Source: Tetradesmus obliquus
Taxonomy: Eukaryota > Chlorophyta > Chlorophyceae > Sphaeropleales > Scenedesmaceae
DNA length: 64,000 bases
Direction: 5' to 3'
Assembly: GCA_030272155.1 (NCBI GenBank)
Contig: CP126206.1
Location: forward strand, 3,275,001-3,339,000
Shown here one piece after another: positions 1 through 64,000 of the stretch. The number at the start of each line of letters is the position of its first letter. Within the stretch, counting starts at the first letter, position 1. The position numbers and the translations under genes are program-made. Under the pieces are notes generated by a model. The model was not told the origin of the DNA and searched no databases. It worked only from the letters and a program-made list of their open reading frames with translations.

Positions 1-7
1 CTGCTGC

Positions 8-48
<41 letters not shown>

Positions 49-49
49 A

Positions 50-82
<33 letters not shown>

Positions 83-84
83 AG

Positions 85-281
85 GGGCCGCCTGGATCAT
101 GGATGGCAGCATGCCTGGCACCATTGCTGTGCTCACCCAGTGGATCAACCAAGCGAGCCGCCCAGCCTGCTTTGCTGTCATCGTCAACACGCGCCCCAAA
201 CTCTCCGATGATTTTCTGAATAAGCTGAATGCGGCGACTCTGGAGTACCTGACAGTGGTGTTTAACGCCACAGCGGTTTAG
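85..281 (+). CDS. Last exon of an upstream serine hydrolase gene (beta-lactamase/PBP-like), partial
   Basis: This is the 3'-terminal exon of a gene that begins before the window. It follows a (CTG)n run ending in CAG at position 84 and stops at TAG 279-281. The peptide contains DGSMPGTIAVLTQW and FAVIVNTRP, which align with the last exons of the two complete paralogues downstream (GSMPGTTAYLGQW and ALVNTRP in one, GSVPGSIAVLSQD and VIVNTRP in the other). In the beta-lactamase/penicillin-binding superfamily this segment carries the third active-site motif (K/H-T/S-G) and the strand that ends in VN. Here the motif position reads M-D-G, so the basic or His residue is missing. The entry phase (1) equals that of the last exon in the paralogues, which supports the assignment. 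Confidence 0.75.
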
Positions 282-296
282 GGTATTGGGTCGACT

Positions 297-402
297 GCCT
301 AAACCCAAAGCCACCCTGTCAACTCCGATGATGTCTTGGATAAGCTGAATGCGGTGACTCTGGAGTACCTGACAGTGGTGTTCCACGCCACAGCAGTTTA
401 GG
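297..402 (+). repeat. Tandem copy of the last exon's 3' half
   Basis: This copy lies directly after the stop of the preceding exon. It repeats the segment around 195-290 with few differences and again ends in a TAG stop (GCAGTTTAG at about 393-401). It has no clear acceptor of its own. It is the first of many partial exon duplications in the window. Confidence 0.75.
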
Positions 403-2085
403 GTTATTGGGTCGGCTGCTGCGACCTGTGGCAGGCAACACTGCATGCATCGTGTACTGCTGTCACAATCACTGTTATTAGCTTGCTAGTTGTGTTTGTC
501 TGATGTTGCAGTGCACGCGTCTCTTTGTCTGTGGCCGCCACTCCGGGCTCATGTGCACAACGCATCTTCCCGTTCAAACATGCCGCACGCCTTCACCCAA
601 ATTATCATGTATGCTACGCACCATCACGCTTGTGTGTGGTGCATGCAGGTGAAGTTGTATGTGCGCTTGCACAGCACCACCTGGGTTGTAAACTGCCTCT
701 AGGAGGCTTGTTCCCTATGCCTCATGGTATTCACCTCAAATGCCGACCAATACAGCAATGTCTCACATTTTGATGTTGAAAGCATTTCCGCATGGGTGCC
801 TGCATGCATCTCGGCAGCGCTGTTTGTTGAAAGCGGCCACTAGCTGCTACTAGCTGGTAGTACCAGGCTACGCCAACACCATGCACGCCACTGCCATCCG
901 GGGGGTTGGGGCGCCACCGCCACCTCGTGCCTCTGAATGTTTCGTTATTATTCAAATTTTAAGGTTTTTGACCCTGAGCTGTTTTGGTGGCCCGCAAGTT
1001 TGCCGCATGGCTTTGGTTCGCACAGTTGTGCCAACAGAGTGACTGGCGCGCCCAACACAATGCTTTGAGTTGCTTCAGAATTATGTGGGTGCCTGCAGCT
1101 AAGAGGGGCGCATGATCTTGTGGAGTGGCTTGTTGTGCAGCCGCCACTGGTACATGTACAGGATGTTATTATACCTCACCACCACAACCATGGTGACCAC
1201 TGCCGCTACCGCCCGCATTGTGGGCGGATGCTGTCGCCATGCATCCGAGCATGTTGAGTATGCATATGTTGTGTTAAGTGTTGCTCTGAAGTTTGCTTAT
1301 GCTGGCCCATATGCTTGCTGCACGGCCTGTGATCGCACCGTCATGCAATAGCGTGACAGCAACACAATGTCTGTTCTCAATTCACGTATACATACGTATG
1401 TCACAATGGCAGGGCACTGCTTGCTACATGCGGCCACCATGGTAAATCACCGCCGCAATTGCCGCTGCAGTTGCGAAGTGGGGAACACTGCAACGCGTTG
1501 CAAACGTGTTGAACATTAGAAGTTGTCGCATGTTGTATATGCTGTTGACCCAGTGACTCTTGGCTTACCTGCTGTCTTTGCTGTCCCCTATGCTTGCCGC
1601 ATGGCTTTTGATGAAGCGCCACCCAATAGAGTGACGCCGGCAAGATGTCACATCTTGCACGGTGCTTCTGACTAGTTCACGTCGCTACGAGCATTGCTGC
1701 ATGCATGCCACCAGGATCCACCGCCACCTCTATATTTGTCACCATCGCTGCCATTTGTTTTTGGCATAGTCAGCATGCTGCTGAGGGTTTGGTGCCTGAT
1801 TCAATGTTTTAAATTTGGGTTCGGCCACCATATGGTGGCATGCGTGTGGAAGCCCTATGATCCTCTCGTGGGCTCCTAAATGGGATTCCCAGTCCTTGGT
1901 GTAGTGGAGTGTGTAATGCATGCATGCAAACATGGCATGGCATTCCTTTACCCACGAAAGTGTACAGCTTCAGCTAAGCGAAAACGGGTAACAGTAGAGT
2001 GGGTAACATGGTGATTACGGAGCGAATCAGCAGCCATTCCAGTGGAATGGCTGCTGAAACTGACCAGCTGTGCCAGCCCATGGCC

Positions 2086-2125
<40 letters not shown>

Positions 2126-2354
2126 GCCCTGAAGCTCAGCATGCCATGCTAGGTGCCACTGGCACACGGCACTTCCTAAATGTTGTTTTGTTGTAAGGAA
2201 AAAGAGGTTGTGGAAGTCATTTGCACTAGTAGTGCAGGACACTGTTAGGCTGCCAGCGACTTCCAGCGCTGCGAGTTGCAGCGGTGATGCTGCACTGCAG
2301 CTGAGCTGCGGTTGGTGGTTTTACCTGTTAGGCACACCAAACGTGTTGCTTCAA
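403..2354. other. Intergenic, no gene recognised
   Basis: No ORF here has a recognisable family or consistent splice structure. The stretch holds a diverged LINE 3' end (about 1850-1930), a CAG run (2090-2122) and low-complexity DNA. ATGCATGC-rich patches recur. Confidence 0.5.
1850..1930 (+). mobile_element. Diverged 3' end of a LINE (same family as 13.9 kb and 63.1 kb)
   Basis: The segment from CCTATGATCCTCTCG through AGTGGAGTGTGTAATG matches the LINE 3' end at 13913-13990 and 63125-63225, with many substitutions. It is clearly older than those two copies. No coding part is recognisable upstream, so it is strongly 5'-truncated. Confidence 0.6.
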
Positions 2355-3060
2355 GCCTTCACCGCCACAAACAACTCCAAACGTTCTGAATTATATGGTC
2401 GTACGCAGTTCAGCGCCCGGCATGCGTCCAAATCAAGCATTGACCGCAAAAGCAGCCATGTCACCAGCAGTACTGCTGCAGCAGCAGTGGTGGTTTGGGC
2501 TGAGCCTAACAGTTCACTGGAAAGCCGCTACATGGCTTGACAAACAACCTGTTCGTATCGATTCTGTGCATTTCGCGGCTTGTTTGGCTGACCTGAAAAC
2601 CAAAACACGAGTGCAAGCTACTACTCCCTGTGCGAGTGTGTTGAAGGGAGACAGCCAAGATCTTGTGAGTGCTGTTATCAAGCTGTTTAAAGTATTAAAC
2701 TGCGTAAAGGTGAAATAAGTGTGAAAGTTAACGGGCCAGGCAGCCCTTGCACCGCACAGAGCAGCGGAGAGCTCTGTGCTGTCCGTTGGGCAGCAGGGCA
2801 GCGTTGGGGCCTACAATTCACCGTAAATGCTGTATATTGCGGTATAACAGGCCTTATCAACGCAAAAGCGTGCGGCGTGCTTTGCACCGCCGGTAATCAG
2901 CCAGTTTTCAGCAGCAGTGGCACAAGTCTGCACACGCTTCATGCTTCCCAGCAGCGTAGCAGATGACTGTCAGCAGCAGTCAGTATACTCCTATGAGCTG
3001 TAGCAGCAGCAACGTACATGCAAGCACGAAGCTGGGCTACGGTACTGCTCACTTTGCTGT
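2355..3060 (+). promoter_or_regulatory. Upstream segment duplicated in front of both complete serine hydrolase genes
   Basis: About 700 bp starting at GCCTTCACCGCCACAAACAA is repeated at about 14505-15200, just upstream of the second hydrolase gene. Shared landmarks include the GCACCGCACAGAGCAGCGG block and an ATG in CAACGTACATGCAAGC (3018 here, 15168 there). That ATG opens a short hydrophobic reading frame in both copies. Its constant position before the genes suggests a promoter/5' UTR block that was duplicated with the gene. This function is inferred; the duplication is seen. Confidence 0.5.
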
Positions 3061-3126
3061 TGCTGCTGCTGCTGCTGCTGCTCCCACCCGTTGCTGCAGC
3101 AACAGGCCTGACCTACAGCCGCCATT

Positions 3127-3270
3127 ATGTCACCGCCACAGCAGATGCTGCCTCAACGCTGCCTGATGCTGCTACTGGTAGCGCTGCTTGTAGCATCAAC
3201 ATGCATCAACAGCCCTGCTGCTGCTGGGCCGTTACCCCAGCCTGAAGCTGACGGCGTTGCCTTCGTTTCT

Positions 3271-3311
<41 letters not shown>

Positions 3312-5727
3312 ACTTCCTGCTGCTGCTGCTGTGCCTGGCAGCGTAAGGCAGGGGACAGTGATGGGACCAGCAACAGCTGCAGAGGATAGCCTGAAGGACG
3401 TGACAACGGCTCAGACACCACAGTCACTTGAGAGGTGGGTAGTAGCTGTACGTGCAAAACATTTCAAAGTTATAGGTAGCTGCTGCCAATTGGTTTTGAA
3501 GCTTGCAGCAACATAGCATGCTGTGGGTGACACTCCTGCCCAGGCGCCAGCGTCACTTGAGAGGTTGATGGCAGCTGTTTGAACAGCTTTTGAACTCAAC
3601 TGCAGCCAAGCTTGCAGCAGGAGAGGAACCAGGGGGTGTCACTTCTGCCCAGGCGCCACAGTCACTTGAGAGGTTGATGGCAGCTGTTTGATCAGCTTTT
3701 GAACTCAACTGCAGCCAAGCTTGCGGCAGGAGAAAACTCCTCTCACGGGATGCAGGGGGCGTCAGCACTGGCTTAAATTCACGGGATGCAGGGGGCGTCA
3801 GCACTGGCTTAAATTAATTAAATTAATTCACGGGATGCAGGGGGCGTCAGCACTGGCTTACATTAATTAAATTAATTCACGGGATGCAGGGGGCGTCAGC
3901 ACTGGCTTAAATTCACGGGATGCAGGGGGCGTCAGCACTGGCTTAAATTAATTAAATTAATTCACGGGATGCAGGGGGCGTCAGCACTGGCTTAAATTCA
4001 CGGGATGCAGGGGGCGTCAGCACTGGCTTAAATTTAATTAAATTAATTCACGGGATGCAGGGGGCGTCAGCACTGGCTTAAATTGATTAAATTAATTCAC
4101 GGGATGCAGGGGGCGTCAGCACTGGCTTAAATTCCAGACTTGCAGCTGCCACAGTCCAGTGATGCCAGAGAGATGATATGAGCGAGAGAGTGAGAGTGAG
4201 GGAGAGAGAGTGAGAGAGTGATGCCAGAAAGATGGCTTGCAGCTGCCATAGCACAGTGATGCCAGTGAGGCGCACTTGTACGCACACACGCAGCCTATAA
4301 CGGGCGCCCCTGAAGAAAGGGCTGCAACAACTGCAGCTGCAGGGCAAATGCGGCTGCCTTTGATCGTGCGTGTGTCGTGTGGTGTCATGTCAACCGTCTG
4401 CGTTTGCTGCTGCTACTGCTGCTGCTGCTGCTGCTGCCGTGTCACACAACACACAGGGTTGTGCTACCTATCCCTGCTGCTGACATCCAAACCACCATTG
4501 ATGGCATGGACTACAACACAGAGGAGGGCAGGAGGATGGCAGATGTGCTGCAGGTGCGCAGAAAACGGTGTTCACATGTCTGAACAGTTATCAAGGCATA
4601 CTTAGGTATAAGCAGCAGTAGCAGCAGCATCTGCAGCCTGGATTACAACACAGAGGAGGGCAGGAGGATGGCAGATGTGCTGCAGGTGCGCAGAAAACGG
4701 TGTTCACATGTCTGAACAGGTATCAAGGCATACTTAGGTATAAGCAGCAGTAGCAGCAGCATCTGCAGCCTGGACTTCAACACAGAGGAGGGCAGGAGGA
4801 GGGCAGACGTGCTGCAGGTGCATGGAATTCACGGTGATTTAAATGCATCGACTGTGTTGAGGATTGATGGAGTAAAATGGAAGCAGCAAGCAGCCGCAGC
4901 AAGGTTGATGGCATGGATTACACCACAGAGGAGGGCAGGAGGATGGCAGACGTGCTGCAGGTGAGGGAAATGGGATAGATCAAGGATTGGCAGGGGTACA
5001 GGTCAGCAGCAGCAGCAGCGGCAGCAGTGTTAGCAGCTTGGAGTTCATCACAGAGGATGGCAGGAGCATGGCAGATGTGCTGCAAGTGAGTGAGAATGCA
5101 CTTCCCAGAGCTTCAATCGTCTGATAGTGGCAGCAGCAGCACCACCAGCAGCAGCAGCTGTAGATTGACAGCCTGCACTACACCACAAACATGGGTGGCG
5201 GAAGGCATGCATGATGTATGTGTGTGTGGTTAGGTTGGTGCAGGCAGCAGCAGCAGCAGCAGCAGCAGCATTGATGGCCTGCACTACACCGCAGAAGATG
5301 GTTGGAGGGTGCACGTGCTGCAGGTGCGTGTGGTTTGTTTGGCGCAGGCAGCAGCAGCAGCAGCTGCTGCTGCAGCAGCACGGGCAGTCATGGTGCCGGT
5401 GTATCAACAAATTGGATAGCAGTACACTTTGGAAAACTCTCAAGCAAAAAGGAAGCGTGGTTCAGCCGGTGCAACAGCAAACAGTATGACTCACTTGATG
5501 GCTGCTGCTGCTGCCGGTGCTGCTGCTGCTGCAGGTGCTGGCAGATTTCCAGGTGCCTGCTGCTACAGTCGGTGTGCAGTCAGACACCTGGCCGAATCGC
5601 ATCCATTATGACCCTCCTGCTGAGAATGAATGGCGGCCGCAGCAGTACTGGTGGGCACTTCAGTTTGGAGGAGCCAGTTACAAGACACCCATGCGCATGG
5701 CGAGGTGGGTTTTGTAAGTTGCGATTT

Positions 5728-5781
<54 letters not shown>

Positions 5782-5981
5782 TTGGTGGACTCTGCAGTTT
5801 GGGGGAGCCAGTTACAAGACACCCATGCGCATGGCAAGGTGAGATGTTTAGGTTACATTGTATAGTGGCAGCAGCAGCAGCAGCAGCAGCAGCAGTACTG
5901 GTGGGCTGTTCAATTCGGCGGGGCCAAGTACAAGACACCCATGCGCATGGTGAGGTGGCCCTTCAGAAAACTCGGTACATT

Positions 5982-6016
<35 letters not shown>

Positions 6017-7257
6017 CAGCAGCAGCAGCAGCAGCAGCAGCAACAGGATCAGCAACAGGATCAGCAACAGGATCAGCAGCAAGAGCATAACTTGGCATTT
6101 CTTCTGGTCAACAAGTAGCTGCAGCGGCCGCGTATGATTTGTGAGCAGCAACAACAAATATACAGGCAACATGCGCTTTGCATGCCGCGTGCTGCCAACA
6201 GCAGCACATGCTGCTGCTGTTTTCAGTATCAGCCCACCAGAATCGTGGTGTGGTTTGTGGTATCAATGGGAAACAAAATGTGCAGGTCCGCGCGCCTGCT
6301 GCTGCTGCTGCTGCTGCAGTGTGAGCAAGCCTATTACCGTGGCAGTGTGGGCCAACCACCCATTCTTGACTCGTCGGCTCAGTGAGTAACAAAGTCATAT
6401 GCCATTATCGCAACATGTCATGTTTAAAGCGCCGCTACATATCATGCCTGATTTAGGTGTTTGCTGCAGATTGTGAACACTGTATGGTCGGGCCTGTGTA
6501 TTGCCAGCTGTTGCAAGCAGCTGCATTTGCTGCTGCACACCCTGCCCACCGTGGCAGTGTGGGCCAACCACCCCTTCCTGACTCGCCGGCTCAGTGAGTA
6601 ACAAAGTAACAAAGTGTCATGCAACTTGTTGATCTTTCACCAGCATGGAACAGGCGGTGCTGCAGATGATTCCTGAGTTTTATTGTTGCGGCAGATTGTG
6701 CACAGCGTTATCCGGCCTGTGTTTTGCCAGCTATTCAAGCAGCTGCATTAGGCAGTGTGGGCCAACCAGCTCTTGCTGACTCGTCGGCTCAGTGAGTATA
6801 GTCATGTCACGATTTGTGTGTTGCATGACGGGAACACAGCCCATTTTTGAGCCGAAGACAGGCTCGCTGAGCATGTCATGCCATCGCCCTGAACGTTTAC
6901 CATGGCTGATCAGGCGTCACTACAGACCATGCCTGAGCAACGCGTCTGCTGCAGATTGTGCAAACCTGTATGATACTGGCATGTGCATTGGCAGCTGTTC
7001 AATTTTGCTGCTGCACATCACGCCCCACATGTTTTTACTGCTGCTTACTACCCAGGAAAATATCGCAGCAAATATTATCACCTCCTTTGTCCTGCTGCTT
7101 GCACACGTGACCAATGGCCTCACATCACAACAGCGCCAAAAACAACTGCTGCTGCTGCTGCTGCTGCTGAACAAATTAGATGGGCACTTCTTTGCCCCGT
7201 GGACGCGCAACGTGAGCTCCAGAGCCTGCCTGAGCTACCAGAGACCTCAGCAAAACT

Positions 7258-7307
<50 letters not shown>

Positions 7308-8878
7308 ATGCACTCTTTGATTTCTACAAACGGCCGCTTCTTTGCCCTGTGGAGGCGCAACGTCAGCGCCAGCCTGCCTGAGCCAAGCCACCCCTACTTT
7401 CTCTTCTGCTGCCGATATCGCTGCACGCTCACTAAACCCTGCTGCAACTGTTGTCACAAAACCGCACAGATGGCCGCTTCTTTGCCCTTAGGCGGTGCAA
7501 CGTGAGCTCCAGCCTGCCTGAGCCCAGCAATCCCAGAAATCCCCTTGTGCTGCTGATTATGCTGCACACTCGCTGAACCTCGGTGTTACTGCTGCATTAA
7601 ACCGCGCAGATGGCCGCTTCTTTGCCCTGTGGAGGCGCAACGTGAGCTCCAGCCTGCCTGAGCCGCGCGGCCCCCCAAATCCCCTCTTGCTGCTGATTAT
7701 GCTGCACACTCACTAAACCTCGGTGTAACTGCTGTCACAAAACCGCACGGATGGCCGCTTTTTTGCCGTGTGGAGGCGCAATGTGAGCGCCAGCCTGCCT
7801 GAGCCCAGCAATCCCAAAAATCCCCTTGTGCTGCTGATTATGCTGCACACTCGCTGAACCTCGGTGTTACTGCTGCATTAAACCGCGCAGATGGCCGCTT
7901 CTTTGCCCTGTGGAGGCGCAACGTGAGCTCCAGCCTGCCTGAGCCGCGCGGCCCCCCAAATCCCCTCTTGCTGCTGATTATGCTGCACACTCACTAAACC
8001 TCGGTGTAACTGCTGTCACAAAACCGCACGGATGGCCGCTTTTTTGCCGTGTGGAGGCGCAATGTGAGCGCCAGCCTGCCTGAGCCAAGCAATCCCAAAA
8101 ATCCCCTTTTGCTGCCGATATCGCTGCAGGCTCACTAAACCCTGCTGCAACTATTGTCACAAAACCGCACAGATGCCCGTTTCTTTGCTTTGTGGAGGCG
8201 CAACGTGAGCTCCAGCCTGCCTGAGCCAAGCGACCCCCGGATCAAGCTGATCACGGTGCAGCAGCTGATTGACCACAGAAGTGGTCTTGACAACAGTAAG
8301 CACATCCATTGTATGATTGTGCTACTTCGTGGGTTTTGCTATGTGTATTTGTATGCCAAGGTTCAAGGGTGTCACTATTGAAGGCGGTCTGGGTGTAACA
8401 GCTGATCTACCACAGCAACAGCTCTGACAACTGTGAGCAGCAGCTCTGATACTTCATGGCTGCTGTTCTGTTGGTGTTGTGTGTTGTGCCTGCTGCTTCT
8501 GCTGCTGCTGTTGCTGCTGCTGTTGCTGATGCTGCTGCTGCCACTGCAGCGAACATGGGCTTCGACCTTGCCCTCATCAGCATACGGCTCGAGAGCCAGA
8601 TGAATGGCATCATCCGCAACTGCTGCTGCTGCTGTTGCCGTTGTTGCTGCTGCTGCGGCGGCTGCTGCTGCTGCTAGTGCTGCAGGGGACGTCGGCTTCA
8701 ATCCTGCCATCAACAGCATCCAGCTTGACAGCCAGATCAATGACATTACGCAACTGCTGTTGCTGCTACTGCTGCTGCTGCAGTGAACATTGGTGCCCAC
8801 CCTGCGCTAAACAGCATACGGCTCGACAGCCAGATGAATGGCATCAACCGCAACTGCTGCTTCTGCTGTTGCCGTTGT

Positions 8879-8910
<32 letters not shown>

Positions 8911-9444
8911 CAGGGGACATCGGCTTCGATCATGCCATCAACAGCATCCAGCTTGACAGCCAAATCAATGACATTACGCAACTGCTGTTGCTGCTACTGC
9001 TGCTGCTGCAGTGAACATTGGCGCCCACCCTGCCCTAAACAGCAGCCGGCTCGACAGCCGGATCTACACCATCATCCGCAACTTCTGCTGCTGCTGCTGC
9101 TGCTGCTGCTACTGCTGGTGCTGTAGGGAACATCGGCTTCGACCCTGCCCTCAACAGCATTCGGCTCGACAATCAAATCAATGACATCATCCGCAACACC
9201 TTCCTGACGGCAGCACCTGGGCAGGCTGAGTACAGCTACTCTAACTTTGGTGAGAAGGTTGAATATTGTTCCTGAATCCACGTCATCATGTTTAAATTGG
9301 TTCGAATTTGAACCTTGCCTTCAAACTGCTAAGCATAGTACATAGCATGCGCAACATGTTGCTTTGGCAGCACCTGGACAGGCGGAATACAGCTGCCCAA
9401 CTTTGGTGAGCCCACACATCACCTGCTCATCAGGACATAACATC

Positions 9445-9517
<73 letters not shown>

Positions 9518-10831
9518 CTGCGTAGTTTCTTTAGCGATGGCTTGACCGCTAGGTGATGGCATGTAGTGAGTGAGTGAGTGACTACCCAGGCCGCTCTGCA
9601 GCTCCTGGGTAAGTTAAGGCTAAGAGGGTGTGTGTGGCCAGGGGCAGCGCCCCTGGGCTCCACACCCTCTACCTGTCCACTTGCGCCCTAGGGCACAAGC
9701 GGGGTGTATCGCTGTCGTGCGCTCATCTAAACCGTGGCTTTTTGCGGTGGTCTGGCTCGCCGGTGCCGTGCTTTCGTTTCTTTGCGGGGTTCGGGTTTGG
9801 CTGTGCTGGTCTTGCGCCTGTACATTTCCTTGCTGCCGTCATGATCGCCTTACGTTGCCTCCATATCTTCTGCATGTTGGTCACCGCTGAGAAGTGCAGT
9901 ATCTTTGCCAGTGCTGCTAATCGTGGTCCTTCTACCCCTAGTTGGTGTTCCATTGCGTCTATTGTCTCCTTGTATATCACCCCAGTCACCCCTAGTAGAA
10001 TGGGCGCAACTGTAATTTTGCAGTCTGGGTCGTGTGTAGCAAACAACTCTCTCAGCGTGGCATGCTGGTCCTGTGCGCGTTGCCGCTGGGGTTCTGGGTC
10101 TGTGTCTTTGCAGTATTTGATCTCTGCAATGACGTAATTCATCTGACTGCTCATGCCGTCCATCTTCTGCATCAGAATGTCAGGATGGCATGTACATTTT
10201 GCTGTGCCCAGGGCCCTGCCATAATGTGGGCTACAATGATAAGCACTGATTCAAGCTCGTTGCCGCTGCTGCTGCTGCTGCTGCTGCCGCCAGGCTACCA
10301 GATCCTTGCACGTCTTGCGGAAGGCCTGACAGGCCGGCCCTGGATCAGCCTGGTGCGGCAGCTGTTCCCAGCTGGCGCCCCTATCTTCAACGGGTCGGAC
10401 ACAGGTGGGCCAGTGCTGTTGATGTTGATATTCTGTGGCACTGTAGCAGGAAAGTACACAGTTATTAGTGCTGGCTCTGGATCAGCAGTTGTATGCCAGC
10501 TGTTCCCAACCTGGCACTCCAGTACCAGCAGGAATGGTGACCTGACAGTAGACGTTAGATGGTGGACTGCAGGACTGGAGACATGTGGGTGGGGACACCT
10601 CAAGAGTTTGACTTGCGTCAAGCGTGCTTCCGTGTTATTAAGACAAAAGTGCTGCTGCTGCTGCTGTTGCTGACTCTTCTTCATCTTCTGCTGCTGCTGC
10701 TTTCACTTCAGTCACCGTCAAAGCCAACTCGCATGGGCTGGGCGCGCTTGGCGCTAACGAGCCCACCTTGTACTACAACACCCCTATCATGCTCTCATGC
10801 TGCTGTTGCTGCTGCTGCTGCTGTTGCCGCC

Positions 10832-10863
<32 letters not shown>

Positions 10864-12533
10864 CGCCGCTGCTTATGCTGCTGCTGCTTCCGCTGCTGCT
10901 GACTATTCTTCATCTTCTGCTGCTGCTGCTTTAACTTCAGTCAACGTCAAAGCCAACTCGCGTGGGCTGGGTGTGCCTGGCGCTAATGAGCCCACCTTAT
11001 ACTATAACAACCCTATCTCTCTTGCTGCTGCTGCTGCTGCTGCTGCTGCTATAGTCACTGTGAAGGCCAACTCGCGTGGGCTGGGTGTGCCTGGCGCTAA
11101 TGAGCCCAACATATACTATAACAACCCTGATGTTGACGGCTGGGAGTTTGATGTCAGCACCATGGCCGGCAACGGCAACCTGGTCAGCAAGTGAGTGGTA
11201 GACTAGTCGCTCGGTGTGTTTTGTTGTGTGTCACTGGAGGCAAACCATCCTGTATGTTGACGGCTGGGAGTTTGATGTCGGCACCATGGCCGGCAACGGC
11301 GCCCTGGTCAGCAAGTAAGTTTTTTCAGCCACTTATTCTGTTTTGTCGTGTGTCACAGTGACAAACCGTGCTAGATGTTGACGGCTGGGAGTTTGATGTC
11401 AGCACCATGGCCGGCAACGGCAACCTGGTCAGCAAGTAAGTTATATACTCGTCACTTAGTGTTTTTGTGTGTGTCACTGGAGGCAAACCATCCCGTATGT
11501 TGACGGCTGGGAGTTTGATGTCGGCACCATGGCCGGCAACGGCACCCTGGTCAGCAAGTAAGTTGTTTTTTTGGCACTTATTGTGTTTTGTCGTGTGTCA
11601 CTAGTGCCAAACCATGCTAGATGTTGACGACTGGGAGTTTGATGTCAGCACCATGGCTGGCAACGGCAACTTGCTCTGCAAGTGAGGTGCATAGTCATAT
11701 CGCCGGTTGCGGTTGCTGCCTAATGTCACCGCATGTAGTTTGATGACGCTGACGTGGCTTGGAACATAGTGCCGCATGAGGGACTACCCAGGCAACGTCT
11801 GCAATGCTGGAATCGAACTGGCATCATCTTGTCTGCTGCTGTTGCTGCTACTGCTGCTGCCGCCTGCAGTGTGATGACGATCACGTGGTTTGGCTGCCTA
11901 TACCGCATGGACACTGGCTTCCGCTTCACTGCCACGCGCCCGCCTCCCCCAGGTGGGTAGCTTGTTAATGGTTTGGGTATAAGGTTCAGTCAGATGGACC
12001 TGCGGTTGTGGGGTGGTGCTAACAACACTGCCACGCGGCCGCCTTCTGTAGGTGGGGATGTTGACAGCACAAGTGTCGACGTTGCTGTTGCAGACTTTGT
12101 AGCTGGCCGCTCTGGCAGCATGCCATGCACCAATGGCTTTTTTGACCAGGGTCGCTAGTGTGCTCATAGCCTTCAGTCGCTGTTGGCTGCTGCTGCTGTT
12201 GTTGCTGCTGTTGTCGCTGCTACTGCTGCTGCTGCTGCAGATCATGCAGCATCTCATTCCGGCAGCATGCCTGGCACGACTGCCTACCTGGGCCAGGGTC
12301 AATAGTAGTCTCACAACCTTGTTGCTGCTGTTGCTGCTGTCGCAGATCATGGGGCGGGCCATTCCGGCAGCATGCCTGGCACGACTGCCTATCTGGGCCA
12401 ATGGGTTTCGCCTACCAGCGGCCGTGTTTCTGCAATTGCGGCGCTGGTCAACACACGGCCGGTCGACCCGGACGGTTTCATTCAACGGCTGTCAGATGCC
12501 ATGTTCCAGTTCATGTACAACGTGCTGCCATAA
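3127..12533 (+). CDS. Secreted serine hydrolase, beta-lactamase/penicillin-binding-like (copy 2)
   Basis: I read ten exons: 3127-3434, 4457-4553, 5535-5704, 6320-6381, 8173-8295, 9127-9249, 10294-10404, 11055-11190, 11870-11952, 12346-12533. Phases agree throughout and the product is 466 aa. A signal peptide (hydrophobic residues about 11-25, CLMLLLVALLVAST) is followed by a Ser/Ala linker. SVSK at 192-195 is the SxxK nucleophile motif. LITVQQLIDHRSGL matches the family's hydrophobic-LL-H-SG strand. YSN at 291-293 and GHSG at 409-412 are the second and third active-site motifs, so all three are intact. The fold fits class C beta-lactamase/esterase/D-Ala peptidase relatives such as LACTB, and the substrate cannot be told. 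The Ser codon is split by an intron. Introns hold many partial exon copies and one antisense LINE. The start was chosen because exon 1 ends in the same SLE(R) donor context as the paralogue. Confidence 0.75.
3760..4240. repeat. Minisatellite plus GAGAGTGA-type repeat in intron 1 of hydrolase copy 2
   Basis: About ten units of TTCACGGGATGCAGGGGGCG..CAGCACTGGCTTAAATT occur between 3760 and 4130. They alternate between a short form of about 36 bp and a longer one carrying AATTAATTAAATTAA. A purine-rich GAGAGAGTGAGA tract follows at 4175-4225. No coding potential is seen. Confidence 0.85.
4631..5322 (+). repeat. Six partial copies of exon 2 (hydrolase copy 2)
   Basis: The 3' half of exon 2 (DYNTEEGRRMADVLQ) recurs at about 4631-4684, 4763-4819, 4893-4960, 5036-5087, 5160-5215 and 5272-5322. 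Most copies keep a GTGCG or GTGAG donor right after the CTGCAG. Later copies are more diverged. Confidence 0.75.
5775..5956 (+). repeat. Two copies of the 3' part of exon 3 (hydrolase copy 2)
   Basis: Copies encoding QYWW-LQFGGA-YKTPMRMAR lie at about 5775-5840 and 5890-5956. Each is preceded by an expanded CAG run and followed by a GTGAGA or GTGGCC donor. The first copy preserves the frame of the parent exon. Confidence 0.8.
6546..6793 (+). repeat. Two copies of exon 4 3' part (hydrolase copy 2)
   Basis: Segments encoding VAVWANHPFLTRRLS lie at about 6546-6593 and 6750-6793, each ending in CTCAGTGAGTA. They lack the SxxK-coding 5' part of exon 4, so only the parent exon at 6320-6381 carries the nucleophile. 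Confidence 0.75.
7178..8090 (+). repeat. Seven copies of exon 5 5' part (hydrolase copy 2)
   Basis: Units encoding GRFFALWRRNVSSSLPEPS lie near 7180, 7325, 7468, 7606, 7745, 7885 and 8025, ahead of the full exon at 8173-8295. Two blocks, about 7535-7800 and 7815-8080, are almost identical over about 280 bp. This indicates recent duplication of a two-copy unit. Confidence 0.85.
8548..9080 (+). repeat. Five copies of exon 6 5' part (hydrolase copy 2)
   Basis: Units encoding NIGFDPALNSIRLDNQIND-like sequence lie at about 8548-8622, 8690-8750, 8783-8848, 8917-8978 and 9012-9080. They are separated by CTG runs and precede the complete exon at 9127-9249, the only one that carries the YSN motif. 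Confidence 0.8.
9420..9516 (+). repeat. Long (CTG)n run
   Basis: This is an almost pure CTG microsatellite of more than 20 units in intron 6, just before the antisense LINE fragment. It is one of the longest in the window. Confidence 0.9.
9541..10250 (-). mobile_element. 5'-truncated LINE, antisense in intron 6 of hydrolase copy 2
   Basis: A minus-strand ORF (9723-10172, about 149 aa) contains AEIKYCKDTDPE, RAQDQHATLRELF and APILLGVTGVIYKET. This resembles the C-terminal region of algal/protist non-LTR retrotransposon polyproteins. An E-x-K element hints at a PD-(D/E)xK-like fold, which is inference. The 3' end runs into a hairpin-rich terminus (GGAGCCCAGGGGCGCTGCCC, then CCAGGAGCTGCAG) and a short (ACTC)n tail at 9560-9580. 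The same terminus recurs in + orientation at 14330-14430 and 24095-24205. The 5' boundary is not sharp and no target-site duplication was found. Confidence 0.65.
10708..11017 (+). repeat. Two copies of exon 8 5' part (hydrolase copy 2)
   Basis: Units encoding VKANSRGLGVPGANEPTLYY lie at about 10708-10790 and 10937-11017, upstream of the complete exon 8 (11055-11190). They are separated by CTG-rich spacers. Confidence 0.8.
11252..11682 (+). repeat. Four copies of exon 8 3' part (hydrolase copy 2)
   Basis: Units of about 120 bp, each encoding VDGWEFDVSTMAGNGNLVSK and ending AGCAA-GTAAGT or GTGAG, lie at 11252-11317, 11372-11437, 11497-11561 and 11619-11682. All four keep a usable donor. Confidence 0.85.
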
Positions 12534-13389
12534 CAGGCAGCTTGCACAATGTGCGCCATGTGCCTGACCTCTAGTGCTACATGTCGTGGCTTATAACAAA
12601 TGTTGCATGGCATGGCTCATGAGCACAACTTGTGCATTATATGCAGCCTTATGCTTGAGCTTGCCCGACCGTTGGGTCGAAAGTTTCGAGCCCCATGCAT
12701 GAGGCACGCTGCATGCCATGCCGGCCCGGCTGCTGCGGCAGCGCACTCAGCAGTGCTGCATCCTTTTCATCCAAGCCTAAATAAGTGCTTGAGGTCTGGG
12801 AAACAACGGTGCTTGCACGTGTGTGGTGATTCGACATAAACAATGCAATGCGCATGCATGCAGTGTTTGGACCAGGTCCGTGCACAACCAGCAACTTGAC
12901 GATGCAACACAAAACCACATGTCAGCAGAAAGGGTGATCGTGAGTGTGTTGATCAACACACTCATGAGTGTTTGTGCATGACCTCAAAATGGCGCCAGGC
13001 GCATAGGCCCTATGAATGCATGTGTTTCGATTTCTGTTTGATTTAATCATGCTGCATACTTGCACAGCATACACAATCTTGGACAAGTAACCTGAGCCTC
13101 TTCTACTAGTATTGTCGGCCCCTTGCTGAGAACACACTCTTGCAGGCCTCCCTGCCAAACATGTTGTGAGCTTGTGACAGCTGGATAGCCTTGTCTGGCT
13201 CTTGGGTGGGCCTCTGGCCTTACTTTGGTCACTGATTAACTTGGAATAGCATGTGTGTGCTTGCACTCAGTGCCTGGCAGGCTGCAAATGCAACTGTTGT
13301 CGGCACGTCTTGCACATGCCAAGGTGTTGTAGCAACTATTTTTGCGGCATGCTCTTCTGCTGACATGCTGTCTGTGAGCCCAGCTTTAT
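12534..13389. other. Intergenic, no gene recognised
   Basis: This follows the TAA of hydrolase copy 2. I see no ORF with a recognisable domain and no strong repeat. ATGCATGC-rich patches occur. Confidence 0.5.
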
Positions 13390-13995
13390 GGTGCCCAGAT
13401 TAAGTCTCTCAAACTGCTGGGATCAACAGAGAGCATCTGGGGTCCTTGACCCGTTTCCGTTTGGGTGCTCATGATTTACGTGTCTGCAGTGGCAGGTGGC
13501 AGCGACCACCTGTGCCGCGAAGGGACAGGGTGTGCCTACGCCCTGGCTGCCAGTCTGAGGTTGTTGAGGATGAGTTTCATATGGTCTTTGAGTGCCCTTT
13601 CTATGCACCAGTCCGCGAGCGATTTGCTATGTTGTTCGAACCCTTCGGGGACTCGTCACAAACATGGGCTACTATTGCTGGTTGCCACCTAGCAGGCGAT
13701 GACATGATCACTTTTATGAAGCAGGCACCTGCTTTGGTGGCTGCTTTTGTGCACTGCTGCTATCTGATGCGGTGTCACCCGGACACTGATCCTGAGGTTC
13801 TTCTGTCCTCTCAGGCTATTGCTCAAGCTATTGATGATGCTGATGAGTTTTTTTTCTGCGATTTCGTCTGACGGTTTGGACGATGATGAGTTGTTCTTCG
13901 ATGTTTCCTCCCCCTATGAGCCTCTCGTTGGCTCCTGACTGGGGTTCCCACTCCTCGTTGAGTGGAGCATGTAATGTAATGTAATGTTTGACTAG
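13390..13995 (+). mobile_element. LINE 3' fragment with zf-RVT-like domain and (TGTAA)n tail
   Basis: A reading frame ending at TGA 13869-13871 contains TRFRLGAHDLRVCSGRW, RVCLRPGCQSEVVEDEFH and MVFECPFYAPVRERF. Its Cys-Cys-His-Cys spacing is typical of the zinc-binding domain at the C-terminus of LINE reverse transcriptases (zf-RVT). A short 3' UTR (GAGCCTCTCGTTGGCTCC..) and a TGTAATGTAATG tail follow at 13960-13990. The reverse transcriptase itself is absent, so the copy is strongly 5'-truncated. The 3' end is essentially identical to the copy at 63125-63225, so both are recent. Confidence 0.75.
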
Positions 13996-14030
13996 GGTGT
14001 CGGGAATGTGGGGTTTCCACGGGTTTATTT

Positions 14031-14430
14031 TTGACGTTCGTCCCTTCGTTTGCGTCACTGCAGCACTGCTGGGCCCCGAAATTTCGGCAAGCCTGCTGCG
14101 GCTTGCACTGGCGTTTGCATCGTCGTATGGCTGATGTACGGTGGCATGACTCAGTGACAGATGATCCGTCTGAGACGCTGGTGCATGGCCCAGGGCTGTG
14201 CAAGGACGTGCTTGCAATTGGCCATCAACTGTTGGCGACCCTTAGTGTGTAGTGGATTGATGTAGTTGACCTTGGTCAGCTCAGCGGCGCCGCCGCCGCT
14301 GCCAGCCGGACGGTCCGACAGCAGTCACTGAATAAATGGGCGCCGCCCCTGGCCATACACACCCTCTTATCCTTAACTTACGCAGGAGCTGCAGAGCTGC
14401 CTGGGTAGTCACTCACTCACTGATATCAGT
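14031..14430 (+). mobile_element. Second LINE 3' end with (TCAC)n tail
   Basis: The last 100 bp (GGGCGCCGCCCCTGGCC.. to GCTGCCTGGGTAGTCACTCACTCACT) match the terminus of the antisense fragment at 9.5 kb and the copy at 24.1 kb. A short frame upstream (to about 14252, ending ADVRWHDSVTDDPSE..LLATLSV) may be the C-terminus of its polyprotein, but I do not recognise it. Confidence 0.55.
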
Positions 14431-14504
14431 GTACACACACTGTTAACAGTGTTGGCAGCGGTTGGCTATTTCCTCTTCCAAGCACAAATCAAAGACGCTA
14501 TTGA

Positions 14505-15200
14505 AAGCCTTCACCGCCACAAACAACTCCAAACGGTCTGAATTATATGGTCGTACACAGTTTAGCGCCCGGCATGCGTCCAAATAAAGCCTTGACCGCA
14601 AAAGCAGCCATGTCACCAGCAGTACTGCTCAGCACCAGTGGTGGTTTGGGCTGAGCCTAAGAGGTCACTGGAAGGCCGCTGCATGACTTGACAAATAGCC
14701 TGATCATATTGAGTCTGTGTATTTCGCGGCTTGTTTGGCTGACCTGAAAACCAAAACACGAGTGCCAGCTACTGCTTCCTGTGCGAGTGTGTTGAAGGAA
14801 GGCAGCCAAGATCTCGTGAGTGCTAGCAGCAAGCTGCGTAAACATTCAAATCAGTTTCAAATAACTTAGCTTGAAGATTGACCGGCCAGGCAGCCGTTGC
14901 ACCGCACAGAGCAGCGGAGAGCTCTGTGCTGTCCGTTGGGCAGCAAAGCAACTTTGCGGCCTAATATGCAACTTATACGTTTTTTAACAGTGAAATTTGT
15001 ACCTAGGCATGGCATACGTATGCTGCCTAAGTCTGCACGACGGGGTGCAGCGGGTCACCAGCAGCAGAGGCACAAGTCCGCCAATGCGTGATGCTTCTCA
15101 GCAACGTAGCAGATGACCGTCAGCGGCCGTCAGAAAACTCCCAGATGCTGTGGAAGCAGCAACGTACATGCAAGCTTGCATCTGGGCTATCATGCTGCTC
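14505..15200 (+). promoter_or_regulatory. Second copy of the duplicated upstream segment
   Basis: This is the paralogous counterpart of 2355-3060, upstream of hydrolase copy 3. It keeps the GCACCGCACAGAGCAGCGG block and the ATGCAAGC start context at 15168. The frame from that ATG is again strongly hydrophobic but short. The block is the best candidate for a shared promoter/leader. Confidence 0.5.
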
Positions 15201-15408
15201 GTTTCGCTGCTGCTGCTGCTGCTGCTGCTGCCGCTGCTGCTGCTGCTGCTGTTCCAAACTGGTCAAGCAGATGCTCATCAGTGGTGAAACTGGATTTAGC
15301 GCCAGCACGAGCAGCAGCAACAGTAGCGGCAGCAAGCACTGACACGGCAGCGGCATTCACATGCGGCTAGACAGCGCGCATCAACATCCACTGCAGGAGA
15401 TGACATGG

Positions 15409-15463
<55 letters not shown>

Positions 15464-15555
15464 GAGTCACACCCGCCTTGTTCCCTCTACACACCTGCCT
15501 GCCCTGACTGCCTGAAGCACAAGAACCACAACGTCAAGAGCAGCACACAAAACCC

Positions 15556-16884
15556 ATGGCCACATCCCTCGACCGTGTGCAGCTGCTGGGAGCTCTGTTG
15601 GCAGCATGCCTTGCTGTCCTGGCGCTGCTGCCTGCAGCAGCACACCCTATGGTGGATGGGCGGCGCCCCAGCGCTGGTGCTGCTGCTGCTGCTGCTGGTG
15701 ATACAGCGCGCAAGCTGATGGCAGTTGGGCCTGCTCAGCTTCCCTCGCTTGAGAGGTGGGCGAATGTTTGTAACATGCGAATGTGGCTGTGAGGTGAGGA
15801 GTTTGGGCTTGCAGGCAGGCTGCAGCTGCCGTGCCTGTTGCAGCAATGACAACATATCAGGCAATGCACCAGAGAGTTGTGCGGCAAAAGTGTCAGGCAT
15901 CATAGTGCATGGTTTGTCCAGTGGGTGACGTTCTCACCGCAAGCAATGTGTGGCTCTGTGAAGTTTACACTGTCAGCTACAAGTGGCTCACGTTCACACT
16001 GTCAGCGAATGTTGTAAGCGCAGGATGGTGAAGTGTCCGTGCTCGTTACTCGGAGCAGGCTGTTGCTGATCATCACTTATACATGATAGTGGATTGCAGT
16101 GCTGCATTTTTTTGTGCAGGGTGGTGGAGCCCATCCCCTCTTATGACTGGCTGGCAGCCATCACGGAGCAGCAGTTACAAACTGCCACTGGGTTGTCTGT
16201 GTTGAACTGCACTGTTTTGTTTACCATGTGCAGGGTGGTGAAGCCCATCCCTGCCTTTCATTGACAGCAGGCTTTTGCCGAGCAGCATCTCAACCTCACC
16301 GTGTTTCAGTCGGTACAATGTGTTGAGCTGCATTGTATGGTGTGTCATCTGCAGGGTGGTGGAGCCCATCCCCGCTTTTGACTCCTGGGAGAAGGCCATT
16401 GCAGAGCAGGACCAGAGCACGGATAAGGGCTTCTACATGGCGGCAGTGCTGCAGGTGCGTTACTTATCCAAACTCACAAGGGGCGGGCGCGCAAGAAGGT
16501 GTAGGACATCATCACAAGAAGGTGTAGGACATCATCACAAGAAGGTGTAGGACATCATCACAAGAAGGTGTAGGACATCATCACAAGAAGGTGTAGGACA
16601 TCATCACAAAACACCTTGACAGGCGCCAGACACCAAGCAGGAAACACGCAATCACCCCGCATCTGCTGCTGCTGCTGCCGCCAACAACGTGCTGCTGCAG
16701 GTGCTCGCTGACTATCAGGTGCCATCCGCAGCCATTGCAATCCAGGCGATCACAGACCCAAAGCTGCTGCTGCTGCTGCTGCCGCTGCTGCTGCTGCTGC
16801 TGCCGCTGCTGCTGCTGCTACAGGTGCTTGCTGAGCATCAAGTGCCATCCGCAGCCATTGCAATACTGGCGGTCACAGACCCGA

Positions 16885-16916
<32 letters not shown>

Positions 16917-16992
16917 GTGCTCGCTGACTATCAGGTGCCATCCGCAGCCATTGCATTCCAGGCGGTCACAGAATCAAAGTTGCTGCTGGTGT

Positions 16993-17038
<46 letters not shown>

Positions 17039-17118
17039 ACAGGTGCTCCCTGAGTATCAGGTGCCATCCGCAGCCATTGCAATCCAGGCGGTCACAGACT
17101 CAAAGCTGCTGCTGGTGT

Positions 17119-17150
<32 letters not shown>

Positions 17151-17758
17151 CTACAGGTGCTCGCTGAGTATCAGGTGCCATCCGCAGCCATTGCAATCCA
17201 GGCGGGCACAGATCCAAGGAGCATCGCTTATGAGATGCCAGAATTTGGAACTTGGGATGCATGGGGCTACGGCGTTGACTACAAAGCACCCATGCGTGTT
17301 GCCAGGTGAAATAAGATTTGACATTCGGGTGATGTGGGGTGAGGTGTGGTGGTAAGGAGCATCGCTTACGACAGAAGCAGCAGCAGCAGATGTGCGGGGT
17401 GGTTGCAAGCCACGAGTGATGTTTCTTGCTTAAGGAGCAGTTTGCACGTATTGGTTTTGGATAGAGGTTTAGGGCTCAGGGGCAATTGTATCGTTAAGAA
17501 AACAATCACAATGAGCCCTAGCATTGAGTACAACAAACCCATGCGCGTTGCCAGGCAAATGGCACACTGCATTACCCGCGTCCTTCAAGATCCTGGACAC
17601 GTCTAAGTTCGTCCTTTTACATTGCTAGGTGAGCTAACATGACTGCTTTGCTCCTGTGTTGGCTGCAAATGGCAAGCTTCTGGTTGTCCATTAGGGCAGC
17701 GATGTAGCAGCCACCTGTCACATGTATGAACTGCTGCTGCTGCTGCTGCTGCCGCTGC

Positions 17759-17797
<39 letters not shown>

Positions 17798-20416
17798 AGT
17801 GTGAGCAAGCCCATCACATATGCCGTGTGGATGAACAACCCAATCCTGAGGACCCGGATCAGTGAGTGACACATACAGTCCTATGCTGGTGTTGGTGTAC
17901 CATATGTTCTTCTGGCGAGAATACAGACTGTGCTATTGCTGGTGGTAGCGGCCATCCCAACCCTGAGTTGACAACTTTGCCATTAGGCAAACCCTCCCCG
18001 CCTCAACCAACCCCAACCACAAAACCACCCAGCAACTTACCAAACCACCTGCTCAACCACCAAACGTTTGGTGCACCGCCACCGCCAAGTGTCCATTCAA
18101 AAAATTTTGTTTGCAGCACATGAGCCCTTCATGTCCATGTGGCGCAACAACCTGACTTCAATGTTCCTGTTCCACTTTGTTGCCGCACTGCTGTTTTTAT
18201 GCGGAAGACAACCCTTTCATGTCAATGTGGCGCAACAACCTGACTTCAGTTTTCCATTTTGTTGCTGCACTGCTGTTTTTATGCGGAAGACAACCCTTTC
18301 ATGTCAATGTGGCGCAACAACCTGACTTCAGTTTTCCACTTTGTTGCTGCACTGCTGTGTGGATGCCGCAGACAACCCTTTCATGTCCATGTGGCGCAAC
18401 AACGTGACTTCAGTTTTCCACTTTGTTGCCGCACTGCTGTTTTTATGCTGAAGACAACCCTTTCATGTCAATGTGGCGCAACAACCTGACTTCAGTTTTC
18501 CATTTTGTTGCTGCACTGCTGTGTGGATGCCGCAGACAACCCTTTCATGTCCATGTGGCGCAACAACGTGACTTCAGTTTTCCGCTTTGTTGCCGCACTG
18601 CTGTTTTTATGCTGAAGACAACCCTTTCATGTCCATGTGGCACACCAACCTGACTTCAGTTTTCCACTTGGTTGCTGCACTGCTTTTGTGATGTTGCAGA
18701 CAACCCTTTCATGTCAATGTGGCGCAACAACCTGACTTCAGTTTTCCACTTTGTTGCTGCACTGCTGTGTGGATGCCGCACACAATCCTTTCATGTCAAT
18801 GTGGCGCAACAACGTGACTTCAGTTTTCCACTTTGTTGCTGCACTGCTTTCTTGATGTTGCAGGCAACCCTTTCATGTCAATTTGGCACACCAACCTGAC
18901 TTCAGTTTTCCACTTTGTTGCTGCACTGCTTTTTTGATGTTGCACACAATCCTTTCATGTCAATGTGGCGCACCAACCTGACTTCAGTTTTCCGCTTTGT
19001 GGCTGCACTGCTTTTGTGATGTTGCAGACAATCCTTTCATGTCAATGTGGCGCACCAACCTGACTTCAGTTTTCCGCTTTGTTGCTGCACTGCTTTTTTG
19101 ATGTTGCAGACAATCCTTTCATGTCAATGTGGCGCACCAACCTGACTTCAGTTTTACGCTTTGTTGTTGCACTGCTTTTGTGATGTTGCAGACAATCCTT
19201 TCATGTCAATGTGGCGCACCAACCTGACTTCAGTTTTCCGCTTGTTGCTGCACTGCTTTTGTGATGTTGCAGACAATCCTTTCATGTCAATGTGGCGCAC
19301 CAACGTCAGCTTCACAATCCCATCTCAAGTCCGGGACACAAGAGTGTACCGCATCACTGTGAAGCACTTGCTGGACCATGTCAGCGGCATCACGAATGGT
19401 GAGCATGTTTTGTTTGTCTCGATACGTGTTCCCCGCTGTTTAAAAGCAAATCACCGTGAAACACCGGCTGGACCACGTCATCGGCATCACGAACGGTGAG
19501 GACATTTCTGATTGACTGTTATAACGCTATCATCCTTGTGATGTCTGCGGTGGAGGATATCACGTTGAAGCACCTGCTGAACCACGTCAGCGGCATCACC
19601 AATGGTAAGCATGTTTCTGTTTGTCTCGATACGTGTTCCCTGTTGTTTCTGTATGGGTGAACCAATCCAAAAGCAGAAGCAGATCAATGTGAAGCACCTG
19701 CTGGAACACGTCAGCTGCATCACCAACTGTGAGGGGATTCGGTTCATGACAGGGATTTGGTGGTGTTGAAAGCCCGGCTGCCTGAGCTACAACGCGCTTG
19801 AGTGTACTGCATCGCCGTGAAGCACCTGCTGGACCACGTCAGCGGCATCATTGATGGTAAGGGGGCTTCAGGTTGTCTCGAGCCTTCTTACGCTTACGCT
19901 CTTCTGGTTGGGTGAAGAACACCAACATCATAAGCATATCACAGCGAGTTTGAGGCACCTGCTGGACCGCGTCAGCGGCATCAACAATGGTACGCAGACA
20001 TCTAAAATCCAAAAAAAAAAATCTATCAGCAGGGTGCCCTAGAGCAAAAGCGCGCACTTAAAGCATTATCTAAACCAAAGCATTATCTTAACCAAAGCAT
20101 TGTTCAAAGTAACTTGCGACAGCTACAGCATGTCATGCCACTGCTCGCAGTAGCAGCATGTGGTGAAGCTACATGCAAATGGTATCAAGCTGACTCAGCA
20201 TGAGAGGGCTGCCAGTTTGACCGCAAATCACCATCAACATCAACACTTGAAACCCATTTGCTGCGCAGAAGCAGCATGCCACAGTGTGAGTGAAGTAGAG
20301 GCGTTGCTACTGCCGTTGAACAGAAGGTTAGAGAACTAGATGACAAACGAAACCGCGTGTGGCCACAGAAACCATGACACTATCAACAGTGCATGATGTG
20401 GGACACCGCTGCCGCC

Positions 20417-20448
<32 letters not shown>

Positions 20449-21494
20449 TGCTGTTTGCAGATGCTATTGATCTGGCTTTCCCGGGGCCCCCTGGGGGTGA
20501 TCCAGCATTCAGGGGGCGGCCTGTTGACGCGGTGATCAACCGAATCATGCAAGGGATCAGGCTTTCCGGCACACCTGGCGAGGCTGAATACAGCTACAAC
20601 AACTTTGGTGGGTGCAAACGTTATGATTGTTATCTACTGTAGGGGCAGGCATGTTTACGCGTTGATCAACAGTATCATGCAAAGGGATCAGGCTCTCTGG
20701 CACACCTGGCGAGGCTGAATACAGCTATAACAACTTTGGTGGGTGCGAACGTGATAACTGTTGTCTGTTGTAGGGCAAGCATGTTGACGTGCTGATCAAC
20801 ATGATCATGCAGGGGATCAGGCTCTCTGGCACACCTGGCGAGGCTGAATACAGCTATAACAACTTCGGTGGGTGCGATCGTAATAATTGTATCTGCGGAT
20901 CCATATATATATATATATCAGAAAGCGCAATGCCCTGCATGATCATGTTTACTGTTTACTGTTTTCTGTTTACTGTTTACACGAGCTGATCAGCAGGGTC
21001 ATGCAGGTGATCAGGCTTTCCGGCACACCTGGCGAGGCTGAATACAGCTAAACAACTTCGGTGGGTGCGAACGTTATAATTGTTCTACTGTAGGGTCAGG
21101 CCTGTTTACGCGTTGATCAACAGGATCATGCAAGGGATCAGGCTCTCTGGCACACCTGGCGAGGCTGAATTCAGCCACAACAACTTCAGTGGGTGTGATT
21201 GTAATAGTTGTATCCACTGTAGGTTCAGGCCTGTTGACGTGCTGATCAGCAGGATCATGCAAGGGATAAGGCTCTCTGGCACACCTGGCGAGGCTGAATA
21301 CAGCTACAACGACTTTGGTTAATGTGCACAAATGATGTCTCGACAGCACGGCCGGTACAGTGTGGTGTACACAGAACTCACTGTATATCTGTACAACAGT
21401 ATGCGCTGATCAACATACTTGTGCGCACGATCGAGCCCCCCGGCGCTCTGGGCTCATGCCGGTGTCACTGCTGTCGGTGTTGTTGACAGTGTTC

Positions 21495-21573
<79 letters not shown>

Positions 21574-22002
21574 CTGCTCAGGCTACATGGTTGCCGCGCG
21601 TCTGGCTCAGGGCCTGACTGGCCGGCCGTGGCTGCAGCTGGTGCGGTCAATGTTCCCTCCACTGGCGCCGGTGTTTGCCGCTTCAGATACAGGTGCGCAG
21701 TAACTCAAGAAAGAGCAAGTGGCATTGCCTCAGCGAGGGTGGTATGGTGCGTCCGCTAATCCCGCCACTGGCGGCAATGCTCTCTGCCTCTATACCCACC
21801 CAAGTAAGCCGCATGAACACACAAAACTATTGCCTTTTTCTGCATAGCTTGTCCTGCAGGGGAGGGAACGAGCACCTGGTGTGAATCCCCCAAAATAAGA
21901 TAAAAAGCAGAAAGGGAAGGCCTGCATGGGGCACACACCTGGCCTGCTTCCATCACTTGCTGATGCTTCTGACACCTGCATGGTATTGCTTTAAACACAT
22001 AC

Positions 22003-22059
<57 letters not shown>

Positions 22060-22887
22060 CAGTGCCTGTAACCGCCAATGCGCGTGGCATTGGCAACCCC
22101 GGCGCTGCTGAGCCCGACCTGTACTATGTGAACCCCAACATCGCTGCTGCTGCTGCTGCTGCTGCTGCTTCAGTTCCTGTAACCGCCAATGCGCGTGGCG
22201 TTGGCAACCCTGGCGCTGCTGAGCCCGACCTGTACTATGTGAACCCCAACATTGATGGCGAGTTCGACATCAGGTTCATGGCAGGAAATGGCAACCTGGT
22301 CACTAAGTGAGTCACTTTGACTAACTGGCTGGTGATGCTGAGTCAGCATGTCACTAGTTACACTGGGCACGTCAGCTTGCCATTGATGGGGAGTTCGACA
22401 TCAGGTTCATGGCGGAAAATGGCAACCTGGTCATTAAGTGAGCCATGTGCCTTGGTAAAAATTCAAATGCTTTAAAGGATATTGGTGTTTTTCTGTTGCA
22501 TTTGCACCATGTGGTCCCTGCCATTGATGAAGAGTTCAGCATGCGGTTCATGGCCGGCGACCTAGTCAGAAAGTGAGGCATTCTCCTTACATGCTGCCAG
22601 AGTGTGTTGAACGATGTTAGCTATTTTTCGAAAGTATCGATGTTATTGCTCGATCAAGTTGATGCAATGCCACTTATTTTACCTAATGATCGTGTCCTTC
22701 ATCTTCCACTATGCGCTCTCTGTGTAACGTCTTCATTAAGCATGTTTGTCGTGTCTATAAATATCCTTGTAGTTTGTTTAATCATACGCCTTTGAAGACA
22801 AACTTCATGATTCTATTGACTTGATTGATGGCCCCTGCAATACGATGCGGGTGATTGGCATCTGGCCACTCAGACTCTCAATGCTGC

Positions 22888-22922
<35 letters not shown>

Positions 22923-23210
22923 ACTACTGCAGTGTGGCCACGCTGACATGGTTTGGCACTCAGTACTGGATGGTGGGGCCCTACAACGGGATCAGTTTCA
23001 GGAGGAGGGCGATACCAGGTAAGCGAGTTAATGTCAGGGTGCAGGGTGAACCTCAGCGCTGTTCCAGGGGGTCTGTGGGTGTGCGTGTACCACTCGTATC
23101 TGAAATGCCTGCTCCTGTTGCTGCCGTCTCCAAATCTGTTTTGTGCGGCTGACGACTGGCAGACCGGCATTTCGGGCAGCGTGCCCAGAAGCATGCAGCT
23201 GAATCTTGTT

Positions 23211-23271
<61 letters not shown>

Positions 23272-23467
23272 AGTCGAGGACGACTGGCAGACTGGCATGG
23301 CTGGCAGCGTGCCTGGCAGCATCGCCGTTTTGTCTCAGGACATCTTAAATGGCCGCGCTGCTGCCTTTGCTGTGATCGTTAACACTCGCCCGGAGGGCTG
23401 GGAGACGATGGTCGACAAGCTGTTCGAGACCTCCCGTGATTACCTGAGGAACGCTGTGCCAGCCTAA
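15556..23467 (+). CDS. Secreted serine hydrolase, beta-lactamase/penicillin-binding-like (copy 3)
   Basis: Ten exons read: 15556-15755, 16355-16454, 17157-17305, 17800-17861, 19273-19398, 20461-20607, 21582-21692, 22174-22306, 22933-23018, 23274-23467. The frame is open for 435 aa, with the same exon number and the same phases as copy 2. The signal peptide is LLGALLAACLAVLALLPAAA (residues 10-29). S150-V-S-K153 is the SxxK motif, its Ser codon split by an intron. RITVKHLLDHVSGI is the conserved strand. The second motif reads Y258-N-N instead of YSN. The third-motif position reads M380-A-G where copy 2 has H-S-G. Copy 3 may therefore have altered or weakened hydrolase activity. That is inference, since the nucleophile, lysine and tyrosine remain. 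The introns hold the largest exon-copy arrays in the window. Confidence 0.75.
16120..16290 (+). repeat. Two partial copies of exon 2 (hydrolase copy 3)
   Basis: CAG-GGTGGTGGAGCCCATCCC-type copies start near 16120 and 16233, ahead of the full exon at 16355-16454. Neither carries the exon's 3' donor part. Confidence 0.7.
16487..16610. repeat. 23-bp minisatellite in intron 2 of hydrolase copy 3
   Basis: Five head-to-tail units of AAGAAGGTGTAGGACATCATCAC are nearly identical. They directly follow the exon 2 donor region. Confidence 0.9.
16698..17100 (+). repeat. Four copies of exon 3 5' part (hydrolase copy 3)
   Basis: Units encoding VLADYQVPSAAIAIQAVTD begin after (CTG)n-CAG or CTACAG acceptors near 16700, 16823, 16916 and 17042. 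The complete exon starts at 17157. Every unit has its own CTG run and acceptor but no donor. Confidence 0.85.
18116..19272 (+). repeat. About 14 copies of exon 5 5' part, ~82-bp array (hydrolase copy 3)
   Basis: The unit encodes NPFMSMWRNNLTS, followed by a constant spacer (TCAGTTTTCCACTTTGTTGC..) that ends in a TTGCAG or CGGAAG-type junction. The period is about 82 bp. The true exon 5 is the last unit, at 19273-19398. The spacer is nearly invariant, so the whole exon-plus-intron unit was amplified in tandem. Some units have CGCAACAAC and others CGCACCAAC, which shows two subtypes. Confidence 0.9.
19450..19995 (+). repeat. Five copies of exon 5 3' part (hydrolase copy 3)
   Basis: Units encoding ITVKHLLDHVSGITN, each followed by a GTGAG, GTAAG or GTACG donor, lie near 19452, 19560, 19680, 19808 and 19945. 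They lie downstream of the complete exon 5, whereas the 5'-part copies lie upstream of it. Confidence 0.85.
20640..21320 (+). repeat. Five copies of exon 6 3' part (hydrolase copy 3)
   Basis: Units encoding NRIMQGIRLSGTPGEAEYSY with NNFG lie near 20640, 20772, 20985, 21094 and 21228, most with a TTTGGTGGGT-type donor. Each includes the tyrosine motif of the active site, so swapping copies would change little at that site. Confidence 0.85.
22062..22575 (+). repeat. Copies of exon 8 parts (hydrolase copy 3)
   Basis: A 5'-part copy (VTANARGIGNPGAAEPDLYY) lies at 22062-22140, before the complete exon. 3'-part copies (IDGEFDIRFMA-NGNLV with AAGTGAG donors) lie at 22382-22440 and 22520-22575, after it. 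Confidence 0.8.
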
Positions 23468-23513
23468 TGCAGTTGCGGTGCAGGGGACCATGTTGCTGCG
23501 GGTCAGTGCAGGT

Positions 23514-23697
23514 TGCAGGGCTGGGATACGATGGTTGACAGGCTGTTCGAGACCACCCGTGCTTACCTGAGGAACGCCGTGCCAGCCTAACGCATGCTAT
23601 GTGAAGGGGGCAAGTGCAGGCTGCAGGGCTGGGAGACGATGGTCGGCCGGCTGTTTGAGACCACCCGTGCTTATCTGAGGAACGCTGTGCCTGCGTA
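23514..23697 (+). repeat. Two extra copies of the terminal exon with stops (hydrolase copy 3)
   Basis: Segments encoding GW-TMV-RLFETTRAYLRNAVPA and ending in TAA lie at 23514-23590 and 23620-23697. Each is preceded by GCAG. They could serve as alternative last exons if spliced from an upstream donor, but none is visible inside the constitutive last exon. Confidence 0.75.
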
Positions 23698-24094
23698 ATC
23701 AGGAAAAGGGAGTTTTGCAGGGATGACAGACCACAGTGGATTATCTGTGAGCCGCCGTTCATGGGTATGTCAGGGGCGCTGCGCTGGACTGATTTGGTTC
23801 GTTGGAGGCAACAGGTTGGGTCGAGCAGGTTGGGCGAAACACAGCTACCCACCGTGCAGTGCATGCGCCTGATCAGGAGCTTTGCTGTGTGCATGCAGGC
23901 AGCGGGGTCACAGATTGCGGCACAGCCTGTGGTTGAGTTGCTGCTGATAAAAATCCTCAGCATATGGTTAATAAGGCTGGATGCCGCCTGGCAGTTGCAG
24001 TCCACTGCCTTTCAACGCATGAAGAGGTGGGGATGTTTTGGGTGGTCTAACAGCGGTGGATGTGCGTCTGATAAATGCTGGTGAAGGTCAGGTA

Positions 24095-24205
24095 AAGGGC
24101 GTGGAGCCCAGGGGCGCCGCCCCTGGCCACACACGCCTTCTCCAGCCTTCTTTGAATTACCCAGGAGCTGCAGGGCTGCCTGGGTAGTCACTCACTCACT
24201 CACTG
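24095..24205 (+). mobile_element. LINE 3' terminus with (TCAC)n tail
   Basis: GGAGCCCAGGGGCGCCGCCC, CCAGGAGCTGCAG and a TCACTCACTCACTC tail form the same terminus as at 9.5 kb (antisense) and 14.4 kb. No coding part is retained. Confidence 0.7.
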
Positions 24206-25728
24206 GTGAAGGCACAGCACGCACATGAAAAGCAACGTGTATCATGGCAAACAAAATGTGTTGAGTTGTGCCACCTTTATGTGGCTCGTCTTGCTGCATG
24301 CAGCCATACAGGCTATGTCACTGGGATGCATGGCAACATGTCAGAACGTGTGGCAGCGTGTCATAACATCACGGCTTTTTGGTTCCGCCATCCTACAGCG
24401 TGATCTTTTTTTTGACTACTTGGTCGCCAAAGCATTGCCGTTGCCAGTCGCATGTTCATGTCACTCACGTAATTATGCAGTTGTGCAGTAGCAGAATGTG
24501 CACATGTGTTAAGGTTGTGTGCGTGGACTTGACAGCTGCAGCTGCCATGCCGCGAGGTTGTATTTCTGTTTTGGTCACATAAATACTAAATCTATCAGCT
24601 GATTGTGGCTGTGTCATTGCAGCGGGTACACTTGTGCAGCTGTGACAAGAGGACATGTGTGGACCTTGCCCGCAGCTGCTTGTGCCCTGCAGCAAGGTCG
24701 GCAGTTCCACGGTGTTGGTTGCAGAGCGCTGCTTTTGCCACTCAGTCAGGATTTGCAGTAGCAAGTTTTGCAGCAGCAGCTGTGCTATGGAGGCATGCAT
24801 GGGCTGGGGGAGCAGCTGCAGGCGCATTGCAGCCGCGATGCGAATGGACTTTTGAGTACCAAACACACTGCATATGTGAGCCGTTGCGATCCCTGCAGTG
24901 TGTGCCGCTGTATTATGGAAGCAGCTGCATGGCCTGGAGGCAGCTGCATGGCCTGTAAGCAGCTGCATGGCCTGGAGGCAGCTGCATGGCCTGTAAGCAG
25001 CTGCAGGCGCCTTGCAGCCACCTCACGGTTTGATTGCTTCGGTTGCAAACTCTTTGCCGTTATCATTCGCATGAAGATTCACAGCAGCATTGCGTGCAGC
25101 TGTGGTTTGGTGATGGGTTTGGACCTGACCAGCAGCTGCACATGCCGCAGAGTAGAGGGTGCAATCTTGCTGTGGATGCCAACACACTGCTTTTGCTACA
25201 GCAACGTGCACGTTGAAGGTGGCGGGACCTGCCTTCAACTTGGTTGTAGCTGGCTTTGCGGTGAGTTTGATACGTGCATGGCGTGGAAGCGCTGCCTTGT
25301 GAAATGTGCCAAGGCTGGTGGTGTGTTGCAGCCTGCAACTTGCAGACGAGTACGGCATGACGCATGTCACCTGTGTTATGACACGTGCCAAGGGTGTGTT
25401 ATGGTTTTACTTCCCAAGGGCAGATGCGCCATGTTTGTTAAGTGCGAAACTGGCAGCACACACCGCCCAAAGATGTGTTTGTGTTGCTTCTGATAGGAAT
25501 GCTTGGACAACTGTCAAGCTTGCAAGTGACAGAATTCAACGCTGCAACAGCTGCAAATTGCTGTCCCACATGGAGTGCCAAACGCACCCAGCCATCAATT
25601 GCTCTCGCCACACTAAACACAGCTTACTTTTCTGATGTACCTGTCAAACGGCGATCAGCTGCGAGTGTCGCGGCAGTAGCAGTAGCAAACAGGCAGCATC
25701 GGACAGCTGACGAGTACTGCTGTTCGAG
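24206..25728. other. Intergenic, no gene recognised
   Basis: There is no recognisable coding unit. A short tandem repeat of GCAGCTGCATGGCCTG-type units (about 24920-25005) is the only clear structure. The 5' UTR/promoter of the kinase-like gene should lie in the right-hand part. Confidence 0.5.
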
Positions 25729-26541
25729 ATGCCGCCTCTTAGACAAACAAAGCGGCCGCAGCAGCTTATTATTTTGCGCAGCTCGCTATTGATCGCAGCA
25801 GTACTAGCGGTGAGCTGCTGCCTGGTCACCCCTGCAGCAAGAAGCAGCAGATACTTCAGCAGGTGTAGTGCTGCTGCATACAGACAGCAAGTTGCAGCAG
25901 GCAGGATATGATCAAGCACATCAAACGCCAATAGGCTGCTTGTCTGCTGCTTTTTGCTCATATTCAGTTGCAACTGCACCATGCAGCTGATTGTGGTAGT
26001 GCAAGTCACCCTACACTTCAGAAGTGCGTGCATGTTCCATGGTGAGTGTTGACAAGCAGCAGCAGCAGCAGCAGCAGCAGCGCAGACAGGTCCATACGAA
26101 AGCATGTATCTGTACATGGCAACTTCCTGATGCATCGACTATGCTGCCAGTCTTAGCATAAGAAGCAGCAGCAGCAGCAGCAGCAGCAGTACAGCACAGA
26201 CTCCTGCAGGGTTACAGTGCTGCCTTCAAACTTGCTGCGTTGCCAACTGCGTACCAGCACCTAAGCAAGTCCTGTAGGCATGCCTCCAAATTTCTTTGTC
26301 CCATGCCGTTCACGTGTCTTCCCCTTGCAAATCCTGCGTGGGTGTGTTTCCTGCAAGCAGGTTGTGGCAGAGACCCTTTTTGTCAGCTGTCGTACCAGCA
26401 CCTATGCACTCCTGCACACACCTCCTGCATTCATCTTTCACACAACTGTGTAACACTGCTCTGGGTGCGTTTCCTGCAAGCAGGTTGTGGCAAAAACCCT
26501 GCCGTCATCCTTGCAGGACAGGACCACCCACTGAGCCTAGC

Positions 26542-26572
<31 letters not shown>

Positions 26573-28287
26573 GCAAAAGGCCACAGCAGCAGTAGCAATG
26601 AGGTGAGTCAGCAGCAGGCATCAGGCTGCCTAAAACGGCTATTGTGGGCCATGCACTGTCGCAATGTGACATGCTCTTTCACTGACCATGCAGGCAACTA
26701 CTGACTTATATCCAGTAGCAGTTAAAACACGTTCAGTTGTCACTGTATTGCTACACTGCCGCAGGGCCTGCAGCTGGATGCACATGACTGCCGTGTCATA
26801 CCGGATGACACTGTTTTGTTGCTTATAATCATCACTTGATGCTGCTGTTCTATGCTGTGCTGCTGCAGGGCCTGCTGCTTGATGTGCAGGACAGCCCGCT
26901 GCCAGCGACACTGGACATGCAGCGCGTGGCGGTAAGGTGCAGCAGGAGCAGCAGCAGCTAGCAATGCATTGGTTTGAGAGTTCAGCAATTGCGCTCCAGT
27001 GTTTTTGAGTCAAATGTTGCTGTCCTGATTTAGCACTGGCGTTTGTGGATGTGGATGAGACAGAGGTAGCTTTGTAGGTGGGGAGCCGCATGCCACAACC
27101 TGCGACCAGTGACTGCACAACAAAGAAACACACTGCTGGGTTCTGTACAATGTTGGTTTACTGGTTCAATGTTTGGACTGCAGGAGTACCCGCACGTAGA
27201 TGATTGCAGGCAGTGCAAGGTGTGCATCCCGCAATACATGGGCGAGAACAGAAGAAGCTGCCCACTCATTCCCTGTGGCTGTTCCTACTTGTACGCAGGA
27301 GTACCCCCCGGGGGCTTGGCATGTGGACAAGTGCAGGCAGTGCAAAGATGCAGAAAGTGTGTGCGCAACAAAACAACCCTACTGTTTGCTGCTTCCCCGC
27401 TACTGTTTCATTGCCGTTGTGCAGGAGTACCCCCATGTAGATGAGTGCAGGCAGTGCAAGGTGTGCATCCCGCAGTACATGATAGACGCACCAAAGGCGC
27501 TGCTGACTCGATCCCCACAAGTGTTTCTGTTCACTTCGCCCCGGGGGCTGCTCGTACTTGTGTGCAGGAGCATCCTCATGTTGATGAGTGCAGGCAGTGC
27601 AAGGTGTGCATCCCATAGCACATGATCGAGAACAGGAGAAGCTGCTCACGCATGCAGTGTGGCTGCTGCTACTTGTGTGCAGGAGTACCCTCATGTAGAT
27701 GAGTGCAGGCAGTGCAAGGTGTGCATACCGCAGTACATGGGCAGGACCTAACAGTGCTGCTCACTTCCGCAGTGTGACTGCTTGCCCCGATGGCTGTTGC
27801 TACTTGTGTGCAGGAGTACCCTCATGTAGACGAGTGCAGGCAGTGCAAGGAGTGCATCCCACAGTACATGCGCAGGACCTAACAATCTGTTCACTTTGCC
27901 CCGACGGCTGTTGCTACTTGTGTGCAGGAGTATCCTCATGTTAATGAGTGCAGGCAGTGCAAGGTGTGCATCCCGCAGTACATGATCGACGCACACCTGG
28001 GCAACAGCAGCAGCAGCAGCAGCATGTGGGGCCGCAGCGGCGGCCGCTGGTTTGGGTTGTGGCGCCGGAGGCTGCTGCAGCAGCAGCGGCAGCAGGATGA
28101 AGATGTGTCATTATTTGAATTATCAGCTGCAGCCGAGCAATCTGCAAAGGCCATTGTACTTGCTGGCGCAGCTGCTGCTAGTGGCAGCAGCAGTAGTCGG
28201 AGGCGCAAGCGGCTGCAGCAGTGGCGGCAGGCAGCAGCAGTTGCTGGTGCAATGCTGGGAGATGAAGCACCAGCATCGCCTGATGAC

Positions 28288-28334
<47 letters not shown>

Positions 28335-30744
28335 GTCACAGCAGCAGCAGCGGCGGTTGCTGGCCAAGGCGATCGATGGTGTGAAGACGCACCAGGATTG
28401 GCTGCGCAAGCAGCAGCTAGGCTTGGCAAATAATGACACACGGCACTTGCCAGGTGGGCTGTCAGCGCATTGTGCTGTTGCCGGAATATTTTAGAACATT
28501 CTGGAAAGATGTAACTTGCAGCACAGGTGGTGGCTGGGCAAGCAGCAGCTGGGGTGTGCGGACAATACACACGGCAAACGCCAGGTGTGCTGAATGGTTG
28601 GGATTGGGCAGCGCCCTGAATTACGTTCTGTAAGCATTGTTCTGAGGTATTTTGCCAGGGTCATGACCTTCAGACTTTCCGGCACACATTTTAGTGATCG
28701 TGGGCCTCCTTGACAGCTCACATCACAGCACTGGCAGATTGGTTGGCTATGTGAACTTCACAGTCCACAGTGCCTGTTCCTGAACTTAACACCACTCCCT
28801 GCAGGCATCCAGGTCATTGTTGGCCTGCCCGGTGAATCTTTCTTTCAAGTGGAAAGGCAGCACACACCAAATTGTCCTGGCATCACTGTAGCAAATGCTG
28901 TGAACTTCACACATACTGCCTGTTCCGCTTGTGAACTTCACACCGCCCTGCAGGCATCCAGGTCATTGTGGTGTGCCAGATAATTCCTTCAAGTGGCACG
29001 GGGCCACAAACCATATCGGGCCAGCATCACTAGATCAATGCTGTGAACTTCACACTCAATACTGCCTGTTTTGCTTGTTAACTTCACACCTACCTGCAGG
29101 CATCCAGGTGATCGTTGGCCTGCCCGATAATTCCTTCACGTGGCGAGGCAGCACATACCACACTGGGCCGTACTGTAAAGTGTACAATGAACTAGCCTGC
29201 TCTGCTCCTGAACTTCACACCCACCTGCAGGAATCCAGGTCATCGTGGGCCTGCCTGACAACTCATTTAGCTGGCGAGGCAGCACATACCACATTGGGCC
29301 GGCATCACTGGAGCAAGATCAAAACAAGATCCGCAGCTGTGATGTATGCAGGGGCTGCAGGCAGCTGCTGCAGCCGATGCCGAAAGGTGCGTGCAGCTGC
29401 TGCTGCTGCTGCTGCTGCTGGTGGTGCTTGGTTGTGCATGTTTTGTGCTTTTGGTGGCATCGCTGGAACCAGGTCGAACAAGATTTGCAGCAGCGATGTA
29501 TGCAGGGGCTGCAGGCAGCTGCTGCAGCCGATGCCAAAAGGTGCGGGCAGCTGCTACTGCTGGTGCATGTGCGGTTTGGTGGCGTTGCTGGTGCGGTTTG
29601 GTGGCGTTGCTGGTGCACAAATCAACAAGATTGGCAGCTGCGTTGTGTGCAGGGGCTGCAAGCAGGTGCTGCAGCGGATGCCAAAAGGTGCGCGCAGCTG
29701 CTGCTGCTGTTGCTGCTGCTGCTTCTGTTTTGGTGCATGATTTGTGTTATGGCGGCATCGCTGGAACAAGACCAGAACAAGATCCGCTGCTGCGATGTAT
29801 GCAGGGGCTGCAGGCAGCTGCTGCAGCCGATGCCGAAAGGTGCGTGCAGCTGCTGCTGCTGCTGCTGCTGCTTCTGTTTTGGTGCATGATTCATGTTATG
29901 GCGGCATTGCTGGAGCTCAAACATTACAAGATCCGCAGCTGTGATGTATGCAGGGGCTGCAGGCAGCTGCTGCAGCCGATGCCGAAAGGTGCGTGCAGCT
30001 GCTGCTGCTGCTGCTGCTTCTGTTTTGGTGCATGATTCATGTTATGGTGGCATTGCTGGAGCTCAAACATAACAAGATCCGCAGCTGTGATGTATGCAGG
30101 GGCTGCAGGCAGCTGCTGCAGCCGATGCCCACAGGTGCGGGCAGCTGCTGCCCACAGGTGCGTGCAGCTGCTGCTGCTGCTTCTGCTGGTGGTGCTTGGT
30201 TGTGCATGTTTTGTGCTTTTGGTGGCATCGCTGGGACCAGGTCGAACAAGATTTGCAGCAGCGATGTATGCAGGGGCTGCAGGCAGATGATGACATGATT
30301 GGGCTGCTGTGTTTTTGCTGCAGGCCTGACTTGGCTGGGCAGCCATTTCAGTCATGAAGTCGGCGCCTCTCCTGGTTGGATGGTGCGCGCTGACAGCAGC
30401 GCGGCAGAAGGCGGCACGGCAGCAGTCAAGGTGGGCAGTGCTCGTGACCAATAGCAGCGGCAGCAGCAGCAGCACAACGCAACGCATGCCGGCGGTTTGC
30501 TGGGTACCAGTGGATGGATGGTGCGCGCTGACAGCAGCGCAGCAGCAGGCGGCACGGCTGCAGTTAAGGTAGGATGTGGAACTCGAGGCTGGTGCAGCAG
30601 CAGCAGCAGCAGCTGCAGCTGCGCAGGAGCAGCAGGAGCAGCAGCAGCTGTGCAAAACAGTGCATGTTTGTGGTCTGCTGTGTTTCGCTTTTTAAGTCAT
30701 GCAGCCACTTGGCGTGTACATCAACGTGTGGCTTCCGCTGTCAA

Positions 30745-30806
<62 letters not shown>

Positions 30807-30875
30807 ACCAAGTCTGGTGTGTGCCTGTTCCCAAGCCCGGCAGCCACGTGCCTGCTGCATCTGTTGTTTTAACTA

Positions 30876-30928
<53 letters not shown>

Positions 30929-30999
30929 AGATCTGGTGTGTACCAGTGCCGAAGCCGGGCAGCCATGTGCCTGCTGCATTTGGTTTTTGCAACAAATGC

Positions 31000-31060
<61 letters not shown>

Positions 31061-31129
31061 AGATCTGGTGCGTACCAGTGCCCAAGCCGGGCAGCCATGT
31101 GCCTGCTGCATTTGTTTATGCAACAAATG

Positions 31130-31191
<62 letters not shown>

Positions 31192-32281
31192 AGATCTGGT
31201 GCGTACCAGTGCCCAAGCCGGGCAGCCATGTGCCTGCTGTGTGCAAGCCCGATGCCATCCGGCAGCAGCTGCAGATTGTGCTGGCTCTGCAGGTGGGAAT
31301 TTTGCCATTAAAATGACGTAACACGCTGTTGTGCGGCGCACAAACAACAGCAGTGCTAGCAGCAAAACCATCTGGCAGCAGCTGCAGACTGTGTTGGCTC
31401 TGCAGGTGGGAGTGATTTTGCACTTTGTTGATGATTTCAGCATCCATATGTTGATATGTAAAGCACTAGGCATATTGGTTCTGATTATTCCTGAAATCAG
31501 CTAGTGTCTGTTGCAAACTACCCTGAAAGGTGCTTGACTGATGTAGCCGAGTATCTGCTCAGCCTCCTGCTGCTGCTGTTGCTGCTTCTGTTGCTGCAGG
31601 GGGTGGCAAACGATTGTGGCCTGGACACACTCCTACCCCGGCACTGGGTGGCACCAGTGGATGAACAATTAGATTAATTACTATCAAACTGTTGATTCCT
31701 TTGCTGCTGCTGGTGCTTCTCTGTAGGGTGTGGCCAAGGACTGCGGGCTAGATTCCCTCCTTCCCCGGCACTGGGTGGCTCCTGTGGACGGGGTTTTGCC
31801 AGGCTCAGGGTTTAGGGTGTCTTGGGATGCCCTGTGGGCTGACCTGGTGGCGGGAGTTTCCGCCGAGAACTTTGTTCACGGTGGGAAGCCTGGCGTGAAG
31901 TCTGAGGCTCTGCTGGAGTTCATGCAGACCAAGCTCAACAGCACACAGGTGGGGTGGCAGCTCTACAACTGTAGTGTATCGCATTGCATTGCATTGTTTG
32001 TGCATTGTTCCACTGCTTGCATAGCTACTTCACTTCGTGCCCTATTGATGCTGCTTCTAGTCACTGGTTTTTGATCGCCATATTGTCACGGTGGGAAGCA
32101 TGGTGTGTAGGCTGATGTGCTGCTGTAGTTCATGCAGACCAGGCTCAACAGCACACAGGTGGGACGGCTGCAGGACTTGTTGCATAGCATATGTGTTGAT
32201 TGTTGCACTGAATCCGTAGCTCATATGCTGTGTCTGCTGCTGTGAGGCATCTCTTTGCACGCAGGAGGCTCTTCTTAATTA

Positions 32282-32331
<50 letters not shown>

Positions 32332-34624
32332 TATACTACCGAGGCAGGTGGTGCTGGCGGCTATTCTTGACCTGCTCTTCTCCCAATGTGACCGCCACGG
32401 CCAAAACCTTTGCTTCCTGCCAGGTGGCAGCATCAGTTTGATTGGCAACGACCAAGCTTATGGCAGCAGCTGGCGGCCCTGCGGCATGGCCCACAAATCT
32501 CTGCTGCTATCCTCCAACCGTTACGAACCCGTTACGAACCTTATGAACTCTGGTTTGACCGCATTTGTGCAATTCTTGCGTACCTGCTGCAGGTGGTGCT
32601 GGCGGCTATTTTCGACCTGCTCTTCTCCCAATGCGACCGGCATGGCCAGAACCTCTACTTCCTGCCAGATGGCAGCATAAGCTTGATTGACAATGATCAG
32701 GCTTACGGCAGCAGTTGGCGGCCGTGTGGCGTGGACTCTATTTTCCTGCCTGGCACACAAAAGAATGAAGTGGCGCGGCTGGGGTACAGGTGTGTTACAA
32801 GCGGCTTTGTGGCTGGTGTGTTGTTGGGTGTTACATGTTGAGTGCGCACCTGGGTTTGACAGCAGCTGGCGGCCATGCTTTGTGGACTCATTTTTGCTAT
32901 CTGTTGGTGTTGGTGTGGTTTGCACTTAGAGCAAGCTGCCGTTGCGCACCGCAGCAAGACGTCTCTGGATATAACATGAGAAATTGGTTGCTCAAGGGTG
33001 TGCAGTGTGTTCTACGGTGCTCACTCTCCTTTTCTGGTCTCAGACCTGTGTTCAACCTGTTGTGGCTCATACCTTCCAAGATGGTGCCAGGACCCACATG
33101 TAACTATCCTCTCTCATTTTTATGCCAGGCACGCAGAAGCATGAAGTGGTGCGCCTTGGATACAGGTGAATTTCGGACGGATCTTGCTGCTGATGTGCTG
33201 GTGCAGCTGCTGAATAACGACCCTTCCCGTTCTGTTACCCGAACTGATGCTGCTGCTGCTGCCGCGCATGTCGTTTCTGCTGCCCCAAAAATGCCATGCA
33301 GGTATGCGATGAACAAGCCGGAGTATTTCCCGCCCAAACACCCTCGGGGCTATGCAGATCCCTTGCAGCTGCTGGACTACCGCTGCCACAATTTGACCAC
33401 CATGTACACAGCTGCTGCTGCATCTGCTGCTGCTGCTGCATCTGCTGCTGCTGCAGATGTGTGGTGAATCCCAAACTGCGGCCAGCAGAACAGCGCATGC
33501 AGCTACTTTTGTGACTGCAAGGCTTCAATAAGTCTGTCACATGACTGGTGTCGTGTGTTGATGCAGGTACGTCATGAAGAAGCCGGAGTATTTCCCGCCC
33601 AAGCATCCCCGGGGCTTTGCTGACCCGCTGCAGCTGCTGGACTACCGCTGCCATGCTCCAGGAGGAAAGATTGGCACAAAATACCCACCACCGGTAAGCA
33701 TATTACTTCATTGTGATGATTGTAATGTTATGTTGTTTGCGGCAGTAGTCGTGGTGCATTGGTGTTTGGTGTGCTGGCCTCTGGAGGCATTTCAGGGGGA
33801 CGCGCTGCAGCTGCTACAGCTGGACTGTCGCTGCCGTGCACTAGGAGGGAAGATTGGCACCAGCTATCCACCACCTGTGAGGGACACTGGGTTGCGCTTG
33901 TGCTGTGTCGCCAATCGCTGTGTTAATGGGTAACTTGGCCTCTGCATCTATCATGCATGGTTTGATGGGTATCCTACTGCAGCTGCTGGACTACCGCTGC
34001 CATGCACCAGGAGGAGAGATTGGCACAAACTATCCACCACCAGTAAGCACCTTGCTTCTGCAAGAAATCTGTGAGCTGTGGTGCATTGGTGTGTGAGCTG
34101 TGGTGCATTGGTGTGTGAGCTGTGGTGCATTGGTGTGTGAGCTGTGGTGCATTGGTGTGTGAGCTGTGGTGCATTGGTGTGTGAGCTGTGGTGCATTGGT
34201 GTGTGAGCTGTGGTGCATTGGTGTGTGAGCTGTGGTGCATTGGTGTGTTGGCATTTGCAGACATTTCAAAAACACCCACCACAGTCGCTGGACTACCGCT
34301 GCCATGCGCTGGCGGGAGCCATCGTCACCAGCTACCCACCACCTGCTAGTGGCCTGGTTTGCTGTTGCGCATGCACAATACAACAAGGTAACAACTCCCC
34401 AACCATTCCCAGCTGAGCAGCTGCCAGCCAGGCTGTTACAGTGCGAGCAGCATCGTCAGCATGTACAGCTGTCTCCTTCTTGCTGCTGCTGCTGCTGCTG
34501 CTGTCACTGCAGGTCACAAAGTGCTTGAAGAAGCTCTCTCGCCTGACCCCAAAAGCCATTGTGAGCAAGTACAGCTACCCAAGCCTCAACATGGCAGCCT
34601 TTACAGCCTTTGCTGCTGCATCTC

Positions 34625-34664
<40 letters not shown>

Positions 34665-35717
34665 GATTGCAGGTCACCAAGTGCCTGAAAAAGCTTTCTC
34701 GCCTGAACCCCAAAGCAATTGTCACCAAATACAGCTACCCTACCCTCGACATGGCGGCAGCGCTGCGCCAGCGCGCAGCTGACATGTTACAGCACGGATT
34801 CGAATGGACGCTCAAGTATGGTTGGCCACAGAACCCCAGCCCAACCAGGTGGGTGTCCTACTGTGCCGCATGATGTTAACGTAGTTCTGTGTTCTCAACT
34901 AGCTGCATCTTGTTGGACATATCGGCACGGCACCATGCCCCAACCACTGAGCCATGCTACATTGTGCTCATGTTGACTGTGGCTACTGCATCAAGTGACA
35001 TAGCCGTGCCGAATGGACTCGAGTACGGCTGGCCCCGGCCCAGAACCCCAGCCCAACCAGGTGGGTGTCCTGCTGTGATGCTTTGCGGGACGGTCATGAC
35101 GTTGTGTCTGCTACCGGATTACTTCTGGCTCTGACTGAACGCATGTGCAACACTGTGCAGATTGTGCTGCTATTTGTAACGCTGCTGTACACTGCCTTCT
35201 GCAAACTTGCGTGTCATCCTCCCAGAGACTTGCTGTCTTATTGCCTTTCAGCTCTGACGTGGAACTCAATGCACGTGTTTGCTAAACCCCGTATGTGCAT
35301 TTGCACAACGAATTGCAGCTACAAGTGGTCCAAGGCCCGCTGCCAGATGCGCCTCAGCGCGCCCACCAAAAGTAGCCTGAACTGATTTTGAAAATAAACT
35401 TAGGACACGGCAACTCTGATCGCAAGGCTGTGGCATTTCTGCTGAATGCGTGCAGGTACAAATGGTCCAAGGCCTGCTGCGAGATGCGCCTCAGCAGACC
35501 CTCCCACAACAGCAGCAGCAGCAGCAGCAGTACACATGCCAAGGAGCGGCAGTACAGCTGTACTGCCTGGCGTGATGAGTCAGCAGGCTGGACCACAGAT
35601 TTGCCAGCAGGCGATGCGGCGCTTGGTATTACCTGGGACCATGATGGGGTTGATACAGGCAGATACAACTTGACACAGGAGTGGGCTGATGTGCAATTTG
35701 AGCAGCCACAGTTGTGA
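25729..35717 (+). CDS. Type II membrane kinase-like protein (FAM20/four-jointed-style secretory kinase)
   Basis: Thirteen exons read: 25729-25809, 25987-26041, 26517-26602, 26869-26931, 27928-28453, 29231-29386, 30324-30430, 31194-31292, 31727-31948, 32593-32789, 33567-33693, 34673-34848, 35456-35717. Phases agree and the product is 718 aa. A basic N-terminus (RQTKRPQQ) precedes one TM helix (about residues 13-38, split by intron 1), giving a type II, Golgi-style topology. A Q/S/A-rich stem follows. GGTAAVK ends at K358, a candidate ATP-binding Lys. D480-R-H-G-Q-N is the catalytic-loop motif and I497-D-N-D the metal-binding motif. This matches the DRH..N and DNG-type motifs of FAM20, four-jointed and PI3/4-kinase-like folds. 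The cysteine-rich pieces (CRQCKVC, CDVCRGC) are unfamiliar. Substrate unknown; exact family uncertain. Confidence 0.65.
27183..27870 (+). repeat. Six copies of exon 5 5' part (kinase-like gene)
   Basis: Units encoding EYPHVDECRQCKVCIPQYM begin after GTGCAG or CTGCAG near 27183, 27295, 27423, 27571, 27682 and 27813. The complete 526-nt exon starts at 27928. The Cys pattern C-x2-C-x2-C is kept in most units. Confidence 0.85.
28806..29170 (+). repeat. Three copies of exon 6 5' part (kinase-like gene)
   Basis: CTGCAG-GCATCCAGGTCATTGT units encoding IQVIVGLPDNSF-W-GSTYH lie near 28806, 28953 and 29099, before the complete exon at 29231. Confidence 0.8.
29463..30290 (+). repeat. Six copies of exon 6 3' part (kinase-like gene)
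   Basis: Units of about 150 bp encode KIRSCDVCRGCRQLLQPMPK, each followed by a GTGCG donor and a CTG run. They lie near 29463, 29620, 29758, 29915, 30063 and 30236. Again the 3'-part copies lie downstream of the parent exon. Confidence 0.85.
30490..30570 (+). repeat. Copy of exon 7 3' part (kinase-like gene)
   Basis: The segment encoding GWMVRADSSAAAGGTAAVK, followed by GTAGG, repeats the region around K358. An isoform using it would duplicate the candidate ATP-binding segment. Confidence 0.7.
30812..31407 (+). repeat. Copies of exon 8 parts with long CTG runs (kinase-like gene)
   Basis: Units encoding IWCVPVPKPGSHVPAA lie near 30812, 30931 and 31065, each right after a (CTG)15-20 run plus CAG. 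The complete exon is at 31194-31292. A 3'-part copy (IRQQLQTVLALQ-like) follows at 31362-31407. Confidence 0.85.
31599..31663 (+). repeat. Copy of exon 9 5' part (kinase-like gene)
   Basis: A segment encoding GVANDCGLDTLLPRHWVAPVD lies just before the complete exon 9 at 31727. A diverged copy of the exon's 3' end sits at about 32085-32158. Confidence 0.75.
32348..32500 (+). repeat. Copy of exon 10 catalytic segment (kinase-like gene)
   Basis: This copy encodes VVLAAILDLLFSQCDRHGQN and LIGNDQAYGSSWRPCG. The DRHGQN motif is intact, but the metal-binding motif reads IGND instead of IDND. Use of this copy would therefore be predicted to lower metal binding. It lacks the 3' donor end of exon 10. 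Confidence 0.75.
32973..33118 (+). mobile_element. MITE-like element in intron 10 of the kinase-like gene
   Basis: About 145 bp from ATGAGAAA to TCTCTCAT is highly similar to 55727-55917, which has about 48 bp extra inside. The ends form a short inverted repeat (ATGAGAGA / TCTCTCAT). No ORF is seen. It is non-autonomous and the superfamily is not determined. Confidence 0.6.
33302..34345 (+). repeat. Four copies of exon 11 parts (kinase-like gene)
   Basis: A 5'-part copy (YAMNKPEYFPPKHPRGYADP..) is at 33302-33395. 3'-part copies (LDYRCHAPGGEIGTNYPPP and variants) lie near 33800, 33978 and 34283, around the complete exon at 33567-33693. Confidence 0.8.
34068..34250. repeat. 22-bp minisatellite in intron 11
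   Basis: Eight units of GTGAGCTGTGGTGCATTGGTGT are perfect or nearly so. Each unit starts with a GTGAGC donor-like motif. Confidence 0.9.
34511..34605 (+). repeat. Copy of exon 12 5' part (kinase-like gene)
   Basis: CTGCAG followed by a segment encoding VTKCLKKLSRLTPKAIVSKY repeats the start of exon 12 (34673-34848). A diverged copy of the exon's 3' end with a GTGGGT donor is at about 35010-35061. An exon 13 5' copy (YKWSKARCQMRLS) lies at about 35315-35375. Confidence 0.75.
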
Positions 35718-35769
35718 CAGCTGTCAAAAGCCAGACAGCAGGAATGCTGGTGCAGGCCTTGCAGGCTGT

Positions 35770-35802
<33 letters not shown>

Positions 35803-35829
35803 GACAGCAGCAGCTTACCTGTATGCAGG

Positions 35830-36026
35830 CGCGTGTACTGCCTGGCGTGATGAGTCTGCAGGCTGGACCACAGATCTGCCAGCAGGCGATGCTGCGCTTG
35901 GTACTGCCTGGGACCATGATGGGACTGACACGGGCAGATACAACTTGACACAGGAGTGGTCAGACGTTGCATTTGAGCAGCCGCAGACATGACAGCTATG
36001 CAGCAGAATTAGTAGTGCAAGGTCCT

Positions 36027-36080
<54 letters not shown>

Positions 36081-36264
36081 CTGGCTACAAATAACAGAAC
36101 CCACGTGTACTGCCCGGCGTGATGAGTCAGCAGGCTGGAGCATTGAGCTGGCAGCAGGCGATGCAGCGCTTGGTACTGCCTGGGACCATGATGGGACTGA
36201 CACAGGCAGCTATAACCTGACAGAGGAGTGGGCTGATGTGGCATTTGAGCAGCCATGGACATGA
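35830..36264 (+). repeat. Two extra copies of the terminal exon with stops (kinase-like gene)
   Basis: Segments encoding CTAWRDESAGW-TDLPAGDAALG and WDHDGTDTG-YNLTQEW lie at 35835-35992 and 36100-36264. Each ends in TGA and is preceded by an expanded CAG run. The parent exon stops at 35715-35717. Confidence 0.8.
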
Positions 36265-37485
36265 GAAGCACGTCTGGAGCCAGCGGGGGTTACACACGGC
36301 TTCAAACCGTGCGAAGTTCGCACTAGATCATCTAGATCATCATGATGCAGTGGGTTCAGCAGCGTTGTGGCTCTAAGCCACGCACGTGTGAAGATGTGGA
36401 GTCCATATATTTACACTTACGTCACATACATCACCATCAGCTGATACAGCAGCGCTCAAACTACTTTTGACAACCTGATGAACCTGTTGAATTACATTTA
36501 TTAATGAGAGAGGGTAGTTACATGTGTTTGCAACAGTGTTTGCTGCATCTTGCAGACTCTTATATGTTGAGGACAAGTCCTTGAGTTACACCAGCCGTCC
36601 GCCATTTTAGGATCAAGCAAACACTGGTTCACATCAGAGCTGGCACAAACTACTAATTAGACTAGCAGGCAAACTGCCTTTTTTTTGTTCCCAACGGGGA
36701 CGAAATCCTACTGGCTAGTCACACGCAGTAGTCAGGCGAACCTGACTGCAGGGGACACAAAGGCAATGCCTCCACCAGCAAGACACGTCTGACACCCTTG
36801 TACAGGAGGTGCCCAGCGCCCGGACCAAAAAGTAAGCAGAGGAGTTGAACCCCCACACCCCCTTGGCAAACCGCCTTGTAACATCAGTGGGTCTCTGATG
36901 GCATGCGCAACATGCACTTCCTTGAATCCTTGAACAGGTCCCCAACATATGCAGAAGCCTTGGTAACATGATGATGATGATATGCAGAAGCCTTGCAGAG
37001 CACATGTACTCCCGTGCAAGCACTCTTTCATGAAAGTTGACCAACACCCGGAAATATGTCACACGGTGCCACTTGCTTGTAAGCAGATGCATCAACACCT
37101 TCGAAACAAAATCCCTTCTGCTAGATGATGCTGAAGCCTGCTTGACAGCGCTTGATGGGTTGGGTTCACTTACTTCCACTACAACAGTGATTCGGTTGGG
37201 TTTGCAGCAATACACCCAGCAACTTTTGGAAACAGAACGCAGCACGCAGCACACCACGCCCATCACCAAGCTCTGGCAAGCTACTGCTGCATGTCACCAC
37301 ATTGTCACCAGAGTGCGACCAAGGCGTCACCAAAGCGTCACCAGAGGGTCACAAGGGCATCACCAGAGCGTCACCAGAGCGTCACTAGGGCATCACCAGA
37401 GTGTCACCAGAGCGTCACCAGAGCATCACTAGCGCGTCACCAGAGTGTAACCAGAGTGTCTCCAGACCGTCACCAGGGTGTGTCA
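36265..37485. other. Intergenic between convergent genes
   Basis: Just after the kinase terminal copies lie palindromes (GTGCGAA-G-TTCGCAC near 36310-36330). At 36503 a MITE-end-like piece (TGAGAGAGGGTAGTTACATGT) occurs in inverse orientation. From about 37316 to 37480 there is a minisatellite of 9-10-bp GTCACCAGA units. No gene is recognised. Confidence 0.55.
37316..37480. repeat. GTCACCAGA minisatellite
   Basis: About 15 units of 10-20 bp follow the pattern GCGTCACCAGAG with variants (GGGCATCACCAG, GTGTCACC). It sits just beyond the 3' end of the dirigent-like gene. Confidence 0.85.
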
Positions 37486-39389
37486 TCAGCACACACCCTT
37501 GAGGCATGTCAGGATAATCTTGCCAGATCCGCGCCCCCGTGCCGGGTCGTACGAGTATGACTCGTCAACACCGTGTGCTCCCTCCCACTGCCCGATGCCG
37601 CCTGCACGAGCATCAGTAAACAGATAGATCCTGTGAGTCACAGACACGGTGTGTGTTTCCACGCAAGAGCCATAACCATCAAAGGTGTGACAGTTGAAAG
37701 TTATGCTCAGTGCTTTGCATTGTACACGCCATACGCGCCCTCCCACTGCCCGGTGCCCCCTGCACAGACAAAAAAGAGACACATCAAATGCTTCAAGCTC
37801 AGTGAGTAAGAGCCGTATGTTTTGTAAAGAGAGGTTTTTCATTGTTGTGCAGCAACCACTGTTTTGAGGTAGCGAGTAGGGTAGCAGCACGCCTCACTGT
37901 TACAACTGCATGCTCCTTACGTCTGGTGCCAAAAAGCCCATGCCAACTATGCCAACCAGCATAAGGTGCCCTTGCACCCTGCACCCTACTGTTGTGTACA
38001 GTGAACCTAACGCTGCACCCCACAATAGTTCCTCAACAATTGTCCACCTGCAATCACCAGCTTCTCTGTAATGCGCTTTTTGTCAGGGCCCACTGCTTCT
38101 GTCGCGTGTGCTGTCATTGTTGAACCATCAAACTAGTCCTAGTGCTTGGTGCACACCTACTTCCTGTCCAATGACTGCTGTTCAACACCCTAAACACTGC
38201 TATTGCAATATGCATTACAACCCTGACTGAGCCCACCTGCGATCACCAGCTTCTCTGTAATGCGCTTGTTGTCTGGTCCCACTGTTTCTGTTGCATGGGC
38301 AGTCATGGTTGAGCCATCAAACCAGTCATAGTGCTTTGTGCACACCGCCACCCACTCCCTGTCAGACTGCTTAGCAACGATGTGGCAGTGTCCTGATAGA
38401 TGGCCGATTTGCTGCCCTCCACTGCAAAATGATATCAGAAAAAGGGACAGCACAGACAGTGGTGAGGAGGCTTGGTTGTGGGTGCAGCGCACCACCGCCC
38501 ACTCCCTGTCATGACTGTTCGGCGACGATGTGGCAATGGCCTGACAGGTGGCCTATTTGCTGCCCTCCACTGCAAACAAACACAGAGCAGTGGTCAGCAC
38601 AGACAGCGGTGAGGAGGCTTGGTTGTGGGTGCAGTACACTAGTGGCAGAACCGCCACCCACTCCCTGTCAGACTGCTTTGCAACGATGTGGCAGTGGCCT
38701 GACAGGTGGCCAACCTGCTGCCCTCCGCGGCAGTTCACACATGCAGACGACAACAGAAAAAGGGGCAGACATAAGCGGCGGTGGTGCTGTGGCTGATGGC
38801 CATTTGCTGCCCTGCGCTGCAAGGTGCGGGGAAAAGTTGAAGAGTAGAAAGTACGTGTTGACGGCCCTGAGTGCAAAGCTTTCAGATACTGTGGTGGAAG
38901 TGGTGGCAGTATCCTTCACAAGCAAGCCAGCAGCAGCAATGTGTCGTCCTCCCTGCCCTCCCTGCTGCAGCAGAACACTCAGCTGATTGTTTGTCGGCAG
39001 CAGCAATTGGCTAGGATGTGAAAGCGACAGCTTCCATGTAAGGCGATGTTCAATCCCTCAGTGAGCGTTCCATGATGCATGCGAGGGATTGCATGATGGT
39101 TTGGCATTCTGTGCGCCCTGTCGACTGAGCAGCAGCAGCAGCAGTGATGGACTCACCTTTCCTTCAGCAGGCGATGGTGGAAGACCACCTGAGCTCCCAG
39201 GCCGTACTTTCCTGCCTTGCCATCAGCTCCGATTACTGTATTGCTGCCTTCGATTGCGTAAGGGATGGTCGCATGCACCTTTCTCTGCATGCGAGCTTCT
39301 GCTGTGATGCTCAGGCCGAGCAGCAGCAGAGCGAGGAGCCACAGCGACCGCAGGAGGTGGCTGCTTCTGTTTCCTGTTGTTATTGTCAT
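37486..39389 (-). CDS. Secreted dirigent/AOC-barrel-like protein
   Basis: Three exons on the minus strand read 39157-39389, 38237-38421 and 37486-37601, in phase, giving 177 aa. A signal peptide (LLRSLWLLALLLLGLSITAEA, around residues 12-32) is followed by GADGKAGKYGLG and HLSGHCHIVAKQSDREW. Then come DGSTMTAHATE, KLVIAG and GGIGQWEGAHG (residues 140-150). The order of Gly-x-Cys strand, W..VC strand, dGS strand and a final GG-x-G-x-(W/Y)-x-GA-x-G turn is the signature of the dirigent/allene-oxide-cyclase barrel. Dirigent proteins steer phenoxy-radical coupling in land plants; the algal role is unknown. Intron copies of exons 2 and 3 lie at 37690-37765, 38048-38155 and 38488-38815. The exact subfamily is not settled. 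Confidence 0.6.
37690..38155 (-). repeat. Exon copies of the dirigent-like gene (3' side)
   Basis: A diverged second terminal exon (GTGQWEGAYGVYNAKH then TGA) with an acceptor lies at 37690-37765. A copy of the 3' half of exon 2 (FDGSTMTAHATEAVGPDKK) with a GCAG-GTGGAC donor lies at 38048-38155. The terminal copy keeps the more canonical GGTG form of the barrel turn. Confidence 0.75.
38488..38815 (-). repeat. Copies of exon 2 5' part (dirigent-like gene)
   Basis: Units encoding GGQQIGHLSGHCHIVAKQSD and REWVAV recur around 38488-38575 and 38649-38735, with a fragment near 38800-38820. Each follows a TTTGCAG, CTGCCGCGG or similar acceptor context on the minus strand. Confidence 0.75.
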
Positions 39390-40637
39390 ACTGTTGCGTT
39401 GCTTTAGGTGACACACGGACAGCAGGGTGATTGGGGCTTGGAGAAAGGGCGCGGTGACACCAGGCAGCACGATTACTTCAAGGCACAGCCACGAACAGCA
39501 TATAACATTATTCGGAAACAAATATACATGTATATATATGTCGTTTGATATAGCCAGATGTATCGACTGCGTGCTTGTAACTAGCGTTGGTGATTCACCA
39601 ATGCTGACATGGCCCACTAGTGTGGCACCCCAGCTGGAGTCAATGTGCAGTGCAGCAGCAGACAGCGTAACATTACTGGTGTTCGTACAAGGCAATGATG
39701 GTTCAACTCTAACTTGTCTCTTGTTATACGATGCTGTGGTTGCTACTGGGGTGGCGCTGTCACAGCAGGATGCCCTGCCAGCTGTCAAACTTCAAGTGTA
39801 AGTTAAACTTGGGGTGGCCCCACCTCACACATCCAGACTGTTCACAGAATGCATGACGCCGCTTCAGTGGGGCGCGGGGGCGATGGCGTTGATGCTTAGC
39901 TTGATGGGTTACATGATGATGAGACTGCATGATGCGACGCTCATGCGTGACCATTGTCACAGCTGGCCATCTGCCAAATTCAAAATGTATAAGAACGAAT
40001 TTAAACATCCGCAGAGTCCTCACGGACCGCCTCGGATGCGAAACTGTACATTCAAGCAAAGCTGCGCCAGAAGACCTCTCGCTCTAAGTCTCCTGACCAT
40101 CTGCGTGGGCTGCAGCTGGCACGCATGCAGGCATTCATAAGCTCGGCTGGCATGTAGGCATAGCATGTGACGACATCCATACCTTCAAGCAATGCTGATC
40201 CAGATGCGCAGAGTAGGAAGAAATGTACCCATTGCGCGTATGCATGCGCTGAAGGCACCACACTGTGGGCAGTGTGACAGTGCAGCGATAACATTCCTTA
40301 CAACTGGACCGAAACGCCAGGTAACAAAGCAGGCTGTTGTGTCATTGGCGAGTCAGCAGGCGCTAAACAACTCTACACAACTGCTTCCTCTGCACAGCCC
40401 ACGCTGCATATACAATGCAAGCTCTGTCTCTGTCCAAAGGGAAGTGTGATAGCAACACAAATGAGCCCTCTTTTTGCCACCCCCACGTGATGAAGATGCA
40501 TCACGCGACATGCGTTGTGTTCCAAAGCCATACGTTTGCCTGCTCTACCCTCTACACTGGTCAAGCAACGCACACCACAACAGCTAAAGCCTAACTACAT
40601 AAGCCTGCTTCATGCAAAAGCAAAAACCCCATCACCA

Positions 40638-40669
<32 letters not shown>

Positions 40670-40837
40670 ACAGCCACAGATGCAGCTGAAATCCATGCCA
40701 AAAAACAGTAAACTCTCCGGTGAACAGCTTGCCATCCGCTCTCGCAGTTGCTACAAGTGTTGTCATTCAACACAGTTACGCCTGCCACAACATAACAGCA
40801 TGTAACAGTCATAACTGTCCTGCAATAAGACAGATCC
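39390..40837. other. Intergenic, no gene recognised
   Basis: It spans the promoter of the dirigent-like gene and the 3' flank of the esterase gene. No ORF here has a recognisable domain. A short CAG run sits at 40639-40675. Confidence 0.5.
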
Positions 40838-41196
40838 TCAGGGCGAGTATGGTGCCGGCCTCCGCACCACCTGCTGCCGCCCACCGCTCCCACCGCCACC
40901 CGACCACTGGCCCCTCGCCGCACCAGCAGCCCCCTTTGCAGCTTGACTGTTGAAGAACCTCCACGCCTCCTGATAAACATAGCCAGGCCACGGGTGGTCC
41001 GTATCATGTGCTGCTGTTGTTATGCCGCAGAGCCGTGCTGCTTTTGCCCCAGGCTTGTTGCCGCAGTAGTTGATGCACTGCACTTGGCCGCCGGCTTCGG
41101 AGCTCCAGGGACCAGCATGGCTGGATTGTGTGCAGCCGTTGCGTGCTGCGCGGTGCTTAGCGGCAGAGATGGAGGATATGAAGTCAACGCCTGCAA

Positions 41197-41269
<73 letters not shown>

Positions 41270-42020
41270 TGGTGGCAGCAGCAGTGAACATCAGGTGACT
41301 GGCAGTGCTTGGGTTTGCTTGCTGGAGATATGAAAACTTGCACCTGCAGCAGCAGCATCAGCAGCGGTGGCAGCAGCAGGGGACACATTTGGTCAGGCAG
41401 TGCTCTGCTGCTGAAAGGGCCGGCATGGTTCGATTGGGTGCAGCCGTTGCGCGCTGCGCGGTGCTTGGTCTTGCATCTTCAGAAAGGGCCCCGCCTTGAA
41501 TTCTGGCAGACGCGCGATTGCGCAAACTCCCGTCCCACTTCTGTCATGGTTTTCAAGTCTTCAAGCAGAAAGCATGGTCGAGCAAGCGGCTGCGACACTC
41601 ACCATCCACCAGGATGTCCCTGTCGCATGAAATGAATGGATCCTTCACTCCCTGGATCTTCACAAACGGGCACCTTACTGTTCTGGCAAGCACTCGACTG
41701 TGCACAGTCACAGCCCACTCCTCCCAAGATGTACAATGCACAGCGTACCAACAAAAAATACATTGTAATCATAGGCTTTTTCTCGACTCACCGTCGACAA
41801 GGATGTCCCTGTCATACGTAATGAATGGATCCTTGACTCCCTGGATCTTCAAAAAGGGGACTGCCTTACTGTTCTGGCAAGCCCTCGACTGTGCGTACTC
41901 CCGGCCCACTCCTCCCAAGATGTCTGCTGCTGCTGTCACCATTCGGGACACGACTTGGGATTGGCAGAGCATCACGTAGACCATCATTCCACCAGCAGAG
42001 TCCCCGGAAAGGTAGATCTG

Positions 42021-42069
<49 letters not shown>

Positions 42070-42153
42070 GACGATTGTGACTGGCAGAGCATCACGTAGA
42101 CCATCATGGCGCCTGCTGAGTCACCAGACAGGTAGATCTGCATGGTATGAGCT

Positions 42154-42200
<47 letters not shown>

Positions 42201-42273
42201 GGTTGGACATGTGACTGACACAGCATCACGTACACCATCATGCCACCTGCTGAGTCACCAGACAGGTAGGTCT

Positions 42274-42339
<66 letters not shown>

Positions 42340-43023
42340 GTAAACGACGTGGCAGCAGGTGCGCACGTTTCACGTCACTATGCGATGGTGCCTTGCCTGC
42401 ACTGCCAGCGCTATGCTCGTTCGATGACTAACAATCACCGCAGACAGTCCACTGGGGATCTCACCTGACCCTCCTTGCCTTATTCAGTCGCCTTGGCATG
42501 TTCTGAAACACGCTGTCAATGAAACCGACATCGTCGCACTGCCGAAGCAATGTACATAACCAGATTAATTGTTAAGCTGGTCTCACCTGTCCTTTTTCTG
42601 ACGGTGTTCAGCCACCGTGGCATGTCCTGCATCACTTCATCACTGAACCCCACATCGTCCACGCTGGAGTCAACCACGTTAAAGTAATATTCAGAGTCAA
42701 AAAGTGCAACATGGGGCTCACCTGACCCTTCTTCACTGTGTTCAGCCGCCTTGGCATGTCCTGAAGCACGCTGGCATTAGAACCGACATCGTCACACTGC
42801 CGAAGCAGGAAACATCAGCCGGTTGTTTGTTGCTTTGGCCTCACCTGTCCCTTCTTGACTGTGTTTAGCCGCCGTGGCATGTCCTGAATCACTTTGTCAA
42901 TGAAGCCCACATCGTCAACGCTGGAGTCAGCGCACACGCCCACGGAGCAGCGCCAGAAGGGTATCTGCAAACAGCGCAGCAGCAAAAGGGATAACCATCA
43001 GGAAGTCAGCATAAGTAGTTGTT

Positions 43024-43062
<39 letters not shown>

Positions 43063-43306
43063 TGGTGCGGCGCATATGAACACACAGAGCAACTTGCTGC
43101 ACAGCAGTGCTGGCATATTGTGCATTTGCGCAGTGCTCAAGAGACATCGCCGCCCTAGGCACGGCTTGCACTACGCTGCTAACGCTGCCTCTGCTCGTCA
43201 AACACTTCCAAGCGTGTGTCACACACGGACCCCAATTGCGCATACACGCCCTACCGCAGGCGTTACCCAGGTAAATCATGGTGCTGCTGCCGCTGCTGCT
43301 GCTGCA

Positions 43307-43345
<39 letters not shown>

Positions 43346-44244
43346 TGCTGGCCAGCTGTCATGCGTGCTACACAGCCCAGCCCCAGGAGCCTCCAGCATG
43401 CGATTGTGGCGACTCACATTCCAGAACTGCAGGGCAAAGCATGAGGAGCAGCGGGACAATTCAGCAGCTGCTCAGCGCCAGGGTAGCTACACATAAATGC
43501 ATATACACAGATTGTGAACGCCATGGGTCAACACGGGATGCGCAGGATAGAAGCTGAAACAAGGCGGCACGTAAGCTATCCACATATCACACATGGTTGA
43601 GGATCAGATCACCTGCGGTGTTTGAGTCAGCCACGGCTTTCACAACCCGCACCTGTTTGTATTTGCCCTCTTCCTTGGGATCCCCAGATCCTGTGCAATT
43701 AAACAACAACGCCAAATGGTCAGACTGGCATGAAATAACTTATAAACGCATACATTACCCTGGTGTCCTGGTACAATAGCAGATTGTCAGCAGATGTGCG
43801 ACTGCTGGCATCGCTTGTTTGCAAGCTGGCAGCTGCTGCAGGTTAGCTGTTAGTTGTGCAGCTGTTGCATGGCGTCTGGTGTACTACACTATCAAAGCAC
43901 GCATTTCTTGTACCATCTAAGCTCACCTGCGTATCCGGTGCTCTGCGGGTACACGAATATGGCCTGGTTGCCAAACTGTGAGATGGTGCGGTCCCAAACA
44001 GGGATGATGTCTGCAGCAGAACCACAGCAGCAGCAGCAGTGACAGTGCAACGACTTCATTACCCGCACAGTAAGCAGCTGCATGGAGGAAAGCGTGGTAA
44101 TCGAGTCACTGCTGTGGCAGAGCATTGCTGCTACAGCGCAAAAAATGTTAGTTGCTTCGTGACGATGGCTGCACTGAACTGTCACGCTCCACTGTTGCAG
44201 CTGCTGCTGAAATCCTGGGCAGTGGGCTTGCGTTGATCGCTGGC

Positions 44245-44289
<45 letters not shown>

Positions 44290-45343
44290 ACACTGCTACT
44301 GCTTCTGGTGCAGTGTCCCTACCGTTGCCTCTGCTGTTGCTGCCGTTTCTGTCATCGCCATGGTGATGCCGCCGATGCCGCGGCTGTCACTGCTGTCATT
44401 GCTGCTGCGTCTGCTGCTGAGTCTGCTGCTGCGTCTGCTACTGCTGCTGCTGTCACTGCTGCTGCTGCTGCTGCTGTCACTGCTGCTGCGTCTGCTGCTG
44501 CGTCTGCTACTGCTGCTGCTGTCACTGCTGCTGCTGCTGCTGTCACTGCTGCTGCTGCTGCTCACCAGTGCCATCGACTGGGCCCCCAACCTGCGGCAGC
44601 AGCAGCAACAGCAGGGTATCAGCATTTACTTGAGCATATGCTGTTGAATTTCCCGCTGCTGCTGCTTGCATAAATGCCAGCGCACGTGCTGCCCGATGCC
44701 GCCCATGCTTGCAGAAAACACCCCGTGCAGGTGCACCCGCATGGGGAAGCGCTTCCTGCAGTGACATAATATATATCTAAACCCTGCTGCTACGGCTACT
44801 CACAAGAACCCCAGCGCAGCTGCTGCCCGATGCCGCCCATGCTGGCCCAGAACACGCCGTGCAAGTGCACCCACATGGAGAAGCATTGTTTGACCAGCCA
44901 CAGGCTGAATCAACACTGCTGCTACGCCTGCTCGCTAACACCCAACGCACCTGCTGCCCGATGCCGCCCATGCTAGCCCAGAACACCCCGTGCAGGTGCA
45001 TCCACATGGGGAAGCGCTTCATGCTACAGGCTCCCTAAACTCTGCTGCTAATGCTGCTGCTGCATAAACCCCAGCCCCAGCGCACCTGCTGCCCGATGCC
45101 GCCCATGCTAGCCCAGAACACCCCGTGCAGGTGCATCCACATGGGGAAGCGCTTCATGCTACAGGCTCCCTAAACTCTGCTGCTAATGCTGCTGCTGCAT
45201 AAACCCCAGCCCCAGCGCACCTGCTGCCCGATGCCGCCCATGCTAGCCCAGAACACCCCGTGCAGGTGCATCCACATGGGGAAGCGCTTCCTGCCATCGT
45301 AGCTCTTTGGCAAGAACACGTGAGCCCAGCGCTGACGCCCTGC

Positions 45344-45394
<51 letters not shown>

Positions 45395-45998
45395 GTTATA
45401 TGCAGAAGCCAGGAGGTGCAGGTGCTAGGGGCAGTGACATGGTCAGGCACTGCTGCAATGGACGTGCATGCCCCTGGTTGCGATTTTGTTGTTCAGAGGA
45501 CACTTTGCTGACAACATGGCACTTGCTGACAAAGAGGGTAGAGAGCAATAACATGTTATGGTGGTATGATTGTTTGCAGAGTCAGCCAGTGGGAGGCAGC
45601 AGTGCTGTGGCCCTCTGCAGAACAGCAGTGGGTGTCACTGCACACACTTGCTGCAGCTGTTTGTTCTGAACATGCTGAGTGCGCGTTGCTGCAGATGGAT
45701 GTCGCGTTGCTGTATTAGCCTTCCGTGTCATGTATTCATCGTTGCTGCAATGCGATTGCTGATGACTGACAACTCTCGCGCCAAACACAGAAGAGGAACA
45801 GAAGTGAGCTTGCTGTCTCTGCTCACCTTGATGCTGGTAGTGAACTTTGCAGGTGTCAATAATAGGAGATTTGCCGTATCTGTATGTGCCTCCGATCGAT
45901 CGACAGAAGCATGGGATGTCTCCCGCACGGCAGGCTGCAGCAGCAGAAGAAGCCAACGCCAGCAGCGTAGCACACGCCAGCAATACGCCAGCGGTCAT
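40838..45998 (-). CDS. Secreted PHB-depolymerase / feruloyl-esterase-like hydrolase
   Basis: Eight minus-strand exons read 45827-45998, 45221-45339, 44566-44590, 43927-44010, 43653-43690, 42845-42964, 41792-42017 and 40838-41190, in phase, giving 378 aa. A signal peptide (VLLACATLLALASSAAA) leads into a Cys-containing mature start. FPMWMHLHG is the oxyanion-strand HG element. FGNQAIFVYPQSTG and VDDVGFIDKV are typical of the esterase-PHB (LpqC) family. SGDS193AGG is the nucleophile elbow, VKD249PF the acid and DH327PWPG the histidine, so the catalytic triad is complete. The likely reaction is hydrolysis of ester bonds in an extracellular polymer or aromatic ester; the substrate is not predictable. 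Exon 3 is only 25 nt. The use of 43653 as the end of exon 5 is my choice, as it keeps the frame. Confidence 0.75.
41399..41700 (-). repeat. Exon copies near the 3' end of the esterase gene
   Basis: A copy of the last exon's 5' part (KHRAARNGCTQSNHAGP) lies at about 41399-41470. A copy of the catalytic-Asp segment (FVKIQGVKDPFISCDRDILVDG in part) with a GTGAGT donor lies at about 41584-41690. Confidence 0.75.
42075..42290 (-). repeat. Two copies of the nucleophile-elbow exon start (esterase gene)
   Basis: Segments encoding YLSGDSAGGMMVYVMLCQS and YLSGDSAGAMMVYVMLCQS lie at about 42216-42272 and 42075-42139. Each follows a (CTG)n-CAG acceptor on the minus strand. In the second the elbow reads GDSAGA. 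The complete exon is at 41792-42017. Confidence 0.8.
42478..42800 (-). repeat. Three copies of exon 6 3' part (esterase gene)
   Basis: Units encoding DDVGF-D-V-QDMPRRLNTVKKGQ-like sequence with GTGAG donors lie at about 42719-42800, 42589-42668 and 42478-42530, downstream in gene order of the complete exon at 42845-42964. Confidence 0.8.
44689..45170 (-). repeat. Four copies of exon 2 3' part (esterase gene)
   Basis: Units encoding KRFPMWMHLHGVFWASMGGI and GQQ with GTGCG-type donors lie near 45084-45160, 44949-45020, 44813-44886 and 44689-44755. Two adjacent units (about 45060-45170 and 45190-45290) are almost identical over more than 100 bp. Confidence 0.85.
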
Positions 45999-47544
45999 AT
46001 CTAACTTATAAGCGCTTGTATGTGTCAGCGTGATTTAGATTCCAGCTTCAGCTGTCACCAGGCTGAACGAGCAACGATTCTGCATGTTCACGCCTAGTTC
46101 CGGCTGCAGGAATCCGACATTATAATATCACAAAGACACAGGAATTATACCATATGCACCATACGGTCATTTGGAATGCCAAGGGGTTGTGTAACTTGCT
46201 GTTGCATGTGGGCGGGTAACACAAGGGAGCACCAGGGGCTGCCCCAACAGCAGGACTGCTTGAGAAGCAAGCATGCAACGCGCACAACCGAATTGACATA
46301 TCACAAATGGAGCATTGCACGTGCTGCAAGAGAGCAGGGAGGTGAGCCATCTACACAGTGAAGCACACACTACGAGCACACTCTGCACCCAACACCCTTG
46401 CTATGCGCAGACATCCTCATGCCAAGCAGCCCCCGCCCTCCCTGGAACAGAATGCAATAAAGGAACTCAAGAGGCAAGCAACCAAAGCAAGCGGAACCAC
46501 AACTGTGACAGTCAAACTGCCTGCAGGTTGGTCAAACTGCCAGCGACAGTTCAGGTAAGCGCACTGAGCGCACTTCACTGGAAACCTCACAGAGTAAGTT
46601 GCCCGCCTGTTGAAAGCATATGCAACAACATAGCAGCGGATACTAGTATACACGAGCGCGCATGAACCAGCACCCCAAAGTATAGCATGTGCGCAGTCAC
46701 AGACTTACAGATGCACACAGCCAGTACGGTACCGTACCGGTACCAGGATGCAACAGCAGTTTATAGTGCACACCTACAAGTGTCCCAACATGCAACAGCG
46801 GATTTAACAGCAGCGCTCTTACAGCTGCCAGCAGCAGGCGTTGCTGCTGCTGCTACGTGCTGCCACACTTTGTTGCCGAGGCCTTTCGAAGGCCGAGCTT
46901 CGCAACTGCCAGCCACTAGCGCAACAATGCTTGCACAACGTTGCTGCAAAAAGCGCGACTCAACTTCAAATGAGCAAAGGTCAAGAGGGACCTTGTGCGG
47001 ACAATTCCAGCAGAGATGCAAGTCTCAATGCAGGCAGCAATGCATTGCAGTACTGGTGCACTGCTTCGCAGTGTGCATAGCTACACCTGCAATGAGCTAC
47101 ATGAAGCATTACAGTGCTCCAAAAAAAGTCAGTCAGTGCACATGCAACGCATCCCTGCCATGCAGCGCGGGCGGATGCTATGCACCGCACACTGGCACTC
47201 CAAATGCAACACCATAGGCGTGCAGCTGAGCTGTGCGACGTCACTGCACAGACGGCGCCACCCAATGCTTGGTGTCACCCGGTGCGGTGTCACTGGGGAC
47301 AAGGTGTCACCGACAACATGGTGTCACCATAGTTCAGGCATACTGCAATGAAGTGAAGAGACTAGTGCACAGCGCCACACTGCAGGTGCCGACAATACGG
47401 ATCGACCTATTGGTGTCTGTTGCCTGGTCTGCTGCAGGATACACTCCAATGCCGTGTGCAGCACCCCAGGGGTGCATGCAGGGCATGCATGCCACACAAC
47501 AAGCTGTGCTTGAAGCTACACACAACAAAGCTGCAGCTCAGAAC
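45999..47544. other. Intergenic, no gene recognised
   Basis: This lies upstream of the esterase gene and beyond the 3' end of the 47.7 kb gene. Short features: a nested palindrome around 46727-46745 (GGTACCGTACCGGTACC) and GGTGTCACC repeats at 47270-47330. No coding unit is recognised. Confidence 0.5.
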
Positions 47545-47645
47545 ATGAGGTGTGCATTAAGCTTGATGAGGCCGTCCCTCAGCCCCTCACTCAACGCCTC
47601 AACAGCAGCAGCAGCAACAGCAGCGGCGTCCACATTGTCCCTACT
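47545..47645 (-). repeat. Second copy of the terminal exon 3' part, with stop (47.7 kb gene)
   Basis: It encodes AAVEALSEGLRDGLIKLNAH and LMF then TGA, parallel to AAVEALSAGLRDGSIQLDAH in the parent exon at 47753-47995. It lies 100 bp further in transcription direction. Confidence 0.75.
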
Positions 47646-47752
47646 GCTGCTGCTGCCTGACCCAGTTGCTGCTGCTGCTGCTCTGTGTCAGTGCTTCCAA
47701 ATGGCTGCAACCACAACCACAATTCTACAACAGGCTGCAGCTCACCACATGC

Positions 47753-48720
47753 TCAGAACATGAGGTGTGCATCAAGTTGGATGCTGCCATCCCTCAGCCC
47801 TGCACTCAACGCCTCAACAGCAGCAGCAGCAACAGCAGCAGCGTCTGCAGTGTTCTGCTGCTGCTCTGCCACAGCCTGGCACTGCACCCAATTGGGTGTC
47901 ACTTTCTTGACGTCGCTACCAGCCAGGCTCAAGTCGACATCAATGGTACCGAATGCTGTTTGTACTGGCAGCGTGCGGTGCGGCAGGTAGCATTGCTCTG
48001 AAGGGGTTGCTGTGATGTGTGTGGCGGGTGTGTACTGCAATGTTTAAGGAGGTAGCGGCAGCAGCAACAGCAGGACAGCAGCAGCAGCAGGTTGTGATGG
48101 TGAGCAGGCGGCATGCTACGAGCACTGTTCCCTGTGGGTAGCACTGCTGTGAGAACATGCAGTGCTGTGTGTGGCTGGCTTATACTGCGCAAGCCAGTGA
48201 CACAAACAGCACAACAAAATCAAGAAGATAACGCGGCGAGTTGTCACCTGCAGCAGTGCTGCCGCTACGTCATCGCCGTCTTCTGGCTTGCAGGTTATGG
48301 TGAGGTACGTCAGCGGCTGGCCTTCCGCATCAGTGGCCTGCAAGCAAGCCAAAAACAGCGGAAACACATCAGCGGTGCAGGCAGTGCACACAGAAGTCAC
48401 ACAACTGCGGACAGCCACGCCCAGCCGTGTGCTGTGTTCCTGCCACGAAAATTGTGCATCCAAGGCCGATATGTGGGTGCCCGAGTTTTTTTTATGTCAC
48501 AAGCAACTCTGGTGCAACACATGACGACACTGCAGCACATGGGGCACTAATAATGATGCTGCAGCGGACAAAGTAACAACACAGGGGGCGCTCGAGGTCA
48601 CTCAACTGCGCCTCTGGCGTGCACAATTGGACTGCTGACGCTGCTGCTGCTGTTCACCTGCAACACCACAATCCTCTGTTGCTGTTGCTGCTGCTGTGTC
48701 CACCAGGGATACCATATTGC

Positions 48721-48771
<51 letters not shown>

Positions 48772-48853
48772 CACCTGTGTGATCACAATCTTGCCCAGCG
48801 AGCGCGGCTGCAGGATCTCACATATGTGGTGGAAGTCCGCCTGCATTTGCACA

Positions 48854-48886
<33 letters not shown>

Positions 48887-49909
48887 TCATCAGCTGAAGA
48901 CTGCCAGTGCTGTACTTTTGCCAACACCAGCTGCACCAACATGCAGCAAATGACACTGCAGCACAGCAAACCAGCAGCTGGTGAATTGCAGCTGCTGGTG
49001 CTGCCGCCTGGTGCTTGTAAATGTGCCACTTTTCCTGCTGAAGCTGCCATAGCATTGTAAAACAGCAGCAGCGGCGGCTTCAAATGATCACCTGCAAGCT
49101 TTGAAGGCTTTGAAAGCTGCGTGTCATTCCTGCAAGCACTATGTTGCAGCAACGCCACTCCTGCTACTGTTGCTGTTGCAGTGTTCGCGGTTGCCGTGCA
49201 CAAGGACTGTCACAGCTGCAACCAGCACAGGCCGATCGCGGTGGCCACACTGAACCGCAGCTCAAACCACAAACCACACTGCTCACCTTGCCCCTGGTGT
49301 CCCAGGATGCGGTCAGCTTTGTGACACGGTCCCACAGCACATACGGCAGCAGCGCCTGCACATAAACATAACACAGTGGGCTGCACTGGTATGCATGCAG
49401 GGTCAGAGTGTGTGATGATTGCAACACCATCAAGCGTTAGAAGCGAGCTGTGCAACAGCATGCTCTGTTTTGGCAGGTGAAGTAAAACCGGACAGCACAA
49501 GCATCTCTTACAAACATGAAAGCAATGTCAGCATTGGCTCAATGACTGCAGCGCCGCGTCTGTTGAACCTGTTCATGATTATTCATCAAATCGTTACAAC
49601 AGATAAGTAACGTATGACATCACCTTGCTGGCTTGAGTGATCTCTGTCCTTGCATGCAAGTCCTGCAAAGGAACAGCAGCAGAGGATGTGACCATTGTGC
49701 GCACTACTGCACAGAGCAGTGCTGGCTGATCCCTGCAGGTCAGAGTGCTGAAATGCTCACCTGCTGCGTTGACTGGACAGCGAGGCATTTGACGCTTCTG
49801 CTGCGTTGTGCCCGGATCGCAAGGGGTGGCAGGCTGCTGCTGCTTGCAGCACAACTGCCACAGCACCTCAGCTGCTGGTGAAGCATGATGGCCAGCTTTT
49901 GTGCGTGCT
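47753..49909 (-). CDS. Unrecognised gene, 3' six exons
   Basis: Minus-strand exons in consistent phase read 49761-49909, 49624-49662, 49287-49355, 48775-48840, 48248-48337 and 47753-47995, with stop TGA at 47753-47755. The peptide includes AQKLAIMLHQQLRCCGSC, DLHARTEITQASK, ALLPYVLWDRVTKLTASWDT and FHHICEILQPRSLGKIVITQ. It continues with GQPLTYLTITCKPEDGDD, TAFGTIDVDLSLAGSDVKK and a C-terminal Ala-rich helix ending LDAHLMF. I do not recognise a family. The alternation of helical and strand-like pieces suggests a soluble globular protein. The 5' exons are not resolved. A candidate segment (VTDNTAPGLPLTTKEQKAVS) lies near 50380-50460 but could not be joined in phase. The acceptor of the last exon (TTCAGAG) is unusual. 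Confidence 0.45.
48719..48772 (+). repeat. (CTG)n run antisense to its host gene
   Basis: About 17 CTG units on the + strand lie inside an intron of the minus-strand gene. In this case the run is CAG in the sense direction, an exception to the usual sense-CTG pattern. Confidence 0.9.
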
Positions 49910-50853
49910 CTAATACGTAAAACAAAAAGCAACGTCCACAGACTGATACCCGGCGTTTCGCGAGCTGTACACAGACAGGCAGGGACTGACAGACTTCGCG
50001 GCAAGGACTGACGAGTAGAATGACTGGTCAAGGAGGGTTCCGGACAGGAGCATAGTGCCAATCAAGTTTTGCAACATGCTTCCGTTGCTGATCAAGGTGT
50101 TGCTCAGCAAGAGTCGCACACCCTGGCGGACCTTGGACCTGTTACGGAACTGTTGCAACAAGTCAGTATTTGATTGGTACAACGTGCAAGCAGGTCAATC
50201 ATTGCAGGTCAATCATTTCATGCAACATAATGCGTACTCACTAGCAAGAAGGGGCCCCCCAGGACCAGCATGGCTACTTCAACTTCAATGTTGTGGTGCT
50301 GCTGCTCCTCCTACTTGTTCTAGTTTTACCTGCATTCAAAACAAAACCTGGTCAGTGCCGCCCTCAGTAGCCACGATGGCCTGGGGGGCAACGGCACTGA
50401 CGGCCTTCTGCTCCTTTGTAGTCAGAGGTAGTCCTGGTGCTGTGTTGTCAGTAACATCCTCAGTCTGTCACGTCCAGCAGAGGCGTTTAAAGAAGACACT
50501 GATGCGTCACAAATTGTGCACAGAATCTGCTAGTCAGCATGAAAAGCCCCTTGAGACGCAAGACACCATCGAGCGTTCTCAGCGGCAGTGAGCGAGTGCT
50601 GCTTTGCTGCACACAGGCCCATTGATAAGGTTGGCTCAAATCCATTGTAGCTGCAGCTGCCGACCCCCGAGTTTTCTACACATCTCAGTCCTGCGTTACC
50701 CCCTGTCACCACTGCTGCGCCTTGTCCTTTATTGCTTACAAACAAAGAGCAGCAGCAGCACGTTTGCACAGTGCTTGGCTGGGCGTCAAATGTTTGAACG
50801 CACTGTCACAGTGTCACACTGGCTGTGACAGCCAATGCAGCCAGTGCAGCAGC
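49910..50853. other. Unresolved: possible 5' exons of the 47.7 kb gene
   Basis: Reading frames on both strands are open but no domain is recognised. The best coding-like piece is on the minus strand around 50340-50470 (TTKEQKAVSAVAPQAIVATE). A start codon and promoter for the 47.7 kb gene should lie here. Confidence 0.35.
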
Positions 50854-51240
50854 TCACTCCTGCATCTCCCCCTCCCCCTCCTCGCCTTCTGCTGCTGCCT
50901 CCTGCCCTTCCTCCTCCTGTTCTGCAGCAGTGGCCTCAAACAAGTCATGGCCCCACTTCCTGCCGCCACCTGCAGACCCTACTGCTGCTGCACCTCTGGC
51001 CCTGCTGCTGCTGCTGCTGCTGCTGCTGCCGAAGGCACCTGGGGCCAATAACAGCAGCGGGAGGGGTGGCAGGGGACGGGGAAGGGCAGCAGCAGCATGC
51101 AAGACGAGTGGCAGCATCTCACTCCTGCATCTCCCCCTCCCCTTCCTCGCCTTCTGCTGCTGCTGCTGCTGCCTCCTGCCTCTCCTGCTCTGCTGCAGCA
51201 GCCTCAAACAAACAAATTGTGGCCCTACTTTCTGCTGCAG
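50854..51240 (-). repeat. Two extra copies of the terminal exon (Barentsz-like gene)
   Basis: At 50854-50990 a copy encodes GGGRKWGHDLFEATAAEQ plus the acidic tail EGEEGEGEMQE and a TGA. At about 51119-51240 a diverged copy lies in a shifted frame relative to the motif. Both follow the constitutive last exon in transcription direction. The TGA of each sits inside a GTGAG(C/A) context, so it could also be a donor. Confidence 0.75.
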
Positions 51241-51272
51241 CCTGCCGGCCCGGCTGCTGCTTGACCTGTGTC

Positions 51273-51316
<44 letters not shown>

Positions 51317-51404
51317 AGAAGCCACCTGGGGCCAATGACAGCAACAGGAGGGGTGGAAAGGGACAGGGAAGGACTGCAGCAGCATGCACTATGTGCCCAG
51401 CATC

Positions 51405-53597
51405 TCACTCCTGCATCTCCCCCTCCCCCTCCTCGCCTTCTGCTGCTGCTGCTGCTGCCTCCTGCACCTCCTCCTCCTGCTCTGCTGCAGTGGCCTCAAA
51501 CAAGTCGTGGCCCCACTTCCTGCCGCCTGTAATTCCCGCTGCTGCTGCGCCCCTGCCCCTGCCCCGGCCTCGGAAGCTGCCCGGTCTGCTGTATGGCTCG
51601 TACCTGGCAGCAGCAGCAGCAGCAGCATCGGGAGATTGATGTCAGGCTGTGAGTCAACATAAATGAAAACAGTTTTGTTGTGCATTCCAAACCGCCACAG
51701 ATTCGCTGCAGGAAGAGCAGTTGCAGCGGCAAATGGCAGCAGTAGCAGCAGCTGCTGTTGCAGGACACTACAGCATGCTGCTCTGCACTAAAAGCTTTCC
51801 AAGCACACGAATTGCGTAGATGCTGTGGAACGTACAAAGGACAACTAGGGCAGCCGGAGCAGCTGTGGAAGGTGCTGACGGCACAGCAGTACATCTGGTA
51901 AATCTTTGCTGCTCTTGGTGGCTTGCTTGCCTCGCGACACTGGCTATGACAACAACCAGCAGCTGCATGGCCCCATAAGGCTGCAAATACTCTGAAAGAC
52001 ATGTTACAGTACTGGAATTGACATTTGATAAGTTAAGTTTCACAGATAGCCGCCGCGCACCTCCTGCCCCTGCCGCCGCATGGCTCCTCATCCCTGTGGT
52101 CATGCTCGTCATAGTAGGCGGGCTTGCGCGGCCTGGCAGCGGCAGCAGCGGAAGCAGAAGCATGTTGACTTCAGTTCATGTGCATGTGCAGTTTGTGCAG
52201 CCCTCAAATACACACCAGCTGTCAAACACCAGCAATGCACGTCACCCGTAACGCAGTGCTCCCTTTATAGACCATATACTTGTTGATATGAGAACAGCTG
52301 AACGAGTCGTGTGCGAGCCCATATGCAGCACGTGCACCTGCGCAGATTGCATGCTGCTGCTCACCCCTCCTCATCCTCAGGCCGGTAGCCCTGCTGCTGC
52401 ATGTCCATGCGCCCGCCGCCGCGCCGCATGTCATACGGCCCACCGCGGCCGCCGCGCCCGCCACGCCGATCGCTAAACCCTGGAGCCCCGTAGCCGTCTT
52501 CCTCCGCAGGGCCCAGCCGGTCAAAGATCCCGCCCGATCGCCGCTGCGGCCCGCCGGCCCGGCGGCCGCCGCCGTAGCCGTCATCGTCATAACCGCCGCC
52601 ACCGCCGTTGTTAGATCTGTTATAACGGTCCCTGCCGCCACCCCCGTAGCCGCCGCCCCTGCCGCCGTAGCGCTGCTGCCGCTGCTGGCTGCCGTTGTCT
52701 TGTGCCACTTCTTCCCACCCTTCCTCATCTGTTACAATGGCTGTGCCTGCTGCGGCTGCTGCTCCGCGGCGGCGGGGGCCTCCGATGCTGCCATAGCCGC
52801 CTGCTGGCTGCTGCCCGCGCTCCCAGCGCTGGCCCTGCTGCGGCATGCGGCTCCCTGCAGGGGAGGGCATGTAAACAAATGTAACATCTACTGATTGACG
52901 ATGCAAACGACCACTGCTAACAGCAGCTGGCACGAGTGCCAGATGGTTGAGTGAACCTAGAACTGCAGGGTTTATTTTGCTGTGTCGCTGGCGCATTCTG
53001 TCTGCTGGCAGACATTGCAGAATCAGCCGGCCACCTGGCGTACGAAGCTGCCTTGGGTGCAGGCGCGCGCAGGTGCATGGTGTTTCAAGCTGGGCGATGT
53101 GTTGTTGAATCCAATCATAATTGCTGGCATGCGCAGCTGCTGCTGTTGCCGATGCTGCTGCCTCTGCTGCTGCTGCTGTTGTTGACACACCAGCTTAGCG
53201 TACCTTGCTGGCGATGGCCCGGTGGTGGTCCGTCTCTGTCATCATGCTGCACAGTATGAAACGAACATATGACATTCAGATCATTTACAGAAGACAAAAT
53301 GGAAGGCACAGCAATGCGTGACAGCAGGCACCCCTCTGCTGCTGCTGCTGCATGTGGCAGTGACCCTGCACACTCTTTTTCCAGCTGTGTCCCACTGCAG
53401 CTCACCTGCCAGTAGCTGCCACCGTCCCTGGGTGGAGCACGGTCCGCCTCCCGCTCTGTGCGGCCCCTTTGCTGCCTTGGGGCAGCATCTCGCTGCTCTC
53501 GCTCTGGCCTGCTGCTCCTGCTGCCTCCTGCTGCCCTCCTGGGCTTGCTTTGCGTGGCGATCAGGTCATCTAAGCTTTTATCCAGTTTCGCCGACAT
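51405..53597 (-). CDS. Barentsz/CASC3 (MLN51)-like exon-junction-complex protein
   Basis: Five minus-strand exons read 53406-53597, 53204-53246, 52365-52854, 52061-52132 and 51405-51603. Lengths sum to 996 nt, 331 aa. Residues 5-13 (LDKSLDDLI) resemble the UAP56-binding motif of ALY/UIF-type export adaptors. The middle is RGG/GGY-rich, as in RNA-binding proteins. PRKPAYYDEHDHRDE (243-257) matches the Btz element P(R/K)G-F-(F/Y)-x-EHDDR. GGRKWGHDLFEATAAEQ (292-308) matches the second Btz element W-x-HDxF..EQ. Both elements in order define the eIF4A3-binding Btz/SELOR domain of the exon junction complex, acting in nucleus and cytoplasm. An earlier YWQHDDRDGP could be a second, partial HDDR element. 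The exon 3 donor overlaps an in-frame TGA, so intron retention would give a 242-aa form without the Btz core. Confidence 0.65.
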
Positions 53598-54016
53598 TTT
53601 GTGTATGGTGTGTTGTGAGTGTGCTGCGAATCACGGATAAGAACGTGCGTGCTCAACAAAGCCTTGCGTGTAGATGCTGCTGGTGCTGCAAGGGCCAAAC
53701 GCATGAATGATGAACCAATCGTAAGTTCACCAAAAATAACCTTGAACAGAGACGGCAGACTCAAGTCAGTAGTCACACAACGGCAGAATCATAGAACCCG
53801 CCACAACTGTCATGACACCTGAACGTGCTTGAACGCTGGAGTAAAGAGCTTGCGAGGCTCGCCAGGCACTTTAAACGATTCACCTGTGTCTAATAAAGCT
53901 TCAGGTGTGCACAACGCTTACGCAAGTCACGTCTGCCATCATCTATCTGCTCAAGTTCCTGCAGCAGCAGGGCATCTGCAAGTGTTGCACTAGCTCCCGT
54001 GTTGCGCTTCATCGAC
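53598..54016. promoter_or_regulatory. Putative bidirectional promoter (Barentsz-like / DZIP1-like)
   Basis: About 420 bp separates the ATG of the minus-strand Barentsz-like gene (53595-53597) and the ATG of the plus-strand DZIP1-like gene (54017). No TATA-like element stands out. The DZIP1 exon could extend upstream of 54017 in frame, so the region may be partly transcribed. Confidence 0.4.
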
Positions 54017-57000
54017 ATGGCAGCTGCTGCACAGGCCACTCAGGAGCTAGCACAAGTTACAAAAATCATAGACAGCCAACTTAGCTCGTGAGTCCAGCCG
54101 GTGTTTATTTGTGGCCGGATCAAGTGCAGCAGCAGAGCCCTAGCCATCCATTGGTTGACTATGACTATTTGGCACCACAGTAAAGGAAGCCCAAGCAGCA
54201 TTTTGCCAAACACACCTTCCACCTACTGCTGCTGCAAATGTCTTTGCTGCTTTGATGCTCTGTGTATGGCTGGTTGTAATGGCATCAGCCAACGGCCGCC
54301 ATGTCACGCACCAGATCTTGATAATGTCCCAAAACAGCTGGGACAAGCTGAATAGCCACCACAGCGCAGCTGCCTCCGGTTTTGATGCAATCGTGCTGGC
54401 TTTTCTTGACTTGTTCTGCAAGTGTGCTTCCTGCAGGCTGCAGGAGCAGCTGGACCGCCTCAAGCTGTGCAAGGCTGTGCTGGTGCACCAACACAACAAG
54501 CAGTGAGTATGCAGCAATGTTGCTATAGCTTGCTTGGTGTCATGATGTTGGCTGAAGCAGAGAGCACAGCCTGTGCTGGCGTCAGCTGGCGGCAGTCAGC
54601 AGCAGGCGTGAGACAGCAGCGTCAGCAGGGTCAGACGTAAGCAGCACACGCAGCAGCACTGCATCACATGCAGCAGCTGCAGCAGCAGGTGGTACATGGG
54701 ACAGCTGCAGGCTCATGCACGCAGCACCAACAAGCTGGGTTGAGCTGTATGCTGCTGCGTGGGCTGCTTAGTACACGGCTTACCCACTAGTATGCTGGCC
54801 AACACCCCACGCTGATTCAAACACTCTGCAGGTATCAGGACAGGGCTACTCAAGCAGACGTTGGGCCACAAGTCAATCCCCTGCGGCGTGAGTGGCCTGC
54901 TCATCTATTTGGTGATACGTATGCTTCCCTAGCTGGCCTGCTACAGCCTAAGCCGTGGTTGCCTTGTTATTGTAAGCATAAGTAGCGATCTGCAACACAC
55001 CTGCCACAGCACTTGCCTGCTCAGCTGCTTCTGTCTGCTGGGAAGCAGCTTGCAGGAATCCTCCTTGCCACTGCTTGGCTCTTGAATGCCATAGTTCCTG
55101 CAAACAGCAGAGCTTCCTGCAAGCTGCAAAGTTTCCTGCAAGCTGAAGAACTCGGGCTCCAGAGTTGCTGCTTCAGCTACTGAAAACACAACAACTTAGG
55201 GTGCTGTGTGCTATGTGCTGCCCCTGCCTGCAGATGTGAAGCGCCTAGACCACAGCCGGCCGTTCACCTTTACAGCACCTAGCAAAAAAGTCAACTGGAA
55301 GCGGCTGCGGCAGCTGGACGTTGTGGCCATGGTGAGCAGCAGCGGCAGCAGCAGCAGTAGTTGCCGTGGCACTTGGGAACGGCATCAGTCTGACAGCGGC
55401 TGCTGAACCCCAGCATGTACATCGGCTGGTAAAGGTGGCGTCTGTAGCAACACCTTGAGGAGGTGTGCTGTCAAGTGGGTGGTTGCGCTTTGCGGCGCTG
55501 CTCGGCACCATCTTTTGCTGAGGCGGTCTTGTCTCCGCTGCCCCACTGCCCTGCAGGCGGCTGCTTCAGATGCTGCCGGCGTGATGCAGCTGTTTGAGGA
55601 TGTGGCGCATGGCGACGTCGAGCAAGGGAGCAGTTACGAGCTGAGCGAGGCCAGCCTGCTGAAGGTGGGTGGGTGGGTGGCCTGCAGGGAGCCTGGCACG
55701 TGTTCGAAAACAGTAACAGTACTAACATGAGAGATTTGGTGTTCAAGGGTGTGCATTGCGTTCTACGGTGCTCACTCTCCTTTTCTGGTCTCAGACCTTG
55801 TGTTCAACCTGTTGTGGCTCATACCTGCGGAGCTTATGTGCCACAACGTGTTGGCACGTTTTGGCATGTTCGTGCATCTAAGATGGTGCCCGGACCCACA
55901 TGTAACTATCCTCTCTCAGTATGATGCTGCCGAAGTAAGGCTTTGCTGCACTGGTTACAGCATATGCATGGGGCATGGTGACGTGGGGCAAGGGTGCATC
56001 TATGAGCTGAGCGAGGCAAGCCTGCTCAAGGTGTGGCAGGGGCAACCTGATTAGGGCCATGTTTCACCATGCGTAACCTGTTTCAGGCCATGTTGCACCC
56101 TGCGTAGCATCAGCAGGGCACGTTGGCAGGGCAGCATCTACGAGCTGTCAGAGGCCAGCCTGCTCAAGGTGGGGGCAGGGGCAAATGATCAGCGGGTCAA
56201 AACCATGTTGCACTGTGTTCATGTTCACCAGGGGCTTGAACTTCTGGGTTTCAAGATGTTTGTTCTGGGGCATATCAGACTCTGCTGCTGCACGCTGTAA
56301 AATTCACATACAACTGCTGCTGCTGCTGCCGCCACCTTTGCTGTGCCCGTCGTTCAACCTGTGCAGCTGCTGAAGCTGGCGCAGCTGCAGCTGCAGTACA
56401 TGCAGTACAAGCTGGAAGAAAAGGTGGAAGCTGAGCAGGCAGTAGAAGACAACACACTGGCCATAGCAGGTAATATGGCTTGTTATGGCCAAGTTGTTGT
56501 GTATATTGTGATCGTACATCTACTACTAGTATTCCATGCAACATGCAGTCAAAGCTGGAAGAGGTTGAAGAAGGCGTTGGAAGATGACTCGCATGCCATA
56601 GCAGGTGCGTCATCTGTCATTGTGTGGATGGTTGATGTAGCATGGTGCCATGCTGCTGTTCTGTGTGATGTGCAGTCTTTCCCTAGGCGACATTGCGCCG
56701 GCACTGGTTGTGCTACTGTTTTGAAAGCCACTGAGTGCCACCTGCTGCTGCTGCTGTCCTTGTTGTAGCCGGCCTGGCCAGCCTGGCACCACCCTCCCTG
56801 GGTGACATCCATCAGGGGCTGGGCGCGCTGGCTGCTGACATGAGCCAGCTGGGAAGCAGCAGAGTGGGCGGCCTCATACAGCAGGTGGGCGGCTGTTTGG
56901 TGTTTTTGTGTGGGGGGGGGGGGGGGGCACGTGCTGCTGCTGCTGCTGCTGCTGCTGCGTGTGTGTGGGCAGCCTCATCCAGCACGTGAGTGGATACTGC

Positions 57001-57435
57001 TCATCGAGCAGGTGGGCGGCTGTCCATTGTTGATAGTGCGCTGCTGCTGCATGACAAGGCCGGTTGGCTGGGCGCGCTGGCAGCTGACATGAGCCAGCTG
57101 GGAAGCACAAGTTGGTGGTGCAAGTATGACTGTCTTCTGTTGATGTAGCATATTTGTACCTATGGCCGTTGTGGTGCTGCAGGTGCGGCCAAGTCAGCTC
57201 TGCTGCAGGCTGCCTGGTTGTGTAGCCAGATACAAGGCTGCTACAGTTCCGTTTGCCAACACAGCACATGCCTGCCGTGCTGCTGCTGCTGCTGCTGCTG
57301 CTGCCGTAGGTGCGGGCGGAGGAGCGGTCTGCAGCCAAGTCGGCGCTGCTGCAGGCGATCCAGAAGAGCAAGCAGCAGGTGGACGTGAAATACGGTACAC
57401 AGCTGCAGCAGCCAGCCAGCCAGGCTGAAACTTGA
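54017..57435 (+). CDS. DZIP1/DZIP1L-like ciliary protein (short form)
   Basis: Eight exons read 54017-54087, 54437-54502, 54832-54887, 55234-55331, 55557-55664, 56367-56469, 56769-56884 and 57310-57435, in phase, 247 aa. The core at about 73-150 (RPFTFTAPSKKVNWKRLRQL-DVVAM, LFEDVAHGDV, LLKLAQLQLQYMQYKLEE) matches the DZIP1 N-terminal domain. In that domain a PF-F-x(n)-VDWR-x-x-x-x-(I/L)DV segment is followed by an (R)LAQL-x-x-EYLL-x-x-Q-like helix. DZIP1 proteins act at the basal body/transition zone in cilium formation. The usual C2H2 finger and long coiled coil are not visible here. The product is therefore much shorter than animal homologues. Either the algal form is minimal or further 3' exons were missed. 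The last intron region holds repeated terminal exons. Confidence 0.6.
55725..55918 (+). mobile_element. MITE-like element in an intron of the DZIP1-like gene
   Basis: This is about 190 bp, ATGAGAGA to TCTCTCA, homologous to 32973-33118 but with about 48 bp more inside. Both ends are shared, and the 8-bp inverted repeat is better preserved here. No coding capacity. Confidence 0.6.
55985..56168 (+). repeat. Two copies of exon 5 3' part (DZIP1-like gene)
   Basis: Segments encoding GSIYELSEASLLK with GTGTGG and GTGGGG donors lie at about 55990-56030 and 56125-56168. A diverged copy of exon 6 (SKLEEVEEG..) lies at 56547-56605. Confidence 0.75.
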
Positions 57436-57439
57436 CCGC

Positions 57440-57715
57440 CCTGATGGGGGTGCTGCACGCTGTACAGAAGAGCAAGCAGCAGGTGGATGTGAAGTACGGC
57501 ACACAGCTGCAGCAGCAGGCAGGCGGTCAACAGGAGCCTTGACCACGCTGCTGAGGGTGCTTTGGGCCGTTTAGCGAGGAGCAAGCAGCAGGTGGACGTG
57601 AAATACGGCACACAGCTGCAGCAGCAGACAGCCGGCCAGGCTGAGCCTTAACCGCCCTGATGAGGGATCTGCACGCAACTCAGAAGATCAAGCAGCACGT
57701 GGACTTGACGTGTGG
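57440..57715 (+). repeat. Three extra copies of the terminal exon (DZIP1-like gene)
   Basis: KSKQQVDVKYGTQLQQQ-type segments lie near 57465-57540 (then TGA) and 57580-57650 (then TAA), with a decayed copy near 57680-57715. The parent exon is 57310-57435. Confidence 0.8.
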
Positions 57716-58488
57716 CACACACAAAAAGCACGGCACACACAGCTGCAGCAGGCAGGCGTCTAGGCCGGGGCCCGGTGCGCACTGCCAGGCTAGGGAACAT
57801 GCCGTGCCCTGTTATACCTGTCAAGTGCAAGCGCTCAAATGCGCTGAAACTGCAAATTGTCGCTACTGAGGTTACAATGGAGTCATTTTTTGCACGTCTG
57901 ATTGATCAACTTGCTCAAATCAAAGGTTCAGCTGTATTTGGACCCAACTGTTGGGTGGCACTGCACGTTTGGTGCATGGGGTCCACACACCAGGCAACGC
58001 CTTTTGCTGTGTGGTTGTTTTCCTGTACATTGGTCTCTCCGGAATACAAAATCCTTTCAGCTCTTGTCGTACGCCGCACTGTCCTTGGCATCGAACAAGT
58101 CCCATGGCTGGTCCCATGGCGGAGCAGGGCACATGGTAGTGCAATAGCAGACAAGATGACTGTTGTGCTATGTGAAAAGACGTTGTAAACTCGATTCCTC
58201 TGTCGCTTGGCAGAGTCACTGCAGTGTTGTGTTGACCTTCCATGTGGAAGGTCACACCTGTGTTATTCGAAGGTGGGGCTGCGATATAAGCAAGGTGTCG
58301 ATGATCGCAAGTGAGGACCCTGTTGAGCTCATTCAGTCACAGCCATTGAAGTCAACGATGTTTCCGGACGTGATTGGCGTTTGAAAAAGTGATCTGCACG
58401 CCTTGCTGCCCATTGGTGACTGATCTGCGGTTCTCACAGCAGAGCAACCTTCTGCACCGTGCTGCTGGTGCTGCAAACCCGCCGAGCC
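57716..58488. other. Intergenic, upstream of the U-box/LRR gene
   Basis: An ORF spans 57712-58188 but no family or signal is recognisable. A short hairpin (GACCTTCCATGTGGAAGGTC) lies near 58232-58252. The promoter of the next gene is expected here. Confidence 0.45.
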
Positions 58489-61444
58489 ATGATCGAGTCA
58501 TTGGCAGTAACCGTCAAGTTGTGTGTGAGTATCGTCAAGCTGCTGGAAGAGGCGAAGCACAACAAGAAGGAGTGCGGGAGCTTGAAGCGTTTGGTGGAGA
58601 CGATCAGGGCCTTTCTGCAAGGCCTCGAAGCAGAAGCGATATCTAGTGCTGGCAAGGAAGCTTTACGTGAGTTGACCTGAGTTCTGCTGCTAGCTGCAGC
58701 CGGTGCCTGTTGCCAAAGCAAACACAGCTTGTACTGCGCAGTACAAATGGGACTGTGGCAGGCTTACCTCAGCACATGTCACACAGCAGACACAGCCAAA
58801 ATCAACCTGCTGAATTAGCAGCAGTGGCAGCTATTGCTTCTGCTGCACCTGCGGTCCAGGTCTCTACTCAGTCCCAGCTGCTCCCAGTGTGTTGCTGCAG
58901 CCAACCCTTGCCACACGGCACGGACATTACCACCTACACCCGTACATGACGCTGTTATGACTTGCTGCACCATACCCCACGCTTGCAGGCCATGTGCATG
59001 AGCAGCTGCAGTGTGCTCAGGGGCTGCTGGCACGCGTGGCCAACACCGGACCCCTGATGTCGCTGCTGTCCGCTGGCGACTTCCGCAGAGAGTTCCTGCA
59101 CATCCACCGCGACCTAAGCGGCGCATTCACGCTGCTTGGCACAGGAGAAAAACTGCTGGTGGGTGTCGGCTGGTTTGCTGCTGCGGCAGTATGGATGGCA
59201 GCAGGCCTGACGAAAAACTGCTGGTGGGTGTTGGCTGGTTTGCTGCTGCAGCAGCAGCATGAGTGGCAGCAGGCCTGACGCAGCAGGCTGGATTGATGTG
59301 AGCGGTGCGTTCACGCTGCTGAGCATGGTGCATTAGCTGCTTGTGGGTTTAGGCTGGTTTCTGCTGCTGCGGCAGCAGCAGCAGAACCAGCAGCAGCACC
59401 AGTAGCAGCAGTAGCAGTACACCGCATGATGTCTAATTATCTATGCAGCATTGCTGCCAGCACAGCAATGGCCTGCCTAGCATGCTGGCCTGCTGTCTCA
59501 CTCACTCACTCGCTCAGTACAATGCCCTGCATCACAAAACGCTGCAGCTGGCTCCCCTAGGCCTGTCGTCAGCGATTTCCTGCAAGCTTCTGCTGCTCCC
59601 TGCGTCGCTGTGAACGATTGGTACTGAACTCGCCCCCGCCGGCTGTTGCAGGGCCAGGAGCGCATGCAGCGTAAGCTGTCAGCGCTGCGTCCCGCCATAG
59701 TCGCCTGCAGGTGTGCGCTGCCTTGCCTGTGAGTGACTGTCACTGACAGTCATCCCTGCCTATTCTTGCAGGGCCAGGAGCGCATGCAGCGCGAGCTGTC
59801 AGCGCTGCGTGCTGAGCTGCGCTCCTCAGGCAGTGGCTTCTTCTCAGAGCAGGAGGTCATCGGAAGCAGGTGAGCTCTCCTGCAAGGTTGCTGCTGCCAC
59901 ATTTGTCACGGAAAAACTGTGTGATATCACCTATCGGAAATGAACTTGTCCAACCAGCTGCATATGAACTGTGCAACGCTAAGACGATATTGCTGTAGAG
60001 AGAGGGTGCATAACAGTGAACACCTGCTGCAAATCTGGCGTTGTCCTGCAAGCTGCAGAGGAATGGTCGCACTGTACACATGCTGCGGAGCTGTTATCAC
60101 TCTTCACACGTGCTTCCTGCAAGCCATCATCCTTCGGTGCGCTTGCAAATAGCCACCAATCAGCCGCAATTAAGCACGCCGTGCGGCTGCTGCTGCTGCT
60201 GCCCCGTTATGCTACCCGCCCTTCCCTTTGCCACACCTGCAGCCTGCGCGAAGTGGCTGCGGCTTGCCAGGAGCAGCGCTTGCCTGCACAGGCTGTGCAC
60301 CGGCTGCTGCTAGAGGAGCTGGATCAGGTGCCTGAGGTGGCAGCACTAGCGTCGATTGACCTGCTGCAGGTGAGGTGCAGGGTTGGCTGCTGCAGCTGTC
60401 TGTTTGGGCAGGTGTTGTTGTATGGCTACAAAGCAGCCACTGAAATCAACATGTTGTATTTAATCGTGCCTGACCCACGTGTGGTAACGTCTCCCTTCCT
60501 CGATCCCTCTCTGTCTCTATGTATCTCTTTCTGCATAATGTCACCATCGTCTTGTTCTACTTTGTGCAGGAGCTGCACGAGCTGCAGGTGGTGGCGATGT
60601 ACGGCAGCGAGGGCCAGCAGGCGGCTTGCAAGTCAAAGACAGGCAGCAGCGAGAAGGCGCTTGTGGAGCAGGTGGGTGCAGCAGTGCTATGCAGTGGACC
60701 CTGCACGACTGCAGACATGCATCGATGGAATGGTACTTTTATTTTGCTGGTGGCATGGCAGCAGGCACAGAAGTAAACATCAACTATTGTCATGAATCTA
60801 TCATATCTGTTGTGAGGAGCTGCAAACATGAAAGTACATTGGGCAAAGTGTACAAAAGGTACACTGGGTGGGTGCACGCGAGCAACCAGGAGTCACTGCA
60901 GCTGCAACATCAAGGTGCAGCTCCCAGCAGTTGCTGCAAGCACACTGCACGTTATTCTGACCGCATTTCGACGTTTGTGCCCTGCTCTGCGTGCTGCAGC
61001 TGTGTGCAGCGCTTGCGCCCAGGGCAGCACTGGCTGAGCAACCCCTCAGCCCATCTGCAGCAGCACAGGCCCCTGACGCCTACCTCTGCCCTATAAGCAG
61101 GGACATCATGCTTGACCCACTGCTTCTAGTGGAGACAGGGCAGAGCTATGAGGCAGCATACATCCGGCGCTGGCTAGAGGCACACAGCACGTGCCCACTG
61201 ACCAGCAAGCAGCTGTCCTGCAAGCAGCTAGCATTCAACTATGCACTGCGCAGCAGCATTCAGCAGTGGGCGGAGCAGCATGGCGTGCAGCTGCCGCCTG
61301 CGCCGCAGCACACGCCTCTGCTGCAGCACAAGGCAGCTATGGGCACCACGCACAGACCAGCCCCTGTCACTCCTCCAGATGTGGCAAGCAGCAACAAAGA
61401 CCAGGCCCGGAGGCAGACTGTGCTTGCCACGCAGCAGCAGCAAA

Positions 61445-61477
<33 letters not shown>

Positions 61478-63129
61478 GGCAGCAGGATGTTAAGATTGGC
61501 ATATTTAGCAACGGCAAGTCACAGGCAGATGACCTGGAGTCCATGCAGGGCAAGCGCCGCATCAGGTGTACGCGCACGAGCTGGGCTGTGGCGCTGATAC
61601 TGCTGGTGGTGGCAGGCGGGGCAGCTGTGGGGCTGGGCGTGGGCCTGACGCGAGGTGAGCACAACAGCAGATAGCTTGCTTCCTGTTTGCAGCCAGGGCG
61701 CAAGAGTCCGCTTTATGTTTCAGCAAGCTTCGAACAGTCCAGCACATGATCATACTGCAGTGATGCGCTCGGCACGAGCTTCTTCGTAACTGTGGTAAAG
61801 GCCAGCAGGGTGGCTTGTGAGGTCGTGGGCCTGGAGCGAGGTGTGCTGAGCCATGGATGATCTTCCTTGAGCATGCTGCATGCTCACTCAGGCTGAGTCG
61901 GCGTTTGGCGGTTGTTTGTAGTACGTCATGACTGATCAGCTTGTCCAAGCGTTCATGTGCCTCCATTCCCTTCCTGGCAACCTGCCATCCTGATCGTTTC
62001 GCCCAGACATGGGGACCGCATGATTTGCAGGCTTCCAGTGATGGAGTAACGCTTCTTGCAAGTCAATTGCAGCCTTTGCAGCTGTTCACGCCTTTTTGCT
62101 GAGCCCTTGCACCACTCTCTGACTAAACCATTCTGTGCAGGCGCAAAGCGTGGCTCTGCCACCACGCAGCCCACACCCGCAGGCCCTGCCCTTGTGCAGC
62201 CGAAGACTGTGGGCCCGCAGTCCAGCCCTGCGCCTCCACAGCCCAAGCCTGCAGCCCCGCAGTACCCCCCTGGCAGCTGGCAGGCCCAGCTGGAGGCACT
62301 GATGGCAGTGAAGGAGGCTGTTGACCCAGACAGCACGGTGCTGACGGAGTGGACCCGAGAGCGAGGCGCCCATGGCAGCTACTGCTATTGGAGAGGAATA
62401 GTGTGTATGAAGCGTCCTAACATCACAAGCCTCATCCTGCGTGGCAAGTACGATGCAGACCATGGTCAGGCAAGTTTTCAGGATTCGGCCAACACTCCAG
62501 GGTTGAGGGGCACCTTGCCAGCTGGGAGAGACATGGCTGGTCTGAGCCTGCTGAGCGTGATCGAAATTAGCAACCAGCCTGGCATCACCGGCACGCTACC
62601 TGATGACTGGTCAGGCCTTGAACACTTGACCAGCATCAGGCTCAGCAACACCTCTTTGACAGGCAGCATACCTCAAACCTGGGGCAGCTGGAGCAAGCTG
62701 CAACACCTGATTTTGCAAGCCCAGAATTTGAGTGGGGAACTTCCTAACAGCCTAGGAAATCTGACCTCAGTTTGGGTGCTTGAGATATCTAACACCGCTG
62801 TCACTGGCACACTGCCTGCATCACTGGGTCGCCTAGCAGAGCTTTCTGAATTGACTTTGAACAACAACGTGCTGGCTGGCACGTTGCCGGACTCGTGGAA
62901 GGCACTGACTAAGTTGAGCACTTTAAATCTCTCCCGCAATGCACTCAATGGCATTGTGCCTGCCTCGTGGTCAGCCATGCGTAGCCTGGTCAATGTTTGG
63001 TTTTCCAACAACCAAGGGCTGTCAGGCTGCCTCCCATGGATTTGGTTGCCGCGCTTTATTGTGTCTCCGTCGGCCTTCGACGAGTCCAACTACAGAAACA
63101 CCAACATCTCAGGATTCTGCTCCCCATGA
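58489..63129 (+). CDS. Putative transmembrane U-box E3 ligase with MLKL-NTD-like N-terminus and LRR ectodomain
   Basis: Seven exons read 58489-58666, 58989-59158, 59772-59869, 60243-60369, 60570-60671, 61000-61654 and 62141-63129, in phase, 772 aa. Residues 1 to about 200 are all-helical (VKLLEEAKHNKKECGSLKRL, EFLHIHRDLSGAFTLLG). They resemble the N-terminal four-helix domain of MLKL/ADR1-type and plant U-box proteins. Residues 251-320 are a U-box: CPISRDIMLDPLLLVETGQS, YIRRWLEAHSTCPLTSKQL. A polyQ stretch and a basic cluster (KRRIRCTR) precede one TM helix (about 420-442). A Pro-rich stalk leads to an LRRNT-like cap (about 489-533, ALMAVKEAV, YCYWRGIVC). About eight plant-type LRRs (L-x-x-L-x-L-x-x-N-x-L-x-G-x-(L/I)P) follow to the end. 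By the positive-inside rule the U-box is cytosolic and the LRR outside. The stop lies at a LINE insertion. Confidence 0.7.
59160..59720 (+). repeat. Exon copies within the U-box/LRR gene
   Basis: Tail copies of exon 2 (EKLLVGVGW-type with GTGGGT donors) lie at 59200-59240 and 59295-59345. A copy of exon 3 (GQERMQRKLSALRPAIVAC) with acceptor and donor lies at 59652-59711, before the constitutive exon at 59772. Confidence 0.75.
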
Positions 63130-63225
63130 GCCTCTCGTTGGCTCCTGACTGGGGTTCCCACTCCTCGTTGAGTGGAGCATGTAATGTAATGTAATGTATG
63201 TAATGTGATGTAATGTAATGAATTA
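63125..63225 (+). mobile_element. LINE 3' end forming the end of the U-box/LRR gene
   Basis: From GAGCCTCTCGTTGGCTCC to the TGTAATGTAATG tail it is virtually identical to the LINE terminus at 13917-13990. Only about 75 bp of element plus the tail was inserted. The junction falls on the stop codon of the LRR frame (..GFCSP-TGA). The tail supplies several TGTAA pentamers, the canonical green-algal poly(A) signal. Confidence 0.75.
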
Positions 63226-64000
63226 GTCTGACCATTATCTTGCTACCAAGATGCTTGTCACCGTCGCTGTGGTGTGAGTGCCAGTGCAAGTGCTGCTGTG
63301 CTGTCCATCATGTTGTTTTAGTGACTGCTGGCCCACATTGCCGTTACAGTCGTTCTGGCCTCCACAAATGCACGTGGGTTCATATGCGTGGGGTGGTGGT
63401 GTCACAGCAGCGTTCATGAGCAGGCCAACTATATTGTTATGTTGCTTAGTCTTGACCCTGCATGCGTGATGCGTGCGCCTCGCAACTGTGAATGTGGTCT
63501 GGCCGCCAGATCTGGCATGCGACATGGTCATTGCCACACGGGGCACCAATCTAAGCATTTACAGTCACTGCGCCGACGTGAACTGCAGCTCACGTGAACA
63601 GAGATTATGAATTGCATGTATGGTCAAGTTTTGGCTACAGGGCTGTGTATAGCATCATGTTGCGGTTTCAGCCTTTGATCCCTTTACAAACAACCGCCAT
63701 TGGCTTCAGTGTGTATGTATGAAGAGTTGCAGATAGCTGGTGTATGAAGTGGACAGCTGCAGCTGGTGATGGGGTGCCCTGTGCACTGCTGCGGCTTTGC
63801 TCGAATCCCTAGGAACACACACTTGTACAGATTGCTGCGCACTGGCCATAGTGGCCATATCGCATGTGTGACGTGCCACCCCCACTATTACATCAATGTA
63901 AATATTGTTGGCATACCGGTAAAGAATGCAATGGGTTGCATGCAGGCAGAGAAGTGCACGTGATAAGTCGTGTGTGTTTGACTGGGTATGCCACAATTGT
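63226..64000. other. Downstream flank, no gene recognised
   Basis: Short ORFs on both strands have no recognisable domain. It may hold the pre-insertion 3' UTR of the U-box/LRR gene or the start of another intergenic region. Confidence 0.45.

Follow-up and report, generated by a model that had tools for sequence, protein, structure and literature searches.

A predicted fusion of a U-box, a membrane helix and a plant-type LRR ectodomain in the green alga Tetradesmus obliquus

A gene on contig CP126206.1 of the green alga Tetradesmus obliquus (assembly GCA_030272155.1) is predicted to carry in a single chain an MLKL_N-like N-terminal domain, a U-box, one transmembrane (TM) helix and plant-type LRRs. 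The favoured interpretation, held with somewhat better than even confidence, is that the product is a U-box E3 ligase that crosses the membrane once in type II orientation, with a helical adaptor in the cytosol and a plant-type LRR ectodomain, and in which ubiquitination would be driven by a ligand. The window is the whole analysed stretch of 64,000 nucleotides (contig positions 3,275,001 to 3,339,000); the features of this gene are given in window positions and all lie on the + strand.

Seven exons between 58489 and 63129, when re-derived from the DNA with predicted splicing, join into one open frame of 772 aa that has one terminal stop and no internal stops. The six predicted introns are all GT-AG, and every donor fits GTGNGN. 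The assumed frame is stop-free and has the top codon score of the three in all seven exons, the weakest scores being those of exon 4 (-0.05, still the top of the three frames) and exon 2 (0.005); exons 3 and 5 have additional stop-free frames beside the assumed one, and all six introns score below 0 in all frames. The seven-exon frame proposed in the initial annotation is thereby upheld. Searches with Rfam (56000-64000) and NCBIfam returned no matches. The start of exon 3 is duplicated at 59652..59710 (59 nt, same phase), within a direct duplication of 59608-59690 versus 59727-59810 at 81%, and this copy is possibly an alternative exon or a dead one. At the other end of the gene, a dispersed repeat with a (TGTAA)n tail (63122..63220) starts within the final codons and includes the stop region; it has at least 39 further copies (40 of 527 candidates scored), with one more at 13912-13990. 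The duplicated exon and the repeat inserted at the stop, together with Gln repeats and tandem arrays nearby, would suit a functionless gene that is decaying or was assembled recently. This explanation is improbable, being opposed by the 772 codons free of internal stops, by the in-frame codon preference of every exon and by an LRR end (..FC) that is the same in four relatives.

Exon 6 (61000..61654) encodes the U-box, a Gln-rich linker, a basic flank and the TM helix, as indicated by Pfam, hydropathy and codon score. The U-box (61069..61281, aa 249-319) scores 54.7 bits with PF04564 (cut-off 21.4) and was recovered at the same place in the genome-wide search; it had been annotated at 251-320, so that its presence stands and its limits move by one or two residues. 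Its best solved matches are of plant type, led by U-box protein 12 (7xed, E 2.2e-17) and followed by 7c96 and 1t1h, which we take to be PUB13 and PUB14. A Pfam scan of the 772 aa found no ARM repeat family at E up to 1 and no kinase domain. Exon 7 (62141..63129) encodes a Pro-rich stalk, an LRR N-cap, about seven LRRs, a C-cap and the stop. The cap is an LRRNT_2 domain (62284..62406, aa 492-532; PF08263 24.1 bits, cut-off 20.7) with the motif CYWRGIVC, and the seven LRR units (62545..63048, aa 579-746) have 24-residue spacing and match LRR_8 at 40.2 bits (cut-off 27). Among the best 60 of 151 matches, the best solved matches of this exon are ectodomains of the plant LRR receptor kinases GSO1, FLS2, MIK2 and TDR. 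The LRRs that had been claimed are borne out at 492-746.

Between the U-box and the LRRNT_2 domain, as had been proposed, lies a hydropathy peak (61585..61641, aa 421-439; Kyte-Doolittle 2.53 over 19 residues) that is predicted to be a TM helix. Its 15-residue flanks contain five K+R on the U-box side versus three on the LRR side, which is a modest charge difference. Residues 1-19 (1.77) form the next distinct peak in the 15 best Kyte-Doolittle windows, and the orientation would change if they acted as a signal or anchor. Sequons number six in the LRR part and zero in the first 418 residues; this is no excess over composition (P 0.11), and they were dropped as topology evidence because they are not significant.

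The combination of these domains looks unique in this genome, judging from the matches listed. In 20 of the 21 U-box places there is no listed LRR within 58 kb, the sole exception being this gene, whose LRR exon match begins 1.07 kb after the start of the U-box (an entry of 417 bp in the distance table is the gene's own TM-exon piece, which was part of the query, and not the LRR exon). LRR places without a U-box are many elsewhere in the genome. The LRR list was merged by hand from 117 and 29 matches, and the first search scored 107 of 308 candidates, so that the LRR counts are lower bounds. A RING survey of 56 of 61 matches, leaving out three pieces beside C15 RINGs, one C8 piece (1.2 kb from a listed RING) and a C6 place on the U-box list, found a same-strand listed LRR closer than 20 kb at one place of 56 (distance 5.5 kb). 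This candidate RING-LRR fusion, at L050, was rejected, since by eye it consists of separate RING, RRM and LRR genes, the LRR gene having its own signal-peptide-like start. Among TKL kinase places (106 of 125 matches, 19 neighbouring pieces being left out), none has a listed LRR on its own strand at a distance of up to 20 kb, and two have one on the opposite strand; with 128 of 511 candidates scored this count is a lower bound, and an absence of LRR receptor kinases is therefore not demonstrated. A literature search on compound LRR/U-box names returned no such fusion, and a broader search found no LRR-U-box fusion in titles or abstract openings.

The fusion depends on the splicing of intron 6 (61655..62140, 486 nt, GTGAGC...GCAG). 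The join 61654/62141 is predicted, and it is supported indirectly by the LRR exon, which has neither a start nor a signal peptide of its own, and by a relative on the same contig. Read upstream, the exon stays open as far as 62050 and shows no Met on the way; the first Met (aa 498) is already part of the LRR cap, and no signal peptide was seen by eye. In the relative (L048, 1363-2472) a basic flank, a TM helix and an LRR-cap-like segment stand in one frame; its cap-like segment scores 14.4 bits, under the LRRNT_2 cut-off of 20.7, its TM helix does not match that of this gene, and it has no U-box. Inspection by eye of the 9 kb that precede the L048 gene (L049) revealed no U-box or LRR. TGTAA does not occur in intron 6, an absence that was dropped as evidence because only about 0.4 occurrences are expected by chance.

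If intron 6 were retained, or if the transcript ended within it, translation would stop after six codons (61672-61674, ending ...LTRGEHNSR*). The main product would then be a tail-anchored U-box ligase of the ER or of the mitochondrial or plastid envelope, with the TM helix at its extreme C-terminus, and the LRR exon would be included only occasionally or as an alternative 3' exon. Such a product is unlikely. A stop so soon after exon 6 is the textbook layout of a tail anchor, and U-box proteins containing a TM domain are reported, in the available part of one study, from C. reinhardtii (PMC4378952); however, this explanation leaves the LRR exon without a start, the relative L048 joins TM and cap-like segment in one frame, and intron 6 has splice sites like those of the other five introns. 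A slightly less probable explanation is that two genes have been wrongly joined, one encoding a U-box and the other LRRs, the latter with one or more unrecognised first exons. The parts are indeed separate elsewhere, in the 20 other U-box places and the many LRR places described above, and the stand-alone LRR gene at L050 has an ATG and its signal-peptide-like start in the cap exon. Against this, the ATG exons of the right phase in intron 6, taken as single-piece first exons, are only 7-21 codons long and none is signal-peptide-like by eye; the open but Met-less upstream reach of the LRR exon and the linkage seen in L048 also argue for a single gene.

In the N-terminal half, an MLKL_N match (PF22215, cut-off 27) covers aa 9-109 with 29.4 bits in the whole protein and 35.0 bits for residues 1-132. 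When residues 1-132 were exactly reversed or, in six controls, shuffled, the match disappeared (0 of 7). The domain starts in exon 1 (58489..58666, aa 1-59 plus one base, donor GTGAGT, top codon frame), and the remainder is in exon 2 (58989..59158, to about 59137), supported by profile and codon frame. The linker that follows is probably helical; it is encoded by exons 3 (59772..59869), 4 (60243..60369) and 5 (60570..60671), which were assigned by frame and codon score, and no Pfam family exceeds its cut-off at aa 117-250. The U-box, LRRNT_2 and MLKL_N models, proposed as a check, are all over their curated cut-offs. Thus the order MLKL-like domain, U-box, TM helix and LRRs given in the initial annotation agrees with the profiles, as does its MLKL-like N-terminus, whereas the ADR1-like character also suggested there does not, since Rx_N is below its cut-off (15.3 bits versus 27.7, E 0.02) and RPW8 is unmatched. 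No UND-named model among the Pfam profiles matched before the U-box. Nothing else in the genome matches the part that precedes aa 207, and the role of the N-terminal half consequently rests on one profile match; a genome search with MLKL_N gave zero matches and is uninformative, because the intron-split domain of the window itself was likewise missed. The putative bundle, which may be equivalent to the UND of plant PUB ligases, probably acts in oligomerisation or as a substrate adaptor, the role of the UND in those ligases.

The MLKL_N match could also point to a membrane sensor, in which LRR binding would cause the MLKL/HeLo-like bundle to permeabilise membranes or drive cell death while the U-box limits its level. 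There is little probability in this; the match spans the bundle only and a kinase domain is absent, neither Rx_N nor RPW8 reaches its cut-off, and a domain ahead of the U-box is ordinary in plants, as in PUB13, whose order is given in the available part of the source as UND-U-box-ARM (PMC4449551). A cell-death role is not needed for the ligase reading. Literature searches on MLKL with U-box and MCAfunc found nothing, and those on MLKL/HeLo with U-box in green algae found, in the parts available, NLR work only.

According to the favoured model of a ligand-driven membrane ligase, the N-terminal half would be cytosolic, with the helical domain followed by the U-box, to which a charged E2 would be recruited. 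The single helix would span the membrane with its more positive flank on the U-box side, placing the stalk and the capped LRRs in the extracellular space or in the lumen of the secretory pathway. There the LRRs may bind a peptide, a glycan or a partner receptor; binding would cluster or re-orient the protein, and the U-box would then ubiquitinate itself and neighbouring membrane proteins, setting their removal. A bolder proposal, which can be offered only tentatively, is that the gene represents a class of kinase-free plant-type LRR receptors signalling by ubiquitination, with a same-chain U-box under outside control and the MLKL/HeLo-like bundle as switch or oligomeriser.

The predicted protein can be compared with several known systems. 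Plant LRR sensors are usually attached to a kinase. The LRRNT_2 cap and 24-residue LRRs are shared with plant LRR receptor kinases and receptor-like proteins, but here the polarity is predicted to be opposite (C-terminus outside), no signal peptide precedes the LRRs, and the output domain is a U-box instead of a kinase. Plant UND-U-box-ARM ligases (PUB12/PUB13/PUB14, SPL11 type) also have a domain before the U-box, and the nearest solved U-boxes are from plants; their ARM repeats are C-terminal, whereas this protein has a TM helix and LRR ectodomain instead. The likeness to MLKL/HeLo-like bundles lies in the PF22215 match, MLKL-type effectors differing by a (pseudo)kinase domain that the Pfam scan did not find here, and ADR1/RPW8-type helpers by an RPW8 or Rx_N domain over cut-off. 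The further suggestion of soluble plant U-box ligases overstates the case for algae, as TM domains are reported, in the available part of the study, in most of the C. reinhardtii U-box proteins that belong to subfamily I (PMC4378952). This CrPUB subfamily resembles the present protein in combining U-box and TM in one algal protein, and the 13 additional domain types listed for CrPUB in that portion of the text do not include LRR (PMC4378952). In the same excerpt LRR is one of the additional domains given for Arabidopsis and rice U-box proteins, and a U-box with LRR is therefore not unheard of (PMC4378952); in a rice U-box survey (PMC8584879) the word LRR occurs once, in a reference title.

As far as the partial sources go, PUB12/13 ubiquitinate FLS2 and PUB30/31 ubiquitinate ERECTA in land plants, where the PUB ligases are separate proteins that are recruited to activated LRR receptors. 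Single-pass ligases whose ectodomain steers receptor ubiquitination are represented by ZNRF3/RNF43 of the PA-TM-RING type, which have a RING, a PA domain and type I topology; the likeness would be one of way of working only, this protein having a U-box, LRRs and a predicted type II topology. On the best reading, a single chain would perform the task for which land plants use LRR receptor kinases together with PUB12/13-type ligases. If true, outside sensing would be linked directly to protein removal, a receptor output other than a kinase would exist in a lineage reported, in partial sources, to have few receptor kinases, and a simple system would be available in which to ask if an ectodomain can switch a U-box directly. 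In that case the gene would be a 'Rosetta stone' fusion of natural origin, uniting an LRR receptor with the PUB ligase that land plants make as a separate protein.

The predicted gene at 58489..63129 (forward strand) was rebuilt from the DNA as seven exons encoding 772 residues without an internal stop; its splicing is predicted, and all six introns are GT-AG with GTGNGN donors. Codon log-odds were trained on 2583 codons in eight frames of this genome, most of them LRR frames, which biases the scores towards exon 7. They ranked the assumed frame first of three in every one of the seven exons, though exon 4 reached just -0.05 and exon 2 just 0.005, a narrow margin in both; all six introns scored negative in every frame. 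On all evidence combined, the open frame across seven exons is beyond chance, which bears out the single 772-residue frame of the initial annotation. A phase-compatible duplicate of the exon 3 start lies about 120 bp upstream of exon 3 (59652-59710) and could be a mutually exclusive exon.

Pfam places MLKL_N (residues 9-109), U-box (249-319), LRRNT_2 (492-532) and LRR_8 (within the LRR repeats) above their curated cut-offs, so that the claimed U-box and LRR domains and their order are confirmed, and all three profiles proposed for checking (U-box, LRRNT_2 and the MLKL N-terminus) are matched. The claim of an MLKL/ADR1-like N-terminus fared unevenly. Its MLKL_N match, though above the cut-off of 27, is a weak one: 29.4 bits when the full chain is scanned and 35.0 bits for residues 1-132 by themselves. 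An exact reversal and six shuffles of residues 1-132 gave no MLKL_N match (0 of 7); Rx_N falls below its cut-off (15.3 vs 27.7), further than DUF7792 does in the same region (20.0 vs 27). Residues 117-250 match no Pfam family above cut-off, and residues 1-225, with three prolines, are probably helical. The ectodomain is short, at about seven LRRs.

The proposed membrane helix between U-box and LRRs coincides with the hydropathy maximum at residues 421-439 (2.53; next among the windows listed, residues 1-19 at 1.77). More K+R per 15 flanking residues on the U-box side (5) than on the LRR side (3) weakly favours an inside U-box. The LRR cap carries a cysteine pair, CYWRGIVC; in plant LRR proteins such a pair is located on the oxidising side. 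Sequons (none in residues 1-418, six in the last 333) are near the composition expectation (P 0.11) and were therefore not used as topology evidence.

The doubtful join is 61654/62141, from the U-box/TM exon (exon 6, 61000..61654) to the LRR exon (exon 7, 62141..63129). Unspliced, exon 6 reads through to ...LTRGEHNSR and a stop at 61672-61674, and its product would be tail-anchored. The LRR frame, however, is open upstream only to 62050, a stretch without Met or signal peptide, and the right-phase ATG exons within intron 6 (61655..62140) span 7-21 codons, none signal-peptide-like by eye. An independent LRR gene in this genome is modelled by the stand-alone gene of stretch L050, whose cap exon bears an ATG and a signal-peptide-like start. 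In a relative that lies on this contig at a distance of 210 kb (L048 1363-2472), CCDKSRGC-TM-GTRRSG is followed in a single open frame by an LRR-cap-like segment. That segment aligns with the gene's LRR cap (37.5%, E 1e-4), but its profile score of 14.4 falls short of the Pfam threshold of 20.7; the two TM segments do not match each other. Because the LRR exon lacks a start, intron 6 shows by eye no signal-peptide-like ATG exon and L048 joins a TM to a cap-like segment, splicing of exon 6 to exon 7 is favoured.

L048 1363-9376 (C16:3124862-3132875) apparently holds two tandem LRR genes. The first, in which a long low-complexity N-terminal part, TM helix and cap-like segment share one frame, is possibly a second type II TM-LRR protein lacking a U-box; no U-box place lies nearby among the matches listed genome-wide.

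The gene's last codons and stop overlap the first part of a dispersed repeat (63122-63220) that has a (TGTAA)n tail and of which another copy lies at 13912-13990 and at least 39 further copies exist (40 of 527 candidates scored); we infer a resemblance to a retroelement 3' end. Since the LRR frames of four relatives (L039, L040, L041, L048; 16 frames printed, some non-terminal) also end at ..FC or within two residues of it, the insertion seems to lie at the gene's natural end. A tandem array at 57347-57708 (109-bp unit, 3.4 copies) perhaps consists of copies of an exon end from an upstream gene. Two other stretches, L041 7867-9366 and L045 7392-8156, share a Cys/Trp-rich stretch, CSWGxSWGCxGTFRxxYGAA, ahead of LRR frames; by eye it recalls papain-like proteases, and a Pfam scan of L041 gave LRR models only.

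Exon-by-exon searches of the genome (104.66 Mb, 17 contigs; window C16:3275001-3339000), whose U-box, LRR, RING and TKL counts are lower bounds, listed an LRR within 58 kb of one of 21 U-box places, namely this gene, where the LRR exon match begins 1.07 kb past the U-box start. Visual inspection of three of the other 20 showed WD40-like repeats downstream of the U-box in L015, ankyrin-like frames ahead of the U-box in L016, and no recognisable partner in the stretch examined of L008. No LRR fusion was found among the RING and TKL kinase matches listed genome-wide.

The U-box/TM/LRR architecture is likely, a new domain combination from known parts and no new kind of machine. With the anatomy as observed and each functional step borrowed from PUB and LRR biology, the chain would be a type II membrane ligase: outside the membrane, the LRRs would engage either a ligand or a partner; on the inner side, the MLKL_N-like bundle and the U-box would be brought together or close to a neighbour; E2-ubiquitin would then be recruited, and the targets to be ubiquitinated and removed would be adjacent membrane proteins or the same chain. 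An ectodomain of about seven repeats would fit a role as co-receptor-like partner no less than one in ligand binding. The protein could instead, though less probably, function in cell death, a reading for which the MLKL_N profile match is the one argument.

The closest solved chains are U-box protein 12 (7xed; next 7c96 and 1t1h) for the U-box and GSO1, FLS2, MIK2 and TDR for the ectodomain (best 60 of 151 matches). In a word search of the papers available, none of six compound names, among them LRR-U-box and U-box-LRR, occurred; in a rice survey (PMC8584879) the single occurrence of the word LRR is inside a reference title. For C. reinhardtii, PMC4378952 reports 30 U-box proteins that carry, between them, 13 types of additional domain, TM included and LRR absent; for U-box proteins of Arabidopsis/rice it names LRR as one of the added domains, so that a U-box combined with an LRR is no novelty in the literature. 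Few receptor kinases are given by a review for the chlorophytes that it names (PMC10868138). In land plants, the UND is described as determining substrate specificity (PUB18/19 vs PUB22/23; PMC8875423), ERECTA is ubiquitinated by PUB30/31, which are without a UND (PMC9873567), and PUB12/13, of which PUB13 is UND-U-box-ARM, interact with BAK1 and are brought to FLS2, which they polyubiquitinate (PMC4449551).
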